Below are positions 1 to 64,000 of a stretch of DNA of 64,000 bases, one piece after another. Each line of letters begins with the position of its first letter. The stretch's first letter is position 1. Source of the DNA: Anaerolineae bacterium (lineage in GTDB: Bacteria > Chloroflexota > Anaerolineae > Caldilineales > Caldilineaceae); assembly GCA_030432295.1 (NCBI GenBank), contig JAUIHI010000006.1, positions 62,001 to 126,000 of the forward strand. Reading direction: 5' to 3'. A model generated the notes under the pieces. That model saw only the letters and a program-made list of their open reading frames with translations. It searched no databases and was not told where the DNA came from. The position numbers and the translations under genes were made by a program.

Positions 1-2
1 TG

Positions 3-203
3 GCTACACAGGCTGCCCAGGCTTATTTGATTGCCTCCTTCAATTTTCTCTTGGCAGGTCAGAACGAAGAAGACCAACTTTCAGATTCCCAGATTGTTAC
101 CATCTTGTATGAGATGGCTGAAAACGAAGATATGCGTTCATTTCATGAGCACACCGAATCCGTTTTGTTCTGGTACGGCGAGTACAATTTGTATCGTCTT
201 TGA
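3..203 (+). CDS. C-terminal end of an unrecognised protein (partial)
   Basis: An open frame runs in from the left edge and ends at TGA 201-203, giving 66 residues. The composition is acidic and protein-like (for example AGQNEEDQLSD and ILYEMAENEDMRSFHEH), with no low-complexity sequence. The amino end lies outside the window. I do not recognise a family. The overlapping frame starting at 31 is basic and cysteine-rich and looks like a shadow. The gene ends about 80 bp before the LysM gene. Confidence 0.45.
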   Translation, partial: ATQAAQAYLIASFNFLLAGQNEEDQLSDSQIVTILYEMAENEDMRSFHEHTESVLFWYGEYNLYRL

Positions 204-281
204 GTGTGCCTATCTTTGCCATCGACGTCAGAGGAGTTACCGAACACAGACCAACAAAGGCAATTGGGGCAATCAACAACT

Positions 282-1028
282 ATGGACCTTCGCTTTGAAA
301 GAAACTCTGGAACCTCTATAGTGTCTTCTATCCGCACGCTTGGCTTTTTGCTCCTATTGGTGTGTCTGCTACCCGCGCTTACGGAAACTGCTTTTGCCCA
401 GGATACAGGTCAAACCCATGTGGTCAGACCGGGGGAAAACCTCTCTACAATTGCCAGCCGATACGGTGTATCTCTTTCAACGCTAACCCGAGTCAATGGG
501 ATCAGTAACCCAAATCTATTGAGATCCGGGCAGGTATTGGTTATCCCTGGTGGGGAGCCACAAGCCCCGGAACCTCCCCCTACCAGGACACCTGCCCCCC
601 AGAGCGATGCCACACGCGCGCCCAGCGCGCCGTCAGCCCAATACATGCCCCAGATTCAATCTGACCCCGGACCAACCGCTGCGGCCAATGACGTGCTTCA
701 CACAGTCTATCCGGGTGAGTCGCTCTCTTCGATCGCCAGGAGGTTTGGCACGACTGTAAGTGCAATTATGGCCCGCAATCGCCTGCCATCTTCGCTGATC
801 TATTCGGGTCAGCGCCTGATCATCCCGGCAGGTAGGGTGCCAGCTTCTTCGAGTGTACGACCGGCTGCCACTGTAGTGCGGTCGGAAAGCGTCACCGGAA
901 CAGCGACACGAACGGCTACACCCAAGCCCACGCGCACGCTCATACCCACAGCTACACCCACCCGTTCCATCCCAGGATTGCTCCGCCTGCCCACAATAGC
1001 TGCGACGCCTACTCCAGCCCGTCGATAG
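282..1028 (+). CDS. Secreted protein with two LysM domains
   Basis: A 248-residue exported protein predicted to bind peptidoglycan or another GlcNAc-containing polymer through two LysM domains. A hydrophobic signal segment (LLLLVCLLPALTETAFA) ends near residue 38. It is followed by LysM 1 (HVVRPGENLSTIASRYGV ... LRSGQVLVIPG) and, after a Pro/Thr-rich linker, LysM 2 (HTVYPGESLSSIARRFGT ... YSGQRLIIPAG). The C-terminal 60 residues are Thr/Pro/Arg-rich with repeats such as PTRT, and no catalytic domain is visible, so it is probably an adaptor or wall-binding protein. The ATG at 282 places the signal peptide properly; the upstream in-frame start at 204 adds a hydrophilic leader and is less likely. 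GC content is lower than in the rest of the window. Confidence 0.85.
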   Translation: MDLRFERNSGTSIVSSIRTLGFLLLLVCLLPALTETAFAQDTGQTHVVRPGENLSTIASRYGVSLSTLTRVNGISNPNLLRSGQVLVIPGGEPQAPEPPPTRTPAPQSDATRAPSAPSAQYMPQIQSDPGPTAAANDVLHTVYPGESLSSIARRFGTTVSAIMARNRLPSSLIYSGQRLIIPAGRVPASSSVRPAATVVRSESVTGTATRTATPKPTRTLIPTATPTRSIPGLLRLPTIAATPTPARR

Positions 1029-1233
1029 CAACAGCGCACGCAACTGTTCGGCCTCTGGCTAAAGTCCCCAGTACTTTGGCGTTCTGCTGAATGGTTACCT
1101 GCGCGCTAACATTCGCAGACACTGTGCTTATCTTTCGCTAATCCTTCGCATGTGCTGTGCTAACATTGACCCCTTATACTGATAATTGTCTACGCCGGTA
1201 GAGATGACCACTACCGGTCGTGAAGGTAAAGAC

Positions 1234-1254
1234 CTTTTTTCATCTATAAGGAGG
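1234..1254 (+). promoter_or_regulatory. Possible fourU-type RNA thermometer over the hsp20 ribosome binding site
   Basis: The Shine-Dalgarno sequence AAGGAGG (1248-1254) can pair along its full length with CTTTTTT (1234-1240) across a seven-base loop (1241-1247), using A-U, G-U and G-C pairs. A U-run masking the SD is the layout of fourU thermometers known upstream of small heat-shock genes. A second inverted repeat (CCGGTAG 1195-1201 / CTACCGG 1211-1217) lies just upstream in the leader. Function is inferred from pairing and gene identity only. Confidence 0.4.
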
Positions 1255-1260
1255 CACAAT

Positions 1261-1737
1261 ATGAGTAGGATTGTACGTTGGGACCCCATCCGTGAAGTAG
1301 CGTCTATGCGCAACCAGATGGATCGGCTGATGGCTGATGTTTTCAACACTCCTGCCACCTGGCAGAACGATGAGTATGCCGGATATATGCGGCTGGCTTT
1401 GGATGTGTCTGAAAACGACGAGAACTACACTGTTCACGCATCCGTGCCCGGCATGAACCCCGAGGATTTGGACATCAGCTTCACCGAGAATACGCTGACC
1501 ATCAAGGGCGAATCGAAGGACGAGCGTGTGGATGAGAACGAGAAGTGGCATCTGCGTGAGCGACGCTTCGGCAGCTTTATGCGTACCATTTCTCTGCCCA
1601 CAATGATCAATGCGGACGCCATTGAGGCCAACTTTGACAACGGTGTTTTGACCCTGACTCTGCCCAAGGCCGAGGAGGTCAAGCCCCGGCGCATCTCCAT
1701 CAAAGCTAATGGGCAAAAGGTAGTCGAAGCCGCATAA
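1261..1737 (+). CDS. Hsp20/alpha-crystallin small heat-shock protein
   Basis: A 158-residue small heat-shock protein, an ATP-independent holdase that keeps unfolding cytoplasmic proteins soluble. The N-terminal MSRIVRWDPIREVASMRNQMDRL leads to an alpha-crystallin domain (about residues 45-140) with ALDVSENDENYTVHASVPGM, the loop IKGESKDE, and the family motif ANFDNGVLTLTLPKAEEVKP. Length is typical. The ATG at 1261 is chosen because a strong AAGGAGG lies seven bases upstream; the in-frame ATG at 1186 would place coding sequence across the leader structure. The gene stands alone and is followed by a strong hairpin with a T-run at 1791-1836. Heat regulation at the mRNA level is plausible from the U-tract pairing with the SD. 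Confidence 0.93.
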   Translation: MSRIVRWDPIREVASMRNQMDRLMADVFNTPATWQNDEYAGYMRLALDVSENDENYTVHASVPGMNPEDLDISFTENTLTIKGESKDERVDENEKWHLRERRFGSFMRTISLPTMINADAIEANFDNGVLTLTLPKAEEVKPRRISIKANGQKVVEAA

Positions 1738-1749
1738 GCAAAGACAAGG

Positions 1750-1780
1750 GCCTATCTGATAGGCCGCCTATCAGATAGGC
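1750..1780. repeat. Perfect 14-bp inverted repeat
   Basis: GCCTATCTGATAGG (1750-1763) and CCTATCAGATAGGC (1767-1780) are exact reverse complements around a CCG loop. Each arm is itself nearly palindromic, so alternative foldings exist. It lies immediately after the hsp20 stop codon and before its terminator. Confidence 0.7.
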
Positions 1781-1790
1781 TGAGCATAAG

Positions 1791-1836
1791 AAAAGTGAAG
1801 CGCAAGATCGTCTCTGATCTTGCGCTTCACTTTTTT
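1791..1836 (+). terminator. Rho-independent terminator after hsp20
   Basis: GTGAAGCGCAAGATC (1795-1809) pairs perfectly with GATCTTGCGCTTCAC (1816-1830) around GTCTCT. The arms are flanked by AAAA on the left and TTTTTT on the right, so the hairpin could terminate transcription in both directions. Confidence 0.85.
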
Positions 1837-1880
1837 GTTGGAAAAATGGTTTGCAAGATTTGGTTGGAGAGAGGAGGGTT

Positions 1881-1916
1881 GGCCTGGGGTTTTGTGCTTG
1901 CACAAAACCCCAGGCC
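1881..1916. repeat. Perfect 17-bp inverted repeat with a two-base loop
   Basis: GGCCTGGGGTTTTGTGC (1881-1897) and GCACAAAACCCCAGGCC (1900-1916) are exact reverse complements separated only by TT. No T-run follows. In RNA the tip must open to make a loop; as DNA it could extrude as a cruciform. Function unknown. Confidence 0.7.
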
Positions 1917-2422
1917 GAGAAGAGGGAGGAAAGAAGAAACACCCATCAGAGGAGCAGGTAAGCGTTCATCGGAAACCACCCCACGAGGCTCCCGTACTTA
2001 TTCTGCTGTGCCATAAGAATAGCAGAGGCCCGGCGTGGGCGCACTATGCAAAATGCACAATAATTCATCGAAATCGATGGGTGAATGTGCTGATTAAGCG
2101 ATTTGTAGACATTCCTTGCCTTTTTCATTACCATAAATGGCTGGCAGGGTAGTGCAATACGCCCAGTGGGGTGCTGTGGGGAGTCTATCTGTCCTCCTCA
2201 GGGCCGCAGGGGGCGCTGAGAAATTCAGCAGGAAAATCCGTTTGCCCCCGCCTTCATTTGCGTTGATCTGTGGCCCAAATAGCCATTTTCAGCAGGGGCG
2301 TCGATGAGCGGGGATGTCTATTCGCTTGCCTTTCTATATCTCGCTCCTCTCTGGCTTGTGGTACAATATCTCGATTGTGTCCATCACAATTGGGATTCAT
2401 CACATTAGGAAAGGGACATTCG

Positions 2423-3538
2423 ATGGCTGGCGACAACCGCCCCCTCACCTCGATGGTTGCCTGCGCAGGTTGAGCATCTAAGCTCCCGCCAGGGACACTG
2501 TCGCAGGTCGTGCGACAACTATCCGGGATATTCCCGGCAAACGAATATCCGAATGTTCTGATCGGTCTGGGCGAACCGGACGATGCGGCCGTCTACAAGC
2601 TGGACGACGAGCGCGCCCTGATCAAAACCACCGACTTCTTCACGCCGATTGTGGATGACCCCTGGCTCTACGGCGCAATTGCCGCGGCCAATTCCATGAG
2701 CGACGTCTACGCGATGGGTGGGGATGTGCTCTTCTGCCTGAACATTGCCGGTTTCCCCGAAGAAGTCGGAATGGAGACGGTGGCCCAGGTTTTCGCGGGC
2801 GGCGCGGCCAAAGTGCGGGAGGCTGGCGCGGCCATTGCCGGCGGCCACACAGTCACCGCCCCGGAACCCTTCTACGGGTTGAGCGTCACCGGCCTGATCC
2901 ATCCGGAACAGGTGATGCGCAAGGGCCGGGCACGGGCCGGGGACAGACTCTTTCTGACCAAACCCCTGGGCACGGGTATTATCACCACCGCGGCCAAATT
3001 GACTGGTCCGGGTGAAAACCGCGCCCTTCGCCTGGCCCGCAAAGCACAGGGCAAGCCAGACATCGACCAGCATCACCTGGACGCGGCAGTGCTCTCTATG
3101 ACCCAACTCAATCGAGCCGCGGCCGCGGCGGCCCGGGCTGGGGGTGTGCGCAGCGCCACGGATGTCACCGGCTTTGGTCTGCTGGGCCACGGCAGCGAAA
3201 TGGCCGTGGCCGCGGGTCGGGAGTCCGGCGTAGGCTTTCGCATCGAAGCCGCCGCGGTGCCGGCCTTGCCCGGCACTTTCGCCTACATCGCCGCGGGCTA
3301 CCTGACCCGGGGCAGCACCCGCAACCCGGACCACTTCCGTCAGCACGTCACCATTGCGCCGACGGTCAGCGATGCCCTGCGCATCCTCCTGTGGGAAGCC
3401 GAAACCAGCGGCGGGCTGCTGGTAGCTGTACCCGCGGCCGGTGTCGCCGCCTTCAGCGGGGAGTGCGAAGCCGCCGGGCAGGATTGCTGGGAGATCGGCG
3501 AAGTTGTGGCGGGTCTGGCTGGGATCGAAGTAGTGTAG
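2423..3538 (+). CDS. selD: Selenide, water dikinase SelD, a selenoprotein with Sec17 (TGA codon)
   Basis: SelD makes selenophosphate, the selenium donor for selenocysteine, selenouridine and the selenium-dependent molybdenum cofactor, from selenide and ATP. The 371-residue protein shows [36 protein letters not shown] and TSGGLL, all SelD signatures. The usual open frame begins at GTG 2510 and lacks the catalytic N-terminus. In the same frame upstream, ATG 2423 (AGGAAAGGG about eight bases before it) reads [16 protein letters not shown], then TGA at 2471-2473, then [13 protein letters not shown]. This matches the SelD active site, with the TGA as Sec17 and Lys20 at the invariant spacing. A stem-loop follows the TGA (2499-2517). 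I therefore call TGA 2471 a selenocysteine codon. A hairpin at 3565-3609 follows the stop. Confidence 0.93.
2474..2517 (+). promoter_or_regulatory. Bacterial SECIS element for selD Sec17
   Basis: Downstream of the TGA, TGTCGC (2499-2504) pairs with GCGACA (2512-2517) around the seven-base loop AGGTCGT, whose second and third bases are G. About 31 bases separate the TGA from the loop. Bacterial SECIS elements lie within the coding sequence just after the UGA, with guanine near the start of the apical loop, and recruit SelB. The spacing and loop fit. The selB, selA and selC genes are not in this window. Confidence 0.75.
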
Positions 3539-3564
3539 CGAAAACCGAACTCTATATTTTTGTG

Positions 3565-3609
3565 AGAAATGGAAATGCCAACCAGCGACAGGTTGGCATT
3601 TCCATTTCT
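3565..3609. terminator. Perfect 19-bp hairpin after selD
   Basis: AGAAATGGAAATGCCAACC (3565-3583) and its exact reverse complement (3591-3609) flank AGCGACA. No long T-run follows, so it may end transcription weakly or protect the selD mRNA end. Confidence 0.6.
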
Positions 3610-3676
3610 GATTGTTCTGATTGCTTCTTCGGACAAGTCAAACTTCTCCGGCTTTTTCCTCTCGACAGCAACCGTT

Positions 3677-3682
3677 TATAAT
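3677..3682 (+). promoter_or_regulatory. Candidate -10 box (TATAAT) for the 3755-6457 operon
   Basis: An exact TATAAT lies between the selD hairpin and the next gene. No good -35 box is seen at 17 bp upstream (T-rich sequence only). If used, transcription would start near 3690 and favour the ATG at 3755 over the one at 3695. Confidence 0.35.
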
Positions 3683-3754
3683 GCTCACAGACAGATGTCC
3701 GACGATTACCAAAAGATTGGACTTCTGGTAGTCCATTCCACCACGCGAGCGCCG

Positions 3755-4945
3755 ATGTCCACCCCCACCGCTGCCCAATCCCTGGCCCGTCTACAAAAAG
3801 AGTGGTGGATCGTCGCGGGCGCTGGCGGGCTGCTAGTCGTCGTCTTTTTTTGGTTGGCACAGAGCAGTCTGCCGCCAGGCCGGGCCGTGCAGTGGATAGT
3901 GCTGGCCGCACTCTTCCTGGCCGTGGAACTGCTGGTTCTGCGCCGCAATCTGCACAAAAATCGGCCCGCTCTGGACGCGCCCCTGCGCACAACCCTTGGC
4001 GTAGCCAACGCACTCACCCTCACTCGCGGCGTGGCCTATGCGCTGATGGCGGGCTTTCTCTTTGCGCCCCGTCCCGGCGGTCTGTTGGACTGGCTGCCCG
4101 CCATTCTCTACATTTTTGCCATTACCGCTGACTATTGGGACGGCTATCTGGCCCGCATCACCCACCACACGACACTCCTGGGCGAAATTCTCGACATCGA
4201 ATTCGACGGGCTGGGAATGCTTGTCGCAATGGCCCTGGCTGTCCAATACGGCCAACTGCCGGGATTTGTGCTGCTCCTGGCCGCCAGTCGCCCCCTCTTT
4301 TTGTGGGGGATGAAACTCCGGGAACGCTGGGGGCTGCCCAACCACCCGATGACACCTAGCGACGAGCGTCGTATTGCCGCGGGTCTGTTGATGGGATTTA
4401 TGGGGATTGTCCTCTGGCCGGTCTTCCGTCCGCCCGCCACCCACATCGCCGGGGCTGTCTTCGGCGGGGCCGTCGCGCTCAGCTTCTTGCGGGATTGGCT
4501 GGTGGTCATCGGCTGGCTGGATCCCAACAGCCCGGCCTATATCCGCTGGCGCGCCCGGCTGAAAACTCTTCTCTTCGAACACCTGCCCCTCCTCCTGCGT
4601 CTGGCAAGCCTGCCCGTTGTGGGTCTCCTGCTCTGGAAAATCACCCGCGACCCGGACAGCAATCTGCCCTCCGCGCTCATTCCCTTTCTCATCGGCCTGG
4701 GGCTGCTGGCGGGGATCGCCGCGCTGCTGGGCCTGATCGCCCGGCTGGCCGCCATCGGTCTGATCGGCCTGGCCTGCGCGTATCTGATTGTGTGGGGGGA
4801 TAGCCCAGAGGTGCTGGCCCTGCTGGCTGTGGGTGTGCTGCTGGTGGCCCTGGGCAATGGCAGGCTGGCCCTGTGGACACCCGACGAACGTCTGCTGCGG
4901 CGGCGGGCTGGTCAGCCCAAGCCGGGGGCGGAGGTCTCTGCGTGA
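3755..4945 (+). CDS. CDP-alcohol phosphatidyltransferase family membrane protein
   Basis: Predicted integral membrane enzyme that moves a phosphoalcohol from a CDP-linked donor to an alcohol acceptor, as in phospholipid head-group synthesis. The family signature D-x2-D-G-x2-A-R-x8-G-x3-D-x3-D is complete (DYWDGYLARITHHTTLLGEI then LDIEFD), so all metal-binding aspartates are present. The protein is 396 residues from ATG 3755, longer than usual (about 200), because several hydrophobic segments follow the catalytic part. An alternative ATG at 3695 adds 20 hydrophilic residues. Its stop overlaps the GTG of the next gene (GTGA), so the two are likely translationally coupled; together they suggest synthesis and handling of an uncommon lipid. 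The substrate cannot be read from sequence. Confidence 0.85.
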   Translation: MSTPTAAQSLARLQKEWWIVAGAGGLLVVVFFWLAQSSLPPGRAVQWIVLAALFLAVELLVLRRNLHKNRPALDAPLRTTLGVANALTLTRGVAYALMAGFLFAPRPGGLLDWLPAILYIFAITADYWDGYLARITHHTTLLGEILDIEFDGLGMLVAMALAVQYGQLPGFVLLLAASRPLFLWGMKLRERWGLPNHPMTPSDERRIAAGLLMGFMGIVLWPVFRPPATHIAGAVFGGAVALSFLRDWLVVIGWLDPNSPAYIRWRARLKTLLFEHLPLLLRLASLPVVGLLLWKITRDPDSNLPSALIPFLIGLGLLAGIAALLGLIARLAAIGLIGLACAYLIVWGDSPEVLALLAVGVLLVALGNGRLALWTPDERLLRRRAGQPKPGAEVSA

Positions 4946-5991
4946 AGGTTCGTTTTAACCGCCGCTGGCTGGATGGGGCAACGCTCCTCCTCGGCCTGCT
5001 CCTGCTTTGGCTCTTTGCCCGCCAGATCAATTGGCGCGAAGAGTTCGTTCTGCTCGGGCAAATCGGCCCTGTGCCGTTCCTGATTTATGTGGCGATCAAC
5101 TGTGCCATCGCTCTCTTCTTTGCCAACCGCTGGTGGCTGCTCTTGCGGGGGATGGGTGTCCGCATCCCCTTTGGCCGGCTGGCTGTCTACCGGCTGATCG
5201 GGGCTACCATCAGCCTGCTCACTCCCGGCCCCCAGTTCGGCGGCGAACCGGCCCAGGTCTGGCTGTTGGCGCGGCGGGGCGGTGTGGCCTCTTCCCAGGC
5301 CATTGCTTCGGTGGCCCTGGACAGGCTGCTGGAACTGACGGTCAATCTGGCCTTTCTGGTCGCCGGGATTCTCTATACCCTATGGACCGATGTGCTGGGC
5401 GCAGCTTTGGATATTCGGGCGATTCTCCTTACGCTGCTTCCGCTGGTCCTGCCACTGCTGTTGCTGTTTGGCCTCTGGTGGCGAGGACGTTTTTTGACCG
5501 GGGCTGTGCAGGGGCTTGCCGAACGGTTGCCGGATGGGTGGCAGCCCCTCATCCCCTTGGGTCTGCTCCGTTCCCTGGCCGCAGGGGAAGCCCATATCCA
5601 CGACATCCTGCGCCAGAATCCCCGGCTGGTGGTTGTGGGTGGGATGGTTTCGGTGGTCAATTGGCTGGTCCTGCTGGTCGATTTCTGGCTGGCAACCCGG
5701 CTGATTGGGATGGAGCTGAACCCTGCCCAGTTTATCGGTTTTGTAGTGGCGGCACGTATCGCCATTCTGCTGCCTATTCCCGCTGGGCTGGGCGCGCTGG
5801 AAGCTAGCCAGATCATCGCGGCCGAGCGCTTTGGCTTGAATCCCGCGCTGGGGCTGGCGTTGGTGCTGCTCTTTCGGGCGCGGGATGTGGCCCTGGCCCT
5901 GATCGGTCTGTGGCTGGCCTGGCGGGAGAGAGTCGCAAGGAAAAAAGTCCATATTTTTGAAGGAGCAATCGATGACCACACAATTGAGTAG
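4942..5991 (+). CDS. Flippase-like membrane protein (LPG synthase TM-domain/UPF0104 family)
   Basis: A 349-residue polytopic membrane protein of the family that includes the flippase half of lysylphosphatidylglycerol synthase. Motifs include FANRWWLLLRGMGV, TPGPQFGGEPAQVWLL (the family's PGG(x)GE-like loop), SVALDRLLELTVN and PIPAGLGALEASQI. About seven to eight hydrophobic segments are visible and no soluble aminoacyltransferase domain is attached. The GTG start at 4942 overlaps the preceding TGA and is preferred over the longer frame from 4873. Its neighbour makes a phosphoalcohol lipid, so lipid translocation or glycolipid handling is a reasonable inference. The 3' end overlaps the start of the YbaK gene by 20 bases. 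Confidence 0.8.
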   Translation: MKVRFNRRWLDGATLLLGLLLLWLFARQINWREEFVLLGQIGPVPFLIYVAINCAIALFFANRWWLLLRGMGVRIPFGRLAVYRLIGATISLLTPGPQFGGEPAQVWLLARRGGVASSQAIASVALDRLLELTVNLAFLVAGILYTLWTDVLGAALDIRAILLTLLPLVLPLLLLFGLWWRGRFLTGAVQGLAERLPDGWQPLIPLGLLRSLAAGEAHIHDILRQNPRLVVVGGMVSVVNWLVLLVDFWLATRLIGMELNPAQFIGFVVAARIAILLPIPAGLGALEASQIIAAERFGLNPALGLALVLLFRARDVALALIGLWLAWRERVARKKVHIFEGAIDDHTIE

Positions 5992-6457
5992 CAGCGCACA
6001 GAAGGTGCAGGACGCACTGTCCAGCCACGGGGTTGATTTGCAGGTGGTGGAGATGCCCGCCAGCACCCGTAGCGCCGCCGACGCGGCCGCGGCCATCGGC
6101 TGTCAGGTGGCCCAGATCGCCAAATCGCTGATCTTCCGGGCCAAAGCGAGCGACCGGCCTGTGCTGGTGGTGGCCTGCGGCATCAACCGGGTGGACGAGA
6201 AGAAAGTGGCTGTGCTGATCGGCGAAGCCATCGGCAAAGCTGACGCCGAATTTGTGCGCGCCCGCACGGGTTTTGTCATCGGCGGTGTGCCGCCGGTGGG
6301 TCACGCCGAAGCGCTCACCACACTGATCGACGCCGACCTGCTGGCCTTCGACGAAATCTGGGCCGCGGCTGGCACGCCCAATGCGGTCTTTCGCCTGCTG
6401 CCAGCCGAACTGGTGACAATCACCGGCGGGCTGGTGGGAGACGTGAAGGCGACCTGA
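5972..6457 (+). CDS. YbaK/EbsC family aminoacyl-tRNA editing protein
   Basis: A 161-residue single-domain protein of the YbaK family, which hydrolyses mischarged tRNAs such as Cys-tRNA(Pro). Seen here are the catalytic-lysine region QIAKSLIFRAK, the DEKKV motif and the glycine-rich segment FVIGGVPPVGH. The ATG at 5972 has GAAGGAG upstream, inside the end of the previous gene, so translation is probably coupled to it. It might edit Cys-, Ala- or even Sec-type mischarging; given selD nearby the last is tempting, but nothing in the sequence shows it. Confidence 0.88.
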   Translation: MTTQLSSSAQKVQDALSSHGVDLQVVEMPASTRSAADAAAAIGCQVAQIAKSLIFRAKASDRPVLVVACGINRVDEKKVAVLIGEAIGKADAEFVRARTGFVIGGVPPVGHAEALTTLIDADLLAFDEIWAAAGTPNAVFRLLPAELVTITGGLVGDVKAT

Positions 6458-6468
6458 TGCAAACGTTT

Positions 6469-6544
6469 CAACCACCAAGACACAAAGACACGAAGAACAG
6501 CCGAATTTAGGTTCTTCCTTTGTGACTTTGTGTCTTGGTGGTTG
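6469..6544. repeat. Dispersed-type inverted repeat between ybaK-like and yqeC-mocA genes
   Basis: CAACCACCAAGACACAAAG (6469-6487) and its exact 19-base reverse complement (6526-6544) flank a 38-base loop. The word pattern (accaccaagacacaaagacacgaag) is like noncoding repeats scattered in many genomes. It ends 18 bases before the next ATG. Confidence 0.7.
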
Positions 6545-6562
6545 AGGAATGGAACGTACTGG

Positions 6563-7957
6563 ATGTTTCTCACCCACGCCCTTCGCCTCAGCCCCACACC
6601 TGCCGCGCTGGAAGTCGTCGCTTTTACCGGCGCGGGGGGGAAAAGTGCCGCGCTCTTTCGCCTGGCCGGGGAGATTGTCGCCGCGGGTCAACGGGTCGTC
6701 ACCACCACTACCACCCGCATCGCCGCCGAGCAGATTGCCCAGGCTCCGGTCCATCTGCTCATTCGCGACGGGCAGATCGACTGGTCTGCGTTGGAACAGG
6801 CGCTGAACAGCCACGGACACTGCCTGCTTCTCTCCGACGATCAGCCACCAAAAGCCACGGGCGTCGATCCCCGGCTGGTGGATGAACTGGCCCGGCACGC
6901 CGAACAGTTGAATCTGGCAGCGATTCTCGTCGAGGCCGACGGCAGCGCCCGACGTCCAGTCAAAGCCCCCGCCGCCCACGAGCCGGTCATCCCCGACGCC
7001 ACGACACTTCTCGTACCCGTGCTGGGACTAGACGCCATCGGCCTGCCCCTGGGCGAACCCCACATCCACCGACCCGAACTTCTGCGCGGTCTGTTGGGCA
7101 TCGCCGATCCGGCCACCGCCGCTCCGGCCGCCCGCTTCACCCCAGAGATGGCGGCCCGGCTGCTGCTCCATCCCGCGGGCGGGCAGAAAGGATGTCCACC
7201 CGCGACCCGGATTCTGCCCCTTCTCAACAAAGCCGACAGCCCGACCCGACTGCTGGCAGGGCGGCTGATCGCACACCGGCTGGCGGTCAGCGGTCAGCCG
7301 TCTCTACTTTCGGCTGTGGGTGCGCCGGAGATGGGGTCTGTGCAGGAACGCTGGGGACCAACCGCCGCGGTTGTGCTGGCCGCGGGCGGGGCCAGCCGAA
7401 TGGGGTCGCCTAAACAGTTGTTGGAGATTGACGGGGAGGCGCTGGTGGAGCGGGCGGCCCGGCTGGCATTGGCGAGCGGGGCCAGCGAAGCGCTGGTGAT
7501 TACCGGGGCCTATGGGGAGCAGGTCCAGGCTGCCCTGGCGGCTGTACAGGCCGAAGCGGGTCCACGGCTGCGACTGGTCCACAACCCGGCCTGGGAAAGT
7601 GGACAGGCGTCCAGCATCCACGCCGCGGTGGGCGCGCTGGCAGACGGCTGTCAGGCCGCGCTCTTCTTTCCGGTGGATCAGCCGAATCTGCCTGTTGCGC
7701 TGTTGCGTCGTCTCTGGCAGCCTTGGCGGGCGGGGAGTGATCGGGTGGCGACTGGAGTGGATGGTGCAGTGCGGGGTGCGCCTGCAATTTTTGATCGACG
7801 CTACTTCTCTGAAATGCTGGCGCTGCGGGGGGATCAGGGTGCACGACCCCTTCTGCGTATCGCTGCTTCTGAGGTCGCCACCATCGCCACAGACGCCGTG
7901 GCCCTGGCTGATGTGGACACCCCGGATGACTGGGAGACGCTCGTTCGTGCCAAGTAG
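6563..7957 (+). CDS. YqeC-MocA fusion: selenium-hydroxylase accessory protein joined to a molybdenum cofactor nucleotidyltransferase
   Basis: A 464-residue two-domain protein. Residues 1-260 match YqeC, an accessory factor of selenium-dependent molybdenum hydroxylases: a P-loop-like FTGAGGKSAALF, the VVTTTTTRIAAEQ segment and VEADGSARRPVKAPAAHEP. Residues 265-464 match MocA/MobA-like nucleotidyltransferases, which add CMP or GMP to molybdopterin: VLAAGGASRMGSPKQLL (nucleotide binding), HNPAWESGQASS and FFPVDQPN. Fusion of the two fits a role in making the selenated molybdenum cytosine dinucleotide cofactor, and SelD upstream would supply selenophosphate. The ATG at 6563 is the first after the repeat at 6526-6544; the frame is open upstream through the repeat. 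No target hydrolase gene is present in the window. Confidence 0.88.
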   Translation: MFLTHALRLSPTPAALEVVAFTGAGGKSAALFRLAGEIVAAGQRVVTTTTTRIAAEQIAQAPVHLLIRDGQIDWSALEQALNSHGHCLLLSDDQPPKATGVDPRLVDELARHAEQLNLAAILVEADGSARRPVKAPAAHEPVIPDATTLLVPVLGLDAIGLPLGEPHIHRPELLRGLLGIADPATAAPAARFTPEMAARLLLHPAGGQKGCPPATRILPLLNKADSPTRLLAGRLIAHRLAVSGQPSLLSAVGAPEMGSVQERWGPTAAVVLAAGGASRMGSPKQLLEIDGEALVERAARLALASGASEALVITGAYGEQVQAALAAVQAEAGPRLRLVHNPAWESGQASSIHAAVGALADGCQAALFFPVDQPNLPVALLRRLWQPWRAGSDRVATGVDGAVRGAPAIFDRRYFSEMLALRGDQGARPLLRIAASEVATIATDAVALADVDTPDDWETLVRAK

Positions 7958-8307
7958 GGACGCCAAATAGGGACGCAGATGCCGCTGAAAAGAATGATTG
8001 CCGCGGATTTTATCAGCGGGCGTGGTTCATTTTGCCGTCAAACGATCTTTACAAATAGTGAGGAGTAGGCATACCGAGAGGAGTAGGCACGCCCACGTGC
8101 GGCGATGACTCGACCACGACCGGCACGTGGGCGTGCCTACTCCTCGTCTCGAATTGGTAAGATGCCGAACTCTTCATATGAACCACGTCAATCCGCGCAA
8201 ATCAATTGCTTCAGCGGCATCTGCGTCCCTACTTCTGGCTTCGTCCTGTATCTGTGTTCCTTTTCATCCGTGTATATAAAAAATCACCGATTACTCACTG
8301 CACAGCC
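7958..8307. other. Convergent intergenic region with repeats and a strong hairpin
   Basis: This 350 bp between the yqeC-mocA fusion (plus) and the CBS gene (minus) has no credible gene. It holds a 23-bp inverted repeat (8078-8145) and, at about 8217-8290, a stretch of the 'tgcgtccct ... gttccttttcatccgtgtat' repeat that recurs at 53342-53370. Confidence 0.55.
8078..8145. terminator. 23-bp perfect inverted repeat between convergent genes
   Basis: The arms 8078-8100 (starting GAGGAGTAGGCACG) and 8123-8145 (ending CGTGCCTACTCCTC) are exact reverse complements around a 22-base loop. A partial direct copy of the left arm lies at 8061-8070. Position between convergent genes suggests a shared terminator, though no T-run is present. 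Confidence 0.5.
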
Positions 8308-8766
8308 CTAGACTTTACCGACCTTCTCCGCTTCCCAGGCCGCCGCAATCATTGCGAAAATATCGGTCTCCGTCACCATCCCAATCACCCGCAGCCGTTT
8401 GGATTTCTCACCGGCGGCTTCTACAACGGGCATCCCGCCGATTTTGTGGCGCAGCATCTGCGTCACCAGTTCACCCACTTTGGCGTCCGGGCCAATTGTG
8501 ATCACCTCTCGGGTCATAATATCGGCCACGCCCAGCCACTCTTCCTCCGCGCCCGGCTCATAGGAGCTGCGCAGGCTGCCCGCGGTCTCCGCTTCCAGCA
8601 CATCAGAATCGCTGACGATCCCCACCAGAAAGCCGTCCTCGTCTACCACAGGGATGCGGCGGATGGTATGTTCATCCATCAGATCGGCGGCATCGGCAGC
8701 CAGGGCATCGGGGTCGATGGTGATGGCCGGGGCGTGCATGATTTGGCGAACGGGGATGCGGTGCAT
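8308..8766 (-). CDS. Tandem CBS-domain protein (first of two)
   Basis: A 152-residue protein made of two CBS domains (MHAPAITIDPDALAADAA ... RRIPVVDEDGFLVGIVSDSD and IMTREVITIGPDAKV ... GGMPVVEAAGE ... GMVTETDIF). Such Bateman modules sense adenine nucleotides and control partner proteins, but no effector domain is attached. The ATG at 8766 follows a GGAGTCTCCT stretch; longer frames upstream cross the neighbouring gene. It lies 89 bp downstream of a second CBS protein of the same length on the same strand, so the pair probably arose by duplication and is co-transcribed. The partner is unknown. Confidence 0.88.
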   Translation of the reverse strand: MHRIPVRQIMHAPAITIDPDALAADAADLMDEHTIRRIPVVDEDGFLVGIVSDSDVLEAETAGSLRSSYEPGAEEEWLGVADIMTREVITIGPDAKVGELVTQMLRHKIGGMPVVEAAGEKSKRLRVIGMVTETDIFAMIAAAWEAEKVGKV

Positions 8767-8855
8767 AGGAGACTCCCTGGGTGGGTAGGACAGAAGGACA
8801 GACCGGTTTGGCTGGAAATTCGACCGCTTCCGACAAGCCGAACCTCTGAAAGTAT

Positions 8856-9314
8856 TTAGTCCAGGCTGACCAGAAAACGGAGGGCGTCGGTTTCGGTGAA
8901 GATGCCGACAACTTTGTGATCGACGATTACCGGCAGACCGCTGATTTTGTGGGCGAGCATCTTCCCACACGCGTCTTTGACAGTTTCGGTTGGGGCCAGA
9001 GTAAAGGGGTCTGGGGTCATGGCGGAACTGACCGGCAGTTTGGCCCAGAAGTAGTTGATTTCGAAAAGGCTCAAACTGGAGACACTGGAGGGCGCAGCCT
9101 GGCGCACATCGCCCAGGCTCAGAATGCCGATGAGATGGCCCTCGTCGTCCACCACTGGCAGGCGGCGGCAACGGTATTCAGCCATCATATCCCGGGCGTC
9201 GGCCAGAGAGGCATCGACCGTACAGGTGTAGGGGTTGGGGGTCATCCAATCGGCCACCAGTGCGGTAGCGACTGTTGTCTTTGTCGAAGCACTTGCCAGC
9301 GTTTGCACGGTCAT
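8856..9314 (-). CDS. Tandem CBS-domain protein (second of two)
   Basis: A 152-residue stand-alone CBS pair: VADWMTPNPYTCTVDASLAD ... RRLPVVDDEGHLIGILSLGD and SSAMTPDPFTLAPTETVKD ... SGLPVIVDHKVVGIFTETDAL. Both halves carry the usual closing aspartate of the nucleotide-binding motif. It is the upstream gene of the CBS pair. The ATG at 9314 has AGGAGGCTC upstream, a strong ribosome binding site. Ligand and partner cannot be told from the sequence. Confidence 0.9.
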   Translation of the reverse strand: MTVQTLASASTKTTVATALVADWMTPNPYTCTVDASLADARDMMAEYRCRRLPVVDDEGHLIGILSLGDVRQAAPSSVSSLSLFEINYFWAKLPVSSAMTPDPFTLAPTETVKDACGKMLAHKISGLPVIVDHKVVGIFTETDALRFLVSLD

Positions 9315-9368
9315 AGAAAAGAGCCTCCTTCCTCTCCCGCAGCCATCCTGCGCCTCTACATCATAGCA

Positions 9369-10088
9369 TCAGCCAAGAATGGCCGCCAACTGGGAGAAGG
9401 CCGTCACGACCGTCACCTCCGCGGGGAGGGTCAACCCGTCACTGCCCCCGGGCCGGTAGAGGCAGAAGTCCAGGCCCGCGGCCAACGCACCGGCCAGGTC
9501 GTGGCTGAGCGAATCCCCCACGTAGAGCGATGCGGCCGGGGGCACATCCAGCGCGGCCAGGGCGTAGGCAAGGATGCGGGCATCCGGCTTGGCCCAGCCC
9601 AATTCGCCGGAGACAGCGATTGTTTCGAAATAGTCGGTCAGCCCGGCCGCGGCCAGACGGGGGCGCTGGGTGTCTGCATAGCCGTTGCTGATCACCCCCA
9701 GCCGGTAGCGGGAGGAGAGAAGCGCCAGAATCTCCTGTGCGCCCGCTTCCAGCACAGCCACATCCGCAAAGAGTCGCCAATAGCGCTCGGCCAAACGGGT
9801 CTGGGGGAATACGTTCAGTTCCGGTTGGGCGCAGACAGCGTCCAGGATACCGTTCACAATCTCTTCTCGTGACGCGTCCCCGGCCAGACCCGCGGCCCAA
9901 TGGCTGGGGCTGATCGCTGCGTAGGCCGTCAGAAACGCCTCCCCGATAGCGGGCGGCAGGGCGGGCGTTTCTTCGGCCAGCAGACGGCGCAGGGTCTCCC
10001 GCTCACAGGCGACGAGATCGAAGAGCGTCCCGTCCATATCAAAGAAGATAGCAGCATAGGGTTGTGGCACAGTCATTCCTGGGTTCAC
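9369..10088 (-). CDS. HAD-superfamily phosphatase (YjjG-like)
   Basis: A 239-residue HAD hydrolase with all four motifs: FFDMDGTLFD (nucleophile Asp), VISNGYADTQ (Thr/Ser motif II), the lysine in GWAKPDARI, and YVGDSLSHDLAG (acidic motif III/IV). A helical cap lies between motifs I and II. The order resembles YjjG-type nucleotidases or other small-molecule phosphatases; the substrate is unknown. Starts at 10088 or, four codons later, 10076 are both possible. It is separated from the upstream tsaE gene by a dispersed repeat. Confidence 0.88.
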   Translation of the reverse strand: MNPGMTVPQPYAAIFFDMDGTLFDLVACERETLRRLLAEETPALPPAIGEAFLTAYAAISPSHWAAGLAGDASREEIVNGILDAVCAQPELNVFPQTRLAERYWRLFADVAVLEAGAQEILALLSSRYRLGVISNGYADTQRPRLAAAGLTDYFETIAVSGELGWAKPDARILAYALAALDVPPAASLYVGDSLSHDLAGALAAGLDFCLYRPGGSDGLTLPAEVTVVTAFSQLAAILG

Positions 10089-10133
10089 AAAGAGCGGAAG
10101 TTTCCACCGCAGGGACGAACAGAAGTTCAGAGA

Positions 10134-10180
10134 GAAATCCGTTTTTATCAGAGTTCATCAGCGTTTATCAGTGGCTCAAA
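10134..10180 (-). repeat. 47-nt dispersed repeat, copy A
   Basis: A 47-base sequence rich in 'atcag' words (core TTTATCAGTGGCTCAAA) that recurs at 47189-47235 with one mismatch. The copy ends 18 bases before the tsaE stop codon (10199 on the minus strand), exactly the distance seen for the second copy and the methyltransferase stop at 47254. A degenerate relative occurs inside a coding gene at about 60150-60190. Confidence 0.85.
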
Positions 10181-10198
10181 TAGCTTTGGGCAACCGTC

Positions 10199-10753
10199 TC
10201 ATTCCGCCAATGCCTGCAAAAGCCCGGTGGCTGCTTCGCCCCAGGCCCGCAGGGAAAATCGACGCACATCCGGCTCGTCTTCATCGGAGATGCTCTCCAC
10301 GTCCAGCCGTTCCTCTGGCAACAGCGCGCCCAGCCGATCAGCCCATTCCACCACCAGCACCAGTAAACCGTAGCCCGGCGATGCGTCCAGATCGTCCAGC
10401 AGATCGCCGTAGCCGATACCGTCCAGTTCCGCGGGGCCGCCGCCTTCCAACCGGTAGACATCCACGTGAACCAGCCGCCGGGCCGTAGGACCCTTGCCCT
10501 GGGCGTATTCGTTGACAAGTGTAAAAGTGGGGCTGGTGACTGTGACCGGCAAGCCCAGACCCGCGGCCAGCCCTTTGGTAAAGGTCGTCTTGCCCGCGCC
10601 CAGATCGCCGGAGAGGGCGATGAACAGATTAGAGCGAATGGTCTGGCCGATGCGCTGGCCCAGGCCGATTGTCTCCTCCGGGCCGTGGGTGGTCAGGAGC
10701 AGATGGGCTGAGTCAGAAGACGCTTCGATCGCGCCAGGATGTAGGTGGGTCAC
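10199..10753 (-). CDS. tsaE: tRNA threonylcarbamoyladenosine biosynthesis ATPase TsaE
   Basis: TsaE is the small ATPase needed, with TsaB and TsaD, to make t6A37 in ANN-decoding tRNAs. The protein has a Walker A GDLGAGKTTFTKGLA, the conserved SPTFTLVNEY and the HVDVYRLEG segment, then VVEWADRLG, all typical. Using GTG 10753 the protein is 184 residues, near family size with a C-terminal acidic extension. The open frame continues to an ATG at 10849, adding 32 residues without similarity. TsaB and TsaD are not nearby. It is divergent from the SpoIID gene, with a shared 240 bp promoter region. Confidence 0.9.
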   Translation of the reverse strand: MTHLHPGAIEASSDSAHLLLTTHGPEETIGLGQRIGQTIRSNLFIALSGDLGAGKTTFTKGLAAGLGLPVTVTSPTFTLVNEYAQGKGPTARRLVHVDVYRLEGGGPAELDGIGYGDLLDDLDASPGYGLLVLVVEWADRLGALLPEERLDVESISDEDEPDVRRFSLRAWGEAATGLLQALAE

Positions 10754-10996
10754 TGAAATTTGTGCCTTTTCGCAATCGTTCTTGCCATATCCGCCGGATA
10801 GAGCGGATGAACTTCTTCTCGTGTATTGTACCCGTTCCCCGAAGCACAAACAAACCGAATAGCCCTGACCTTTCGCCGTTTCATCTGGGGTGCAATACGT
10901 ATAGAATCGCCTGCAGCAAAATGATATGATCCGGAATGACCGATCCCAGATGATTACTTGCAGGCGACTGTTTTGACTGAGAAGGAATGAACCGCT

Positions 10997-13900
10997 GTGA
11001 ATACCCAGGCCCCGCTCCGAAAATCACCCGTCCGTCTATTCCCCAGCATTCTGCTGGCCCTGTCGCTTCTCTTTGTCCTGTTCGGGGCAGACAGCAGACC
11101 CACCGGCGCGCAGACACCCGTCGCGGTGGACCAGCCCGATATTGTCGTCCGGGGCGATCTGGGCCAGCGCCAGTTGGTCATCCGCGGGCAGGTGGTCTGG
11201 GAGGCAGCGGGCAGCCACCTGGGCCGCCCGGCCCTCAGCCCGGATGGGCGTATGCTGGCCATCTCTGTGACGCCGACAGGCAGCGAGACCGACGCCTATG
11301 CCCAGGTCTATCTCTTCGGGCTGGCCGATGGCAAGTTGCTGGCGAAAGTGCCCGGCTACTCACCTGCATGGCAGACCGATGGCCGGGGGCTGGCCGTAGA
11401 GAGCCGACAGGGGCGGCGGCTCTACAACGCGGCTACCGGGCGTTCCATCGGTGAACCGGTGGAGTTCGAGAAGCAAAGCACAATCCCCGCGCAGCCCATC
11501 GATCCGGGCAGCGCGCCCACCTACCCGGAATTCATCCGGGTGGCCCATCACCCGGAGAACACCTGCCGGGACGTGGCTGACTGGCAGGTGGATCTCATTC
11601 CTTTTGAGGAGTACGTGGCCCGCTCAGTCCCCGCGGAAGTGCCGGTGAGTTGGGCGCTGGATGCCCTGGCCGCGCAGGCTGTGGCCGCCCGCACATACGC
11701 CTGGTATCAGATCCGCCAGAACCGGCCCACCTATGACGTGACCGACTGGGCCAACTTTCAGATGATGTGCGACGACCGCTGGCCGGCCAGCGATCAGGCT
11801 GTAGCCATGACCGCAGGCCAATATCTCTCCTATCAGGGCGACGAAAGCCACAGGCCGATTATCGCGATGTACAGTGCGATGAACAGCCACCCCACCCTGG
11901 ACAATCCGGCCGTCCCCTATCTGCGCGCCGTGCCCGACCCCACCGGTCTGGGCGAAGAGCGCTGGGGACACGGCTACGGCCTGAGCCAGTGGGGCGCGGC
12001 CCGGCGGGCCAGGGCAGGCCAGAGCTATCGCCAGATTCTTGGCTACTATTTCACCGATGTCAATCTGCAAAATGCCCTTGACCCCAGCCAGCCGATTGCC
12101 GGTTTGCTGGGGCCAACCCAGAACGGCTATCTGCCCCTGGGCGGTCTGCGCTGGCGAACCCTGGCGCCCTTCACCGGTCTGCCCAGCAGTCTGGTGGTGA
12201 GTAGCAGCGCCGGGCTGACCCGCACCTTCTCTGTCACCGCCACCCAGACCATCAGCTATACAGAAGTGATCACAAACAGCGACGGGCTGACCGAAACCGT
12301 GACACTGACTGCAACGACGACTGTCACCGAGACGATCTACCAGACCGAGTCGGTCACCCTGCCCGGCAGCGGTGTCTGGCAGCAGCCCCTGGAAATTGCC
12401 GACGACGGCGCGGTGGAGGCGACGCTCTATCTCAACGAAACTATGCAGGAGAGCGTCACCCTTTGGGTGGACCGCACAGCACCGCCGCCGCCGGAGCTGA
12501 CCCTGCCCGCTACCACCGACATCCCGACTGTCACCCTGGCCGCGGCTGCTCCGGCTGGCTCGGTGCTGGGACTGAGCAATGGCTGGGTCTGGGAAGGCGA
12601 GGCGCTGTTGCGCGAAATCGACAGCGGCCGTGTGGTGAGCGACACCGAAGCGTCCGCGGGCGTGGCCCTGGAAGCCCGTCCCGGCGTGGATGCACCCGGC
12701 CACTGGTACGGCCCCTACACCACCGCGCTCCCGCCCGGAGCCACCTATCGGGCGCTCTTCCGTCTGCGTGTGGGGGATCACCCGGCCCGCTCTGCGAATG
12801 GGATGTTGCCGGATCGCCCGCTGGCCCGGCTGGATGTGGCGGACCAGATGGGCGCAGTGCGTCTGGGGCTGCGGGACATCTGGGCCAGCGACTTTGCCGG
12901 GCCGGATCGCTATGCGGAGATTCCGGTGGACTTCCACATTTTTGACGTGACCGAAGGGATCGAATTTCGGGTGGAGTGGTACGGCGACGTGACTTTGGCC
13001 CTGGACCGGGTCTGGGTCTGGCAATTGCAGAGCGGCCAGAACGCGGTGGAGCGGCCCTGGCGTCTGGGCCTGGGCGGGTTGCCGACGGTCTACGCGATGA
13101 GCTTTGACGCCGCGGCCAACGCCAGCGAAGCGGTCAGCGCTACTGTGGCGTTGGTAGACGACGGTCCACCCCTCTTTGGCCCGGTGAGCGGGCCGGTGGG
13201 CTGGCAGACAGAACTCCCGATTACCCTGACCACAACCGTCTACGACCGGGTGAGCGGGCTGGATGGGGCAAGTGGGGTGCTGCTGCTGGGCGAGGAGAGC
13301 CGCCCGGCCCGGCTGGAAAATCCCGGCAATCCCTGGGCCGAGCAGCGCTTGACGGCTGTGTTGGACGACGCCGACGCTCCCGTGGCCGACGGCGAGTTTC
13401 CGGTCCGATTTCGCATTGCCGACCAGGCCGGCACCACCCAGACCAGCCCGGCGTTTGTCCTGAAACTGGACCGCACCCCGCCGGAGATGCTTGCCAGTGC
13501 TACCCTGACCAGCGGCGTACCGATTTCGTCCCCCACCGGCTGGTACGGCGAACCGCTGCTGGTGCGGATCGACGCGTCGGACGCGGCCAGCGGGCTGGCT
13601 GGCGTGGCCTATGTGCTGGACAATCGCCCCTTTCTCTTCTACACCGAGCCGTTCCCTCTCATTCTGGAGGGCTGGCGTGTGGTGCGCTATTGGTCGCAGG
13701 ATGTGGCGGGGAACTATCACTACAGCGAGTTTTTCGAGGTGGGGATCGACACCAGTTTACCGACGGCCTGGGCGCGGCTGAGCCGGGGCGAGGCGGGCGA
13801 AGCACAAGCCATATGGGGCGGCAGCGATCTGCACTCTGGAGTGGCGGGCTATCGGGTGGAGATTCGGCGGGGCGAAGGCGATTGGGCGCCGCTGCTGCCC

Positions 13901-14074
13901 AGCGGCGAAGGGGAGACGACAGAAACTGCACTCGCTATTTCCGTAGGCGAAGAGGAGACCGTAGAAATCCGGGTGCAGGCGGTGGATTGGGTGGGTCACA
14001 CCAGCGACTGGGTTGTAGCCGGGCTGGAAACAACGATGCAGCTTTTCCTGCCGACGGTTGTGGGCGGGCAGTAG
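10997..14074 (+). CDS. Large secreted SpoIID/LytB-domain protein
   Basis: A 1025-residue exported protein. A signal segment (FPSILLALSLLFVLFGA) precedes an N-terminal region with beta-propeller-like sequence (about 50-160). The SpoIID/LytB core (about 190-360) follows, with IPFEEYVARSVPAEVP, AAQAVAARTYAWYQI and WGHGYGLSQWGA, the motifs of this peptidoglycan-acting family. The C-terminal 650 residues are beta-rich with repeated extracellular Ig-like features (for example PVSGPVGWQTE, SGLDGASGVLL, DRTPPEM). The extreme C-terminus is LFLPTVVGGQ, similar to the tail of the protein ending at 21931. The start is GTG 10997, ten bases after GAAGGA. SpoIID here is better read as a cell-wall modifier than as evidence of sporulation. 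Confidence 0.87.
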   Translation: MNTQAPLRKSPVRLFPSILLALSLLFVLFGADSRPTGAQTPVAVDQPDIVVRGDLGQRQLVIRGQVVWEAAGSHLGRPALSPDGRMLAISVTPTGSETDAYAQVYLFGLADGKLLAKVPGYSPAWQTDGRGLAVESRQGRRLYNAATGRSIGEPVEFEKQSTIPAQPIDPGSAPTYPEFIRVAHHPENTCRDVADWQVDLIPFEEYVARSVPAEVPVSWALDALAAQAVAARTYAWYQIRQNRPTYDVTDWANFQMMCDDRWPASDQAVAMTAGQYLSYQGDESHRPIIAMYSAMNSHPTLDNPAVPYLRAVPDPTGLGEERWGHGYGLSQWGAARRARAGQSYRQILGYYFTDVNLQNALDPSQPIAGLLGPTQNGYLPLGGLRWRTLAPFTGLPSSLVVSSSAGLTRTFSVTATQTISYTEVITNSDGLTETVTLTATTTVTETIYQTESVTLPGSGVWQQPLEIADDGAVEATLYLNETMQESVTLWVDRTAPPPPELTLPATTDIPTVTLAAAAPAGSVLGLSNGWVWEGEALLREIDSGRVVSDTEASAGVALEARPGVDAPGHWYGPYTTALPPGATYRALFRLRVGDHPARSANGMLPDRPLARLDVADQMGAVRLGLRDIWASDFAGPDRYAEIPVDFHIFDVTEGIEFRVEWYGDVTLALDRVWVWQLQSGQNAVERPWRLGLGGLPTVYAMSFDAAANASEAVSATVALVDDGPPLFGPVSGPVGWQTELPITLTTTVYDRVSGLDGASGVLLLGEESRPARLENPGNPWAEQRLTAVLDDADAPVADGEFPVRFRIADQAGTTQTSPAFVLKLDRTPPEMLASATLTSGVPISSPTGWYGEPLLVRIDASDAASGLAGVAYVLDNRPFLFYTEPFPLILEGWRVVRYWSQDVAGNYHYSEFFEVGIDTSLPTAWARLSRGEAGEAQAIWGGSDLHSGVAGYRVEIRRGEGDWAPLLPSGEGETTETALAISVGEEETVEIRVQAVDWVGHTSDWVVAGLETTMQLFLPTVVGGQ

Positions 14075-14132
14075 TCGGTGTGCCCTCACCGCCCCCTAGC
14101 CACTGACGGGAAGGCCGGCTGTTGGCGGGACG

Positions 14133-14198
14133 CCCCCGCCTCTCCCAGCGATGGCAACAGTTCGTCTGTGTTGCTGCTTGGGCTGGGAGAGGCGGGGG
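14133..14198. terminator. Inverted repeat between convergent spoIID-like and rraA-like genes
   Basis: CCCCCGCCTCTCCCAGC (14133-14149) and its exact 17-base reverse complement (14182-14198) enclose a second small hairpin (GCAACA 14154-14159 / TGTTGC 14169-14174). A further weak pair, CCGAGTTTTT near 14266 and AAAAACTCGG near 14315, lies closer to the rraA-like gene. These are likely bidirectional terminators. Confidence 0.5.
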
Positions 14199-14351
14199 GT
14201 AGGGGCAATTGGTGGGCTTCGTCGTCAGCAAAAGAGTACTGACTCCCCTGCAGAAAGGCTAAAAACCGAGTTTTTGAGACCGAATCACTTCTGGAAATCC
14301 GGGCGATCTGCACAAAAAACTCGGCTTCTCTATGGAGCTTTGCGGTGGCTT

Positions 14352-15068
14352 CTACTTCTTCGCGTAGCTCTGGCCCCCGAAGATGGCCCGCAACTCCGCG
14401 GCGGAGGTGGCCTGCTGCAAGCGGCTCATCCGATCACCCTCCTCATCGCGCAACGCACGCACGTTTGTCAGCACGGCTTCCAGCTTATCCGCAGGGAACT
14501 TGACCGCGCCGTTCTCGTCCATGTGGATGATCTCGCCGGGAGCCACATCCATCCCCGCCACGTGGACCGGCACATTCACCGCCTGCACAGCCTGCGCGCC
14601 GTGGCCAGGGGTGATGCCGCTCAGTACGTACTGAAACTCCATCGGGCGCACTTCGTCGATGTCCCGGCTGGGGCCGTTGGAGATGAGTCCAACACAGCCA
14701 ATCGCCTTCATTGCCGAAACCATATTTCCACCGGCCAACCCCACTTTGCCCGCCAATTCCGGCGGGAATTTTTGTTGTAGGACCAGCACCGTCGGTTTGG
14801 GCATCGCGTCCAGCGCGTCCAGCACATCCATAAAAGTCAGCCGTTTGAAGTTGGGATCGGGCAGACTGTAGATGCAGGTGACCGCGTAGCCCACCAGCGG
14901 GCCAAGCTCCGGGTACATTGCGCGCACAGTCTGGTCGGTGTACCAGTTCTCCGTCCACGGATTGTAGAGGCCCAAGCAGAGTTTGCTTTCGGGATAGGTG
15001 GCGACGACATTTGTAATCGAAGGGGTGTCGAACTGGCGCAGTTCTTCCATCATTTCTTGGGGTGTCAT
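14352..15068 (-). CDS. RraA-like protein (HMG/CHA aldolase family)
   Basis: A 238-residue member of the RraA fold family, which contains 4-hydroxy-4-methyl-2-oxoglutarate aldolases and other retro-aldol or decarboxylating enzymes. Visible are DTPSITNVVATYP at the N-terminus, GGNMVSAMKAIGCVGLISNGPSRD split over the central motif, and the DVAPGEIIHMDENGAVKFP segment, which carries the family's conserved 'GD/E...D..GV' pattern. The usual metal-coordinating R-D pair is kept in SRDIDEV. The ATG at 15068 follows AAGGAAAAG; the frame from 15113 adds 15 residues. Placed beside a PIG-L deacetylase and a sugar-type importer, it may act on a sugar-acid or aromatic breakdown product. Confidence 0.83.
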   Translation of the reverse strand: MTPQEMMEELRQFDTPSITNVVATYPESKLCLGLYNPWTENWYTDQTVRAMYPELGPLVGYAVTCIYSLPDPNFKRLTFMDVLDALDAMPKPTVLVLQQKFPPELAGKVGLAGGNMVSAMKAIGCVGLISNGPSRDIDEVRPMEFQYVLSGITPGHGAQAVQAVNVPVHVAGMDVAPGEIIHMDENGAVKFPADKLEAVLTNVRALRDEEGDRMSRLQQATSAAELRAIFGGQSYAKK

Positions 15069-15451
15069 TGGGTCTTTTCCTTGTGGTGGATGGGAAGGAT
15101 AGGGGCGGGCCAAACGGCTCTGCTGTCATTGTACGCTGGCAGGGGATGGGCGTCAAGCGAATGGATTTGGCGCAAGAGAAAGTTGGCGCGCCGCCCCGAA
15201 AGTCGGTATACTCACCTCTTGAGCCTGTTCTGAAAATAAGGACACGGATAAACACGGATGGAGCAGATTCACACGGATTCAATCTGTGAAAATCTCTGTC
15301 ATCTGTGGATGATTTTCATCGTTACCGGTGTCAGACGGTCGTGTGGCCTGACATTACTCTCTGCGATTTTGTGTAAACACGGATAGGGAGGAGGACGTAC
15401 CCTTTCGCTCTGCGTTTATACAAAATCCGTACAATCTGGAAAGGGTTCCCT
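15069..15451. other. Divergent intergenic region with a dispersed repeat
   Basis: This 383 bp between the rraA-like gene (minus) and the PIG-L gene (plus) must hold promoters for both. From about 15230 to 15318 it contains a copy of the 'ggacacggataaacacggat ... atctgtg' repeat family found also near 25830, 29710, 53300 and 55966. No gene is seen. Confidence 0.55.
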
Positions 15452-16201
15452 ATGGACAACGGATTTTATGTGCCCAAGCGGGTGATGGCGATCTTCGCCC
15501 ACCCGGATGACATCGAATTTGGCTGCGCGGGCACAATCGCGCGCTGGGTGCAGGCCGGGGCCGAGGCGTGCTACGTCCTCCTCACCAGCGGGGATGTGGG
15601 CATTGCCGACACCAGCCTGACCCGGGCCGAGGCTTCGGCTATCCGTGAGAAGGAGCAGACAGCGGCGGCAGAGGCGATTGGCGTCAAGGAAGTTGTCTAT
15701 CTGCGCGAGCCGGACGGAACGCTGGTAAACACCCTGGAACTGCGCAAGAAACTGGTGCGGGAGATTCGCCGCTTCCGCCCGGAGGTGCTAATCTGTGGCG
15801 ACCCGGCCTCCTGGTTTGTGGGCGACACATACATCAACCACCCGGATCACCGGGCCGCGGCCAGCGCTGCGTTGGAAGCCGTCTTCCCCGCCGCGGGCCA
15901 GCCCCATCTCTTCCAGGAACTGGCCGAGGAAGGGTTGCGCGCCCACAAAGTGCGCAAAGTCTACATCAACGAATTCGGCGGCGGCGATACTTTCGTCAAC
16001 ATCAGCGATGTGATGGATTTGAAGATCGCGGCCCTGCACAAGCACGAAAGTCAGTTCGTAGACTTCGACCCGGAACCGATGATCCGGGAGTGGTCGGCCA
16101 ATGCAGGCAAGGGCAAAGAGATGGCCTATGCCGAGAGCTTCCGGGTGATTACGCTGGAAAGCGATGAGGCGTGGGCAAAGCGCACAGGAGAAGTGGAGTA
16201 A
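15452..16201 (+). CDS. PIG-L/LmbE family deacetylase
   Basis: A 249-residue zinc-dependent deacetylase of the PIG-L family, which removes acetyl groups from GlcNAc-type amino sugars. The metal-binding motifs are complete: [16 protein letters not shown] near the N-terminus and the second histidine set in [17 protein letters not shown] and REPDGTL complete the fold. The ATG at 15452 follows AAAGGGTTCCCT. An importer operon starts 116 bp downstream in the same direction, so the enzyme may process an imported acetylated sugar; that link is inferred from position alone. Confidence 0.9.
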
Positions 16202-16317
16202 AGATTGGACGCATTCATACCTACTCACGGATCACTCTTACAGTAGTATAGTACAGTCCTCGAACGAAGTTTTTGTACGCGCCTGGTTATTGCCAATCAA
16301 CCAAAGGAACCCCTGGA

Positions 16318-17727
16318 ATGAAAAGACTATCGACTCTGTTGTTTGTTGGATTGCTTTTCGCCCTTATTGTGTCGGCCTGTGCAGCCCCGGCAGCCCCGGC
16401 ATCTCAACCCGCTGCACCCGCAGAGCCTGCCGCCGCGGAAGCCACCAGCCCGGCTCCCGCCGAAGCCCAGGAGTTTGTCACCTGGTATCAGTATGACGAG
16501 AACAACGAAGACCCGGCCAGCGACGAGCGGGTGGGCAACGAATATCTGCGCGACACAATCCCCGTTTTCAATGAAGCTTTTGCGGGTAAATGGCATTGGG
16601 TCAATCAGCCCAAAGCCTGGGACAAAATGGCCGCGGAGTTGGTGGCAGCGGTGCAGGCTGGAGCAGACGTGCCCGATCTCTTCGAGGGGGGCAGCGGGCA
16701 GGTTAGTCTCTTTTATAAAAATGGAGTGATGCAGGACCTGACCGAATGGGCCAGCGCCCAGCCCTGGTACGCCGATATGGACCCTAACGCGCTTCTGGGC
16801 TGCACCGGCCCGGATGGTGGTCTCTACTGTATTCCAGTAGCCCAGCGGCCCCATTTGGTCTACGTCTGGAAGGACCGTTTCCCCAACGGCTTCCCCAAGA
16901 CTCCGGAAGAATTTCTGGTCGAAGCCGAACGATTAAAGGGCGAAGGGCTGTACGCCGTCACCTTCTTCGGCTCCACTGCCTTTGACGGCGAAGGGCTGAC
17001 CCGAGCCGTATGGACGACGATTGCTTCCTTTGGAGGCAACCTGGACGACGGTCAGGGCAATATGACCCTAAACACACCTGAGAATGTGGCTGCAGTAGAA
17101 TTCCTGCGCACGCTTGTGCAGAGCGGCTACGTGCCCGAAATCGCCTTCGCTGGTGGCTTCCAAGAGGAAAATGCCTTTAAAGACGCATCCGCCGCTGCAT
17201 TCCCCACGGGTCTCTTTGGCTACCGCTACGTAAACCCTCTGACAGCACCCAACGGTACGGAATATTCCAAGGGCAATCAGGAAGATATGCTGGACGCCAT
17301 CGAGGCGGGGGATGTGATGCTCTCCCCATTTGTGGCCCCAGAAGGCATGACTCCGGGCTGTGGTGTCGAGGTGTCGGGTTTTGCCATCCCGGTGGGTGCC
17401 AAGAATCCAGAGGGGGCCAAGGCGTACATCGATTGGATTATGACGGATGCAGCACAAAATTCAGATTGGGTGCTGCGGCCTGGTGGCGGTTTTCCTACTT
17501 TGAAGACGACCCAAGCCAGTGCTGATTTCCAGACGCCCTTCTATCAGGAGGCTGCCGAAGTCCTCTCCCAAAGCGCGTGCCGGTCCTGGTACGGCTCAAT
17601 GGATCGCAAGGCCGAGGCCCAGAAGCTGGCGATGGGCGCGATCTACAAAGTGATCAAAGAAGACCCGACCGCGGACATTGCGACAGAACTGCAAGCCGCC
17701 CAGGACGAGTACAACGCGGGCAACTAA
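16318..17727 (+). CDS. ABC transporter substrate-binding lipoprotein (sugar type)
   Basis: A 469-residue extracellular solute-binding lipoprotein of the family 1 (sugar/oligosaccharide) kind. The signal peptide ends in a lipobox (LIVSAC) with Cys about residue 21, followed by an Ala/Pro-rich linker and a mature domain starting at ...FVTWYQYDENNEDPA. Motifs such as DVPDLFEGGSGQ, VWKDRFPNGFPKTPEEFL and AKAYIDWIMTD are typical. The ATG at 16318 with AAAGGAAC upstream places the lipobox correctly. Two permease genes follow after a 26-bp hairpin (17745-17807), which may set the higher level of the binding protein. Confidence 0.93.
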   Translation: MKRLSTLLFVGLLFALIVSACAAPAAPASQPAAPAEPAAAEATSPAPAEAQEFVTWYQYDENNEDPASDERVGNEYLRDTIPVFNEAFAGKWHWVNQPKAWDKMAAELVAAVQAGADVPDLFEGGSGQVSLFYKNGVMQDLTEWASAQPWYADMDPNALLGCTGPDGGLYCIPVAQRPHLVYVWKDRFPNGFPKTPEEFLVEAERLKGEGLYAVTFFGSTAFDGEGLTRAVWTTIASFGGNLDDGQGNMTLNTPENVAAVEFLRTLVQSGYVPEIAFAGGFQEENAFKDASAAAFPTGLFGYRYVNPLTAPNGTEYSKGNQEDMLDAIEAGDVMLSPFVAPEGMTPGCGVEVSGFAIPVGAKNPEGAKAYIDWIMTDAAQNSDWVLRPGGGFPTLKTTQASADFQTPFYQEAAEVLSQSACRSWYGSMDRKAEAQKLAMGAIYKVIKEDPTADIATELQAAQDEYNAGN

Positions 17728-17744
17728 TCAATCATCAGTAAACA

Positions 17745-17807
17745 GTGAACAGTAAAGAGTAATCAGTGGCATCGAGACAACGCCACTGATTACTCTTTAC
17801 TGTTCAC
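17745..17807 (+). terminator. 26-bp perfect hairpin between binding-protein and permease genes
   Basis: The arms 17745-17770 (starting GTGAACAGTAAAGAG) and 17782-17807 (ending CTCTTTACTGTTCAC) are exact reverse complements around an 11-base loop. Position after the binding-protein gene and before the permeases suggests an mRNA-stabilising or partly terminating hairpin. A related GTGAACAGTAA/TTACTGTTCAC pair is at about 40679-40729. Confidence 0.6.
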
Positions 17808-17831
17808 TTCTTTGTAGTGTGGGGGAGAGCG

Positions 17832-18776
17832 ATGCAACAGACTGGTATACGGCGCAGGGCAAAACGCTGGCTGCGCGACTCCCTCCCCTTCTGGTTGCTC
17901 CTCCCCACCATTCTGATTCTGCTGGCGGTGCAGGTCTACCCGGCTCTCTACACTGTCTGGCTGAGCTTTCAGGAGCGCAACCCCGCGGGCTGGGAGTTTG
18001 TGGGCGGGGCCAACTTCCGCCGCCTCTTTGGGATGGGGCTGTTTGGGGAGAGTATCGGCCACACAACCGTCTTTTTGCTTGGCTATGCGGGTTTGACCCT
18101 CGTCATTGGCTTTGTGATTGCCCTGCTGCTCAATCGCAAACTGCGCTTCTCCGGCCTTTACATCACACTGCTTTTCATCCCGTGGGTCATCGCCGACATT
18201 ATTGTGGGCATTGCCTTTCGCCTGCTGGTTGTGCCGGACTACGGCCTGCTCTCCGGGATTTTGCAAAATCCCGCCCTCTTTCCACCCAACGGTCTCTCGA
18301 TTCTGACGGCTGTTCCGCCCCGGCCCTGGATCGGCGACATTCCCTTCCCGCCCGCACCGGCGATGGTCTATCTGATTCTGGCCTCGGCCTGGCGTGCCCT
18401 ACCTTTTGTCACACTGCTGATTCTGGCCGCGATGCAGACAATCCCCAGCGAACTGGTGGAGAGCAGCCGCATCGACGGGGCCAATCCCCGCCAGGTCATC
18501 CGTTTTATCATCATTCCGCTGATTCTGCCCACACTGGTCGTCGCCCTTTTCAGCCTGACCCTGAGCGGGATGAACGGGGTGGGAATGGTCTTCAGTCTGA
18601 CTGGCGGCGGCCCCGGCTCGTCCACAGAAGTGCTGAGTTATATGCTCTATTCGATTGGCTGGCGGCAGCTGGAGTTTGGCCGGGCCGCGGCTCTGGCGTT
18701 GCTCATCGCGGCGGTCAATTGGCTGCTGATCGGCGGCACCCTACGTCTGACCCGTGTGGAAGAGAGGAGCCATTAG
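17832..18776 (+). CDS. Sugar ABC transporter permease 1 (MalF-like)
   Basis: A 314-residue permease with about six membrane helices. The cytoplasmic EAA loop that docks the ATPase is visible as VESSRIDGANPRQVIRF. A start at 17832 (GGGGGAGAG upstream) gives the usual basic N-terminus before the first helix (LPFWLLLPTILILLAVQVYP). It is followed after one base by the second permease, so the two are certainly co-transcribed. No ATP-binding subunit gene follows; a shared multi-sugar ATPase encoded elsewhere is likely. Confidence 0.92.
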   Translation: MQQTGIRRRAKRWLRDSLPFWLLLPTILILLAVQVYPALYTVWLSFQERNPAGWEFVGGANFRRLFGMGLFGESIGHTTVFLLGYAGLTLVIGFVIALLLNRKLRFSGLYITLLFIPWVIADIIVGIAFRLLVVPDYGLLSGILQNPALFPPNGLSILTAVPPRPWIGDIPFPPAPAMVYLILASAWRALPFVTLLILAAMQTIPSELVESSRIDGANPRQVIRFIIIPLILPTLVVALFSLTLSGMNGVGMVFSLTGGGPGSSTEVLSYMLYSIGWRQLEFGRAAALALLIAAVNWLLIGGTLRLTRVEERSH

Positions 18777-18777
18777 A

Positions 18778-19710
18778 ATGCCCAGAATCTCCCGCAAGCG
18801 GATGGAATCTCTGCTGGTCAACGCCGCACTGATTGCCATCTGCCTCTTTGCCCTGGTTCCCATCGCCACGACACTGCTGATCTCCTTCAAAGGCGAACGG
18901 GATATTGTGCGCAACCCGCCCAACATTCTGCCCTGCGACACCCCCACCAGCGCCTTTGACTGGCGGGAATGCCGCTGGGCGCTGGAAGGCTACGAGCGGG
19001 TGCTGGCGGCCAAGCCCAGCGAAGGCGGTCTCTTCCCTCTGGCGTTGACGGGCAATATCGTCCGGGTCTACATTCCCAACTCTTTTATGTACGCCCTTAC
19101 TACTTCCCTGCTGGTGGTGCTGCTGGCGGGGATGGCGGGCTATGCCTTCTCCCGCTACCGCTTCCGGGGCCATCGCGCGCTGCTGGTGAGCATCCTCGCC
19201 ATCACCGCGGTGCCGTTGCTGACGAATCTGCTGGCCCTCTACCAGATCGGCGCGACACTGCGCAAAGCCCAAATTCCCATCCACGACGACCGCATCTTTC
19301 TGATTGTGGTCTATATCGGCTTCTTCCTGCCCCTGAGCGTCTGGATTGCCAAAGGTTTCTTCGACGCCATCCCCCGGGATTTGGACGAGGCTGCGCTGAT
19401 CGACGGGTGCAGTCCCTTTGGCGCGCTGATGCGGATTATCATTCCCCTGGCCTTTCCGGGGCTGATGGCGGTCTTTCTGCTCACTTTTGTCAATGTGTGG
19501 AATGAGTTTATCGCGGGCTATCTGCTGGTGGCGAAGAATGAGTTCAAACCGGCGATGTTCGGTCTCTACGAATTTCTGGGACAGAATATCATCAATTTGC
19601 AGGTGGTGGCCGCGGCCTGTATCCTCATCGCCCTGCCGATTGTGATACTCTTTATCTTCGCCCGCCGGGCCTTCTTTTCCGCGATGATTGAGGGGGCGGT
19701 GAAGGGGTAG
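18778..19710 (+). CDS. Sugar ABC transporter permease 2 (MalG-like)
   Basis: A 310-residue permease with the EAA loop DEAALIDGCSPFGALMRI and about six membrane helices. A long periplasmic stretch lies between helices 1 and 2, containing three cysteines or near-cysteine positions (PCDTPTSAFDWRECRW). The ATG at 18778 follows GAGGAG inside the end of permease 1. Transcription probably ends at the hairpin 19722-19754. Confidence 0.92.
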   Translation: MPRISRKRMESLLVNAALIAICLFALVPIATTLLISFKGERDIVRNPPNILPCDTPTSAFDWRECRWALEGYERVLAAKPSEGGLFPLALTGNIVRVYIPNSFMYALTTSLLVVLLAGMAGYAFSRYRFRGHRALLVSILAITAVPLLTNLLALYQIGATLRKAQIPIHDDRIFLIVVYIGFFLPLSVWIAKGFFDAIPRDLDEAALIDGCSPFGALMRIIIPLAFPGLMAVFLLTFVNVWNEFIAGYLLVAKNEFKPAMFGLYEFLGQNIINLQVVAAACILIALPIVILFIFARRAFFSAMIEGAVKG

Positions 19711-19721
19711 GGAATAACAAG

Positions 19722-19754
19722 AGACCTGCCAGGTTTCCGAAACCTGGCAGGTCT
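19722..19754. terminator. 15-bp hairpin between convergent permease and Rieske genes
   Basis: AGACCTGCCAGGTTT (19722-19736) pairs exactly with AAACCTGGCAGGTCT (19740-19754) around CCG. It sits between the stop codons of convergent genes and could terminate both. Confidence 0.7.
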
Positions 19755-19757
19755 GTA

Positions 19758-20114
19758 TTACACAAACAACACCACTTCCTCCCCCTCTTGCACCACCCGA
19801 TAGGTCCGCACCCGCAGCTTCTCGTCGTAGAGCGCCTCGCCCGTGGCCAGGTCGAACTCCCACTGATGCCAGGGACATTTGAGAATCTGCCCCTCCCGTT
19901 CGTACTCCCGCTTGTAGACGCCGGATGAGGTGACCAGCGGGCGCGTCCGCCCCGCGCAGAGGGGACCGGCCCGATGCGGACAGTAGTTGAGAATGGCGTA
20001 GAAACTCCCCTCCACATTGAAAACGCCGATTTCGTGACCGTTGACCGTCACGATTTTGCGCGCGCCCGGCGGAAGCTCCGCTGCGGGCGCGACGACGTGG
20101 CGAGTGGTTTGCAT
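19758..20114 (-). CDS. Rieske [2Fe-2S] ferredoxin-like protein
   Basis: A 118-residue stand-alone Rieske protein. Both cluster-binding motifs are intact: CPHRAGPL (C-x-H) and CPWHQWEFDL (C-x2-H). It lacks a catalytic oxygenase domain, so it should act as an electron carrier or as the small partner of another enzyme. It is 12 bp downstream of the amidohydrolase gene on the same strand, so the two very likely form an operon. Confidence 0.92.
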   Translation of the reverse strand: MQTTRHVVAPAAELPPGARKIVTVNGHEIGVFNVEGSFYAILNYCPHRAGPLCAGRTRPLVTSSGVYKREYEREGQILKCPWHQWEFDLATGEALYDEKLRVRTYRVVQEGEEVVLFV

Positions 20115-20126
20115 TATCCGTTTCTC

Positions 20127-21248
20127 CTACAATCCGTACAGTTCTTTGGCATTCTCCACCATCATTTTCTGGCGCAGCCCCGCGTCGTGACCGGCTAGGA
20201 AGGTGCTCGGCTCGTCCCAGTCCCAGTGAGGATAGTCGCTGGCAAAGACCATCACCTCATCTGCGTGCATCCAGTCCAGGAAGATGTCCAGGTCTTTTTT
20301 GCTGGGCGTGTTGGGCAGGGGCTGGGAGCCGAAGCGCACATTGCTGCGCACATATTCGCTGGGCAGCTTTTTGATCCAGGGCGTGTAGTCGCGCAGGCTC
20401 TTCCAGTCCCCGTCCATATGCCAGAGCAGGCCGGGAACCCAGAAAACGTCGTGCTCGATGAAGAGGAAGCGGAAGTTGGGGAACTTCTCAAAGACGCCCT
20501 CGCAGATCAGGCTGGTCAGATGGGCCATCGCGATCTGCGGGCGGGCCATCCGCATTTCCAGATAATAGGAGGGGAAGCCCGCAGCGGTGGGTGGCGATGA
20601 GATGCCCGCGCCCTCCGCGCCAAAGTGGACACAGACCGGCAGGCCGTGGCGCTCGCAGGCTTCGTAGATGGGGTGGTAGTGGCGATTGCCGTAGGGCATC
20701 CGTGCGCCCGCGGGCATCAGCACCTGCACGAATTCCGAGCGGGGGCCAAGCCGCTCGATCTCCTGCACGGCCAGGAGGGGGTCCTGGGGCGCGATGTGGA
20801 TGGAAGCCCGCAGCCGGCTGTCCTGGCTGGTCCAGGTGTCCAGCGTCCAGTCGTTGAAGGCCCGGCAGATAGCCGCGCCGTAGTCCGCGTCGGGATGGAC
20901 CGCCGCGGCGTAGGGGCCGCCGGTCAGCACGCCGATGCTGATGTCGTAGACGTCCAGGTGCTTTTCGATGCAGACCGACGGCTGGGTGGCCGGGTTGATT
21001 TCTTTGTCGATCCAGAGGTCGTGGCGCGCACCGTTGCCCGGCATATTCGTATAGCCGATCCCCGGCATCATCGGGCCAAAGTCTTTGATGTATTCCACAT
21101 AGTGGCGGGGCAGATAGGGAAAGAGCGTCTCCGGCTTGGCGTGCTGGTGATGCACGTCGCAGTCGATAATACCGGTAATCGGGCGGGAACGGGACGCACC
21201 GTTGGTGGCAGCCTGGGCGGTGGGCGGAGCAATCGTTGGGGCAGACAC
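20127..21248 (-). CDS. Amidohydrolase-2 family metal-dependent hydrolase
   Basis: A 373-residue TIM-barrel amidohydrolase of the ACMSD-like group, whose members decarboxylate or hydrolyse aromatic and related carboxylic acids. Motifs are IIDCDVHHQHAK (H-x-H-like metal site), PVCVHFGAEGAG (third His), FLFIEHDVFWVP, and FASDYPHWDWDEP (catalytic Asp). The GTG at 21248 is preferred because AGGAGGAAACC lies directly upstream; the frame stays open to an ATG at 21383. It pairs with the downstream Rieske gene, and together with the RraA-like enzyme suggests breakdown of an organic acid, not proven here. Confidence 0.88.
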   Translation of the reverse strand: MSAPTIAPPTAQAATNGASRSRPITGIIDCDVHHQHAKPETLFPYLPRHYVEYIKDFGPMMPGIGYTNMPGNGARHDLWIDKEINPATQPSVCIEKHLDVYDISIGVLTGGPYAAAVHPDADYGAAICRAFNDWTLDTWTSQDSRLRASIHIAPQDPLLAVQEIERLGPRSEFVQVLMPAGARMPYGNRHYHPIYEACERHGLPVCVHFGAEGAGISSPPTAAGFPSYYLEMRMARPQIAMAHLTSLICEGVFEKFPNFRFLFIEHDVFWVPGLLWHMDGDWKSLRDYTPWIKKLPSEYVRSNVRFGSQPLPNTPSKKDLDIFLDWMHADEVMVFASDYPHWDWDEPSTFLAGHDAGLRQKMMVENAKELYGL

Positions 21249-21427
21249 GGGTTTCCTCCTGTGGTGTGAACGGAAGAGTGGGTTGGTAGGGGAAGTATAG
21301 CACAGGGCGGGGGTGTTGTCGTGTGGGAAAAAGACGCTGGGGCGATATGGACTGTTTGTTCTTTTACCTGTGTGCAGATACACTACATATACCTATCCGC
21401 AACTGACTTGCGTATGGAGTTCTACCG

Positions 21428-21700
21428 TTGCCACAATTCTATGAAGTGCGTTTTACCGATACTGCGTTGCGAAGTTTGCATCGTTTTCCGCGTAATGATC
21501 AACAGCGTATCCTTACGCGTGTCGAGCAACTTGCGTCCGATCCCATCTCAATGCCGAATGTCAAACGGCTGGTAGAGTATGACGATGCGGCTTATCGTCT
21601 GCGGGTTGGTAATTATCGCATCCTCTTTGATCGGGATGATGCAATGCGAATCATCGATATAATAGATGTGCGGACGCGGGGCCGTGCCTATCGGAGGTGA
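21428..21700 (+). CDS. RelE/ParE-family toxin
   Basis: A 90-residue protein with the compact RelE/ParE pattern: VRFTDTALRSLHRFPRNDQQ, a helical stretch, then YRLRVGNYRILFDRDD and IIDIIDVRTRGRAYRR. RelE members cleave mRNA on the ribosome; ParE members poison gyrase; the sequence alone does not separate these. The start is TTG at 21428, as no ATG or GTG fits. The gene ends two bases before the antitoxin ATG and its last codons carry the antitoxin's ribosome binding site, giving coupled translation with toxin first. GC content is below the window average. Confidence 0.85.
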   Translation: MPQFYEVRFTDTALRSLHRFPRNDQQRILTRVEQLASDPISMPNVKRLVEYDDAAYRLRVGNYRILFDRDDAMRIIDIIDVRTRGRAYRR

Positions 21701-21701
21701 A

Positions 21702-21914
21702 ATGATGCTCGAACAGGTTCAGATTATTCGAGAAAACGACGAAGCCAGATTTGCAGTGATTCCCTACCAGGAATTCCTGCAATTGCGCGATCTCCTGCGC
21801 GACGAAGAAAAGCTGGAAGATTATCTGGACTATCTGCATATGCAGCGCGTTAAAGAGAGCGACCAGACCTTTCATTCCCTGGCCGATGTAAAGGCAGAGC
21901 TTGGATTCGCCTGA
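21702..21914 (+). CDS. Antitoxin of the RelE-like pair
   Basis: A 70-residue acidic protein (MMLEQVQIIRENDEARF ... LADVKAELGFA) with the VIPYQEFLQLRDLL segment seen in Phd/YefM-like antitoxins. It starts at ATG 21702 (or 21705) with GGAGGTGAA upstream. A clear DNA-binding fold cannot be read by eye; the N-terminus is short for Phd. The assignment rests on size, composition and the adjacent toxin. Confidence 0.75.
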   Translation: MMLEQVQIIRENDEARFAVIPYQEFLQLRDLLRDEEKLEDYLDYLHMQRVKESDQTFHSLADVKAELGFA

Positions 21915-21930
21915 AACTTCATCACTTCAC

Positions 21931-23598
21931 CTATCGCATAATCGTTGGCAAGAACAATCCCCCCACCTGCTTCACCTCGCCCACCGCATCCGTCGTCACG
22001 TCCACCTCCTGCCCACCGCTCAGCGTGACCGGGGCCAGGCTGTCGTTCTCTGGTGTGACAGTGACTTCGCCCACCAAGGAGCGCACAGTCGACGCACCGC
22101 CGGCAGCGTCGTGGCGAACTGTGAAACCGTTCTGCCCCCGGCTGCTTACGGTGGCAACCGGCGTCTTCACATTCTGAAAGATCGAAAAATCCCCTTGCGT
22201 CAGCTTCAACCCACCGCCCTCCAGGCGCAGATCGATGCGGGCTTCGTTGGCTGTGGCCGTGGCGGAACGGGCCACGGGCTGCGGACGCGCCGGTTCACAG
22301 ATAGTCGGGCTGATTTCCAGCACTTCCACAAAGACTTCAAAAGGATCGAAGCTCTCAGACGCGAGGTGTTCAAAGGCCATGAGAATGCGGAGTACCTCCT
22401 CGCACTTGCCCTGCAAGTCCAGGCTGGCGACAGCTTGTGCGAAGCGAATGGTAAATGGCTGGGTAAAGACTGCCGTCTGACCCACAGCCCAGGCGCTGCC
22501 GTTCACCTGTACGCCGTTGCCCGTGGCCTGTGCTTGAAGTCGGGGCGTCTCTCCGCTGTATTGCAGGATGCGCATCCCGTCGTGATTGCCGGTGGCATAG
22601 ACTCGACTCCATAGCGTCAACCCCACGGCAGAGAAGTCGTCGTCCTGGTAATGGCCCGCTTCGATCAGATTGAGCGGATCGCTGGCGAAGTAGACCCGCA
22701 CCCCGCCGCTGCTCAGTTGGGTGGTGTAGAGCAGCGCGCCGTAGCTTTCCATCGCTTTGATGTTGCGCAGTTCGGGAATAGTGCGCAGCAGTACCGGATT
22801 GGCCCGTTTGCTAATATCGATGATCTCCAGTCCGCCGCCCGTCGCCCGATAGAGAACATTGCCCACGAGTGCGATGGCGTTGGCCGGGCCGGTTGTCATC
22901 AGCTTGCCCAGCAGTGTCGGCGACGAACCGACAGTGAGCAGTTCCACCCCGCTGTCTGTGTCCACCACCAGCAGATCCCCTGCCAGCAGCAGATTGCGTG
23001 TGACATCCGTGGCATAGCCACCGATAACCGGAATGTTGCCCTCCCCATCCACCCCGAAGCGGTCCAGCACCACAACCCCTTCGCTTTGGGCCACGTATAA
23101 CTGTGAGCCGCTGCCCAATTCCAGATCGAGGATAGAGGCGTTTGGGCTGGTCGGGTTGTATGTGCCCAGCAGAGTCGGTTTTGTGATGGGTTCGTCGCTG
23201 AGAATCTCCACGTAATCGCCGCCGAAGCCGCTGGGCCTGTCCAGCGCCACATAGAGCAGACCACCGTCCCGCTCAATATCGCTGATGCCCGACTGGGGTG
23301 TGTCCCGCCCGCCCAGATGTTGCACAGCCGCGGGGCTGACGATATTCAGCACTTGCAGACCGCTGTCAAAAAATGCATAGGCGTGTAGGCCACTGGCATT
23401 GATAGCCTGGCCCACAAAACCTGTTGTGCCGGAATAGGTGCCGAGCAGTGTGAAGTTGTTGCTGTCCGCGGTGGCTGAATCAGTGGCGGGTTCGAGAAGG
23501 GGTGTCGTCTCCTGGGCTGCGCCGGGAATGAGCAGCAGCCACAGAAGAAGAACAGACAGGGATAGACCAATACCAAATGGGGTAAGGTAGCGGGGCAT
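21931..23598 (-). CDS. Secreted beta-propeller (LVIVD-like) protein with FecR-like C-terminus
   Basis: A 555-residue exported protein. A signal peptide (LSLSVLLLWLLLIPGAAQ) leads to a propeller-like region of about residues 45-360 with recurring GLQVLNIVS, GVVVLDRFG, GLEIIDISKRANP and GVRVYFASDPLN units, similar to LVIVD repeats. The C-terminal 130 residues (TATANEARIDLRLEGGGLKL ... LVGEVTVTPENDS ... LSGGQEVDVTT) resemble FecR-type domains, which react to surface or polymer signals, but no membrane helix connects them. The protein ends in GLFLPTIMR, like the LFLPT tail at 14074. Function is unknown. Confidence 0.75.
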   Translation of the reverse strand: MPRYLTPFGIGLSLSVLLLWLLLIPGAAQETTPLLEPATDSATADSNNFTLLGTYSGTTGFVGQAINASGLHAYAFFDSGLQVLNIVSPAAVQHLGGRDTPQSGISDIERDGGLLYVALDRPSGFGGDYVEILSDEPITKPTLLGTYNPTSPNASILDLELGSGSQLYVAQSEGVVVLDRFGVDGEGNIPVIGGYATDVTRNLLLAGDLLVVDTDSGVELLTVGSSPTLLGKLMTTGPANAIALVGNVLYRATGGGLEIIDISKRANPVLLRTIPELRNIKAMESYGALLYTTQLSSGGVRVYFASDPLNLIEAGHYQDDDFSAVGLTLWSRVYATGNHDGMRILQYSGETPRLQAQATGNGVQVNGSAWAVGQTAVFTQPFTIRFAQAVASLDLQGKCEEVLRILMAFEHLASESFDPFEVFVEVLEISPTICEPARPQPVARSATATANEARIDLRLEGGGLKLTQGDFSIFQNVKTPVATVSSRGQNGFTVRHDAAGGASTVRSLVGEVTVTPENDSLAPVTLSGGQEVDVTTDAVGEVKQVGGLFLPTIMR

Positions 23599-23774
23599 TG
23601 CTTCCTCCTTCGGGTCTGCAACGGGGCGCAGGACAAGAGCCGTTTGCTCTGTTCCACTGCGTCGGGTGCGTTGCCAGCCAAAAAGACGGCGTTCTGCACC
23701 GGTGGACCTGTTTTGCCGGGGGGACGGGGCGTAAACCCTAGCCTACCGCAATCGGGAATGTGACGCAAACACAA

Positions 23775-23813
23775 AAAAAGCGGGACGGAATCCGAAATTC
23801 CGCCCCGCTTTTT
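23775..23813 (-). terminator. Terminator of the ABC exporter operon
   Basis: AAAAAGCGGGACGGAAT (23775-23791) and ATTCCGCCCCGCTTTTT (23797-23813) pair with a single mismatch around CCGAA. Read on the minus strand the stem ends in a T-run, as expected for a Rho-independent terminator 18 bp after the exporter stop codon. Confidence 0.8.
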
Positions 23814-23830
23814 GACAACGATTCTGACTC

Positions 23831-25807
23831 CTACGCGTCTTCCCCCGCCTCCGCGGCCCACTGCATTGTGTAGAGATTGTAGTAGCGCCCCCGCTGGTTG
23901 AGGAGTTCCAAGTGATCCCCCTGCTCCACCACCTGGCCCTGATCGAGCACGACAATCTGGTCAGCGTTGACGATTGTGTTGAGCCGGTGGGCGATGACAA
24001 AGCTGGTGCGCCCATCCATCAGCCGGTCCAGGGCTGTCTGAATCTGCTGCTCGGTCTTTGTGTCCACGCTGCTGGTGGCCTCGTCCAGAATCAGAATCCG
24101 GGGGTCGGCCAGGAGGGCACGGGCAAAGGAGACGATCTGGCGCTGGCCCACGCTCAGGTTGACGCCATTCTCGCCCACACTCGTCTCGTAGCCCTGGGGC
24201 AGGTTGCGGATGAAGGCATCCGCGCCGACGGCCGTAGCCGCGGCCACAATTTCCTCGTCGGTCGCTTCGGGCTTGCCATAGCGGATATTTTCCCGGATGC
24301 TGGCGTTGAAGAGGAAAGTGTCCTGCAGGACGATGCCCAACTGGCGGCGCAGACTGGACTGGGTCACATCCCGGATGTCGTGGCCGTCGATAGTCACTGC
24401 GCCGTCGCTCACATCGAAGAAGCGGGAGAGCAGGCGGATGATTGTGCTTTTGCCTGCGCCGGTCTCCCCCACCAGCGCGATGCGCTGGCCCGGCGTGGCG
24501 TGGATGCTCACGCCCTGCAGCACCGGCTCGTCGGCTTTGTAGCCGAAGTAGACATCCCGAAAGTCTACCTCGCCCTCAATCGCGGGCAGGTGATAGGCGT
24601 CGTCCCGGTCGGGCAGATCGGTCTGCGTGTCGAGCAGATGGAAGATTCGCTCGCTGGCGGTCATTGTGGCCTGGAAGGTGTTGTAGCGCTGGGCCAGGTC
24701 CCGGATCGGCTCGAAGAAGCGGTCCACGTAGAGGATGAAGGCGACGAGTGTGCCCGCGGTCAGGCTGTCGCCCAGGACGAGCCAGCCGCCCACGCCCACC
24801 ACCAGCGCGGTCGCCAGGGATCCCATAAAGTCCACACCGGGGAAGAAGATGGCGGCCAGTTTGGTGGCCGCAATATTGGCGTCGAAGAAGGAGTGGTTTA
24901 GGTCGTCGAAGTGGCGGTAGTTGGCCCGTTCCCGGGTGAAGGATTTTGTGACCCGGATGCCGGTGATGGATTCGTTGAGAAAACCGTTGATCAGCGCCAG
25001 CCGGGAACGGGTGGCCCGGTAGGCAGCCCGCACCCGTTTGCGCCAGTAGTTGGTCAAAATCAGCATCAGAGGCAGGACCGCAAAGGCGACCAGAGCCAGC
25101 CGCCAGTTCATCACCAGCATTGTCCCCACAATCCCGATGAGGAGGAAGAAGGCCCGGGCCAGCCCGGTGATGGACCAGGTGACGAAGTCCTGCAACACGC
25201 CCACATCTGAGATGAGCCGGGACATCAGCCGCCCAACGCTGTAGTTGTTGAAGAAATTGAGGGAGAGGCTGTGCAGATGACGGAAGAGGGTGCTGCGCAC
25301 ATCGGTCACCACACGGGTTCCCACATAGGCCATCAGGGCAACCCGGCTGCGGTTGGTGATCCATTCGCCCAGGGCCGCCACGGCAAAGATGACTGTCCAC
25401 AGCCGTAGCTGCTCCAGATTGTTGGCGCGGATGCCGGCGTCGATAGCCCGCCCGATGATGGCCGGTCCAGCCACACTCAAAATCGACGAGACGGTCATAA
25501 AGACGAGAGAGAGGATCAGCCGTCCGGTGTAGGGCTTCAAATATTGGGCCAGCCGACGCACCAGCGCGCCGTCGTAGTCTTTGCTGCCCTCGTTCTCGTC
25601 CTCCTCGTCGGGCAGCAGATCGGCAATGCGGGCCTCCCGCATCAGTCGCTCCCGCTCCTCCAGGCGCAGGCTGGGGTCGTGCCATTCGGGATTGTCCACA
25701 CCCGTCTCCCGGCCCAAGCGGTCCCGTTTGGTGGGCCACTTGTGGGAGACGCCCAGTGGAATCTGCTTGGCAGTGGCTGTGCCGTTGCGTGTGCCGTTTT
25801 CGCTCAT
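23831..25807 (-). CDS. Heterodimeric ABC exporter subunit with canonical catalytic site
   Basis: A 658-residue half-transporter with an N-terminal acidic/hydrophilic extension of about 90 residues, a six-helix membrane domain and an ATPase domain: Walker A GETGAGKSTII, signature LSVGQRQ, Walker B ILILDEATSSVD with the catalytic glutamate, and the switch histidine in VIAHRLNT. The signature LSVGQ departs from LSGGQ. With the upstream neighbour, which has the opposite combination, it should form a heterodimer with one active and one degenerate ATP site. The ATG at 25807 (GGAAACG upstream) is chosen over 25888. The substrate (drug, lipid or peptide) is unknown. Confidence 0.9.
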   Translation of the reverse strand: MSENGTRNGTATAKQIPLGVSHKWPTKRDRLGRETGVDNPEWHDPSLRLEERERLMREARIADLLPDEEDENEGSKDYDGALVRRLAQYLKPYTGRLILSLVFMTVSSILSVAGPAIIGRAIDAGIRANNLEQLRLWTVIFAVAALGEWITNRSRVALMAYVGTRVVTDVRSTLFRHLHSLSLNFFNNYSVGRLMSRLISDVGVLQDFVTWSITGLARAFFLLIGIVGTMLVMNWRLALVAFAVLPLMLILTNYWRKRVRAAYRATRSRLALINGFLNESITGIRVTKSFTRERANYRHFDDLNHSFFDANIAATKLAAIFFPGVDFMGSLATALVVGVGGWLVLGDSLTAGTLVAFILYVDRFFEPIRDLAQRYNTFQATMTASERIFHLLDTQTDLPDRDDAYHLPAIEGEVDFRDVYFGYKADEPVLQGVSIHATPGQRIALVGETGAGKSTIIRLLSRFFDVSDGAVTIDGHDIRDVTQSSLRRQLGIVLQDTFLFNASIRENIRYGKPEATDEEIVAAATAVGADAFIRNLPQGYETSVGENGVNLSVGQRQIVSFARALLADPRILILDEATSSVDTKTEQQIQTALDRLMDGRTSFVIAHRLNTIVNADQIVVLDQGQVVEQGDHLELLNQRGRYYNLYTMQWAAEAGEDA

Positions 25808-25828
25808 TTTCGTTTCCTTGCAAAAGGG

Positions 25829-25940
25829 AACACAGATTTCGCAGATGGCGCAGATTTTCGCAGATTTCAGGTGGACACGGAGGTCCACCCCTACAGTTAA
25901 AAAATCCGCGTGAATCCGCCCGATCCGCGTTGTCCGCGTT
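25829..25940. repeat. Dispersed 'cgcagat / aatccgcg' repeat between exporter genes
   Basis: The gap contains several short repeated words (cgcagatttcgcagatggcgcagatt, then aaaatccgcgtgaatccg) of the family also seen near 15230, 29711 and 55966. It lies between two genes that are almost certainly one operon, so it is transcribed. Confidence 0.55.
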
Positions 25941-27704
25941 CTATTCTTCCATCAGCGCCGCGAACTCTTCCTGATCTTTCAGTTGCAGGTCGTAGATGCG
26001 CCGGTAGAGACCGTCGCCCTGCAACAGTTCGTCGTGGGTTCCCCGCTCCACAATGCGCCCGCCGTCCAGCACCAGAATCATATCAGCGCTTTTCAGGGTG
26101 AGCAGCCGCTGGGCGATGACAAATGTCGTGCGCCCTTCCATCAGCACGGCCAACGCCTGCTGGATCAGATGCTCGGTTTCTGTGTCCACGCTGCTGGTGG
26201 AGTCGTCCAGAATGAGGATGCGGGGGTCGTAGAGGAGGGCACGGGCAATGGCGAGCCGCTGCTTCTGGCCGCCGCTGAGGGTGACGCCCCGCTCGCCTAC
26301 TTTCGTCTCGTAGCCGCCGGGTGTTTCCATAATAAAGTTGTGGGCACGGGCCGCGGTGGCCGCGGCCACAATCTCCTCCGGGCTGGCGTCGGGCTTGCCA
26401 TAGGCGATATTCTCCGAGATCGTCAGCCCAAAGAGGAAGGGGTCTTGCAGGACAATGCCGATGTGCTTGCGCAGACTCTCCACCTTCACACTGCGGATTT
26501 CGTGGCCGTCCACCAGCACCCGCCCTTCCGTGGGGTCGTAGAAGCGGGGGATCAGATTCGTCACCGTCGATTTGCCCGAACCGGTCGGGCCGATGAGGGC
26601 GATGACCTGGCCGGGGTGGGCCTGGAAAGTGACATCCGAGACCACTGCGGAGCCGCCCTCGTAGGCAAAACCCACATTCTCAAAGCTGACGTGGCCTTCG
26701 ATCTGGCCCAGTTCCGGCGCGTCCGGGCTGTCGGCCACTTCCACCGGCTGGTCGATAATCTCAAAGACACGGGTGGCGCTGGCCCCGGCAGTGGCGGCCA
26801 TATTGACCAGAAAGCCCAGCCGCTGCACTGGCCCGTTGAGCATCAGCACATAGGAGATGAGGGCGAAGAGGGAGCCAATCGTAATCTCCCCGGCCAGGGC
26901 GCTGGGGCCGCCAAACCAGAGGAGCAGAAAGATGCTGGCCGAGAGAATGAGGGTAAAAAGGGGCCAGTTATTGGCCCAGACTTTGATGAGGCTATAGCGC
27001 CGGGTGAACCACTCTTCGTTCTGTTCGTCGAACTTTTCCAGTTCGTGATCTTCCCGGGCAAAGGCTTTGACGACACCGATGCCGGTCAGGCTCTCCTGCA
27101 TCACCGAAGAAAGCAGCCCCATCTGCTCCTGGATCAGTTTGAAGCGGGGGCGCACAATGCCGCCAAAGCGCACAGTGGCGTAGATCAGAATCAGCATCGG
27201 CCCCAGCGCGTAGAGAGAGAGTTGGACGCTCTCCAGGAACATCGCCACAATCACCCCGACCATCAAAAATATAGTGGCTGTCAGGTCCATCAGGCCGATG
27301 CCGATAAAGCGCTCGGATTCGGTGATGTCGCCTGTGGCCCGGCTCATCAGATCGCCGGTCTGGGCCTGGTCGTGGAAGGCGAAGGGCAGCCGCTGCAAAA
27401 TCGAGTAGAAGCGGTTGCGCAGGTCATAGGCGATGCGGTGGGTGATCCACTCACCGTAGTAGCGCTGGCCGAAGGCGGCCGCGCCCCGCACAATCGCAAT
27501 CGCCAGAATCATTCCACCCGCCCAGAAGAGCGCGGTGGCTTCGCCGCTGGCCAGCCCCTGGTCGATGGCGTTCTTGAGAATCTGGGGTACGATCAGATTG
27601 AGTCCTGCGGCAAAAAGGACAGAGACGTAGGCGATCGCCACTACTTTGCGATAGGGGCGCAGAAAGCCAAAGAGCCGCCGGTAGATGTCGAAGGAATTGG
27701 TCAC
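25941..27704 (-). CDS. Heterodimeric ABC exporter subunit with degenerate Walker B
   Basis: A 587-residue half-transporter: six membrane helices, Walker A GPTGSGKSTVT, signature LSGGQKQRLAIARALL, and Walker B ILILDDSTSSVD in which the catalytic glutamate is aspartate. The H-loop is VIAQRLLT, with Gln in place of the switch histidine. Loss of both catalytic residues on this subunit, plus the LSVGQ signature in the other subunit, places all changes in one composite ATP site, as in TM287/288- and LmrCD-type exporters. The gene is upstream of its partner, separated by 133 bp that contain a dispersed repeat. Confidence 0.9.
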   Translation of the reverse strand: MTNSFDIYRRLFGFLRPYRKVVAIAYVSVLFAAGLNLIVPQILKNAIDQGLASGEATALFWAGGMILAIAIVRGAAAFGQRYYGEWITHRIAYDLRNRFYSILQRLPFAFHDQAQTGDLMSRATGDITESERFIGIGLMDLTATIFLMVGVIVAMFLESVQLSLYALGPMLILIYATVRFGGIVRPRFKLIQEQMGLLSSVMQESLTGIGVVKAFAREDHELEKFDEQNEEWFTRRYSLIKVWANNWPLFTLILSASIFLLLWFGGPSALAGEITIGSLFALISYVLMLNGPVQRLGFLVNMAATAGASATRVFEIIDQPVEVADSPDAPELGQIEGHVSFENVGFAYEGGSAVVSDVTFQAHPGQVIALIGPTGSGKSTVTNLIPRFYDPTEGRVLVDGHEIRSVKVESLRKHIGIVLQDPFLFGLTISENIAYGKPDASPEEIVAAATAARAHNFIMETPGGYETKVGERGVTLSGGQKQRLAIARALLYDPRILILDDSTSSVDTETEHLIQQALAVLMEGRTTFVIAQRLLTLKSADMILVLDGGRIVERGTHDELLQGDGLYRRIYDLQLKDQEEFAALMEE

Positions 27705-27950
27705 GGGTCACCTCCGTGGGGGAGTGTGATGGAATCCGAATTGGGCTGATGAGCGCGGATCGCTACTGAACCGCTGTAGTCGTGAAGGGGTAGTGTAGCA
27801 GAGGGGGCCGGGATTGTCTATTTGGGGGGAATTGGCGCGGGTGTGTGCTGGTAGATAGGTACGTTAGGATAGAGTGGAGAAGCGGCGGTAAAGGCATACA
27901 TACAATAATACGCGTGCTCGTGATTTTTATAGTCATCAAAGTGTAAATAA

Positions 27951-29363
27951 CTATTCTAACTCTGCTACCAAAAATGGATGCCCGTCGAGCAGGGATACTC
28001 TCAATCTATAGTTGGGTTTCCAATTCCAATTATACTGAAACAATGCGTCAGCTTCTTTGCCTGTAAGGTTTTCCGTATATTTGAATGGGGTTAAAAATCG
28101 AGAACGCACAATTGACAAAAAGTCATTTGGGTTTGAAGAAATCCATTCATTCAGTGCTACGAACTCGTGATGTTCGGCCTCAGGTAGTTCCTCGAAAGTT
28201 AGCCCGCTAAGGTCAAAAAAGCACGGAATCTCGAATCGGGACGTAACCCATTCAAGCATACTATGGATTACTACAGTAATGTTAGATGTCTGAGTACTAT
28301 TTCCATTCCAATTTGCCCAAAACACGATTTTAAAGCGTCTTCCGTTAAGTCGGATTGGATTAGTCCAAGTAATACTATTTCCAATAAACGTAATCCTTGA
28401 CTTATTTACCCTGATCCATCCAATTTTGCCGGTATCGGTTACAATACACGGGTACCGATACTTATCCTGCAAAGTCAATTTCTCTCCATTTACATGCCAG
28501 TCTAGAAGATTGGCTGTTCGATCATTTGGTTGAAAAGTTTTCAGCCATCCAGACCCGCTACGTACTTCATTTACCCTGCCAATAACGCTCTGCTGCGCAG
28601 TCGGGACCAGCCTCGCGTTTTGGGAAAGGCGAAGCAGTTGTAGGCGGCGTAATTCTTGTAGTTGTTTCTCGCGCTCAGTACGTAGCAAATCTTCCTGCTG
28701 CTTTTGTTCAATTTCACGTTTTATCTGTTCCAATTGCTGGCGTCTGATCTTCCTTTCCTCCGCACGTTTCTCCTTCTCATTCCTGATTTGGGTATCAATT
28801 GTTGCGGCTTCATTTCGGAGTACCTGATATTGCTTCTGTAACTTATCTACTTTTTCGAATGCCAAACGAATATCCTCTGGTTCGATAAATGTAGCCGCAC
28901 TAATCCAATCCTGAATTTCTAGTAGGGCTTTTGATACAGCCTTTTCGTCGTTAGAAACTACAGTCGTCTCTAGATTGTGATGACCTCGATTTGTGAGATT
29001 TTGACTGCCAATACTGACAAACTTAGATGGAACTACGACTAGCTTGGCATGTAGGTTTTCAAGATGGTATAACTCGACACCTCTATCAGATAGTTTCTTT
29101 AGCGTACCAATAGATGATGAACCGTTAACAAAATTCTCAATACTAAACAGTGTGAAAATTTTGACCTGTCCCGGTGCAATAACCTCAACCACAGTTTCTG
29201 CTGTCCTTGAGGTTATATATGGGGAAAATATGTAAACTACATCGCCTGCAATTCCAATCTCGCTCTTCCATCGTCTGACTACACTACGAAAATAGAAATC
29301 TAAATCTGTGTTCATTTGACGTTCACGTATGTGTGTAATGAAGTGTTTGCCGCTTATACTCAT
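27951..29363 (-). CDS. Orphan phospholipase D-like protein with coiled coil (low GC)
   Basis: A 470-residue protein unlike its neighbours in base composition (roughly 40% GC by eye against about 60%). Residues 20-170 resemble the PLDc_2 fold: VYIFSPYITSRTAETV, then LHAKLVVVPSKFVSIGSQN, an H-x-K motif with downstream G-S-x-N but with proline where the usual aspartate lies. Residues 175-265 form a highly charged coiled coil (EKEKRAEERKIRRQQ and similar). The last 200 residues are not recognised. Only one HKD-type motif is present, so activity would need a dimer. Single-HKD proteins include nucleases and defence effectors; that role is a guess. Starts at 29363 or 29315 are possible. Confidence 0.6.
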   Translation of the reverse strand: MSISGKHFITHIRERQMNTDLDFYFRSVVRRWKSEIGIAGDVVYIFSPYITSRTAETVVEVIAPGQVKIFTLFSIENFVNGSSSIGTLKKLSDRGVELYHLENLHAKLVVVPSKFVSIGSQNLTNRGHHNLETTVVSNDEKAVSKALLEIQDWISAATFIEPEDIRLAFEKVDKLQKQYQVLRNEAATIDTQIRNEKEKRAEERKIRRQQLEQIKREIEQKQQEDLLRTEREKQLQELRRLQLLRLSQNARLVPTAQQSVIGRVNEVRSGSGWLKTFQPNDRTANLLDWHVNGEKLTLQDKYRYPCIVTDTGKIGWIRVNKSRITFIGNSITWTNPIRLNGRRFKIVFWANWNGNSTQTSNITVVIHSMLEWVTSRFEIPCFFDLSGLTFEELPEAEHHEFVALNEWISSNPNDFLSIVRSRFLTPFKYTENLTGKEADALFQYNWNWKPNYRLRVSLLDGHPFLVAELE

Positions 29364-29829
29364 ATTAATTTGAGACCTACAGTTTCCGAGTTTAGGTCGC
29401 TGGGCCCCTAAGCGCAGTGCCCAGAGGGGTTATGTTCGCCAGAGATCGGCATCGTGACTGCTACGCAATCAACAAAGTGCAGGTTTCATTCTGAGATGAG
29501 TATAGCTACCCAAGCCCATTGAGGTTTCTTTGGCGCTTCATCCTTGCGCGCCAGTTGAGGAGAAGTATACAAGACCCATTCCCCCGCCGTCAACGGGCTG
29601 CAAACCCGTCGCCCATCACTGCATCGTCCTCCAACCCCCGAATTATCCCTACCGGTTCTGGCCCATACAAAAAAGGAGGGCCAGATGTTTACCATCCGGC
29701 CCTCCTTTTTCGCAGAAGGCACAGATTCCACAGATCAAATCCGTGTAAATCCGTCCCTTCCGTGTTCCTATTTCCAGGGCAGCGCAGAATCAATCCAGCT
29801 CAAAGCAATCTGCGTCCCTGTCTTCCTCA
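29364..29829. other. Intergenic region between PLD-like and RNase J genes
   Basis: This 466 bp stretch holds no gene I can support. It contains a hairpin with T-run (29670-29710), a 'cacagattccacagatcaaatccgtgtaaatccg' dispersed repeat (29711-29780) and, at about 29590-29625, a GACGGGTTTGCAGCCCGT-like hairpin resembling an anticodon arm but without the rest of a tRNA. The low-GC stretch of the PLD-like gene ends near 29470. Confidence 0.5.
29670..29710 (-). terminator. Terminator near the rnj gene
   Basis: AAAAAGGAGGGCCAGATG (29670-29687) and CATCCGGCCCTCCTTTTT (29693-29710) pair with one mismatch around TTTAC. A-run and T-run at the two ends allow termination on either strand; the gene ending towards it is rnj, 120 bp away. 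Confidence 0.7.
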
Positions 29830-31560
<1,731 letters not shown>

Positions 31561-31749
31561 TCAATTGCTCCTTCGTAAAAAGAATCTATAACTATAAAAA
31601 CGCCGGACGACGTCACGCGCCCAGCGCACCGATCTGTTTCTGTGTTGACGGCGGACCACGGACAGCAGACCGCGACAAATGGAGCAGTCTTGAGCGGTCG
31701 GCGGTCCACCGTCAGCGGTCTTCAAGTCCCACTGATCACCGGTAACTGG

Positions 31750-32349
31750 TCACTTGCCTTCCAGCAAACCCGGCAGCTTCTGCATATCCGCAGCAAAAGC
31801 CTCCCGCCATTGGGGATTGCGCAGGGCCGCAGCCGGATGATACATCGCCAAGGCAACTCGTCCCGGCGCGATCTCCTTCACCTGGCCGTGAATCCGGGTG
31901 ATGCGCTCCCCCGGAAACCAGCGCTGCATACTATATCGCCCCAGCGTCACCACTACACGCGGCGCGAGAAGTTCGATCTGTCGCTCCAGATAGTCGCTAC
32001 AGGCGACGATCTCATCTGGGCGTGGGTCTCGGTTGTCAGGGGGACGGCATTTCACCACATTTGTGATGAAGACATCTTCCCGGCGCAGGCCGATGCCTTC
32101 AATCATCCCATCCAGGAAACGGCCACTGCGCCCGACAAAAGGACGCCCCTGCCGATCTTCCGCTGCGCCAGGCCCCTCACCCACAAAAACAATCTGGGGC
32201 GAATAGCTGCCTTCACCGGGGACCGCATGGATGCGGCCATCACACAGACGGCAACGCGTGCACGAACGGACGTCCTTTTCCAAGCGAAGGATCGTCTGTA
32301 CACGTCCGTCTTCGTTTGACAAAGCGCCACTTTCCGGTGTTTGATCCAT
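31750..32349 (-). CDS. Uracil-DNA glycosylase, Fe-S family 4-type
   Basis: A 199-residue DNA repair enzyme that removes uracil from DNA. The active-site motif VGEGPGAAEDRQGRPFVG and the C-terminal MYHPAAALRNP match the family 4 glycosylases common in thermophiles and many other bacteria. Four cysteines that would hold the [4Fe-4S] cluster are visible: two in SCTRCRLC and one each in VVKCRPPDN and VACSDYL. The ATG at 32349 is in a region overlapping the upstream leader of the divergent gene at 32569. A 190 bp repeat-rich gap separates it from rnj. Confidence 0.93.
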   Translation of the reverse strand: MDQTPESGALSNEDGRVQTILRLEKDVRSCTRCRLCDGRIHAVPGEGSYSPQIVFVGEGPGAAEDRQGRPFVGRSGRFLDGMIEGIGLRREDVFITNVVKCRPPDNRDPRPDEIVACSDYLERQIELLAPRVVVTLGRYSMQRWFPGERITRIHGQVKEIAPGRVALAMYHPAAALRNPQWREAFAADMQKLPGLLEGK

Positions 32350-32568
32350 GCAAACTCACTGGGCAGGGGATCGCACCAGCGATCCTCGCGTGCAACGGGT
32401 ATCGTGCCTATTCTACCGCTGAACAGGCTTCTTGTCCATTGTCAGCCGATTGCTATAGAAAACCCGTATGTAAAAGCCAAGTTTTTGGACGGCAAGTTTA
32501 CGCCGATGGCAATACCGCAAAAGCTGCCCATTTTCGCTGGTCACACGGGAAAATCCAAGGAAACAGCC

Positions 32569-33168
32569 GTGACACAAACTATTCTACTGCTTCTCCTCTA
32601 TCTGTTGCTCTATGCAGGGCTGCACAGTCTGCTGGCGGCTCGTGCCGTGAAAGCGTGGGGACGGGCGCATCTGCCCGGTTTCGACCGCTGGTATCGCCTC
32701 TTCTACAACGCTGTCGCGGGCATCACACTTCTCCCCCTGCCCTGGCTGCTCGGCCTGCCGGATCGGATTCTCTACGCCGTGCCCGCGCCGTGGAGTTGGC
32801 TCCTGTGGGCTGGACAGGGATTGTCTGCTGTCGCGCTGCTGCTGGCTGTCCTACAGGCCAACCCGGCCTATTTCGTGGGGCTGGCCCAGTTGGCCGGCGA
32901 TGGGGAGGAACGGGGCGATCGGCTGGTCGTCGGTGGCCTCTACCGCTATGTGCGCCACCCGCTCTATCTCTTTTCCCTCCTCTTTCTCTGGCTCTCCCCG
33001 GTGATGACCCTCAACCGGCTGGTTGTCTACGGGCTGGTGACTCTCTATTTTTATGTCGGCTCTCTCCACGAAGAACGGCGTCTGGCCCAGACTTTCGGAC
33101 AGCCCTATCGGGCCTATCAACAGAAAGTCCCCCGCCTCTGGCCTTCCCTGCGCCGCCTAAATGATTAG
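32569..33168 (+). CDS. Isoprenylcysteine/phospholipid methyltransferase-like membrane protein
   Basis: A 199-residue membrane protein with about five hydrophobic segments. The C-terminal part holds the ICMT/PEMT-type motif GGLYRYVRHPLYLFSLL and the downstream HEERRLAQTFGQPYRAYQQ, which in this family bind S-adenosylmethionine. Bacterial relatives modify lipids or small molecules, not prenylated proteins, so the substrate is open. GTG 32569 with AAGGAAAC upstream is preferred; the longer frame from 32341 adds 76 residues of non-membrane sequence overlapping the divergent promoter. Its stop overlaps the end of the convergent psuG gene by four bases. Confidence 0.82.
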   Translation: MTQTILLLLLYLLLYAGLHSLLAARAVKAWGRAHLPGFDRWYRLFYNAVAGITLLPLPWLLGLPDRILYAVPAPWSWLLWAGQGLSAVALLLAVLQANPAYFVGLAQLAGDGEERGDRLVVGGLYRYVRHPLYLFSLLFLWLSPVMTLNRLVVYGLVTLYFYVGSLHEERRLAQTFGQPYRAYQQKVPRLWPSLRRLND

Positions 33169-34067
33169 CCCTCCAACGCCAGCGCAATCTCCGCGGCCAC
33201 CTGGGCATTGTTCTTGAGCAGGGCCAAATTGGCGCGCAGGCTGCGTTCACCGGTCAGTTCGGCGATGCGGGTGAGGAGGAAGGGGGTCACTTCTGCCGAA
33301 CGCAGCCCTTTCGCGGCGGCTTCGGCCACGGCCTGTTCGATAAACGGCTCGATCTCTGCGGTGGGGATTTCGTCGGCGGCGGGCACAGGCACTGTCACCA
33401 GCAGGCCACCGGGCAATCCCAGGGTCCGTTTGGCCCGCCAGATGGCCGCCACTTCCGCCGGGCTGTCGCAGCGCACATCCACAGGCAGACCGCTGCTGCG
33501 ACTGTAGAAGGCGGGGAAGTCGTCGGTTCCGTAGCCGATGACCGTCACGCCGTGGGTTTCCAGATATTCCAGGGTGGCGGGCAGGTCGAGGATCGCTTTG
33601 GCCCCGGCACAGACGACAATCACCGGCGTCTGGGCCAACTCCTGCAAATCCGCGCTCACATCGCTGCTCGTCCCCGGCCCCGTGTGTCGGTGGATGCCGC
33701 CGATGCCACCGGTGGCAAAGACTTCGATCCCGGCCCACTGGGACGCGATCCACATTGTGGTGGCGACGGTCGTGGCACCGTCTTCTTTGCGCGCGGCCAC
33801 AATCGGCAGGTCCCGGCGGCTGACTTTGCGCACATTGGGCGCGGTGGCCAGATGCTCGATCTGGGCGGGCGTCAACCCGGCGATCAGTTCACCGGCAATG
33901 ATGCCGACGGTGTGGGGGGCGGCTCCCTGGCTACGGATGATGGCTTCCATCTCCTGGGCCAGTTGCAGATTGCGGGGATAGGGCAGGCCGTGAGAAATAA
34001 CGGTCGATTCGAGGGCGACTGCGGGTGTTGTCACAGAAAGAGTCCTATTCGATATTGAAAACTTCAT
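33165..34067 (-). CDS. psuG: Pseudouridine-5'-phosphate glycosidase
   Basis: A 300-residue PsuG, which splits pseudouridine 5'-phosphate to uracil and ribose 5-phosphate in pseudouridine salvage. Clear motifs include VALESTVISHGLPYP, KVSRRDLPIV, ATGGIGGIHRHT, VVCAGAKAILDLPATLEYLET and TPFLLTRIAELTGERSL. No PsuK kinase is adjacent. The ATG at 34067 overlaps the end of the Uma2 gene by 23 bases; a GTG at 34034 would avoid this but shorten the N-terminus to three residues before the first strand. Probably in one transcript with the Uma2 and regulator genes upstream. Confidence 0.95.
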   Translation of the reverse strand: MKFSISNRTLSVTTPAVALESTVISHGLPYPRNLQLAQEMEAIIRSQGAAPHTVGIIAGELIAGLTPAQIEHLATAPNVRKVSRRDLPIVAARKEDGATTVATTMWIASQWAGIEVFATGGIGGIHRHTGPGTSSDVSADLQELAQTPVIVVCAGAKAILDLPATLEYLETHGVTVIGYGTDDFPAFYSRSSGLPVDVRCDSPAEVAAIWRAKRTLGLPGGLLVTVPVPAADEIPTAEIEPFIEQAVAEAAAKGLRSAEVTPFLLTRIAELTGERSLRANLALLKNNAQVAAEIALALEG

Positions 34068-34668
34068 TTACGACTACCGAAAATTTCGGCAGCAGCACCG
34101 ACTGAGCCATTTCGCCCTGTCCAAAAAGGCCGTGCTGGGTGTATTCCTTATCATCCAGCCAAAGGACAGCGATTGTCTGGTTTTGCGGATCGACAATCCA
34201 ATATTCCGGGATGCCGGCTTGGGCGTACTCCCGCCGCTTTGTTACCAAATCCCGCCGCCGATCTTCTGGTGAGTTGCTGACTACTTCCATCACCAGATCA
34301 GCGCCTTCCCAATAGCTCTCGTGACGGCGCGACGCGTGCTCGCTGAGCATAAAAACTACATCCGGCTCCCGATATTTGCCTTCCCACAGGCGCACCCGTA
34401 GCGCAGCGGGCAACACATAGCCGATGGCCTTTCCCGATGCGAAGGCATATAGCAACCGGGAAAGTAGAAAGACAATCGTCTGATGGGTTTGAGTGGGCAT
34501 AGGCAGTATCTCCAAATGGCCGTCAGAAAATTCGATCAGCCGGTTTGTCTCTAATCCCAGATACTCTTCTTCGCTCCACTGGCCCTGATCCGGAAAGAGT
34601 GTGGCAATGTCCCACACGGGTTCCGCCAGCGGTGTGCCGTTGGCGGGTCTGGTCAATGTCGGTTCCAT
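34045..34668 (-). CDS. Uma2-family restriction-endonuclease-fold protein
   Basis: A 207-residue protein of the Uma2 (DUF820) family, a PD-(D/E)xK-fold group abundant in cyanobacteria and Chloroflexota. The likely catalytic residues lie in REPDVVFML (Asp), DLVMEVVSNS (Glu) and the TKRREYAQAGIPEYWIVDP segment (Lys). The biological role of the family is unsettled. The ATG at 34668 has AAGGAGG upstream. A 14-bp hairpin at 34690-34721 lies between this start and the regulator gene's stop codon. Confidence 0.88.
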   Translation of the reverse strand: MEPTLTRPANGTPLAEPVWDIATLFPDQGQWSEEEYLGLETNRLIEFSDGHLEILPMPTQTHQTIVFLLSRLLYAFASGKAIGYVLPAALRVRLWEGKYREPDVVFMLSEHASRRHESYWEGADLVMEVVSNSPEDRRRDLVTKRREYAQAGIPEYWIVDPQNQTIAVLWLDDKEYTQHGLFGQGEMAQSVLLPKFSVVVNEVFNIE

Positions 34669-34689
34669 TTTGGCCTCCTTCGTTGTGAA

Positions 34690-34721
34690 GAAGTCCGACT
34701 TTTTCCGAAAAGTCGGACTTC
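34690..34721. repeat. 14-bp perfect hairpin in the leader of the Uma2 gene
   Basis: GAAGTCCGACTTTT (34690-34703) and AAAAGTCGGACTTC (34708-34721) are exact reverse complements around TCCG. It adjoins the stop codon of the upstream regulator gene and ends 22 bases before the Uma2 ATG. A similar hairpin stands 21 bases before the tricorn-like gene (51800-51832). Confidence 0.75.
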
Positions 34722-35933
34722 TCAAAGCCCAGGCACATACCGGTAGCCCTGGCCCCACTCGTTGTCAATCGTCCCCACCGCGCCGTTGAATTCGGTCAGC
34801 CGGTGGCGCAGGCGGCGAATCCCTTCCTGCACCCGGCGCACGGAACCGTCGGGCCGCTGCCAGACCTCAGCCAGCAGTTCGTCCACCGAGACAATCGCGC
34901 CGGGCCTCTCCAAAAAGTAGAGGAGCAGATTCTTCTCCTGGGGTGTAAAGCGGTGGCTCTCCCGCTCCACCAGCGCGTGGACGTTGCCCGTATCTGGCGC
35001 AACGGCGCGTGTGACAGGTGTGTCCACCTGCAACTTCAGGGCCAGATAGTCGGCGAGGAGGGGCGAAAAGAGCCGGTAGCCCTGGCCGTCGATTCCCACC
35101 ATTCCCTGGACCAGCAGCCAATTCATCGGCTCCATTTGGGCCGGGGACAGCTCATCGAAGCGGATCGGGCGGCGGATCATCTGATGCAGCAGCGCGGCGA
35201 TTGGGTTGTCTGTACTGTCGCTTCTGCATTCCACAGCCTGCCACTGGCGGTCAAAAAGCAGCCGCCCATAGGCTGCGGCCAGGCGCAAACGCAGCAGGGG
35301 CAGGTGGATTGTGCCAAGCCCCTGCCCAACCGGTAACATTCCCGCCACGTCCAGCAGCAGTTCTGCCACCCGATCCAGCAAAAAGGGATGGCCACCGCAC
35401 CACTCGACCAGCGGCGCGACCAGCGTTTCGCTTTCCGGGAAGGGGGACAACGACGCTGCCACCACACGGGTAGCCTCCTCGCCATCGATCAGCCCCAGAA
35501 AGCTCTGCTGGAAATAGGGCAGTGGCAACCCACCGTCCAGCCCCAACTCGTGTACGGGCAGACGGCTTGCCAGCAGCAGTCCGCGCTCCGGCGTGGACGA
35601 GGCCAGCCACTCATTCCAGGGCCGTCGCTCGTCCGCGTGCCACTGGCTGATACTGTGGAAATTGTCCAGCAGAAAAATCTGACGCGGCCCAGATTCGGGC
35701 GCAGGGGGTGGTGGATGGGTGGGCCGAGCCTGGGCACAGTTGATCCTCAGCACAGAAAGACCGTCCCCGGCTGTCCGAGACAGTTCATTCTCCAAATGGG
35801 CCAGCAGCGCGCTCTTGCCCAGCAGCGGGCCGCCCACCAGCGAGACGCTGACGGGCTGTTCGGCGCAAAGGCTCTGGAGGATTCGTTGCAGCGAAGTGCG
35901 CGCAAAGATGGATTGGCTGTGCATCTTTACCAT
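34722..35933 (-). CDS. Putative regulator: P-loop NTPase domain plus winged-helix DNA-binding domain
   Basis: A 403-residue protein. The N-terminal half has a P-loop-like SLVGGPLLGKSALLAHL and a Walker B-like IFLLDNFHS, followed by a helical region resembling STAND-type ATPases. The C-terminal 95 residues match an OmpR/PhoB-type winged helix (RFTPQEKNLLLYFLERPGAIV, VDELLAEVWQ, VRRVQEGIRRLRHRL, GQGYRYVPGL). There is no receiver domain, so control by phosphorylation is unlikely; ATP or ligand binding may switch it. Targets are unknown; the Uma2 and psuG genes follow on the same strand. Confidence 0.78.
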   Translation of the reverse strand: MVKMHSQSIFARTSLQRILQSLCAEQPVSVSLVGGPLLGKSALLAHLENELSRTAGDGLSVLRINCAQARPTHPPPPAPESGPRQIFLLDNFHSISQWHADERRPWNEWLASSTPERGLLLASRLPVHELGLDGGLPLPYFQQSFLGLIDGEEATRVVAASLSPFPESETLVAPLVEWCGGHPFLLDRVAELLLDVAGMLPVGQGLGTIHLPLLRLRLAAAYGRLLFDRQWQAVECRSDSTDNPIAALLHQMIRRPIRFDELSPAQMEPMNWLLVQGMVGIDGQGYRLFSPLLADYLALKLQVDTPVTRAVAPDTGNVHALVERESHRFTPQEKNLLLYFLERPGAIVSVDELLAEVWQRPDGSVRRVQEGIRRLRHRLTEFNGAVGTIDNEWGQGYRYVPGL

Positions 35934-36105
35934 TTTTCGTGGAATAATTATGGATAAATGTGGATGTGTGATGATTGCCCATATTTATCCATTCGCCGCG
36001 GCTGTGGAACGACCCCAGTATAACACACGACGGCAGATATTGCACGCAGGAATTGTGTGATTTGTGCGTATTTGTGGTTTTGTTTGTGGATATTGGGGAT
36101 TAAAA

Positions 36106-36159
36106 ACAGGGACGAGAGAGGGGGCGAATTTCAGAATTCGCCCCCTCTCTCGTCCCTGT
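36106..36159 (-). terminator. 25-bp perfect hairpin after the PBP gene
   Basis: The arms 36106-36130 (starting ACAGGGACGAGAGAG) and 36135-36159 (ending CTCTCTCGTCCCTGT) are exact reverse complements around TCAG. It lies six bases after the PBP stop codon on the minus strand; the TTTTTA run at its far end (minus strand) fits a Rho-independent terminator. Confidence 0.8.
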
Positions 36160-36165
36160 TCGCGC

Positions 36166-38883
36166 CTATGGAATGCTGAGCGTGGGCAGGGGCGACGGCG
36201 GCTCGATGGGCACAACGATAACAGGCGTCTCTGTGGGCAGCGGCAGGGGTGTGGGCGCGGCGGCTTCCGGGGTGGGTGTCCAGGTCGGCGTCCACGTGGG
36301 CGAGGGCAACGGTGTGGGTGTGACGGTCGCTGCCGGATTATCCACAAAGAGACGCACCCGGCTTTCGTAGCTGTTGCCAAAGCTGTCCCGCACCACCAGG
36401 CGCAGGGTGTGGGGGCCGTTTGCCACTGTCGCCGTATCCCACTGGCCCAGAATGCCGCCACTGGAGGGCTGGCCGATGGGTCCCCAAATCGCCCCACTGA
36501 AGGCGCCGGGGTCGTGGCTGATGCCGTACTGGAGTTCGTAGCTGGCGAAAGCCGGCACATTGGCCACACCCACCACCGAAATCACCCCTCGTACATTCTC
36601 GCCCTCGCCCGGCTGGGTGATCTGCACTTCCGGCGCAAAGTCAAAGAGTGCGCTCTCCTCGGCGGGTGGCTGGGGAATGCCGTGGCTCTCGGCCCAGGCC
36701 CGATACTGCTCCGGGTAGACTTTGAAGACCTTTTCCTCCACCTGCTGGGAAGGGGTGAATTCTCCCGCCCGCTGTCCGGTCACTCTGTCGATCCGCACGA
36801 GCTGCCACAGGTCATTTTCCGGCGGCAGAGGCGGGCGATCCGCAGCAAACCAACGAGTCGCCTTTGCCGGGCAAGCCTGGCTGGGCAGGGTTCCGGTGTC
36901 GGCGCAGACTTCCACCTGTTGCACACCTTCCGGCACAGGGAAAGCGCTGGGCGGGGTCGCGGCCAGCGCACTCTGCATAAAGCGATTCCAGATCGGCCCG
37001 GCACCGCCTACCCCGGCCAAATTCTGCATGGGCGCGTTGCTGGCGTTGCCGATCCAAACGCCTGTGACCAGCTCCGGTGTGTAGCCGATTGTCAGCGCGT
37101 CCCGGTAGTCGTTGGTTGTGCCGGTTTTGACTGCCGCGGGTCGGCCCAGATTCAGCACAGAATTCAGCCCAAAGACAGGGGCACGGGCCGCGTTGTCGCT
37201 GAGCATATCGCTGATCAGAAAGGCATCCACAGGGCTGATGACCTGCTGTCCCTGGCCCAGACCATCCAGGCGGCAGGGGACTGGTGTGTCCATTTCACAG
37301 ATGACATTGCCTTCCCCGTCCTCGATTTTTATAATCGCCTGGGGGGGACGGCGCAGGCCGCCGTTGGCCAGCACAGCAAATGCGCCGGTCATCTCCAGCA
37401 GCGGGATTTCGCCGCCGCCCAGGGCCAGGCTCAGCCCGTAGTCCGGGCGGGTGAGGGTGGAGATGCCCAGCCGTTGGGCCAGGGGGATAAAATTCTGCAC
37501 CCCCACAAATTCCATCGCCCGCACCGCAGGAATGTTGTAGCTGTTGGCCAACGATGCACCAACAGTCAGAATGCCCTGCTCTTGCTCGTCGTAGTTGGTG
37601 GGGTGATAGGGCGGGTTGGCCCCATCGGGAAAGTCCTGTTCGATGTCGGCCACCAGCGTCCCCGGTGCCCAGCGCTCGGCCAGGGGACGGTTGGGATTCT
37701 CGAACGCGGCCAGATAGACCAGTGGTTTGATGGAACTGCCGGGCTGACGGGGAGCCAGGGCCATATTCACCTGGCCGTCGATCTCCACATTTTCAAAATC
37801 AGCGCTGCCCACCAGGGCCAGTATCTCGCCGGTCTTTGGGTTCAGCGCCACCAGCGCGCCGTTGGAGACGTTGCGCGCGGCCAGGGATTGGACCTGCTCG
37901 GCCACAATCGTCTGGGCCTGCTCCTGCAAATTCAGGTCCAGAGAGGTGGTCACATTCAGCCCCACTCGGTAGAGAGCTTCCGGGCCAAGCAGTGTCTCCA
38001 ACTGCTGGCGCACATAGAGCGTAAAGTGGGGGGCCGTGAAGTCATAGCGCACGGGCACGTAGACCAGTGGTTCCAGCCAGGCCGCGTCGGCCTCGGCGGC
38101 TGTGATTGTGCCCGATTCCACCATCAACCGTAGAACCACTTCCTGCCGCTCCTTCACCCGTTCCGGCTGGGTGTAGGGGTCGTAATAGGCCGGAGCCTGG
38201 GGCAGACCGGCCAGCATCGCCGCCTCGGCCAGGGTCAGCTCGCCCACATCCTTATCAAAATAGGTTTCGGCAGCCGCGTCCGCGCCATAGGCCAGATTGC
38301 CGTAGTAGACTTCATTCAGATAGATTTCCAGAATCTGCTCTTTGGAATAGCGACGGCTCACCTCAGCGGCCAGGATTGCCTCTTTGATTTTGCGTGTGGC
38401 CGAGCGCTCGGAGGTGAGAAAGACCAGCTTCACCAGTTGCTGGGGAATCGTAGACGCGCCAGAGACGAACTCCCGTTCCTGCACTGCGTAGTAGACGGCC
38501 CGGGCCAGGGCGATGGGATCGACCCCCGGATGGCGGTAGAAGTTGGCATCCTCCGTGGCAATCGTCGCCTGACGCAGCCAGGGGGACATCCGGTCCAGGG
38601 AGACGGCTACCCGGCGGCCTTCGTTGGGATCGAAGGTTTCGTTGAGAAGCTCGCCGTTGCGGTCGTAGATGCGGGTGCTCTGAAAGGAGCTGGCCCGCCC
38701 GGTCAGTTCGTCGGGCAGGGGCAAATCCGCGGCAATCTGGGCATAGGCGATGATCAGCCCGGCCAGGGTGAGAAAGGCGACTACGAAAAAAGCCAGCGCG
38801 CCCATCAGCAGCCCGCGCCCGAAGGAGCGGGTGGGCTTGGGCCGGGCTGGTTGATTCGTGGGTTCGAGCCGGTATTGTTGCAT
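36166..38883 (-). CDS. Class A penicillin-binding protein (transglycosylase/transpeptidase)
   Basis: A 905-residue bifunctional peptidoglycan synthase. After a short cytoplasmic tail and one membrane helix ([21 protein letters not shown]), the GT51 domain shows [27 protein letters not shown], and [17 protein letters not shown]. The transpeptidase domain has the S-x-x-K motif in [11 protein letters not shown], the S-x-N motif in SLANSYNIP and [13 protein letters not shown]-terminal extension has a beta-sandwich-like region (about residues 720-830, [14 protein letters not shown]) and a Pro/Thr-rich tail ([19 protein letters not shown]), perhaps anchoring in the wall. It is flanked by a strong terminator at its 3' end. 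Length is at the long end of the family. Confidence 0.95.
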
Positions 38884-38945
38884 AAGGGTATTGGGTTTTT
38901 CGTGAAGTGACGAAGCTACAGAGTTACGAGCAAATCGGATTAGTG

Positions 38946-39093
38946 AGCGCTGGTTGAGTAGCCGTCAGAATTCGAAGGATTCTGCGTCTTCGAGGCGTAT
39001 CGAAATCAAGCGAACGGGTCTACAGGCAATTTCATGCCTACCCGCTTGGTTTCGATACGGCGGGAAACAGCCCCCGCCTACTCAACCAGCGCT
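38946..39093. repeat. Large nested inverted repeat (ggttgagtag family), copy A
   Basis: AGCGCTGGTTGAGTAG (38946-38961) and CTACTCAACCAGCGCT (39078-39093) are exact reverse complements. Inside them, CGTATCGAAATCAAGCG and CGCTTGGTTTCGATACG form a second, imperfect arm pair. Related words (gggtttcgatacgccgcc ... ggcggctactcaacc) form a similar element at 46284-46366. Confidence 0.7.
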
Positions 39094-39121
39094 GACTTTT
39101 TCCGCATTCCGCATTCCCCGT

Positions 39122-40606
39122 TCATCCGGGCCACTGCCAGGGCAGGGTGTTCTGGTAAATGAAGGCCGCTGTGTGCAACGCCTGAAAGAGAATCAGCGGT
39201 AGCGCGACTGCCCGTAACAGCCGGGAATTCGTGAGAAAGCGGGGCAACAGCCAGACCAGCAGCAGCGTACTGGGGATCGTCGAGAGGCTGAATAAATCCC
39301 AGTCCCGTTGGCCGCCGTAGTCGGGATTCCACAGCCAGACGAAAAGCCAATAGCAGGCCGCCGCGATCATCAAAAAGCGGAGTGTGCTCTTCTCCTCGTC
39401 GGGCAGTGCCCTGAAAGTAGAACGCAATCCGCCGCGGAATGTTCCCGCCCAGAGTATCAGCAGAGCAGGCAACGCTACCGGCGCAACCAGCATCTGTTCG
39501 TTGAGAAAGTCCCGCAGATGGGGCCAGCTAAAGAGGGTGTAGTGCTCCCAGCGGGTGGTGGTGGCAAAGAGGGGGACCAGCCAGCGACCGTCGCCCCCGC
39601 CGGGACGATCAGTGCTGAAGAGCGCGGCCAAGCCGTGTCCTCCCGCCTCCATCAGCAGCAGCGTGCCAGCGGCAGCCAACACCACCGGCAGCCCAACTTC
39701 TACCAGGCCCCGTTGGGCCGAAACACGACCGCTCCGCCACTGCTGCCAGGCGATATAGAGCAACGACGGCGAGAGGACGATTGTGCTGGGGTGGGTGGCG
39801 TTGAGCAGGGCCAGCACCGCCGCGGCCAGCCAGAGAGGGCGCTTGCCATCCAGCGCGCCCAGGCCGATCCACAGATAGGCCAGAATGCCCGCCGCGGCAA
39901 AGCTGTAATTTTCCACATAGCCAAAGAACAACTGCACAACGCCCAGGGAAGCCAGCAGCCCAAAGGTGAGCCAGGCTGGGGCCAGTTTTTTTATCTGCCC
40001 CAATTGCAGGGCAACCGTCAGATAGAGCATCCCCGCCAACGGGCTGAGCAGACGATAGACTGGCGTCGCGTCGCTCCATCCAAAGCGCTGGTGAAAGGCC
40101 AGCCACAACTGACTGTGCAGAAAAACATCCAAAGGCGCTTGCCAGGAATGGGTCAGGCGCAGGGCCGGGTCGGGCCAGGCCATCGCGTTGGCGATGATAT
40201 AGGCGTCGCCCCAGCGGGTGTGGGCAATCGGAAAGGCGAAGAAGGCGGCAATCAGCACAAGACTGAAGACAACCAGACTGGTCTGGTTTGCGGGGAGAAA
40301 TGGCTGGCTGGCTGGCTTCTCTCCATCGTCAGAAATGGCGGGAAAGGACACACGCCACCAGCCCCACAGCATCGAACCGATCACAGCGCCTGCGCCCAAC
40401 CACACCATCCAAATCGGCGGATAGCGCACAGGCCAGAATCCCCACCAGTGGGCCTCGGCTTCCCCGGTTTCGGGGATCGGGCCGATAGAGGCGGGCAGCG
40501 TCAGGACGTATAGGTGCAGCCCAATCAGCAGCAACACCAGGCCGAAGAAGGCCAGGGCCAGCCAGCGTTGGCGTCTCGAATGGAGTGACAGGGACGAAAT
40601 CTGCAT
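39122..40606 (-). CDS. Polytopic membrane protein, probable GT-C glycosyltransferase
   Basis: A 494-residue protein with about ten to twelve membrane helices. The first periplasmic loop carries [19 protein letters not shown], with an acidic residue in the position used by GT-C enzymes (lipid-phosphosugar-dependent). Another conserved-looking loop is [13 protein letters not shown], and the tail contains [14 protein letters not shown]. The start at 40606 ([10 protein letters not shown]) is preferred over 40651. It lies in a block of envelope genes with an SH3b lipoprotein and a DUF2723 protein. Substrate and linkage cannot be told. Confidence 0.65.
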
Positions 40607-40739
40607 CGGGTGCAATCTACAAACGTGCCGGGCACATACAGTGCCCGGCACGGGGTGACTCGTATAGTTCTAACAGAAGTGAACAGTAATCAGTAGATGA
40701 ACACACGCTGGTTACTGTTCACTATCTACTATCTACTAT

Positions 40740-42551
40740 CTACTGGTATGTCACATACTCCGCCGAAACCCATGTGGGACCAGCCACCGCGGGCAGGAAG
40801 AGCAACGCCCATTCGCCGTCCGGGCTGACACCAATTGCGTAGCGGGTGTCGCCGTCGTAGACGTGACTAACAATCTCGCCGTCCAGGGTTGGCGCATTGC
40901 GCACCCGCAGCCGGGGACCGCCTGTGTTGACAGTGACATTGCCGTATTTCACATTCAGGCCCACAGCGCTGACATCCACCAGTTCGCTGCCCACCCAGGC
41001 TTCTCCAGCCACATCGGGGAAGTAGATGCGCACCCACATGCCGTCCGCGCTCTTCTCGGCTATGGGGAAGATATCCCCAGCCAGCGCACCGCCGATAACC
41101 TCGGCATCGGCACTCGGACCGCTGCGCACCCGGGCCGAACGGGTATTGACTGTCGCCAATTCGGAACTGCTCATCCCTGTCATAGCGGCAGCATCACCAG
41201 CCGACATGGCCGATTCACTACCCGTAGCAGGTGCAGCGGCGGCATCCTCATCCGTGGCAGGTTCAGCGGCGGTGTCCTCATCCGTGGCAGGGGCAGCGGC
41301 GGCATCCTCATCCGTAGCGGGAGCAGCGGCGGCATCCTCGTCCGTGGCAGGTTCAGCGGCGGTGTCCTCATCCGTAGCAGGTGCAGCAGCCATATCCGAC
41401 ATCATCGGCGCGCCCACGGCATAGGCCATACTGACCGGTGCGCCATCCACAATCACAGGGGCGTCTGCACCGGGGAATTCGTAGGTCCCCACCACACCGC
41501 CATCTTCGTGGAGCATCAGGTGGACAGTTTCGGTGGCAGCGTCTGTATCAATTTCCACAGCCACGTCCGTGTTTTCGCCTTCAGCCAGGGCGGCATAGCC
41601 GATGACCGGGCCAAATGTGCCGCCGTCATCGGCGTGGACAACCAGCCAACCGGCACTCGAAGAAGTAATCGAAGGAACGGTCAACACGCCATCGACGATC
41701 TGCAAGCTGGCCGGGTCAACGTTCAGCGTAAGGGCTGGCATTGCCATCTCAGTATCATCAGCCGGAGCCTCTTCGACAGGGGCAGGTGTCTCGACCGCAG
41801 CCGGAGCCTCTTCGACAGGGGCAGGCGTTTCATCCGCAGCCGGTTCTTCTTCGATAGGGGCAGGTGTCTCAACCGCAGCCGGTTCTTCTTCGACAGGGGC
41901 AGGCGTTTCGTCCGCAGCCGGAGCCTCAGCGACAGGTTCAGGGGTTTCAACCGCAGCCGGTTCTTCGGCGACCGCTGGTTCTTCAGCGACCGCTGGTTCT
42001 TCAGCGACCGCTGGTTCTTCAGCGACCGCTGGTTCTTCAGCGACCGCTGGTTCTTCAGCGACCGCTGGTTCTTCAGCGACCGCTGGTTCTTCAGCGACCG
42101 TATCCCCACTGGGGACTGGCAATGCCATCGCGTCGCCTTCCACCGTCACAAATTCAGCCGAAACCCAGCCCAGTGTCTCCACATCGGGGATCTGAATCTG
42201 GAGCCACGTGCCGTCTTCGCTTCGGCCCAGCACTGTCACGCTATCACCCTGGCGCAGACCAGCCACAATCGGTGAATCCGTATTTGCTTCCTGGCGTACG
42301 CGGAGGGTATTGGCACTGACTGTCGCCATCACATCCGCCATCTCTACCTCGCCGGCCATACTCTCTGACGTGGCAGCGGCTTCGGCCTGGGCCTGGCCCA
42401 TAGCCTCCAGAATCTCCGCCTGCCGGGTCGGGTCCACAGGAACCGGTGTCAGCAGCAGGGAAACATCTCCCTGAAAGGGATAACAACCGGCAAATGTGAT
42501 AGTCACAGTCAGCATCACACCCAGCCAGGATGCCCGTTTTCGATTAAGCAT
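40740..42551 (-). CDS. Lipoprotein with three SH3b domains and long tandem repeats
   Basis: A 603-residue predicted lipoprotein: signal peptide with lipobox TFAGC (Cys about 22) after a basic start. SH3b domain 1 (about 75-135: TVSANTLRVRQEANTDSP ... GWVSAEFVTV) is followed by a long low-complexity linker: eight VAEEPA units, then four units of about 13 residues like APVEEEPAAVETP, a folded segment of about 120 residues (LNVDPASLQIVDGVLTVP ...), and five to six TDEDAAAAPA units. Two more SH3b domains close the protein (NTRSARVRSGPSADAEV ... and TGGPRLRVRNAPTLDGE ...). SH3b domains bind wall components. ATG 42551 has GGAGGAAGT upstream. The repeats are likely to vary in number between strains. 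Confidence 0.82.
   Translation of the reverse strand: MLNRKRASWLGVMLTVTITFAGCYPFQGDVSLLLTPVPVDPTRQAEILEAMGQAQAEAAATSESMAGEVEMADVMATVSANTLRVRQEANTDSPIVAGLRQGDSVTVLGRSEDGTWLQIQIPDVETLGWVSAEFVTVEGDAMALPVPSGDTVAEEPAVAEEPAVAEEPAVAEEPAVAEEPAVAEEPAVAEEPAVAEEPAAVETPEPVAEAPAADETPAPVEEEPAAVETPAPIEEEPAADETPAPVEEAPAAVETPAPVEEAPADDTEMAMPALTLNVDPASLQIVDGVLTVPSITSSSAGWLVVHADDGGTFGPVIGYAALAEGENTDVAVEIDTDAATETVHLMLHEDGGVVGTYEFPGADAPVIVDGAPVSMAYAVGAPMMSDMAAAPATDEDTAAEPATDEDAAAAPATDEDAAAAPATDEDTAAEPATDEDAAAAPATGSESAMSAGDAAAMTGMSSSELATVNTRSARVRSGPSADAEVIGGALAGDIFPIAEKSADGMWVRIYFPDVAGEAWVGSELVDVSAVGLNVKYGNVTVNTGGPRLRVRNAPTLDGEIVSHVYDGDTRYAIGVSPDGEWALLFLPAVAGPTWVSAEYVTYQ
41955..42098 (-). repeat. Eight tandem 18-bp units inside the SH3b lipoprotein gene
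   Basis: Eight nearly identical 18-base units encode (VAEEPA)8. Downstream in the same gene are further tandem sets of about 39 bp (41752-41935) and 30 bp (about 41222-41392). All keep the frame. Such arrays expand and contract by slippage. Confidence 0.9.
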
Positions 42552-42781
42552 ACTTCCTCCTCCGCACTGAAGCAATGATAAAGCTACAAAATTAATAGTC
42601 CTGATTAATAGTCCTGCCAAAAACCTTTTGGAACAGCCCGTCGTTGGGCTGGATCGGTCACAAATATGCGTGTAGCACGCGGGTTATTATCGCACGGGTC
42701 CTCTTCCTTGACAAATGCTGCTTTGTCCATTCATGGGAGTTAAGAAAAACGAAACCCGCCTTCGCACCCTCGCTGGACGGG

Positions 42782-44611
42782 TCAGGGAACCAGAAGTATA
42801 GCCCGCCCGACTTCGGCTGCGGTTGCGTCGTCATAGACGATCACCAAAAGCTCGGCAGCCCCCGCAATAGACGGGATTAAATGGACATCGCGCACAGTTT
42901 CGCCGGGCAGCCAGGCCGTTGTGGAAGCCACCTGGCGCAAGGGGTAGCGATCTTCCGTGCCAATTGTTTCGCCCTTGCCATCCAACAGACGCAGGGAAAG
43001 CTTCAAACGTTGGGAAGGCTGCGCAGATGGCTGCCAGTAGAAAGCCACCGCAAGGGCCGGATCGCCCGGCTGATCCAACAGGTCCAAATCATAGCCGATC
43101 AGACGCAGTTTCCCGTCGGCCAGAAGCGTATCCAGCGGATGGGATGGCGCTCCGGGTCGGGCTTCTCCCCTGGGCCAGACCCGCACCAGTACGCCTTCGC
43201 CGCTGAAACTATAGGCGTCTTCGATGCCTATCACTTCCTGGGTCAGATAGACGGGCAGCCCCGCGGCCATAGACGCTTCCACAAAGGCCCGGCGTGCGTC
43301 CGGGCTGTCCAGGGCCACGGGCTGGGCATTGGACGCTGCTCCTGTGCTGGCCTGCATCAATTGCAGGGCGGTCATCTGTCCGCGCAGACCGACGACCTGG
43401 CTGTTGGGGGGGAAGTCCACACTGGCGAGGGAAAGTGCGTAGTTGTGGGCCTCCCATTCCTGGCTGCGGTTGACCGGCGCGCCACGACCGCCGATGCCGG
43501 TGACGACGACTGTCAGCAGCAGAATGGGCGCGATCCATTGCAATCCGAAACGGTTGGCCGTCAGTCGGGGGAGCCAGAAAAGGCTGTTTCCGACTCCCAG
43601 GGCCAGGCAGAGAAAGACCGGCAGCCAGAAGACCTCCACATCGCCCACCCGGTAGTTGAGGGCAAAGAGCAGATTGGCGGCGAGAGTCAGCCAGACCAGC
43701 CCCCATTCGGCCCGTCGCTCCCGCTGGAGCAAGCCAATGACCAGCCCACCCACCCCCAATGCCAGACTTAGCCACCCAAACTGGGCCACAATCAGTTCCA
43801 GCCAATCGCCTGCCGTGCGGCTGACAGCCAGGGGATTGTCGCTGAAAAAACCGGTGTAGCCGGTCGCGAGTACGTGCCGCCAGAAACCGGTCCAGGTGTT
43901 GAGGTAATCGCCCTGCAAATCGACCGCACCCATTGCGGAACGGAGCGGAATGTAGAGATAGAGCAGCAGAGGAAGCAGAAAAGCGCCGGCCCAGCCCAGC
44001 CAACGAAACTGCGGGCGGCGCAGGCTGGGCTGGGTCCACAGCAGATAGAGGGCCAGACCGGGCAGGAGCAGCGCTGCCGTGCGGTGATGGGTGAGGGATA
44101 GCCCGGCCAGGGCGCAGAGCAGCGTCACCTGACGGCTGGAGGGTTGCTTGCCCAGAGAGATGGCGGTGTAGAGCAGGGCTACCACAAAGAGATTGTGCAG
44201 GGCGTAGACTTCGGCCACGGTTGTTTGGCTCCACCAGACCGGGCCGAGGCCAAAGGCCAGAGCCGCGCTCAGAGCGGCAGCCAACCCACCCCACCACTTC
44301 CCACCGCTCAGCCGCTTTGCCAGCAGATAGAGCAGGCCAACCGCCGCGCCACCGGCCAGGGCGCTGAAGAGATTCATACGCCAGGCCCAGTTGCCAAAGG
44401 GGAAGATCACCCGGCTCCACAGGCCACCGAGAATTGTGTAGAGCGGGTAGCCCGTGGGGTGGGCGATGGCGAAGGTGGGCGCGACCGTTTGGAATTCCAG
44501 ACTGTCGTCGAAAAGGGCAGCAATACCCGGCGCAGCGGTCAATCCGTACAAAAGAAAGGCAGCCAGGCCCACCAGCCAGCCGGACCCACTGCCCCAACCG
44601 ATCTTTTTCAC
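42782..44611 (-). CDS. DUF2723-family membrane protein (protein O-mannosyltransferase-like)
   Basis: A 609-residue membrane protein with about eleven helices in its first 400 residues and a soluble C-terminal domain. The family signature is seen early: LFDDSLEFQTVAPTF and AIAHPTGYPLYTILGGL, with the acidic pair expected at the GT-C active site. DUF2723 proteins are distant relatives of dolichyl-phosphate-mannose-dependent transferases. The GTG at 44611 follows AGGAGAAATTTC and is preferred over the ATG at 44641. It is divergent from the Amt-like gene, with a promoter region of about 200 bp between them. Confidence 0.85.
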   Translation of the reverse strand: MKKIGWGSGSGWLVGLAAFLLYGLTAAPGIAALFDDSLEFQTVAPTFAIAHPTGYPLYTILGGLWSRVIFPFGNWAWRMNLFSALAGGAAVGLLYLLAKRLSGGKWWGGLAAALSAALAFGLGPVWWSQTTVAEVYALHNLFVVALLYTAISLGKQPSSRQVTLLCALAGLSLTHHRTAALLLPGLALYLLWTQPSLRRPQFRWLGWAGAFLLPLLLYLYIPLRSAMGAVDLQGDYLNTWTGFWRHVLATGYTGFFSDNPLAVSRTAGDWLELIVAQFGWLSLALGVGGLVIGLLQRERRAEWGLVWLTLAANLLFALNYRVGDVEVFWLPVFLCLALGVGNSLFWLPRLTANRFGLQWIAPILLLTVVVTGIGGRGAPVNRSQEWEAHNYALSLASVDFPPNSQVVGLRGQMTALQLMQASTGAASNAQPVALDSPDARRAFVEASMAAGLPVYLTQEVIGIEDAYSFSGEGVLVRVWPRGEARPGAPSHPLDTLLADGKLRLIGYDLDLLDQPGDPALAVAFYWQPSAQPSQRLKLSLRLLDGKGETIGTEDRYPLRQVASTTAWLPGETVRDVHLIPSIAGAAELLVIVYDDATAAEVGRAILLVP

Positions 44612-44663
44612 CGAAATTTCTCCTGTCGATCTCGTCCACAATCAGCCCTACTTTACCACACAT

Positions 44664-44692
44664 TTGGGGTAGGCACGGGTTTTTGGTATGAT
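44664..44692 (+). promoter_or_regulatory. Candidate promoter of the Amt-like gene
   Basis: TTGGGG (44664-44669) and TATGAT (44687-44692) are separated by 17 bp. The -10 box matches the consensus at five of six positions, the -35 box at three. It lies about 115 bp before the ATG at 44808. Confidence 0.4.
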
Positions 44693-44807
44693 TGCAGACT
44701 AGATTTCCGTGCGCGGCTGTTCTCAAAGCCGCCGTTTAGACCGTTGACTGGCCTTTCCCACCCAGCCGTCCGTCGGTTTTCTGTTGTTCAATGCAGGGTA
44801 TCAGCCA

Positions 44808-46289
44808 ATGGAAGCATCTGAATACTGGTTTTTGGTCGCTGCGGCCCTCTCCTTTTTGGTTCCCGCCGGTTTGATTCTGATCGGCGCGGCCGGGATTGAT
44901 CCCAAACGTTCCTGGGCCGCAGCCCTGGCCGGTCTGGCCGCGATTGGCCTGGCGGGTGTGGGCTATTGGGCCGTGGGCTTTGCCCTGCAATTTGGCGGCA
45001 TCGGCCTTTTCTACAACGAGCCGGGTTTGCAGGGGCTGGTGTGGGAGTGGAGCGCGCTGCCCGCCAACTGGGGCAGCGGCTGGGGCACGGCGGGCCTGAG
45101 CGGCTGGTTTCTCAGCGGGGACGGGATAACCCCGGCTGCGTATGCCCTCTTTCTGGCCCATCTGCCCTGGGCGGCCACCGCGGCCCTCCTGCCAGTGTTG
45201 GCCCTGCGTGGACGTGCACCGGCCATCGCGGCTCTGGTGTTGGCCCTGGGCACAGGCGCATTCTTCTATCCACTGGCGGGCAATTGGGTGCAGGGCGGCG
45301 GCTGGCTGGCAGCCCTGGGGCGAAATCTGGGTGCCGGCCACGGGATGGTCGATTTTGGCGGTGCGGGAACGGTCTTTTTGGTGGCCGCGGCCATAACCGG
45401 CGCGGCTCTGCTGGTCTGGCTGCCCCGTCGAGCGCCCCTCGGCCTGGCTGACCCCAATCTGCCCACCGTCCACCTGCCGATGCTGGCGGTAGTGGGCGCG
45501 CTGCTTCTGCCGGTGGGCGTGCTCGGCTGGAGTTGGTCGAATCCGATTCAGGCCGGGGTGATCGGCGAACTGGGGCCGCTGCGGGGCAGTGTGAACAGTC
45601 TGCTCTTTCTGATCACAGGCTCGCTGATTCCGGTTCTCTACACCTGGTTTGTCACCGGTGAGAGCGACCCGATGATGGCGGCCAGAGGGATGGCTGCCGG
45701 TGCAATCGCCGGGCTGGGCGCGGGGCCTTTTGTCACCCCCGCCGCGGCACTGGTGGTGGGCCTGTTGGCTGGCGGCTCTGTACCCTTTGTCACCTTTGCG
45801 GTCAACCGGCTGCTGCGGCTCAACGACAGCGCCGGTATCCTCAGTATGACCGTCATCCCTGCCCTGCTCGGTCTGCTCTCGGTGGGGCTGTTTGCCGACG
45901 GATCTGTGGGCGCTGGTTGGCAGATGACCGGCGTGGGCAGCTATCTGGGCGTCACCGGCCAGGGCGTGACCGGGCTGGTGGCGGCTTCCGGCTTTGTGGC
46001 CGATTTCCCCGGCCAGTTGCAGGCCCAGGTCATCGGCGCTGTGACGCTATTGTTGTGGGGTTTTGTGATGGGGAGTCTGATCTGCGTGCCCCTGGCGGCC
46101 TTGGCCCACGGCATCGACGTAGCCACGGGAGCCAACCGTCAGGGTGAACCACTTCCCTATGACGCTGCCCCAATCAGTGGCCTGGCCGAGGATGGCCTGC
46201 CCGCCGAGGAGAGACCTGTTTACGTCGTCTCCCCTGCCCGTCCCCAGTGGTCCGAACGGGAGTCAGAGCAGCCAAGGATTCGAGAGTAG
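44808..46289 (+). CDS. Amt/Rh-family membrane protein lacking the twin-histidine pair
   Basis: A 493-residue protein with about eleven hydrophobic segments whose order and loops follow the ammonium transporter family: LVPAGLILIGAAG, GVGYWAVGFALQFGG, LAHLPWAATAALLPV, PLAGNWVQGGGWLAALG and GMVDFGGAGTVF, then NDSAGILSMTVIPALLG and LLSVGLFADG. The aspartate of DFAG is kept. The two pore histidines of AmtB (H168 and H318) align with Phe in GTVF and Thr in SMTV. The ammonium-conducting mechanism therefore cannot be the standard one; it may be a sensor or carry another solute. No glnK/glnB gene is adjacent. A TTG start at 44784 is an alternative. Confidence 0.75.
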   Translation: MEASEYWFLVAAALSFLVPAGLILIGAAGIDPKRSWAAALAGLAAIGLAGVGYWAVGFALQFGGIGLFYNEPGLQGLVWEWSALPANWGSGWGTAGLSGWFLSGDGITPAAYALFLAHLPWAATAALLPVLALRGRAPAIAALVLALGTGAFFYPLAGNWVQGGGWLAALGRNLGAGHGMVDFGGAGTVFLVAAAITGAALLVWLPRRAPLGLADPNLPTVHLPMLAVVGALLLPVGVLGWSWSNPIQAGVIGELGPLRGSVNSLLFLITGSLIPVLYTWFVTGESDPMMAARGMAAGAIAGLGAGPFVTPAAALVVGLLAGGSVPFVTFAVNRLLRLNDSAGILSMTVIPALLGLLSVGLFADGSVGAGWQMTGVGSYLGVTGQGVTGLVAASGFVADFPGQLQAQVIGAVTLLLWGFVMGSLICVPLAALAHGIDVATGANRQGEPLPYDAAPISGLAEDGLPAEERPVYVVSPARPQWSERESEQPRIRE

Positions 46290-46366
46290 CTGCCGCCGTC
46301 TGGGTTTCGATACGCCGCCACAAAGAGAGCACAAATCCGTGAGAAGTCTGCGGCGGCTACTCAACC
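46284..46366. repeat. Inverted repeat of the ggttgagtag family, copy B
   Basis: GAGTAGCTGCCGCC at 46284 and GGCGGCTACTC near 46352-46362 pair with one bulge, and the enclosed sequence contains gggtttcgatacgccgcc, words shared with 38946-39093. The left arm starts at the Amt-like gene's stop codon (46287-46289), so it may act as a terminator. Confidence 0.5.
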
Positions 46367-46391
46367 GGCGACGGCTGGACAAGTTAATTCT

Positions 46392-46985
46392 CTATCCGGC
46401 CAACCCAAACCGGTCCAGCACACTATAGACCGCTCCCCCTGGCCGCAGCTCACTGCGCATCAGCACCAATTCCGAGACTTCCCACTGGCCCAGAGATTGG
46501 GCCAGTGCTGTTTGCCCGGCCAGGAATGTGCCCGTCTGGGCGATCAGCCCGTTCTGCGCGTCCCGGCTGACACGGGCCAGTGTCAGATGCGGGTGGAAGC
46601 CCTGGCGCTCGACGGCAAAGCCGCACGCCTGCACCCCCGCTTCCACCTCTTTTTGCAGGCCCTCCAAACGCTGCATCTCCCCCGTCAATCCCGCCCACAG
46701 CACCCGCATCCTGCGCCAGTTGGGGAAAGCTCCTAAACCGTCCAAAGTGAGCGAAAAAAGTGGGCAGTCTGACGTCGCTTTTTCCAGCATTGCGCCGATC
46801 TGCTGGCGCTGTGCGGCTGTTGTGTCACCCAAAAAGCGCAGTGTCAGGTGATAGTTGCGCTGCTCAGTCCAGCGCAGGACGGAGGCCGCGTTCTGTTCGG
46901 CCAATCCCGCTGCCAGTTCTCCGGCCAGAGCAAAGAGGCGGTTGCGCAGTTCTTCGGGAATTTCAACGGCGATGAATGTTCGCAT
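46392..46985 (-). CDS. thpR: RNA 2',3'-cyclic phosphodiesterase ThpR
   Basis: A 197-residue member of the 2H phosphoesterase superfamily. Both catalytic H-x-T/S motifs are present: NYHLTLRFLGDTT and FHPHLTLARVSRD. The N-terminus RTFIAVEIPEELRNRLF is typical of ThpR (formerly LigT), which opens 2',3'-cyclic phosphates on RNA ends. The ATG at 46985 is chosen by alignment with the family; the frame stays open upstream through an unrelated aldo/keto reductase remnant and the resulting 49 extra residues are not part of the protein. Confidence 0.93.
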   Translation of the reverse strand: MRTFIAVEIPEELRNRLFALAGELAAGLAEQNAASVLRWTEQRNYHLTLRFLGDTTAAQRQQIGAMLEKATSDCPLFSLTLDGLGAFPNWRRMRVLWAGLTGEMQRLEGLQKEVEAGVQACGFAVERQGFHPHLTLARVSRDAQNGLIAQTGTFLAGQTALAQSLGQWEVSELVLMRSELRPGGAVYSVLDRFGLAG

Positions 46986-46990
46986 TTGCT

Positions 46991-47141
46991 CTAGCAGACG
47001 GTGGCGATGTGGCCAGCGGCGTCTCCGCCCAACTCCCGCAGGACAGCGCCCAGATTGGCCGTTGCCGTACATCGAAGCCGTGTCAAAACAGGTGACGCCG
47101 AGTTCGATGGCTCTGGCGACGGTAGCCCGCATATCCGGATT
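46991..47141 (-). pseudogene. Aldo/keto reductase remnant
   Basis: On the minus strand, MRATVARAIELGVTCFDTASMYGNGQ matches the second strand and helix of aldo/keto reductases (the catalytic Asp and Tyr lie in this stretch). A shift of frame follows, after which NLGAVLRELGGDAAGHIATV continues the same family until a stop at 46991-46993. Both the beginning and the rest of the barrel are missing. The left break adjoins thpR; the right break lies beside the 47-nt repeat. Confidence 0.75.
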
Positions 47142-47188
47142 GCAAAAAGGTCAAATTCTCCCGCAGAGTCACAGAAAACTTTAGGAGT

Positions 47189-47235
47189 GAAATCCGCTTT
47201 TATCAGAGTTCATCAGCGTTTATCAGTGGCTCAAA
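47189..47235 (-). repeat. 47-nt dispersed repeat, copy B
   Basis: Identical to 10134-10180 at 46 of 47 positions. It ends 18 bases before the methyltransferase stop codon at 47254, the same offset as copy A from the tsaE stop. The next bases (tcaaagggctttt) also resemble those after copy A. Confidence 0.85.
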
Positions 47236-47253
47236 GGGCTTTTGGCAGCAGAG

Positions 47254-47988
47254 TCACGGCTGCTTACGCAGGACGTAAATGGCCCAGCCCACGTATTCCC
47301 GCCCGTAGCGGGTATATTCGTCCTGGCTCTCGCGCAAATGTTTGTGGACCTGTTCCCGTTCCGGGTGGTCGGGGTTTTCGGCCAGCCAGTCCAGCAGTCC
47401 CCGCCAGTTGCCAGCTTCGTAGTTGTCCCACTCGTCCTGGCTGGAACGCACCACAAAGCCTACCTCAAAACCCTCCTGCCGGGCAACCTCGAACAATTCC
47501 GGCTCGGTGGGGAACTGCTCCGAGCGGGCGTAGGCAGGGGGCACGAGGGCTGTGCGCCAGTAGACTTCGCCGATGGCCAGGCTGCCGCCGGGACGGATGG
47601 CGTCGCGCATCCCCCGGATTGTGCCACGAAAGTCGCCCCAGATGAATGTGGCGCCGATGCAGGCGGCCACATCGAAGCTGGCCGGAGCAAACGCGTATTC
47701 TTCGCCCCGGGACTGGACGATCTCAAAACGATCCTGCCAGCCGATGCGGGCAAATTTCTGTCGAGCGCGTTCGCAGGCCGCGGCACGCACGTCAATGCCC
47801 ACGCCGTTGACGCCGTAGGCTTCACCCCAGAGACGCAGCATTTCGCCAAAACCACAGCCGAAGTCGATGACCCGCTGGCCGTGCCGCAAGCCCATCACCT
47901 GACCGATGCGCAGCAGTTTCTCTGCCGAGATGGGGTTGACCAACTCCATATGGCGTTCAGAGATATCTTTCAGATCGAGAAAATTCAT
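47254..47988 (-). CDS. Class I SAM-dependent methyltransferase
   Basis: A 244-residue methyltransferase: motif I VIDFGCGFGEML, the acidic strand end GVGIDVRAAACERA, motif SFDVAACIGATFIWGDF and post-motif RPGGSLAIGEVYW. A helical C-terminal part carries many charged residues and WLAENPDHPEREQV. The substrate is unknown. It starts 38 bp after the tricorn-like gene's stop on the same strand, so the two are probably co-transcribed. Confidence 0.9.
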   Translation of the reverse strand: MNFLDLKDISERHMELVNPISAEKLLRIGQVMGLRHGQRVIDFGCGFGEMLRLWGEAYGVNGVGIDVRAAACERARQKFARIGWQDRFEIVQSRGEEYAFAPASFDVAACIGATFIWGDFRGTIRGMRDAIRPGGSLAIGEVYWRTALVPPAYARSEQFPTEPELFEVARQEGFEVGFVVRSSQDEWDNYEAGNWRGLLDWLAENPDHPEREQVHKHLRESQDEYTRYGREYVGWAIYVLRKQP

Positions 47989-48026
47989 GGCTACTCCAAG
48001 ATTCCAGAGCGTATACGGTTGGGTAA

Positions 48027-51000
48027 TTAAACTTCGCGCGGCGGCAGTTTGGGCAACGCCCGGCTGGGACGGCTGCTGGCATCCGGCGGCTGCATAGGCG
48101 GCTTGGCTTCCAGCAGTTTCAGGATTTCGTCGATGGCGCGCTCCAGTTGGGTATCCCGCCCGGCCTGGTAGTCCTGGGGGGTGATGTCCACTTCGATGTC
48201 CGGATCGGTCCCGTAATTTTCCACACTCCAGCCCACATCCTCAAACCAGAAGCTGAACTCTGGCTGGGTGGTGACTGTGCCGTCCACCAGCGCGTGGCGG
48301 GGCCAGATGCCCACGACGCCGCCCCAGGTGCGCTTGCCCACCAGCGGCCCCAGTCCCATCATTTTGAAGCTGTGGCTGAAGATGTCGCCGTCGCTGCCCG
48401 CGTGTTCGTTGGTCAGGGCCAGCAGGGGACCGGCTACCGATTCTCGCGGGTAGGGGGTGTAACCGCCCCAGCGTTCCAGATCGTAGCCCAGACGCCGCCG
48501 GGCCAGCTTGTCCAGGAGCAGGGAGCTGACATTGCCGCCGCCGTTGAAGCGCACATCCACAATCAGCGCGGGCTTGTCCACCTCGGCCAGATAGCCCCGG
48601 TGAAACTCGGCATAGCCGTTGCTGCCCATATCCGGGATGTGGACGTAGCCCACCTGCTCGTGGCTGGCTTCGTGAACCCGTTGGCGATTGGCGTTGACCC
48701 AGGCCCGGTAGCGGGCGGCCTGCTCGCTGGCAAGGGTCTGGACAGTGACTGTGCGCAGTCCGTTCTCCTCTTTGGGCTTGCGCCGTTTGCCCTCTTTCTT
48801 TGTTGTATCGTTCTTTACTGTGTCGTCGCCATCTGCGCTCTGCTTGTCCGCAGCCGCTTCGTCTGGCGTCTCCGGCGTCTCCTTGGCGGCTTCTGCTTTG
48901 CGCCAGATCGTCAGCATTACCTCTTCGTGGGCCTGGTTCACCAACAACTGGGCCGGGCTGACGGCTTTGCTGACCGGCTGGCCGTTGACCGCCACCAGCA
49001 GATCGCCGGGGCGTACGCTTACACCGGGCGCGGCCAGGGGCGAATGGGCCTGTTCGTCCCAGGGATCGCCCAGGATGAAATTCTCCAGCCGGTAGCCTTT
49101 GGCCGCGTCGTCCCACAGCGCGTCCGCGCCCAGGAAGCCCTGATTGAAGCTGGTGCGGGGGCGATAGTCGCCGCCGATTTCGTAGGCGTGGCTCGTACCC
49201 AATTCCCCCTGCATCTCCCACATCAGATCGCTGAACTCCGTGCGGCTGCTCACCCGCTGGATGAGGGGGAAGTAGCGGTGATAGACCGTCTGCCAGTCCA
49301 CCTCGGACATCTCCTCATTCCAGAAGTGGTCCCGTTGCAACCGCCAGGCTTCCCGGAACATCTGCTCCCATTCGCTCTGGGGGTCTACAGAGACTTTGGC
49401 CCGGCCCAGGCTGATCCAGCCAGTTTTGCGGGGACTGCCGCTCTCGCTGGCGGGCTTCTCCCCAGCAGGGATGACCCGCAGACGGCCATGGGCCCAGTAG
49501 ATCAGCTTCTTGCGGTTGCGGGAGAGGGCGAAGGATTGGACGCCATCCACCAGTGTATCGGCCCGAAATTCCTTGAAATTCCAGGCCCGCAGCAGACCGT
49601 CGCCGCCGCTGCCATCTTCCTCTCCGTCGTCGTCTTCCTGGCTGCCTTTGATGGGCAAAATTGTGAAGAGCGCCTTGCCCGGTGCGCCAGCGATGCGCCC
49701 GTAGCGACCCTCCGGCACGGGGAAAGCCAGCACCCGGTCGGCGATGCCCTCCAGATCGATACGGATGAACTTCTTCTTTTTGGTCTTGCCTGCTTTCTCC
49801 TGCTCACCCTCTTTGCCGTCGCTGGGCGACTTGCCATCCTTTGGCTTTTCCTGGGCAGTGGCTTCTCCCCCATTTTCATCAGCGCCGGTCCAGCGCCGGG
49901 CGTGGGCAGCGCCAAAACGGGAAAATGAGCGGCTTTCGTCTTCCTCGTCGTCGTAGTCGTCGTCTAAACCGTCCAGATCGTCGTCCAGGTCGCCGGGGTC
50001 GTCGTCCGGGTCTTCGCCTTCCAAATCGTCGTCCAGAGGCAGGTGGTCGTCGTCTTCCTCGTCCCCGTCCTCTTCGCCCCCACCCTCTTCGCTTTCGTCG
50101 CCCTCGTCTTCGTCTTCCAATTCGTCGTCGTCCAGTTCGTCATCATCCTCATCCGCGTCCATCTCCGGTTCTTCGTCGGGCTGGGGAATGAACGGGTTGG
50201 GCAGATCGGCCTGAAGGGTGATCAGATAGGGGCGCACGCCGCGAGGGAAACTGAGCGCGAAGGAAAGTGTGTCGTTGACCGGGTTGAACTCCCGGTAGGA
50301 GAGAAAGTAGAGATAGCGACCCTCCGCGTCGAAGGCCGGGCGCACATCCCGCAGCACCGGACGGGTGACGGGGAAGACTTTCCCCTCGCGCAGGCTCTCA
50401 TCCTCAGCTTCGGGGTCCGCCAGGCGAAAGAGACGGATTTCGGTGGTCTGGTGGGTGGCGGCAAAGCCATAGGCCAGCCAGCGGCCATCCGGCGACCAGT
50501 CCACGCCGCCGATGCGCTGGAAGGGGCTACGATCGACGACAGTCACCGCCTGGCTTTCCAGATCGATGAGCAGCAGTTCGTGGCGGTGGTTGGTCAAGGC
50601 CACCCGGTCGTGGGTAGGGGAGACGGAATAGTCGATGGCCCGCCCGAACTCTGCACTGTCGAGAAGTTTGGGTGCGACGCCCGGCTCCCGGCTGTGAATC
50701 TCCAGCCGCTCCTCGCCGCTGGCATCGCTGACGAGCAGCAGCCGCTTGCCGTCGTTGAGATAGTCGGCCAGGCGATAGCGCACCCCATCCCGCTGGCCCA
50801 GTTGGATCACCGCGCCCTCCTGGTTGTGGAAGGCGAAGGCTTTGCCCCGGGTGGTGATGGCGATAGCCGTGCCCGCGGGGTTCAGGCCAGCGCTGTCCAG
50901 ATAGCGGCTGGCGTTGACAAATTTGCGGTTGCGCTGGACCCGGGGACTGCGATAGGTGACTTCGACTTTGTGGCTGGTTCCATCCGCGGGGTCAAAGACG

Positions 51001-51779
51001 TAGAGATCGGCCCCCGCGTGATAGACGATGCGCTGGCCGTCGCTGGCTGGGTTGCGGGCGTAGTAGTCCGCGTGATCCGTGTGGCGGGTCAGGTCGCTGC
51101 CGTCGGGCCGGGCACTGTAGAGGTTGCCGATGCCCTCGTGATCGCTGACAAAATAGATGCGGCCCGCTGCTTCGCCATTGACGATCCACATAGGGGAGGC
51201 GATGTTTCCGGCCATATCGGGCAAAAAGGGCTGAAAGTCGCCGTCCCCGTTGCTGTCCAGCCAGAGATGGCCGGCTGTGCCGCCCCGGTAGCGCTTCCAG
51301 CGTGCGGGGTCGCCGGTGTTGCGTCCCAGCACCACACCGCCATTTGGGCCAAAATCCAGAGAGCGGGCCGGGCCATAGGGCAACTTTTCCACCGCGCCGT
51401 TGGCCGCGTCTGCCGCCACCTGATAAATTTCATATTCGCCCCGATGGGCCTGACCGTAGGCAGACATAAAGAGAATGCGACTGGGGCCGCCATCCCGACT
51501 CCAGCCCAGCACCCGGCAGTCGCTGCCCAGATAGGTCAAGCGTCGGGCCTCGCCCCCTTCGGCGGGCATTGCGTAGATTTCGGAGTTGCCCTCTTCCCGC
51601 CCGACAAAGGCCAGGGATGCGCCGTCCGGCGAATAGAAGGGGTAGGTGACGCTGCCCAGGTTGGCGGTCAAACGCCGGGCTACACCGCCGCTGACCGGGA
51701 CCTCCCAGAGGTCGTCCTCGGAGACAAAGGCGATGCGGTCGCTGTGGATGGTGGGAAAACGATAGTAGCCGATTGTCAT
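48027..51779 (-). CDS. Tricorn-like S41 protease with a large acidic insert
   Basis: A 1250-residue cytoplasmic-type tricorn protease homologue; no signal peptide is seen. Two beta-propeller regions (residues 1-310 and about 310-780), a PDZ domain (SVRPGDLLVAVNGQPVS) and the S41 core follow the tricorn order. Catalytic residues align: GTSHAYEIGG (His about 864), AGSDGDIFSHSF (Ser about 1129) and VENYGTDPDIEVD (Glu about 1187). Two insertions stand out: a block of about 85 residues near 560-645 that is nearly all Asp and Glu, and a Lys/Glu/Asp-rich stretch of about 45 residues between the PDZ and protease parts. The start MTIGYYRFPTIHSDRIAF is typical; the frame upstream to 51884 crosses a hairpin. 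Confidence 0.92.
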   Translation of the reverse strand: MTIGYYRFPTIHSDRIAFVSEDDLWEVPVSGGVARRLTANLGSVTYPFYSPDGASLAFVGREEGNSEIYAMPAEGGEARRLTYLGSDCRVLGWSRDGGPSRILFMSAYGQAHRGEYEIYQVAADAANGAVEKLPYGPARSLDFGPNGGVVLGRNTGDPARWKRYRGGTAGHLWLDSNGDGDFQPFLPDMAGNIASPMWIVNGEAAGRIYFVSDHEGIGNLYSARPDGSDLTRHTDHADYYARNPASDGQRIVYHAGADLYVFDPADGTSHKVEVTYRSPRVQRNRKFVNASRYLDSAGLNPAGTAIAITTRGKAFAFHNQEGAVIQLGQRDGVRYRLADYLNDGKRLLLVSDASGEERLEIHSREPGVAPKLLDSAEFGRAIDYSVSPTHDRVALTNHRHELLLIDLESQAVTVVDRSPFQRIGGVDWSPDGRWLAYGFAATHQTTEIRLFRLADPEAEDESLREGKVFPVTRPVLRDVRPAFDAEGRYLYFLSYREFNPVNDTLSFALSFPRGVRPYLITLQADLPNPFIPQPDEEPEMDADEDDDELDDDELEDEDEGDESEEGGGEEDGDEEDDDHLPLDDDLEGEDPDDDPGDLDDDLDGLDDDYDDEEDESRSFSRFGAAHARRWTGADENGGEATAQEKPKDGKSPSDGKEGEQEKAGKTKKKKFIRIDLEGIADRVLAFPVPEGRYGRIAGAPGKALFTILPIKGSQEDDDGEEDGSGGDGLLRAWNFKEFRADTLVDGVQSFALSRNRKKLIYWAHGRLRVIPAGEKPASESGSPRKTGWISLGRAKVSVDPQSEWEQMFREAWRLQRDHFWNEEMSEVDWQTVYHRYFPLIQRVSSRTEFSDLMWEMQGELGTSHAYEIGGDYRPRTSFNQGFLGADALWDDAAKGYRLENFILGDPWDEQAHSPLAAPGVSVRPGDLLVAVNGQPVSKAVSPAQLLVNQAHEEVMLTIWRKAEAAKETPETPDEAAADKQSADGDDTVKNDTTKKEGKRRKPKEENGLRTVTVQTLASEQAARYRAWVNANRQRVHEASHEQVGYVHIPDMGSNGYAEFHRGYLAEVDKPALIVDVRFNGGGNVSSLLLDKLARRRLGYDLERWGGYTPYPRESVAGPLLALTNEHAGSDGDIFSHSFKMMGLGPLVGKRTWGGVVGIWPRHALVDGTVTTQPEFSFWFEDVGWSVENYGTDPDIEVDITPQDYQAGRDTQLERAIDEILKLLEAKPPMQPPDASSRPSRALPKLPPREV

Positions 51780-51799
51780 GCAACCCCGCTTTGTGACCA

Positions 51800-51832
51800 A
51801 AAAGTTGGACTTCGCGCAGAAGTCCAACTTTT
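51800..51832. repeat. 14-bp perfect hairpin in the leader of the tricorn-like gene
   Basis: AAAAGTTGGACTTC (51800-51813) and GAAGTCCAACTTTT (51819-51832) are exact reverse complements around GCGCA. It begins 20 bases upstream of the tricorn ATG (51779, minus strand). Sequence and position resemble the hairpin before the Uma2 gene (34690-34721). Confidence 0.75.
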
Positions 51833-51983
51833 GTTGTGTGAAAGATAGACGAGTAGTATACCGTTTGGCTGGATGGGCTGGCAAATTTTTCTTGAATGTT
51901 CAGACTGAAAACTCCTTTGCATCTGTATTGCTTTGGGGTAGGATGTGGGGTACAGAAGCACTCCACCGACTGGAAAGAATTCG

Positions 51984-53267
51984 ATGAAACGTTCATTTCT
52001 CACACGCCTGTGGTTTATCCCCATCTGTCTTTTGTTGGCTGCCTGCGCGCCCATGCCAGAGGGAAATGTGATTGGCTATCTGGTGGGGCAACAGTTGGGG
52101 GGCAATCGCAGCACGCCAGCGGCTTTTGGGACCGGTTCGATCCAGGGCGAAGTGTGGATGGAAGGCCGTCCGGCTGCCGGTGTCTCTGTGCTGGTGGCCG
52201 AACGCACGGGCCGTCCACACGCCACGACAACTGATGGCGACGGTCGTTATCGCATAGACGGTGTGCCGCCGGGCCAGTATGTGGTGGCGTCTGTCGGGCC
52301 AGAGAGCGAGGAAGCAGCCGTGGCTGGCGCGTGGGGCGTGCCCTGGCTGGTCACAGTCGAAGCCGAAAAAGCGGCTGTTGCGCCCCGGTTGACCGTTCAG
52401 CGTCACATCGCCGCACCTCTGCCGGACGATCTGGCCGAAGAAGTCCGGCTCTCTGCCGGGGAGCCCTACACCGCGTCCGCCCCGTACCCCGTCGGCTCTG
52501 TGGCCTGGGGACAGGCCTTTGCCTTCGAGCGGGACGGCGCGGTCATCGACACTTTGCGGGTCTATCATCCGCTGACTGAGAGTGCGGAGCCACTGCCGCT
52601 GATCTTCGGCGTCTTTCCCGGCGTCATCGACGGCTGGGAGCCGGTGAGCGTGGCCTACGCCGCCGCGGGCTATACAGTCGTAGCCATTTCCCCCCACGGC
52701 AGCCGGGGGCTGGATGTCTACGCCCACGCCGAGGACGCGCGGGTAGTTTTACATCTGGCCCGGCAAGGACTGCTGGGGGTGGATGTGGCGGACGCGCCCG
52801 CGGTGGCAATGGGGGGCAGCTTCAGCAGTGCGGTCCTGCACCGGCTGCTGCGAGACGAGCGGGATCAGTTCACGGCCTGGGTGACAGCCGGAGGGATCAG
52901 CAACGCCTTCTCCGGCAGCGCGGATTTCTATGCAGGCAAGCTGTCGATTCCCGATCCCTACGGGCTGGTGATCCCGGCCCTCGGCCCGGCCAATATCTAT
53001 CCCGTGCCTTTTCTGCGCTTTTCGCCGGTCTACACCGCGGCCCATCTGCCGCCCACGCTGATCATCCATACAGACGCGGACGCCATCATTCCCATCGACC
53101 AGGCCTATCAGTTGGAGGCGGCCTTGCGCGCCGCGGATGTGCCGGTGGAGGTCTTCTACTATCGGGATGTGAGCCACTATTTGCAGATCGGAGAGGACAT
53201 CACCGAGGCGGGGAAGGCGATGTTCGGGCTGGTGCTGGATTTTGTGGAGAGGTATACGGCGCGGTAG
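51984..53267 (+). CDS. Lipoprotein with carboxypeptidase-regulatory-like and alpha/beta-hydrolase domains
   Basis: A 427-residue predicted lipoprotein: signal peptide WFIPICLLLAAC with the lipid Cys about 21. Residues 50-120 form a beta-sandwich of the carboxypeptidase regulatory-like kind (GSIQGEVWMEGRPAAGVSV, ATTTDGDGRYRIDGVPPGQY). Residues 190-427 are an alpha/beta hydrolase: nucleophile region AMGGSFSSAVLH, aspartate in IIHTDADAIIP and the catalytic-type His in DVSHYLQIG. It could be an esterase or dipeptidyl-peptidase-like enzyme outside the cell. ATG 51984 follows GGAAAGAA. Confidence 0.82.
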   Translation: MKRSFLTRLWFIPICLLLAACAPMPEGNVIGYLVGQQLGGNRSTPAAFGTGSIQGEVWMEGRPAAGVSVLVAERTGRPHATTTDGDGRYRIDGVPPGQYVVASVGPESEEAAVAGAWGVPWLVTVEAEKAAVAPRLTVQRHIAAPLPDDLAEEVRLSAGEPYTASAPYPVGSVAWGQAFAFERDGAVIDTLRVYHPLTESAEPLPLIFGVFPGVIDGWEPVSVAYAAAGYTVVAISPHGSRGLDVYAHAEDARVVLHLARQGLLGVDVADAPAVAMGGSFSSAVLHRLLRDERDQFTAWVTAGGISNAFSGSADFYAGKLSIPDPYGLVIPALGPANIYPVPFLRFSPVYTAAHLPPTLIIHTDADAIIPIDQAYQLEAALRAADVPVEVFYYRDVSHYLQIGEDITEAGKAMFGLVLDFVERYTAR

Positions 53268-53578
53268 ATTCTCAAATAGTATCTGACTGGTGTGATCCTT
53301 TTGTATACACGGATGAAAAGGAACACGGATAGCTTTCTACCCTATCCGTGTTCCTTTTCATCCGTGTATACAAATTCTGATTCAACAATGGCCTTCCGGG
53401 AGTCGCCACGAGAGGTAGCCGCGGATTTTGTTTGCACAAAGTCATCCCATCGGCTAGGATATGTAGAGTTCCCCACTGAACCTTTCGCCAGCAAGCGAAA
53501 TAATATTTGTGTGTCGCCTCATTCCCCCAGCGCACACGCATCTCTCCCGCTGTTTCACCAAAAGACGAAAGTCGTCCT
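53268..53578. other. Intergenic region with a 33-bp perfect inverted repeat
   Basis: The 311 bp before the Nudix gene holds the long inverted repeat at 53300-53374 and AT-richer sequence up to 53578. No gene is supported; short frames here are shadows or unlike proteins. Confidence 0.55.
53300..53374. repeat. 33-bp perfect inverted repeat
   Basis: The arms 53300-53332 (starting TTTGTATACACGGATG) and 53342-53374 (ending CATCCGTGTATACAAA) are exact reverse complements around the nine-base loop CTTTCTACC. The words match the dispersed 'cacggat' family; the right arm shares gttccttttcatccgtgtat with 8251-8278. It is the longest perfect stem found in the window. Confidence 0.9.
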
Positions 53579-54139
53579 ATGCCGCCTGCTCCCTGGAAGA
53601 CCCGCTCCAGCAAACCCATCTACGAAAACAAATGGATGCGTCTGCGCGAGGATATCGCTGAGATGCCCGACGGGCGCACAACTGTCTACGGCGTTGTCAC
53701 CTTTGGCGAATGTGTGGGTGTGCTGCCCTTTGTGGACGAAAATCACGTGGCTCTGGTGCGCCAGTATCGCTACGTCTTCGGCGAAAATCAGCGCTGGGAG
53801 ATGCCCACCGGCGGCGTGAAGTCGGGGGAGTCTCCCGAAGTCGCGGCCCTGCGCGAGCTGCGGGAGGAGGTAGGCTACACTGCCCAGCGTCTCGTCCCCG
53901 TCAGCACCTACTACACATCCAAAAGCATCTGCGACGAGACCGCCCATCTCTATCTGGGCTACGATCTGGCCCGTTCTGCCCTGCCCCCCGACGACACCGA
54001 ATTTTTCGAGGTGGCCGTCTTCCCCTTTGACGAAGTGCTGGAGATGGTCGTCCGCAGCGAAATCCGTGACGGGATGACCGTCATTGCTGTCCTCCACGCG
54101 GCCCGGCTGCGGACAGAGAAAGAGCGAGGATTGGGCTGA
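53579..54139 (+). CDS. Nudix hydrolase (ADP-ribose pyrophosphatase-like)
   Basis: A 186-residue Nudix protein with a complete Nudix box (GGVKSGESPEVAALRELREE followed by VGY), matching G-x5-E-x7-REUxEExGU. The N-terminal YENKWMRLREDIAEMPDG and TVYGVVTFGECVGVLPF are like ADP-ribose/NDP-sugar pyrophosphatases. The ATG at 53579 is taken because it fits the family length; no good ribosome binding site is visible and the frame stays open to 53507. Its last 20 codons are duplicated as a remnant at 55093-55158, after the next gene. Confidence 0.9.
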   Translation: MPPAPWKTRSSKPIYENKWMRLREDIAEMPDGRTTVYGVVTFGECVGVLPFVDENHVALVRQYRYVFGENQRWEMPTGGVKSGESPEVAALRELREEVGYTAQRLVPVSTYYTSKSICDETAHLYLGYDLARSALPPDDTEFFEVAVFPFDEVLEMVVRSEIRDGMTVIAVLHAARLRTEKERGLG

Positions 54140-54155
54140 ACGCCTGAGATTCCCA

Positions 54156-55094
54156 ATGTTCGAAAAAGAGCTGACTATCGATTCCAACGGCAATAGACTA
54201 TCCGCCACCCTCTGTCTGCCCGCAGAGAAGGGGAAATTCCCGGCGCTCTTGTTCCTGCACGGCAGCGGTCCCCTGGACCGGGACGGGAATATGCCAGGTC
54301 AGCGACTCGACATCTTCAATGCGATTGCGCACTATCTGGCCGGGAAAGGTGTCGCCAGCCTGCGTTATGACAAACGGGGTTGTGGCAAGAGTTCGGGCGA
54401 TTACTATAGAGCCGGCCATTCCGACCTGGTGGACGATGCGGTCAACTGCTTGGATGCTTTGCGGCAATCGGATCAGTGTATATCTGACAGACTATTCGTG
54501 TTGGGGCACAGCGAAGGCACAGTGATTGCGCCCCAGGTGAGCCTCAAACGCCCGGCTGTTTCTGGGCTTGTTTTGCTTTGCCCCTTTGTCGATGATATGG
54601 AATCGATGCTTATCAAACAGGCCACGCGCCTTCAGGCAGAGTTCGATGAGCTGCGTGGGGTGAGCGGAATGGCCCGCAAGCTTCTCTCCAGGGTGATGGG
54701 AATGACCGTCGCAAACCAGAAAAAGCTGATCGGTAAGCTGAAATCGTCCGATCAGGTGATACTGGGAAGGGGGTCACGAAAAATAGCTGCCAAATCGCTG
54801 CGCGAACTTCTCAATTTAAACGCCCGCGGACTCTTTGCCCAGGTGACTTGCCCCGTTCTGCTGATTGGCGGGGAGAAGGACATTCAATGTGACCCCGCCG
54901 ATGTGAACGAAATCGCCGGGCTTTGCAAAGGTGTGGTGAGCGCGCAGGTCGTTCAGAATCTTACCCACGTTTTGCGCTTTGATGAGGGACAACCCTCCTT
55001 TCTCCGCACAGGCGATCTGATCAAAAAACCGATGGAACCGCTTGTTTTGGAGTTGATTGGGTCGTGGCTCAAAGGAGTGGTAGACAAAGTATAG
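54156..55094 (+). CDS. Alpha/beta hydrolase (dienelactone hydrolase/S9-like)
   Basis: A 312-residue alpha/beta hydrolase: oxyanion region LLFLHGSGPLDRDGN, nucleophile elbow VLGHSEGTVIAP, aspartate in LIGGEKDIQCDP and His in NLTHVLRFDEG. No signal peptide is seen. The N-terminus FEKELTIDSNGNRLSATL is typical of secondary-metabolite or peptide hydrolases of the YfhR/Aes kind. Its GC content is slightly lower than that of its neighbours, and it is bracketed by two copies of the Nudix gene's 3' end, which suggests it arrived by insertion or duplication. Confidence 0.88.
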   Translation: MFEKELTIDSNGNRLSATLCLPAEKGKFPALLFLHGSGPLDRDGNMPGQRLDIFNAIAHYLAGKGVASLRYDKRGCGKSSGDYYRAGHSDLVDDAVNCLDALRQSDQCISDRLFVLGHSEGTVIAPQVSLKRPAVSGLVLLCPFVDDMESMLIKQATRLQAEFDELRGVSGMARKLLSRVMGMTVANQKKLIGKLKSSDQVILGRGSRKIAAKSLRELLNLNARGLFAQVTCPVLLIGGEKDIQCDPADVNEIAGLCKGVVSAQVVQNLTHVLRFDEGQPSFLRTGDLIKKPMEPLVLELIGSWLKGVVDKV

Positions 55095-55158
55095 CGAAAT
55101 CCGCGACGGGATGACAGTGATTGCCGTTCTCCAGGCCCCACGCCTGGGGCCAGCATAA
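55093..55158 (+). pseudogene. Duplicated 3' end of a Nudix gene
   Basis: Frame from 55093 reads SEIRDGMTVIAVLQAPRLGPA and stops at 55156-55158. The intact Nudix gene ends SEIRDGMTVIAVLHAARLRT... at 54056 onward. The two stretches match at most positions over about 54 bases, with differences mostly at third codon positions, so the copy is old or came from a paralogue. Confidence 0.8.
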
Positions 55159-55285
55159 TACTCTGTTCACAATCGGGCAATAGAAAGAACAGATCGGGGT
55201 CATACGCTATATTCGCAGCCCTTCGCCTCCGCAGGACAATCCGTCCTATGGAAATTCGTCGTCATTTATCCCACAGGAGCCAGCT

Positions 55286-55963
55286 ATGCACACCGCCACC
55301 GATGTCGCCACCCCCGCCTGGGAAGAACGCCTGCGCAAAGTTACGATTGTAGTAGCTCGCCTGGGGCTGGCCTACCTCTTCTTTACCCAGCTTTTCTGGA
55401 AATTGCCCCCCACCTTTGGCTGCCCCAATGACTTCGCCTTTCCCGTAGCCGCCGAAGCGCCCACCTATTGGGAGGGTAACGGCAGCGGCGGTCTCTGCTA
55501 CTGGATGGGGCTGGAATCCATCTACGCGCCCAGCTACCGCCAGGTGCTGGTGACGGATATGCGGCCCGCGGGTCTGCCCAAAATCGGCTTCAACATTGCG
55601 CCTTTGGCCCAGGCCAACGCCCTGCTGCTGGACAATGTGATTATTCCGAATATCGCCTTCTTCGGCTGGCTGATCTGGCTGGCCGAATTCTGGATATTTG
55701 CGTCGATGCTTCTGGGCTTTCTTTCCCGCTTTGGCGCGCTGGTCTCGATTGGAATCACAGCCCAGCTCTGGGTGGGGCTGGCGAATGTCCCCCGGCCCTA
55801 TGAATGGGAGTGGGCCTACGGCGCGATTGTCCTGCTCTCGATTGTGCTGCTGGGACTTGCACCGGGACGGGTCTTTGGCCTGGATGTGGGGTTACGCCGC
55901 CGGCTGGCCTCCTCCGCGGCCCAGGGCAACCGTCTCTCCCAACTGCTGATGGCGCTCAGCTAA
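55286..55963 (+). CDS. DoxX-like membrane protein
   Basis: A 225-residue protein with about four membrane helices (VARLGLAYLFFTQLFWKLPP, FFGWLIWLAEFWIFASMLLG, ALVSIGITAQLWVGLA and IVLLSIVLLGLAPG) and a central loop of about 80 residues. The layout resembles DoxX/DoxD proteins, some of which are thiosulfate:quinone oxidoreductase subunits, but the family is broad and function here is open. The ATG at 55286 has CAGGAGCC upstream. Confidence 0.65.
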   Translation: MHTATDVATPAWEERLRKVTIVVARLGLAYLFFTQLFWKLPPTFGCPNDFAFPVAAEAPTYWEGNGSGGLCYWMGLESIYAPSYRQVLVTDMRPAGLPKIGFNIAPLAQANALLLDNVIIPNIAFFGWLIWLAEFWIFASMLLGFLSRFGALVSIGITAQLWVGLANVPRPYEWEWAYGAIVLLSIVLLGLAPGRVFGLDVGLRRRLASSAAQGNRLSQLLMALS

Positions 55964-55965
55964 CA

Positions 55966-56035
55966 AACGGACACGGATTTGCACGGATTTTTTCTGTGAA
56001 ATCTGCGTCATCTGCGCAATCTGCGTTCCTGTCTT
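55966..56035. repeat. Dispersed 'cacggat / atctgcg' repeat
   Basis: The gap after the DoxX-like gene is filled by acggacacggatttgcacgg, then 'tgtgaaatctgcgtcatctgcgcaatctgcgttcctgtctt'-type words, also seen at 15230-15318, 25829-25940 and 29711-29780. Confidence 0.7.
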
Positions 56036-56077
56036 AATTGTCGATTGTGCCCGGAATAGGGCCTGGAAACTGATTCG

Positions 56078-56764
56078 ATGAACCATTCGATGGATAGCCG
56101 CTTTCTGGCGGTGGTGGCCAAGCGGCCCGCACCGGGCCAGACCAAAACCCGTCTCTGCCCGCCGTTGACCGAGGTAGAGGCCGCTGGGTTGTACGAGTGC
56201 TTCCTGGCCGATACGCTGGATGTGATGCGCCAAGTGGAAAGCGTCGAGCGGGCGATAATTTACCTGCCCGAAGAGGAGCGGGGCTACTTTCACCAACTGG
56301 CCCCGGACTTTGCCCTGTATCCCCAACGGGGAGACGATCTGGGCGCACGGCTGGACAATCTGCTCCGGGATGCCCTGGCCGCGGGCGCACGCTATGCGGT
56401 GGTGATGGACAGCGACAGCCCGACGCTGCCCCCGTCCTGTGTGGCTGACGCCTTCGTCCATTTGGAAGCCGGCGCGGATGTGGTCTTTGGCCCCTGCGAC
56501 GACGGCGGCTACTATCTGGTGGGTGTCGCCCGCCCCCAGCCCCGACTCCTGCGGGAGGTGGCAATGAGTACGCCGACGGTGCTGGAAGAGTCCCTGGCAA
56601 TTGCCGAGTCCCTGGGCCTGCGGGTGGCCCTGCTTCCCACCTGGTACGACGTGGACACGGGCGCTGAGTTGGAACGGTTGCAGGCCGAATTGACCCAACT
56701 GCCCGACACAACCGCCCGCCACACCCGGCGCTGGCTGGCCGAGAGAGCCGAGGCTGTCCGATGA
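56078..56764 (+). CDS. GT-A glycosyltransferase of the TIGR04282 type
   Basis: A 228-residue nucleotidyl/glycosyltransferase-fold protein: FLAVVAKRPAPGQTKTRLCPPL at the nucleotide-binding N-terminus (shared with MobA/CofC-like folds), VVMDSDSPTLPP (the D-x-D-like metal site), and FGPCDDGGYYLVGV. These match the TIGR04282 family, named for arsenosugar biosynthesis but present in many other contexts. Its stop overlaps the next gene's ATG (ATGA). The start may be 56078 or 56090. Confidence 0.85.
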   Translation: MNHSMDSRFLAVVAKRPAPGQTKTRLCPPLTEVEAAGLYECFLADTLDVMRQVESVERAIIYLPEEERGYFHQLAPDFALYPQRGDDLGARLDNLLRDALAAGARYAVVMDSDSPTLPPSCVADAFVHLEAGADVVFGPCDDGGYYLVGVARPQPRLLREVAMSTPTVLEESLAIAESLGLRVALLPTWYDVDTGAELERLQAELTQLPDTTARHTRRWLAERAEAVR

Positions 56765-57561
56765 GCAACCCCTGGACAAATCCCGACCGGCTGCCCGCGG
56801 ACGCGGTACAATCCCTGGCCCAATTTATCAACGCCCGGGCCGACATCCCCGACCAGTCCGCGGCCCACGCGGCGCTGGTGGATGCCCTGTCACCCCAACC
56901 CGGCGAGCGGCTGCTGGACTTCGGCTGTGGGACGGGTGTGATGGCCCGCCGCCTGGCTCCGCTGGTGGGCGAGAGCGGCGCGGTCGTTGGCGTGGACATC
57001 AGCGCCGCGATGCTGGACTTTGCCCGCACCTGTGGCGGCTCGGCCCAGCTTTCCTACCAGCAGAGCGATGGCGCGGTCATCCCCACCCCGGACGACAGTT
57101 TTGACGGCGGCGCAATGGCCCGCACGCTGCTGCACGTGGAAAAACCCCACGAAATTCTCGCCGAATTGCGCCGGGTGATACGTCCCAGTGGGCGGCTGGC
57201 GATGCTGGAATGTGACTGGGGTACACTGGCCGTGGATCACAGCGACCGGGCGCTGACCCGACGCATTCTGGACTGGCGCACGGATACAATCGACGGCAAC
57301 AATTGGATGGGCCGCCAGTTGGTGGCCCGCGCGCTGGCCGCTGGCTGGCAGATCGACGACATCAGCGTCCTCACGACGGTCGGGCGGGACGAGACGACCA
57401 CCCACTTTGGCAGCCTGCGCCGCTGCGGGGAACTGGCATTGCAGAACGGCGTCATCGAACAGTCTGAACACGACGCTTGGGTGGGCGAACTGGACAGCCG
57501 TCTGGCCGCGGGGCTGTTCTTTGCGTCTATCAATGAATACATTGTCGTCGTGCGAAGATAA
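56761..57561 (+). CDS. Class I SAM-dependent methyltransferase
   Basis: A 266-residue methyltransferase: motif I LLDFGCGTGVMARRL, acidic VVGVDISAAML, SFDGGAMARTLLHVEKP and RPSGRLAMLECDWGTL. The overall pattern is the UbiE/Methyltransf_11 group. The cysteines needed for arsenite methylation (ArsM) are not seen. Translation is coupled to the glycosyltransferase by a four-base overlap; a 19-bp hairpin follows before the radical SAM gene. Confidence 0.88.
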   Translation: MSNPWTNPDRLPADAVQSLAQFINARADIPDQSAAHAALVDALSPQPGERLLDFGCGTGVMARRLAPLVGESGAVVGVDISAAMLDFARTCGGSAQLSYQQSDGAVIPTPDDSFDGGAMARTLLHVEKPHEILAELRRVIRPSGRLAMLECDWGTLAVDHSDRALTRRILDWRTDTIDGNNWMGRQLVARALAAGWQIDDISVLTTVGRDETTTHFGSLRRCGELALQNGVIEQSEHDAWVGELDSRLAAGLFFASINEYIVVVRR

Positions 57562-57590
57562 GTTCGTAGAGCCAATTATCGAGTAATTAT

Positions 57591-57641
57591 GACGATGGAC
57601 GATAGACGAACGCATTCGTCCGTCGTCTATCGTCCATCGTC
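57591..57641 (+). repeat. 19-bp perfect hairpin upstream of the first radical SAM gene
   Basis: GACGATGGACGATAGACGA (57591-57609) and TCGTCTATCGTCCATCGTC (57623-57641) are exact reverse complements around 13 bases. It ends 19 bases before the ATG at 57661, just ahead of AAAGGAGAAA. Confidence 0.8.
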
Positions 57642-57660
57642 TGACTCAAAGGAGAAAACA

Positions 57661-58653
57661 ATGCCCTATTCCGTCGGCATCGGCCTGACCAACGCCTGTA
57701 ACTTGGCCTGCGCCCACTGCTATCGACCCACCGACCGCATCGACGCGGTGCCGTTGGCGCAGATCAAAACCATCTGCGAGAGTCTGCCTGTGGGCAGTAT
57801 GGGCATGGGCACAGGCGAAAATATCCTGCATCCCCAGTTCGAGGAGATCGTCCGCTATCTGCACGGGCGGGGGGTGAAATTGAGCATCGCCTCCAACGGC
57901 CACAGCCTGACCGCTATGAGCGACGAACTGCTGGCGATGTTCAACGATCTGGAAGTCTCCATCGACTATCCCAGCGCGGCCAAGCAGGACGGGCTGCGGG
58001 GACCGGGCAACTGGGACCTGGTCCATCGGGCCATCGAACGCTGTCACGACGCGGGCAAATCCATCTCCATTCTGGCCACGCTGATGACGACCAACTACGA
58101 CCAGATGGACGGAATGGTGGCACTGGCCCGCTCTGTGGGGGCCAACCTGCGGGTCAACGTATATCAGGCCGTGCGCACGGACCTCTACCGGCTGACCTAC
58201 GAACAGTTCTGGGAAGCCTATCAGCGCCTCTTCGCCGCCGGGAAGGTGGTCAGTTGCAGCGAGCCGATTGTGCGGGCCGCGATGGGTCTGCCCGATGTGG
58301 AGTCGCCCTGTGGCCGCAACAGCATCCGCTTCGATATGCGCGGGCGCATCATTCCCTGCGTCTACTGGCCGGTGGCTTCGCCCGACCCCTACACTGTGGC
58401 CGATCTGCCGGAGAAGGGCGAACGCATTTTGGAGCACGCCTACTTCCAGCAGGCGATTGCCACCCCAGCCCACGCCGCGGACTGTCCCTGTCAGGGAGGC
58501 TGCGCCAGCCGCCGCGCCTTGAACAACGAAATCGACGCCCACGACGAGTATTGCCCGTGGGTGCGGGGTGACGAGATGAAGCTGGCCTGGGAAGCCGCGC
58601 CCGCAATGGATTTGGTGCGCAGCCGCAATGTCTGTACGACGATTGTTGTGTGA
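57661..58653 (+). CDS. Radical SAM protein with SPASM-like C-terminus (1)
   Basis: A 330-residue radical SAM enzyme. The [4Fe-4S] motif C-x3-C-x2-C is CNLACAHC (Cys 13, 17, 20), followed by GMGTGENILHP and SIASNGHSL. The C-terminal part has a SPASM-like cysteine set: C-x10-G-x4-C in CGRNSIRFDMRGRIIPC, then CPCQGGCASRR and YCPWV, for auxiliary clusters. SPASM enzymes modify peptides, or in some cases other molecules; no precursor peptide is seen next to it. ATG 57661 has AAAGGAGAAA upstream; the longer frame from 57589 would run through the hairpin. Confidence 0.9.
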   Translation: MPYSVGIGLTNACNLACAHCYRPTDRIDAVPLAQIKTICESLPVGSMGMGTGENILHPQFEEIVRYLHGRGVKLSIASNGHSLTAMSDELLAMFNDLEVSIDYPSAAKQDGLRGPGNWDLVHRAIERCHDAGKSISILATLMTTNYDQMDGMVALARSVGANLRVNVYQAVRTDLYRLTYEQFWEAYQRLFAAGKVVSCSEPIVRAAMGLPDVESPCGRNSIRFDMRGRIIPCVYWPVASPDPYTVADLPEKGERILEHAYFQQAIATPAHAADCPCQGGCASRRALNNEIDAHDEYCPWVRGDEMKLAWEAAPAMDLVRSRNVCTTIVV

Positions 58654-58731
58654 GGCGTGCTGCGTGACGAGTAATGCGTGACTTATCCCGCAGCCTGCAG
58701 CACGTAGCATAACCGGAAAAAACGGAGCCAT

Positions 58732-59766
58732 ATGAACGTCATCCCACTCCAGGAACGAAGCGCCACGCCGCCTATGCCGGATCAGTTGTACATTGAGGTG
58801 ACGAACCGCTGCAACTCCTTCTGCATTTCGTGTCCCCTCACCTACGACCACTTTTTGCCCTTCGAGGCCAAGAATCATCTGTCCTGGGAGAACTTCCGGC
58901 GCATAGTAGATTCTGTGCCTCACATCGAGCGGGCGGTGTTGCACGGCATCGGCGAACCCCTGCTCAATCGGGAGTTGCCCCGTTTCGTGCGCCATTTGAA
59001 AGAGCGGGGCGCGCATGTTCTCTTCAACACCAACGGCGTGCTGCTGGACCAGAAGCGGGGGGACGCGCTGGTGGAGGCCGGGCTGGACGAACTGCGGGTT
59101 TCGGTGGATGCAGTGACGCCGGAACTCTATGCCAAACTGCGGGGGATCGATGCCCTGCCCCGCATCCTGGACAATCTGCGCGCCTTTGTCCAGCGCCACG
59201 GCGGACGGACCACGCCCAGGCTCTCTCTCTGGCTGGTGGGGATGCAGGAGAATATCCATCAACTCCGCGACTTCGTGCGATTGGGCGCTGAGTTGGGCGT
59301 GGCCGAGGTCTATTTGCAGCGGCTGGTCTACTTTGGCGGCGGCGAACATCTGGCCGAAGACACGACGATGACCGTCGAGCAATCCCTCTACGGCTCGCTG
59401 GAGGAATACCAGGCCGCGCTGATTGTGGAGTGTGAGGAACTGGCAGAATCGCTGGGCATGACCTTCCGGGCTTCCGGCGCGACGACGCCCCACGAGAGTG
59501 TGGCTGTGAAGGGGGATTCGCCCTGGCAGGGTTGTCTGCGCCCGTGGAAGCTGATGTATATCACCGCCAACGGCAATGCCCTGCCCTGCTGCATCGCCCC
59601 CTTTGCTGCTCCCGACTATCCGGGGATTGTGCTGGGCAATGTCTTTGAGAATCCCCTGGCCGATGTCTGGCACGGCGAACGCTATCAGGAACTGCGTACT
59701 GCGGTCTCCGGTGAGAGTCCCGCGCCCTGGCCCTGTCAACATTGCGGGGTGCGGTGGAGTTTGTGA
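58732..59766 (+). CDS. Radical SAM protein with SPASM domain (2)
   Basis: A 344-residue radical SAM/SPASM enzyme: CNSFCISC (Cys 27, 31, 34), VLHGIGEPLLN (the GGEP-like motif), LFNTNGVLL and VSVDAVTPE. The C-terminal SPASM part has GCLRPWKLMYITANGNALPC (C-x12-G-x4-C), an adjacent Cys, then PWPCQHCGV. It differs clearly from the first radical SAM protein in sequence. The ATG at 58732 follows ACGGAGCC. Its TGA overlaps the GTG of the next gene (GTGA), which is strong evidence of coupled expression with a membrane glycosyltransferase. Confidence 0.92.
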   Translation: MNVIPLQERSATPPMPDQLYIEVTNRCNSFCISCPLTYDHFLPFEAKNHLSWENFRRIVDSVPHIERAVLHGIGEPLLNRELPRFVRHLKERGAHVLFNTNGVLLDQKRGDALVEAGLDELRVSVDAVTPELYAKLRGIDALPRILDNLRAFVQRHGGRTTPRLSLWLVGMQENIHQLRDFVRLGAELGVAEVYLQRLVYFGGGEHLAEDTTMTVEQSLYGSLEEYQAALIVECEELAESLGMTFRASGATTPHESVAVKGDSPWQGCLRPWKLMYITANGNALPCCIAPFAAPDYPGIVLGNVFENPLADVWHGERYQELRTAVSGESPAPWPCQHCGVRWSL

Positions 59767-61502
59767 AACCCGCCCGGCTATCCCGTATTTCCCCTCTGGC
59801 CCGGCTGATCGGTCTGGGCCTGCTCTCCCTCCTCGCCTACAGCTGGCTGGCTTGGCGCTATCCCCTTGCTGAATCTCTCCAATCGCCGCGCGGCGGCTGG
59901 TATCCTCCCCAAGAAGCGGTCCTCTCCAATCTGTGGGTCCATCTGGCCGTCTATGGGCTTCTATTCGGCGCGTATGGGCTGGCAGTGAAGATTTTAACGC
60001 GAAGGCGCAGAGTCGCAGAGAATGAAAGGCAAAAGGCAAAAGTAGAAGGCAAAAGTGGCAACTCGTCTCTTCTGGGCGAGAAAGAAAATTCTCCCGCAGA
60101 GGCGCAGAGGCGCAAAGAGAAGCAGGGGAATCATTCCCATTCATCCGCAAATATCAGTGCCCATCAGTGTTCATCAGTGTTCATCAGTGGCTACTTTCCC
60201 CATATTTTGGTCGTCGTAACGGTCTGGCTGGCGGCCTCGTTTGTGCTGCTCTGGGCCACACCCAGCGGCGATTCCCACGACATCTACGATTACATCTACC
60301 GGGGGCGCTTGCAGGTGGAAGTAGGCGTCAGCCCCCTGGCGGTGACGCCCGCGGACGCGCCCCGGCTCTCCTACTATGCCTACACCGCCTGGAAGAAGAA
60401 TGTGGACACCTACGGCCCGCTCTGGGAGTACGCCAGCGGCGGTGTCGCGTGGGCGGTCGGTAGCTGGCTGCACGAGGTGGATGGCTTCCCATCGGGCAGG
60501 GCAGACTGTCCCCAGTCGCCAGCCACCTGTTCTGCCCTGATGGCCTGGGTGACGGGCTATCGGCTGTTGGCGATTTTGTTGACTGGGCTGGCGGGCTGGC
60601 TGATTTATGGGCTGGTACAGCGGGAGCATCCGGGCTGGGGGCTGCCTGGCCTGTTGGTCTGGCTGTGGAACCCGGCGGTGATCTTCTCCTCCGCGCTGGG
60701 TGGGCACAACGACGGGCTGATGGTTGTGCTGCTGCTGCTGGCTTTTGTCGCGGCGCAGCGCAAGCGCTGGGTGCTGACATTTATTTTTGTCGGTCTGGCC
60801 GCGCAGGTGAAGCTGACTGCGCTGATTTGGATGCCGGTGCTGGGCCTGTGGCTGTGGCGACAGATTGGCTTTCGTCGGGCGCTGCTGGCTGGGATCGGTG
60901 GAGCAGCGCTGCTGCTACCCCTTTCCTGGCTGCTCTATCAGCCCTTTGGCGGCTGGGAGACCGTGCCCCGGATGCTCAGCGAACGGGTTCTGTTTGCGGC
61001 TAACTCCCCTTCCCAGTTTGTCGACCGGCTGCTGCCTCTGCTCGGCTATCGACTGCCCAAAGAGTTTGTGCTTTTCTGGATTATTCGCGTGCCGTCCTAC
61101 GCGTTTGCGCTGCTGGGCGTAGGGATTCCGGCCTGGCTGCTCTGGCGCAAGCGGCTGGTGGGCCGGGGTATCAATTCTCAATTGTGGGCGCTGGCGCTGG
61201 TAGCGTCGCTGCTCTATTTAACTGTTGGTAGCTTCTGGTTTCAGCACTGGTATGTGGTGTGGGCTGTGGTGCCCGCGGCCCTGCTGCCCTGGAGCCGCTT
61301 CACCCGCTGGGTGCTGCCTTTCGTCTGTCTGGGGCCATTGGCCGCCAACGTTATCGCCGGGATCCTTTCCCAACTGCCAGTGATGATTATCTCTGTCATC
61401 GGCCTGACCGGGCTGGTGGTGGCGGTAATTTGGCTGCCGGGACTGATCGCGGGCGGTGTTGTTTGGTGGACAGGACGGAAAGATAATGAGATGATGGGAT
61501 GA
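59763..61502 (+). CDS. GT87/MptA-like membrane glycosyltransferase with an in-frame repeat insertion
   Basis: A 579-residue polytopic protein with about eleven helices. The loop PSGDSHDIYDYIYRGRLQV resembles the catalytic acidic loop of GT-C mannosyltransferases (polyprenol-phosphate-mannose dependent), and WNPAVIFSSALGGHNDGLM is a further family-like motif. Residues about 77-144, between the second helix and the next, are encoded by repeat-type DNA (59992-60192) and read as a hydrophilic, Lys/Glu/Ser-rich tail of the loop. The frame is kept throughout. The GTG 59763 overlaps the radical SAM stop. Together with the GT-A enzyme upstream it points to a glycolipid or glycan product. Confidence 0.78.
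   Translation: MKPARLSRISPLARLIGLGLLSLLAYSWLAWRYPLAESLQSPRGGWYPPQEAVLSNLWVHLAVYGLLFGAYGLAVKILTRRRRVAENERQKAKVEGKSGNSSLLGEKENSPAEAQRRKEKQGNHSHSSANISAHQCSSVFISGYFPHILVVVTVWLAASFVLLWATPSGDSHDIYDYIYRGRLQVEVGVSPLAVTPADAPRLSYYAYTAWKKNVDTYGPLWEYASGGVAWAVGSWLHEVDGFPSGRADCPQSPATCSALMAWVTGYRLLAILLTGLAGWLIYGLVQREHPGWGLPGLLVWLWNPAVIFSSALGGHNDGLMVVLLLLAFVAAQRKRWVLTFIFVGLAAQVKLTALIWMPVLGLWLWRQIGFRRALLAGIGGAALLLPLSWLLYQPFGGWETVPRMLSERVLFAANSPSQFVDRLLPLLGYRLPKEFVLFWIIRVPSYAFALLGVGIPAWLLWRKRLVGRGINSQLWALALVASLLYLTVGSFWFQHWYVVWAVVPAALLPWSRFTRWVLPFVCLGPLAANVIAGILSQLPVMIISVIGLTGLVVAVIWLPGLIAGGVVWWTGRKDNEMMG
59992..60192 (+). repeat. Cluster of dispersed repeats inserted in frame in a GT-C gene
   Basis: About 200 bases made of repeat words: gcgaaggcgcagagtcgcag, aaaggcaaaaggcaaaag, cccgcagaggcgcagaggcg, and tcagtgttcatcagtgttca. 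The last part resembles the 47-nt repeat at 10134 and 47189; 'ttctcccgcagag' also precedes copy B (47155-47167). No stop codon arises in the gene's frame, and the length keeps frame. Confidence 0.8.
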
Positions 61503-61538
61503 TACTTACAGCATCATCCATCGTTTAAGGTATGTTCT

Positions 61539-61937
61539 ATGACTACATCGCGACAAAGCACAGGCCGTCTCGGTGAAGAGATCGCTGTGCGAACCCTGCG
61601 GGAAGCCGGGCTGTCTATTGTGGAGCGCAATTGGCGCTGCCCGGCGGGTGAATTGGACATTGTGGCCGAGGAGACCGGGCCAGACTACGCCAGCGGAGAA
61701 GCCGACGCTGTCTGGCTGGTGCTGGTGGAGGTGCGGACCCGCAGCAGCACCAGCCGCGGCACAGCTCGACAGGCTTTCACGCCCCGCAAGCAGGCCAAGC
61801 TGCGAGAGGTGGCCGGCCACTATCTCCAGGAAAAAGGCTGGCGCGGCCCCTGGCGCATCGATGCGGTAGCCGTGCAACTGGACCGCAGCGGGCGGGAATT
61901 GGCGGTGGAGCACATACGGCATGCCGTAATGGGTTGA
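61539..61937 (+). CDS. YraN/UPF0102 family nuclease-fold protein
   Basis: A 132-residue protein with the UPF0102 signatures [33 protein letters not shown] and [10 protein letters not shown], that is the E-x-n-D-x-n-E-V-R/K arrangement of an endonuclease-like fold, then [13 protein letters not shown]. The molecular role of the family is not settled. It follows the GT-C gene after 36 bp and precedes miaA, from which it is separated by a 20-bp hairpin. Confidence 0.92.
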
Positions 61938-61963
61938 ATAGATGCCGCACTTTCCCTACCAAA

Positions 61964-62020
61964 GATGATGGGATGATGAGATAATGGCTGTACTGCTCGC
62001 TATCTCATCATCCCATCATC
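61964..62020 (+). terminator. 20-bp perfect hairpin between yraN-like and miaA genes
   Basis: GATGATGGGATGATGAGATA (61964-61983) and its exact reverse complement (62001-62020) flank a 17-base loop. The word 'gatgatgggatgat' also occurs at 61491-61503, at the end of the previous gene. Confidence 0.65.
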
Positions 62021-62051
62021 ACTTGAACCATTCACTGTCTATTATCGAAAG

Positions 62052-63032
62052 ATGTCCATGACCGACTCCCTCCCCCCCCTCATCACCCTCCTCGGCCCGA
62101 CCGCGGCGGGGAAGACCGCGCTGAGTTTGGCGTTGGCCGAGCGCTTTGACGGGGAGATTGTCAGCGCAGATAGTCGGCTGATCTACCGGGGGATGGACAT
62201 CGGCACGGCCAAGCCGACGGCAGAGGAACAGGCCCGCATCCCCCATCACCTGCTGGATGTGACGACGCCGGACCGTCCGCTGACCCTGGCCGAATATCAG
62301 CGGCTGGCCTACGCGGCCATCGACGATATCCACCGACGGGGGCGGCTTCCCTTTCTGGTCGGGGGCAGCGCACTCTACGTGCGGGCCGTGACCGAAGGGC
62401 TGCGTATCCCGGAAGTGCCGCCGAACCCAGAATTGCGGGCTGAATTGGAGGCTTTCGCCGCTGCAGAGGGCCACGAAGCGTTGCACCAGCGGCTGGCTGC
62501 GCTGGATCCGGTGGGCGCAGCGCAGATCGACGGGCGCAATGTGCGGCGGGTGGTGCGGGCACTGGAAATTGTGCTGGAAACCGGCCAGCCCAAAAGTGAG
62601 TTGGAAGGGGCTGACCCGCCGCCCTATCGGATGTTGACGATTGGCCTGGAGGTGGAGCGGGAGATTCTCCACGCGCGGATTGTGGCGCGGGTGCGTCAGA
62701 TGATTGAGGCGGGTCTGGCCGGGGAGACAGAACGTCTGCTGGCCGCGGGCTATCCACCCAATCTGCCCGCACTTTCCAGCCTGGGCTACCGGGAAATGGG
62801 CCAGCATCTGCGCGGCGAATTGACGCGGGAAGAGGCCATCGAGCGCATTGGTATCGAGACAAATCGCTTTGTGCGCCACCAGTCCACCTGGTTTCGGCGG
62901 ATGGATGGGGTGCAGTGGTTCGACTGGAACAGGCCAGATGTGGAAGCGGTGGAGCAGATGGTGGCGGACTTCCTGGGTGTGCCGTCACCGCCCGGCCCTG
63001 AAGAGGCCGGGCTAGTGGGCAACGCTCTGTGA
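62052..63032 (+). CDS. miaA: tRNA dimethylallyltransferase
   Basis: MiaA adds a dimethylallyl group to A37 of tRNAs reading UNN codons. The 326-residue protein shows the P-loop LLGPTAAGKTALSLALAE, SADSRLIYRGMDIGTAKP, PHHLLDV, FLVGGSALYVRAVTEGL, RNVRRVVRALEI and the C-terminal LGYREMGQHL and RFVRHQSTWFRR. The QMYR-type Q of other species is L here (SRLIYRG). Start at 62052 or two codons later. The last 20 residues are a non-conserved tail. Confidence 0.97.
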   Translation: MSMTDSLPPLITLLGPTAAGKTALSLALAERFDGEIVSADSRLIYRGMDIGTAKPTAEEQARIPHHLLDVTTPDRPLTLAEYQRLAYAAIDDIHRRGRLPFLVGGSALYVRAVTEGLRIPEVPPNPELRAELEAFAAAEGHEALHQRLAALDPVGAAQIDGRNVRRVVRALEIVLETGQPKSELEGADPPPYRMLTIGLEVEREILHARIVARVRQMIEAGLAGETERLLAAGYPPNLPALSSLGYREMGQHLRGELTREEAIERIGIETNRFVRHQSTWFRRMDGVQWFDWNRPDVEAVEQMVADFLGVPSPPGPEEAGLVGNAL

Positions 63033-63213
63033 ACGGGGCTGGTTTGCGACACTTCAAGCCCTGTTCACAGGGCGTTGCCGGTAGCCGGTGGGCTTTAGCC
63101 CCCGGCAGGCAGGCCTATTTCCTACCATTGCCAGAGATAGGGATCGGTCGTATAATGCCAGAGGCGAACTATCTGTGGTTGTGCCGTGCGGTTGCTCCGA
63201 TCGGGGAAAGCGA

Positions 63214-64000
63214 ATGCAGACTGAATTGAAAGCCGAAATTGCCGTAGCTAAATCGGTTGCAGGTGCTGACGGTGTGGACAGGCAGAATGGAAACTTGGTC
63301 CAGCCTTCGCTGCTGACCACCCACGCCCTGCTCTCCAAAATTTCCGGCCTGCCCCCCGGCCCGGATGGAGAAACCCCTCTGCAACCCACCCTTGTCCCCG
63401 CGGAGATGCAAGCGCTGGAAGACCTTTTCACCCGCCTGCCTAAGACCTTCACCCCCGAACATCACGACCTGATCCTGCGCGCGTTTGTGGTTGCCAGCGC
63501 CGCACACAACACGCAACTGCGCAATACCGGCGAACACTACATCCTGCACCCCCTGGCCGTCACCAAAATTCTCTGCGAACTCTATTTGGACCCGGACACC
63601 CTGGCCGCGGGTCTGCTCCACGATGTGGTAGAAGACAATCCCGAATATACCCTGGACTATCTGAGCGCCCACTTCAACCCGGAGGTCGCCAATTTGGTGG
63701 ACGGGGTGACAAAGCTCAACCGCATCAAAGAGTTGAGCAATATGCGTCACAGCGTGGCGGACGAGAAGGCCGAATCCCTGCGCAAGATGTTTCTGGCGAT
63801 GGTGGAAGACGTGCGGGTGGTGCTGATCAAGCTGGCTGACCGGCTGCACAATATGCGCACATTGCAGGGCCAGCCGGACCACAAGCGGCGACGGATTGCC
63901 CGGGAGACTCTGGAGATTTTCGCGCCGCTTGCCAACCGGCTGGGCATCTGGCAGATCAAATGGGAGCTGGAGGATTTGAGCTTCCGCTATCTGGAGCCGA
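63214..64000 (+). CDS. rel: RelA/SpoT-type (p)ppGpp enzyme, N-terminal part
   Basis: The first 262 residues of a bifunctional RelA/SpoT homologue, cut by the window end. After a non-conserved leader of about 75 residues the HD hydrolase domain is clear: [33 protein letters not shown] (catalytic HD), [33 protein letters not shown] (split over conserved Asp) and the following [25 protein letters not shown]. The synthetase and TGS/ACT domains would follow beyond 64000. ATG 63214 has GGGGAAAG upstream. Confidence 0.95.

Follow-up and report, generated by a model that had tools for sequence, protein, structure and literature searches.

The window, by which we mean the whole stretch of 64,000 nucleotides of Caldilineaceae (Chloroflexota) DNA that was analysed, contains a gene for a 493-residue protein of the Amt fold, flanked on either side by a gene on the opposite strand (Table 1). 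The reading frame opens with an ATG, and a TTG at 44784 is an alternative start codon.

Table 1. Features of the Amt-like locus, with positions counted from the first nucleotide of the window
Feature	Position	Strand	Codon	Basis
Coding sequence of the Amt-fold protein without the twin-His pair	44808..46289	+		Open reading frame, Pfam, structure model
D182 (D160 of AmtB, Asp of the S1 site, kept)	45351..45353	+	GAT	Alignments
F190 (position of H168 of AmtB)	45375..45377	+	TTT	Alignments
R293 (position of S263 of AmtB, pore exit)	45684..45686	+	AGA	Alignment
D340 (D310 of AmtB, kept)	45825..45827	+		Alignments
T348 (position of H318 of AmtB)	45849..45851	+	ACC	Alignments
LigT/ThpR-type gene, convergent downstream neighbour	46392..46985	-		Pfam, synteny, translation
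Gene for a TMEM260-like membrane protein, upstream and divergent	42782..44611	-		Pfam, synteny

Three other genes or gene fragments lie nearby, all of them on the reverse strand. Upstream of the start of the LigT/ThpR-type gene, an open frame (46986-47132) contains a 25-residue stretch similar to aldo/keto reductases (PF00248, 18 bits, below the cut-off of 24), which is probably the remnant of a gene. The product of the gene at 40740-42620 combines bacterial SH3 domains with a DUF7282 domain, and the gene harbours three internal arrays of tandem repeats (an 18-bp unit in 7.9 copies, units of 39/78/117 bp, and units of 30/90 bp). A Tricorn-type protease (Tricorn_C1, PDZ_Tricorn and Peptidase_S41) is encoded at 48027-51884, and its translation displays a long Asp/Glu-rich insert.

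Residues 7-431 of the 493-residue protein match PF00909 (Ammonium_transp) with an E value of 1.6e-27 and 96.7 bits, against a curated cut-off of 23.2. The NCBIfam model TIGR00836 ('amt') gave 96.3 bits, and its cut-off of 343.3, which delimits the orthodox Amt subfamily, was not reached. Judged by these two profiles, the protein is a member of the Amt superfamily that lies outside the orthodox Amt subfamily. A second Pfam domain was not found at an E value of 0.01, and hence no fused output domain. The AlphaFold2 model, based on an alignment of 39 sequences, has the Amt fold (pLDDT 89.3, pTM 0.88; pLDDT is below 50 for most of residues 445-493), and the top-ranked solved structures were Amt/Mep proteins, including AfAmt1 (2b2f; Z 43.2, rmsd 2.3, 371 residues aligned), Ks-Amt5 (6eu6; Z 42.8) and AmtB (1xqe; Z 42.0); the AmtB variant 2npd gave Z 41.7. 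The Z scores were 31.8-36.0 for Rh proteins and near 13 for urea transporters. A receptor function deduced from this ranking was rejected: receptor Amts are indeed among the best matches, but their Z scores tie with those of transporters.

An earlier note on this DNA had described the protein as an Amt-family member in which Phe and Thr occupy the positions of the two pore histidines, while the motifs of ammonium transporters, including the aspartate, are kept. This description proved correct. With reference to the E. coli K-12 record of AmtB, H168 corresponds to F190 and H318 to T348, each located eight residues after a conserved Asp without any gap; both Asp residues (D160 and D310 of AmtB) are kept as D182 and D340, and so is the periplasmic GGGWL loop. 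The remainder of the pore is also altered. Both residues of the Phe gate are replaced by Trp (F107 by W121, F215 by W241), the S1 site has Q162 in place of W148 and N245 in place of S219, and further changes affect W212 (V238), Y32 (G26) and S263 (R293). The histidines of the protein are H118 (at the position of AmtB Q104), H178, H222 and H434, none of them at a twin-His site.

The alignment register was supported in several ways. A profile-profile comparison with hhalign of 15 family members against 14 classical Amts (probability 100, E 9.6e-74) paired F190 with H168 and T348 with H318. When phmmer aligned the protein with AmtB chain 2npd, it opened a one-residue gap that set L191, rather than F190, opposite residue 168, neither of them being a His. 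The idea that the true His sites had been misaligned was rejected, because three alignments agree and because all of the 28 family members that possess both His have them in the identical ungapped register. Between the first Asp and site 168, 107 of 121 family rows show no gap, and between the second Asp and site 318 this holds for 117 of 121; where gaps do occur, the exact residue at the twin-His site is less sure. Seventeen of the aligned rows belong to the lineage of the window (16 with its family code, plus a Caldilineaceae record, L076), and 15 of these have Phe and two have His at 168, with no His at 318 in any of them, which rules out a sequencing slip.

Simulations of AmtB described in passages of PMC3647058 list H168, H318, Y32, S263 and I110 as residues hydrogen-bonding to the substrate. 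The 493-residue protein has F, T, G, R and T there, respectively. Part of this deviation is common to close classical Amts, which differ from AmtB at three of these positions: Glu occupies 32, Thr occupies 110 and Asn occupies 263, in each case in 13 of 15 rows. Judged by its residues, the middle of the pore would be filled by mostly non-polar side chains (Phe190, Trp121, Trp241, Val238 and the small Thr348), and from this we infer that the pore is occluded.

Of 298 sampled genomes of the protein's class, 188 had a match to it at E <= 1e-10, some of these matches being classical Amts; of 400 sampled genomes of the phylum, 51 had one at 1e-15. Among ten fetched phylum matches from outside the class, two were family members and eight classical. 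The named relatives among the matches listed come from Caldilineaceae, Anaerolineae and other Chloroflexota metagenome-assembled genomes; the aligned part of one named relative (L075) does not differ from that of a genome locus bearing the family code of the window. The alignment comprised 136 distinct sequences (121 of the family and 15 classical) after removal of L088, which is shorter than 330 residues, and of ten duplicates. The tree was built from 135 rows, 120 of them of the family, with ten pore columns removed and with L069 left out owing to a gap at 168. The 15 classical rows, which a starred branch separates from the rest of the tree, were chosen by a residue string containing both His and thus keep both by definition. 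An earlier tree of 73 rows had already split 67 family rows from six classical ones (100/100, with the bootstrap not fully settled).

Among the 120 family rows on the tree, which come mostly from the window's class of Chloroflexota, 81 have neither His, 28 have both, six have only H318 and five only H168. The fewest changes explaining this distribution are 13 for H168 and ten for H318, counts which come from a quick tree, with 42 of 132 inner branches supported below 80%, and which alone cannot separate gain from loss. Loss is nevertheless the natural reading of the distribution, since classical Amts keep both His: among the matches listed, at least 80 loci were divided by score (<= 306 versus >= 412 bits), and not by His, into 67 classical Amts, all with both His, and 13 family loci, four with both. 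It appears, therefore, that the twin-His pair was lost repeatedly within the family. As to whether the two His went together, the seven independent pairs on starred branches gave a median p of 0.25 in a sign test, which is statistically no more than suggestive. The residues found in the 81 His-less rows are F (50), Y (8), L (8), A (7), G (6), V (1) and S (1) at position 168, and A (24), F (21), G (10), L (9), T (7), Y (6), C (1), I (1), V (1) and S (1) at position 318; D, E, K, R, N and Q occur at neither site in these rows. Where only one His is missing (11 rows), its place is taken by Asn, Gln or Phe in the case of site 168 and by Ser or Asn in that of site 318.

The genomic context was compared in 30 neighbourhoods: 20 from fetched genomes, that in the window, and nine around named family loci (the other four of these 13 are on short contigs and were left out). 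In 21 of the 30, the Amt-like gene is followed downstream by a LigT-type gene, which is convergent in all 21. This stable order extends over several family codes of the class (L155-L174, L075-L086 and the window). An operon with LigT was rejected on account of the convergent orientation, which likewise gives no ground to infer a shared function. Six of the 21 LigT-flanked loci encode a protein with both His, 14 with neither and one with a single His; members with and without His at the same locus are thus positional orthologues, and the pair apparently went within such orthologues. Upstream, TMEM260-like genes were found in 10 of the 30 neighbourhoods and Mut7-C genes in nine; with a single exception, these genes are on the opposite strand. 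No signalling gene, and no metabolic gene that would hint at a substrate, was found among the named recurrent neighbours in the 30 neighbourhoods.

The genome of the window also encodes two orthodox Amts (411.7 and 398.5 bits). A PII gene adjacent to an orthodox Amt gene is common, although not universal, and the sole PII match of this genome indeed adjoins an orthodox Amt and not the gene studied here. By a threshold of our own choice for the presence of a classical Amt (E <= 1e-75; L076, L085, L225 and L226 left out), a classical Amt is absent from 28 of the 63 genomes that have a His-less member and a completeness of at least 90%, and from 11 of 20 equally complete genomes that have a both-His member. 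In four genomes of the class (G252:C35, G055:C5, G281:C517 and G288:C420), orthodox Amt matches lie in open frames of 1101-1683 residues, which are possibly Amt-sensor fusions.

The family genes look constrained. In eight pairs of close relatives dN/dS was 0.074-0.186, which is 1.5 to 5 times the values of 0.018-0.067 that an orthodox Amt gave when the same genomes were paired; the protein of the window itself was part of one pair only, with 0.294 at a dS of 1.09. Selection on the relatives is purifying, then, and looser than on orthodox Amts. Its distribution along the protein was assessed as mean pairwise identity, using loop and transmembrane (TM) segment borders of our own. With one His-less row taken for each family code (22 rows), identity was 0.46 in periplasmic loops, 0.35 in TM segments and 0.29 in cytoplasmic loops, versus 0.52, 0.52 and 0.67 in 66 classical Amts. 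Ten one-per-family rows with both His followed the same loop pattern as the His-less ones (0.57, 0.46 and 0.45).

Classical Amts conserve a set of eleven pore positions much better than their TM segments as a whole (identity 0.92 versus 0.52), which the His-less rows do not (0.34 versus 0.35); in the both-His one-per-family rows the set was not clearly above TM either (rank 0.85). When the His columns were excluded, the rank of the pore was 0.93-0.96 in two His-keeping lineages and 0.25-0.89 in seven His-less lineages, 0.47 and 0.61 in the one-per-family rows of the two kinds, that is without excess, and 1.000 in classical Amts. The notion that constraint on the pore vanished exactly with the His is therefore weakened by the His-keeping control rows. 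Because the pore shows no excess conservation in the one-per-family rows of either kind, its change is family-wide and may predate the loss of the His; in other words, the pore may have been altered already across the whole family, with His loss as a late step.

The earlier note had concluded that the protein probably transports or senses something other than ammonium. The first half of this statement, which denies the protein ammonium transport of the AmtB type, stands up well: both His are gone, the positions of F107, F215, W212 and S263 are changed, and published double-His mutants do not transport. The second half gained no such support, in that neither a substrate nor a fused output domain nor a signalling neighbour was found from the sequence. 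We consider it highly probable that the protein is not an electrogenic ammonium transporter of the AmtB type, and we judge it to be a repurposed Amt. According to passages of PMC7447429, AmtB H168A/H318A still binds NH4+, yet neither transports it nor sustains growth on low ammonium, and in those of PMC3647058 double-His variants of AmtB and Mep2 lose transport of ammonia and methylamine, W212A being inactive as well.

The reading that we favour, with a probability of roughly 40%, is that the protein is a non-transporting, periplasm-facing pseudo-transporter that binds a small ligand or has a structural role. Without the twin-His bridge there would be neither a proton relay nor a cycle of NH4+ deprotonation, and the mostly non-polar filling of the pore would let neither NH4+ nor K+ leak. 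Selection would hold most strongly the periplasmic face with the Asp182 vestibule, where the Amt scaffold might bind a small ligand (possibly still NH4+) and report it, unless its role is structural. This reading is preferred because selection is strongest on the periplasmic face, the pore seems filled and the twin-His pair is gone. Among the points against it, a 'receptor' that has no output domain and no signalling neighbour is one without a visible partner, members that keep their His share the loop pattern, the change of the pore belongs to the family as a whole, and the window's own protein entered a single dN/dS pair. The choice of replacements can be viewed in the same light. Charged substitutions in AmtB (H168D/E, H168D/H318E) are leaky and unselective, with a wet pore open to K+ (passages of PMC9040831), and the uncharged residues at the twin-His sites of the family would fit, by analogy, a selection against leaks.

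Second in rank, possible but on balance unlikely, we place a facilitator of an uncharged small solute, whose His-free, mostly hydrophobic pore would pass NH3, another gas or a small neutral amine by diffusion, with no proton coupling. If conserved, a hydrophobic pore might let a neutral solute through, and the complete lack of charged residues, Asn and Gln at both sites of the 81 His-less rows agrees with this; moreover, in the 28 of 63 genomes where our threshold detects no classical Amt, the protein could be the sole conduit of the Amt type. However, conservation of the pore in the His-less lineages does not exceed that of the TM segments at large, Trp in both places of the gate together with Phe at the H168 position suggests a narrower pore, and the AmtB double-His variants lose growth on ammonium (passages of PMC7447429 and PMC3647058).

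A channel or carrier for another charged substrate appears improbable. What speaks for it is the Arg at the position of S263, at the channel exit of AmtB (passages of PMC3647058), which would suit an anion or offset a carboxylate. This Arg occurs in 112 of 121 family rows and, among the matches listed, in 12 of 13 family loci and in none of the 67 classical Amts. It is equally present in all 28 members with both His, though, and may merely pair with the kept D340; besides, the twin-His sites are uncharged and mostly non-polar, and no metabolic neighbour hints at a substrate. GlnK plugs AmtB with Arg47 at the same channel-exit end (passages of PMC4274968), and the parallel with the family Arg is only suggestive.

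Still less credit is due to an ordinary ammonium transporter that employs another proton route, through H118 or the kept D182. The D160 equivalent is retained in 107 of 109 rows with both or neither His, and a His at position 104 is found in the window's lineage, but the twin-His pair, W212 and both residues of the Phe gate are changed, the genome already possesses two orthodox Amts, and the AmtB variants lacking both His do not transport (passages of PMC7447429 and PMC3647058).

Amt proteins form trimers. A non-conducting subunit in mixed trimers with an orthodox Amt, similar to RhCE/RhD with RhAG, could find its partner in the window's own genome; such a role is nonetheless very unlikely, as the His-less protein is not generally the partner of an orthodox Amt, given the 28 of 63 genomes without a classical one. 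Finally, a decaying gene or an assembly error, to which the raised dN/dS values might point, was rejected as hardly conceivable, being largely contradicted by dN/dS values all well below 1, intact frames in many genomes, a recurrent locus and a confidently predicted fold.

Returning to the pseudo-transporter, a history can be outlined tentatively, and with rather more doubt than confidence, of a Chloroflexota 'post-transport' Amt clade in which the exit Arg and the rebuilding of the Phe gate came first and were followed by many twin-His losses at one locus, giving a sealed periplasm-facing pseudo-transporter or a pore for a neutral solute. If this is true, the natural series of members with both, one and no His would allow the role of the twin-His pair to be probed with mutants made by evolution. 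The family is thus natural test material in the dispute on whether this pair serves in deprotonation, as a proton relay or in the prevention of leaks. In practical terms, the annotation 'ammonium transporter' is unsafe in those Chloroflexota genomes in which a His-less protein is the sole PF00909 match found. No report of a His-less Amt family of Chloroflexota was found in the open-licence PMC articles searched.

The AmtB-type transporters, E. coli AmtB and A. fulgidus Amt1, share with the 493-residue protein the fold (Z about 42-43), D160 and D310, and the periplasmic GGGWL loop. They differ in that H168/H318, F107/F215, W148, W212, S219, Y32 and S263 are intact in AmtB; the TIGR00836 score and the absence of an adjacent PII gene further separate our protein from them. 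The AmtB chain that scored best by sequence, 2npd, likewise has Phe at 168, but it is a laboratory variant and retains H318. The Amt fold is also common to the Amt-type ammonium receptors Ks-Amt5 (6eu6) and Sd-Amt1 (8qj3); our protein has neither the Phe gate nor the twin-His pair nor a fused domain. The pore of Ks-Amt5 seems occluded, with Phe gate and twin-His kept (passages of PMC10433425), and its fused domain is a histidine kinase (passages of PMC5764959).

The human erythroid RhCE and RhD appear to be Amt/Rh-fold proteins devoid of pore His, which partner RhAG and are not known to transport; they belong, however, to the eukaryotic Rh branch, act in mixed complexes and are unrelated to the bacterial family. 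No confirmation that RhCE and RhD lack the pore His was found in open-licence PMC articles. The fungal Mep1 and Mep3 do transport, and differ from the present case in that a single His is changed, to a charged residue. This natural change is Glu at the first His (passages of PMC7447429 and PMC9040831), and the former, a 2020 mechanistic paper, states that natural sequences vary in the twin-His motif only by this Glu, found in some fungal Meps, to which the 81 of 120 family members with neither His and the 11 with one stand in contrast. The closest comparison is provided by the twin-His-keeping members of the family itself (e.g. L020, L028 and L035), which belong to the same clade, have Arg at 263 and, in most cases, a Trp or Leu gate, are in part found at the same LigT locus, and differ by the presence of both His in 28 of the 120 rows.

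Follow-up and report, generated by a model that had tools for sequence, protein, structure and literature searches.

Radical SAM enzymes are known to act on nucleotide sugars and antibiotic sugars. BtrN, the 2-deoxy-scyllo-inosamine dehydrogenase of butirosin biosynthesis, is a cyclitol dehydrogenase, and DesII is a TDP-sugar deaminase. GT-C enzymes generally draw their sugars from lipid-phosphate donors on the outer side of the membrane. To our knowledge, the classical dolichyl- and polyprenyl-phosphate sugar pathways contain no radical SAM enzymes, and we know of no radical SAM enzyme whose gene is fused to one for polyprenyl-phosphate sugar synthesis. Another sugar-acting radical SAM enzyme is BlsE, the cytosylglucuronate decarboxylase of the blasticidin S pathway (PMC3715490), and in mycofactocin biosynthesis one cluster holds both a radical SAM maturase and a glycosyltransferase (PMC3023750).

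The locus described here joins a radical SAM enzyme to a glycosyltransferase, as the mycofactocin cluster does. It shares the pairing of a GT2 with a GT-C enzyme with the dolichyl- and polyprenyl-phosphate pathways (AglJ, PpgS plus GT-C), and a TIGR04282 member with the arsenosugar genes (ArsM, ArsS, TIGR04282, TIGR04283), although it lacks ArsS and its radical SAM families differ from theirs. No described system was found to match it, in agreement with an earlier note that had called the operon a candidate undescribed one, and our literature search for radical SAM enzymes with polyprenyl- or dolichol-phosphate glycosyltransferases, in which subscription journals were thinly covered, returned no relevant paper. 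We conclude that the cassette is real, conserved and uncharacterised; its enzyme families are known, and we did not find their combination described.

Gene content and extent of the cassette

The window, the whole 64,000-nucleotide stretch of DNA analysed here, comes from a bacterium of the Caldilineaceae (Chloroflexota) and belongs to one of the 61 contigs of a 6.7-Mb genome whose closest relatives are Caldilineaceae and Litorilinea MAGs (90-94% identity in the second radical SAM enzyme, rS2). Open reading frames and profile matches confirmed the five consecutive + strand genes that the earlier note had placed here, together with both four-base overlaps, at 56761-56764 between the first two genes and, as GTGA, at 59763-59766 between the last two. 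The first gene (56078-56764, +) encodes a CofC-like transferase of GT-A fold from the TIGR04282/DUF2064 family, with 169.1 bits against the curated model's cut-off of 134 bits and with 3cgx as the nearest solved structure; the TIGR04282 label names a CofC-like-fold family, and arsenic chemistry is not implied by the label itself. It is followed by a class I SAM methyltransferase of the UbiE/ArsM-like superfamily (56761-57561, +; PF08241, 75 bits), for which every NCBIfam score lay far under its cut-off and no equivalog was reached. The two radical SAM enzymes, rS1 (57661-58653, +) and rS2 (58732-59766, +), come next. The last gene (59763-61502, +), whose start is most likely the GTG at 59763, encodes a GT-C membrane glycosyltransferase of the GT87 type (PF09594, 33.2 bits, cut-off 25), and the same GT-C family comes after rS2 in L013-L016, L018 and L021-L023. 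The order rS1-rS2-GT-C is also present in a MAG that bears the name Litorilinea aerophila.

Within the GT-C gene, positions 59995-60190 hold an in-frame insert resembling simple repeats (GCAGAGGCGCAGAGGCGC and ATCAGTGTTCATCAGTG), a kind of sequence more usual between genes. The related ATCAGCGTTTATCAGTGG has two copies, at 10157 and 47212.

The evidence supports the earlier note in treating these five genes as one functional unit, but the unit begins further upstream than was noted there, because a DoxX-like gene and a NUDIX gene recur in the same cassettes. The first encodes a DoxX/DoxD-like membrane protein (55286-55963, +; a weak DoxD match that falls short of Pfam's cut-off) with homologues in cassette loci L013, L021-L023, L027, L070, L073, L075 and L077 and in the GT-A/GT2 loci L082-L086 and L089. 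The NUDIX hydrolase (53579-54139, +; PF00293, 72 bits) is probably an accessory member; its gene adjoins the DoxX-like or GT-A gene in L013, L021, L023 and L073 and sits between rS2 and rS1 in L027. Between the two lies an alpha/beta hydrolase gene (54156-55094), missing in the close relative L013 and probably an insertion.

In most relatives the cassette also includes a GT2 gene, which in the genome of the window lies on another contig (G000:C22:76219-76881). The encoded protein is 63% identical to the cassette GT2 of L023 and 70-74% identical to the GT2s of L024 and L026. The profiles that match it best, AglJ, dolichyl-phosphate hexose transferase and PpgS, all score below their cut-offs. 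No close GT2 was found in genome G185, where a different GT2 precedes the cassette.

The two radical SAM enzymes

Both rS1 and rS2 belong to the radical SAM superfamily, with PF04055 scores of 58.6 and 67.5 bits, respectively (cut-off 29.5), and a CX3CX2C motif. The earlier note had described both as SPASM-type. This holds for rS2, which matches PF13186 (57.6 bits) and carries the auxiliary-cluster cysteines C268, C286, C335 and C338. In rS1, by contrast, Pfam gave no PF13186 (SPASM) match, and the degenerate C-terminus is SPASM-like in part, with C241, C257, C299, C301, C305 and C322 invariant and their spacing shortened.

Among solved structures, BtrN was the best match of the rS2 profile (E 1.5e-19). 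The alignment covers the radical SAM core as well as the twitch domain, and C268-x17-C286 and C335-x2-C338 of rS2 fall in register with the BtrN cysteines, all four being auxiliary-cluster ligands. BtrN is nevertheless distant in sequence, and no fusion to a polyprenyl-phosphate GT2 accompanies it in the butirosin context. Given the BtrN-type domain plan and cluster ligands of rS2, its predicted activity is the two-electron oxidation of an alcohol on a sugar or cyclitol.

The rS1 gene most likely starts at the ATG at 57661 (330 aa), behind AAAGGAG, because relatives align only from there and the longer open reading frame's start is not conserved. Numbered from 57589, rS1 has 13 invariant cysteines: C37, C41 and C44 of the CX3CX2C motif, and those at 63, 152, 223, 241, 257, 299, 301, 305, 322 and 349. 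The protein ends in a conserved tail, N-[VY]-C-T-T-[IV]-V. In residues 344-354 (window about 58618-58650), the N, C, T, T and V are invariant in 11/11 relatives. MoaA has a C-terminal Gly-Gly tail, and by analogy the rS1 tail may extend into the active site.

Between the methyltransferase and rS1 genes lies a perfect 19-base inverted repeat (57591-57641), with arms 100% complementary and a 13-base spacer, which lies 19 bases before the rS1 start and occurs as a single copy in the genome. It has a predicted RNA fold of -40.5 kcal/mol (z -5.95), and a control or mRNA-processing element is a possible role for this hairpin.

In structural comparisons, the predicted rS1 model (pLDDT 78) gave BlsE as its top match (Z 21.4, 280 residues), tied with SuiB (21.1). 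BlsE is only 19% identical to rS1 and has another gene context, and the conserved cysteine-bearing C-terminal tail is rS1's own. For the predicted rS2 model (mean pLDDT 77), SuiB, BlsE and DesII ranked close together (Z 24-25.5), and the top Foldseek match was DesII, which is longer, aligned only from its residue 114, and matched rS2 less well in sequence than BtrN did. The sugar-acting enzymes BlsE and/or DesII thus rank high for both folds, and the RiPP enzymes SuiB and SkfB rank equally high. Because of this tie, fold alone does not choose between a sugar and a peptide substrate; gene context does. Neither rS1 nor rS2 reached any NCBIfam equivalog cut-off, and so profiles do not assign them to known pathways.

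Conservation, nesting and gene fusions

In a set of 298 class genomes, rS1 was found in 10 and rS2 in 21. Every rS1 genome also has rS2 (hypergeometric p=2.7e-13), and the pair always lies in a single locus alongside further genes of the cassette. GT2 is found in 17/21 rS2 genomes versus 36/298 overall (p=1.9e-14). Both p values assume independent genomes, an assumption that does not hold, and a stronger argument comes from the shuffled gene order. Gene content recurs across families of the class, and the order changes, for example to rS2-MT-rS1-GTA-GT2 in L025 and L026 and to rS2-NUDIX-rS1 in L027; such retention of content under rearrangement indicates functional linkage. Outside the phylum, a contig from a MAG labelled Rokubacteria (L019) holds a partial set (rS1-GT2-GT-C-rS2). 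The trees of rS1 and rS2 agree in part (r=0.79). A phylum-wide search with the rS1 alignment, in which few candidates were scored per genome, returned the window's own genome as the sole match in the genomes drawn.

Loci that have rS2 and not rS1 retain the NUDIX, DoxX-like, GT-C, TIGR04282 and GT2 genes (L073, and L075 with an interruption). GT2 also occurs in genomes without radical enzymes, where it adjoins TIGR04282, often with a DoxX-like or GT-C gene nearby (for example, L082-L088). A large GT-C-like membrane gene, of the GT87, DUF2079 or PMT_2 type, is present in most loci. From these layers it follows that the base of the cassette is TIGR04282, GT2, DoxX-like and GT-C. The cassette is nested, with rS2 as a first addition in some genomes and rS1 plus the methyltransferase as a second in fewer.

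Two single-gene fusions involve GT2. It forms one open frame with rS2 in L028 (P0002, 562 aa) and with TIGR04282 in L026 (P0001). These fusions tie the partner enzymes biochemically.

A candidate envelope-sugar pathway and its alternatives

We consider it probable that the cassette encodes a cell-envelope sugar pathway, in which radical chemistry would remodel a lipid-linked sugar before its methylation and its transfer by the GT-C enzyme to the outer side of the membrane. The polyprenyl-phosphate-type GT2, the GT-C gene and the fusions likewise support, as probable, the earlier suggestion of a lipid-linked sugar product. The gene content, its conservation, the co-occurrence, the fusions, the family folds and the cysteine patterns are observations, given above; the substrates, the stage of the radical steps, the acceptor and the product we infer as follows. 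The TIGR04282 protein would act on an activated sugar, transferring either a nucleotidyl or a glycosyl group, and the GT2, encoded elsewhere in this genome, would load the sugar onto polyprenyl phosphate. Next, rS2, and in this lineage rS1, would remodel the sugar through hydrogen abstraction; the rS2 step would most likely be a BtrN-like alcohol oxidation, and the rS1 step might be a second oxidation, an epimerisation, a deoxygenation or a decarboxylation. The methyltransferase would then cap the product, and the GT-C enzyme would move the sugar from its lipid carrier onto an acceptor, either protein or glycan, on the outer side of the membrane. The GT2 and GT-C families fit polyprenyl-phosphate-sugar-dependent glycosylation as a predicted activity, and with the CofC-like transferase alongside them this sequence of activation, loading, remodelling, methylation and transfer is the most economical reading. 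Against it stand the unlinked GT2 in this genome, the occurrence of GT2 where radical enzymes are absent, the failure to find a close GT2 in G185, the fold ties with RiPP enzymes and the merely partial agreement of the trees.

The substrate of rS1 and rS2 may be a nucleotide sugar, as for DesII, or a lipid-linked sugar, which the GT2-rS2 fusion mildly favours. Because the fusion points that way, we raise as a tentative possibility that polyprenyl-phosphate-linked sugars are the direct substrates of rS2, and perhaps of rS1, before export, which would yield envelope sugars of a new class. With the same fusion, a single protein suffices to test the substrate question directly.

The closest solved relatives, BtrN for rS2 and BlsE for the rS1 model, are antibiotic-pathway enzymes, and the cassette could accordingly be read as making a secreted small aminosugar or nucleoside-type metabolite, with rS1 and rS2 working as BtrN, BlsE and DesII do and the membrane glycosyltransferase loosely involved. 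This we regard as unlikely, since the genes that recur with the cassette include one of GT-C type but none for an aminotransferase, a dehydratase or resistance, and the fusion partner of rS2 is a polyprenyl-phosphate-type GT2. A RiPP pathway, in which both radical enzymes would act on a peptide, with glycosylation and methylation to follow as for mycofactocin, draws on SuiB and SkfB as fold neighbours and on the mycofactocin maturase MftC as the best NCBIfam score of rS1; that score, however, is 78.7 bits, far under the 265-bit cut-off. Consistent with the earlier note, which had seen no precursor peptide, a small-ORF comparison in 17 loci revealed only apparent shadow frames of the flanking conserved genes, and the gaps in L023, of about 30 bases or less, are too short for a precursor. 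With no conserved small ORF there is no evidence for a peptide product, and we judge this pathway very improbable.

The TIGR04282 score above cut-off and the weak ArsM-type scores of the methyltransferase recall arsenosugar biosynthesis, at which the earlier note had hinted from the family name. That hint did not survive: ArsS (TIGR04167) exceeded its cut-off in 0/10 cassette genomes, on which ground we rejected an arsenosugar product, and the GT2 reaches a score of just 56 with TIGR04283, whose cut-off is 182; we give this reading almost no credence. Chance proximity of two or more unrelated units would account for the variable gene order and for layers that are also found separately, yet it is highly improbable given the content retained despite shuffling, the strict nesting and the fusions.

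Returning to the envelope-sugar pathway, it is unsettled what the cell envelope of Chloroflexota consists of, with polysaccharide or protein suggested (PMC13319060), and a conserved sugar-modifying cassette therefore gives a handle on it. The archaellum of Chloroflexota is O-glycosylated (PMC12488501). We rejected a link between the cassette and archaellum glycosylation, as archaellin is present in 19/298 genomes, just two of which have rS2 (G154 and G118), and a search of the window's own genome found none.

Some loci carry other genes. L024, L026, L028 and L029 share, in fixed order, genes for cytochrome c/carboxypeptidase-regulatory-domain, ethylbenzene-dehydrogenase-type haem and DUF2079 membrane proteins. 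A PhnD-like protein and an ABC ATPase are encoded between rS1 and rS2 in L021 (L021:10528-12107), and in L075 a PhnD-like phosphonate-binding domain is fused to another radical SAM domain (L075:11062-12729).
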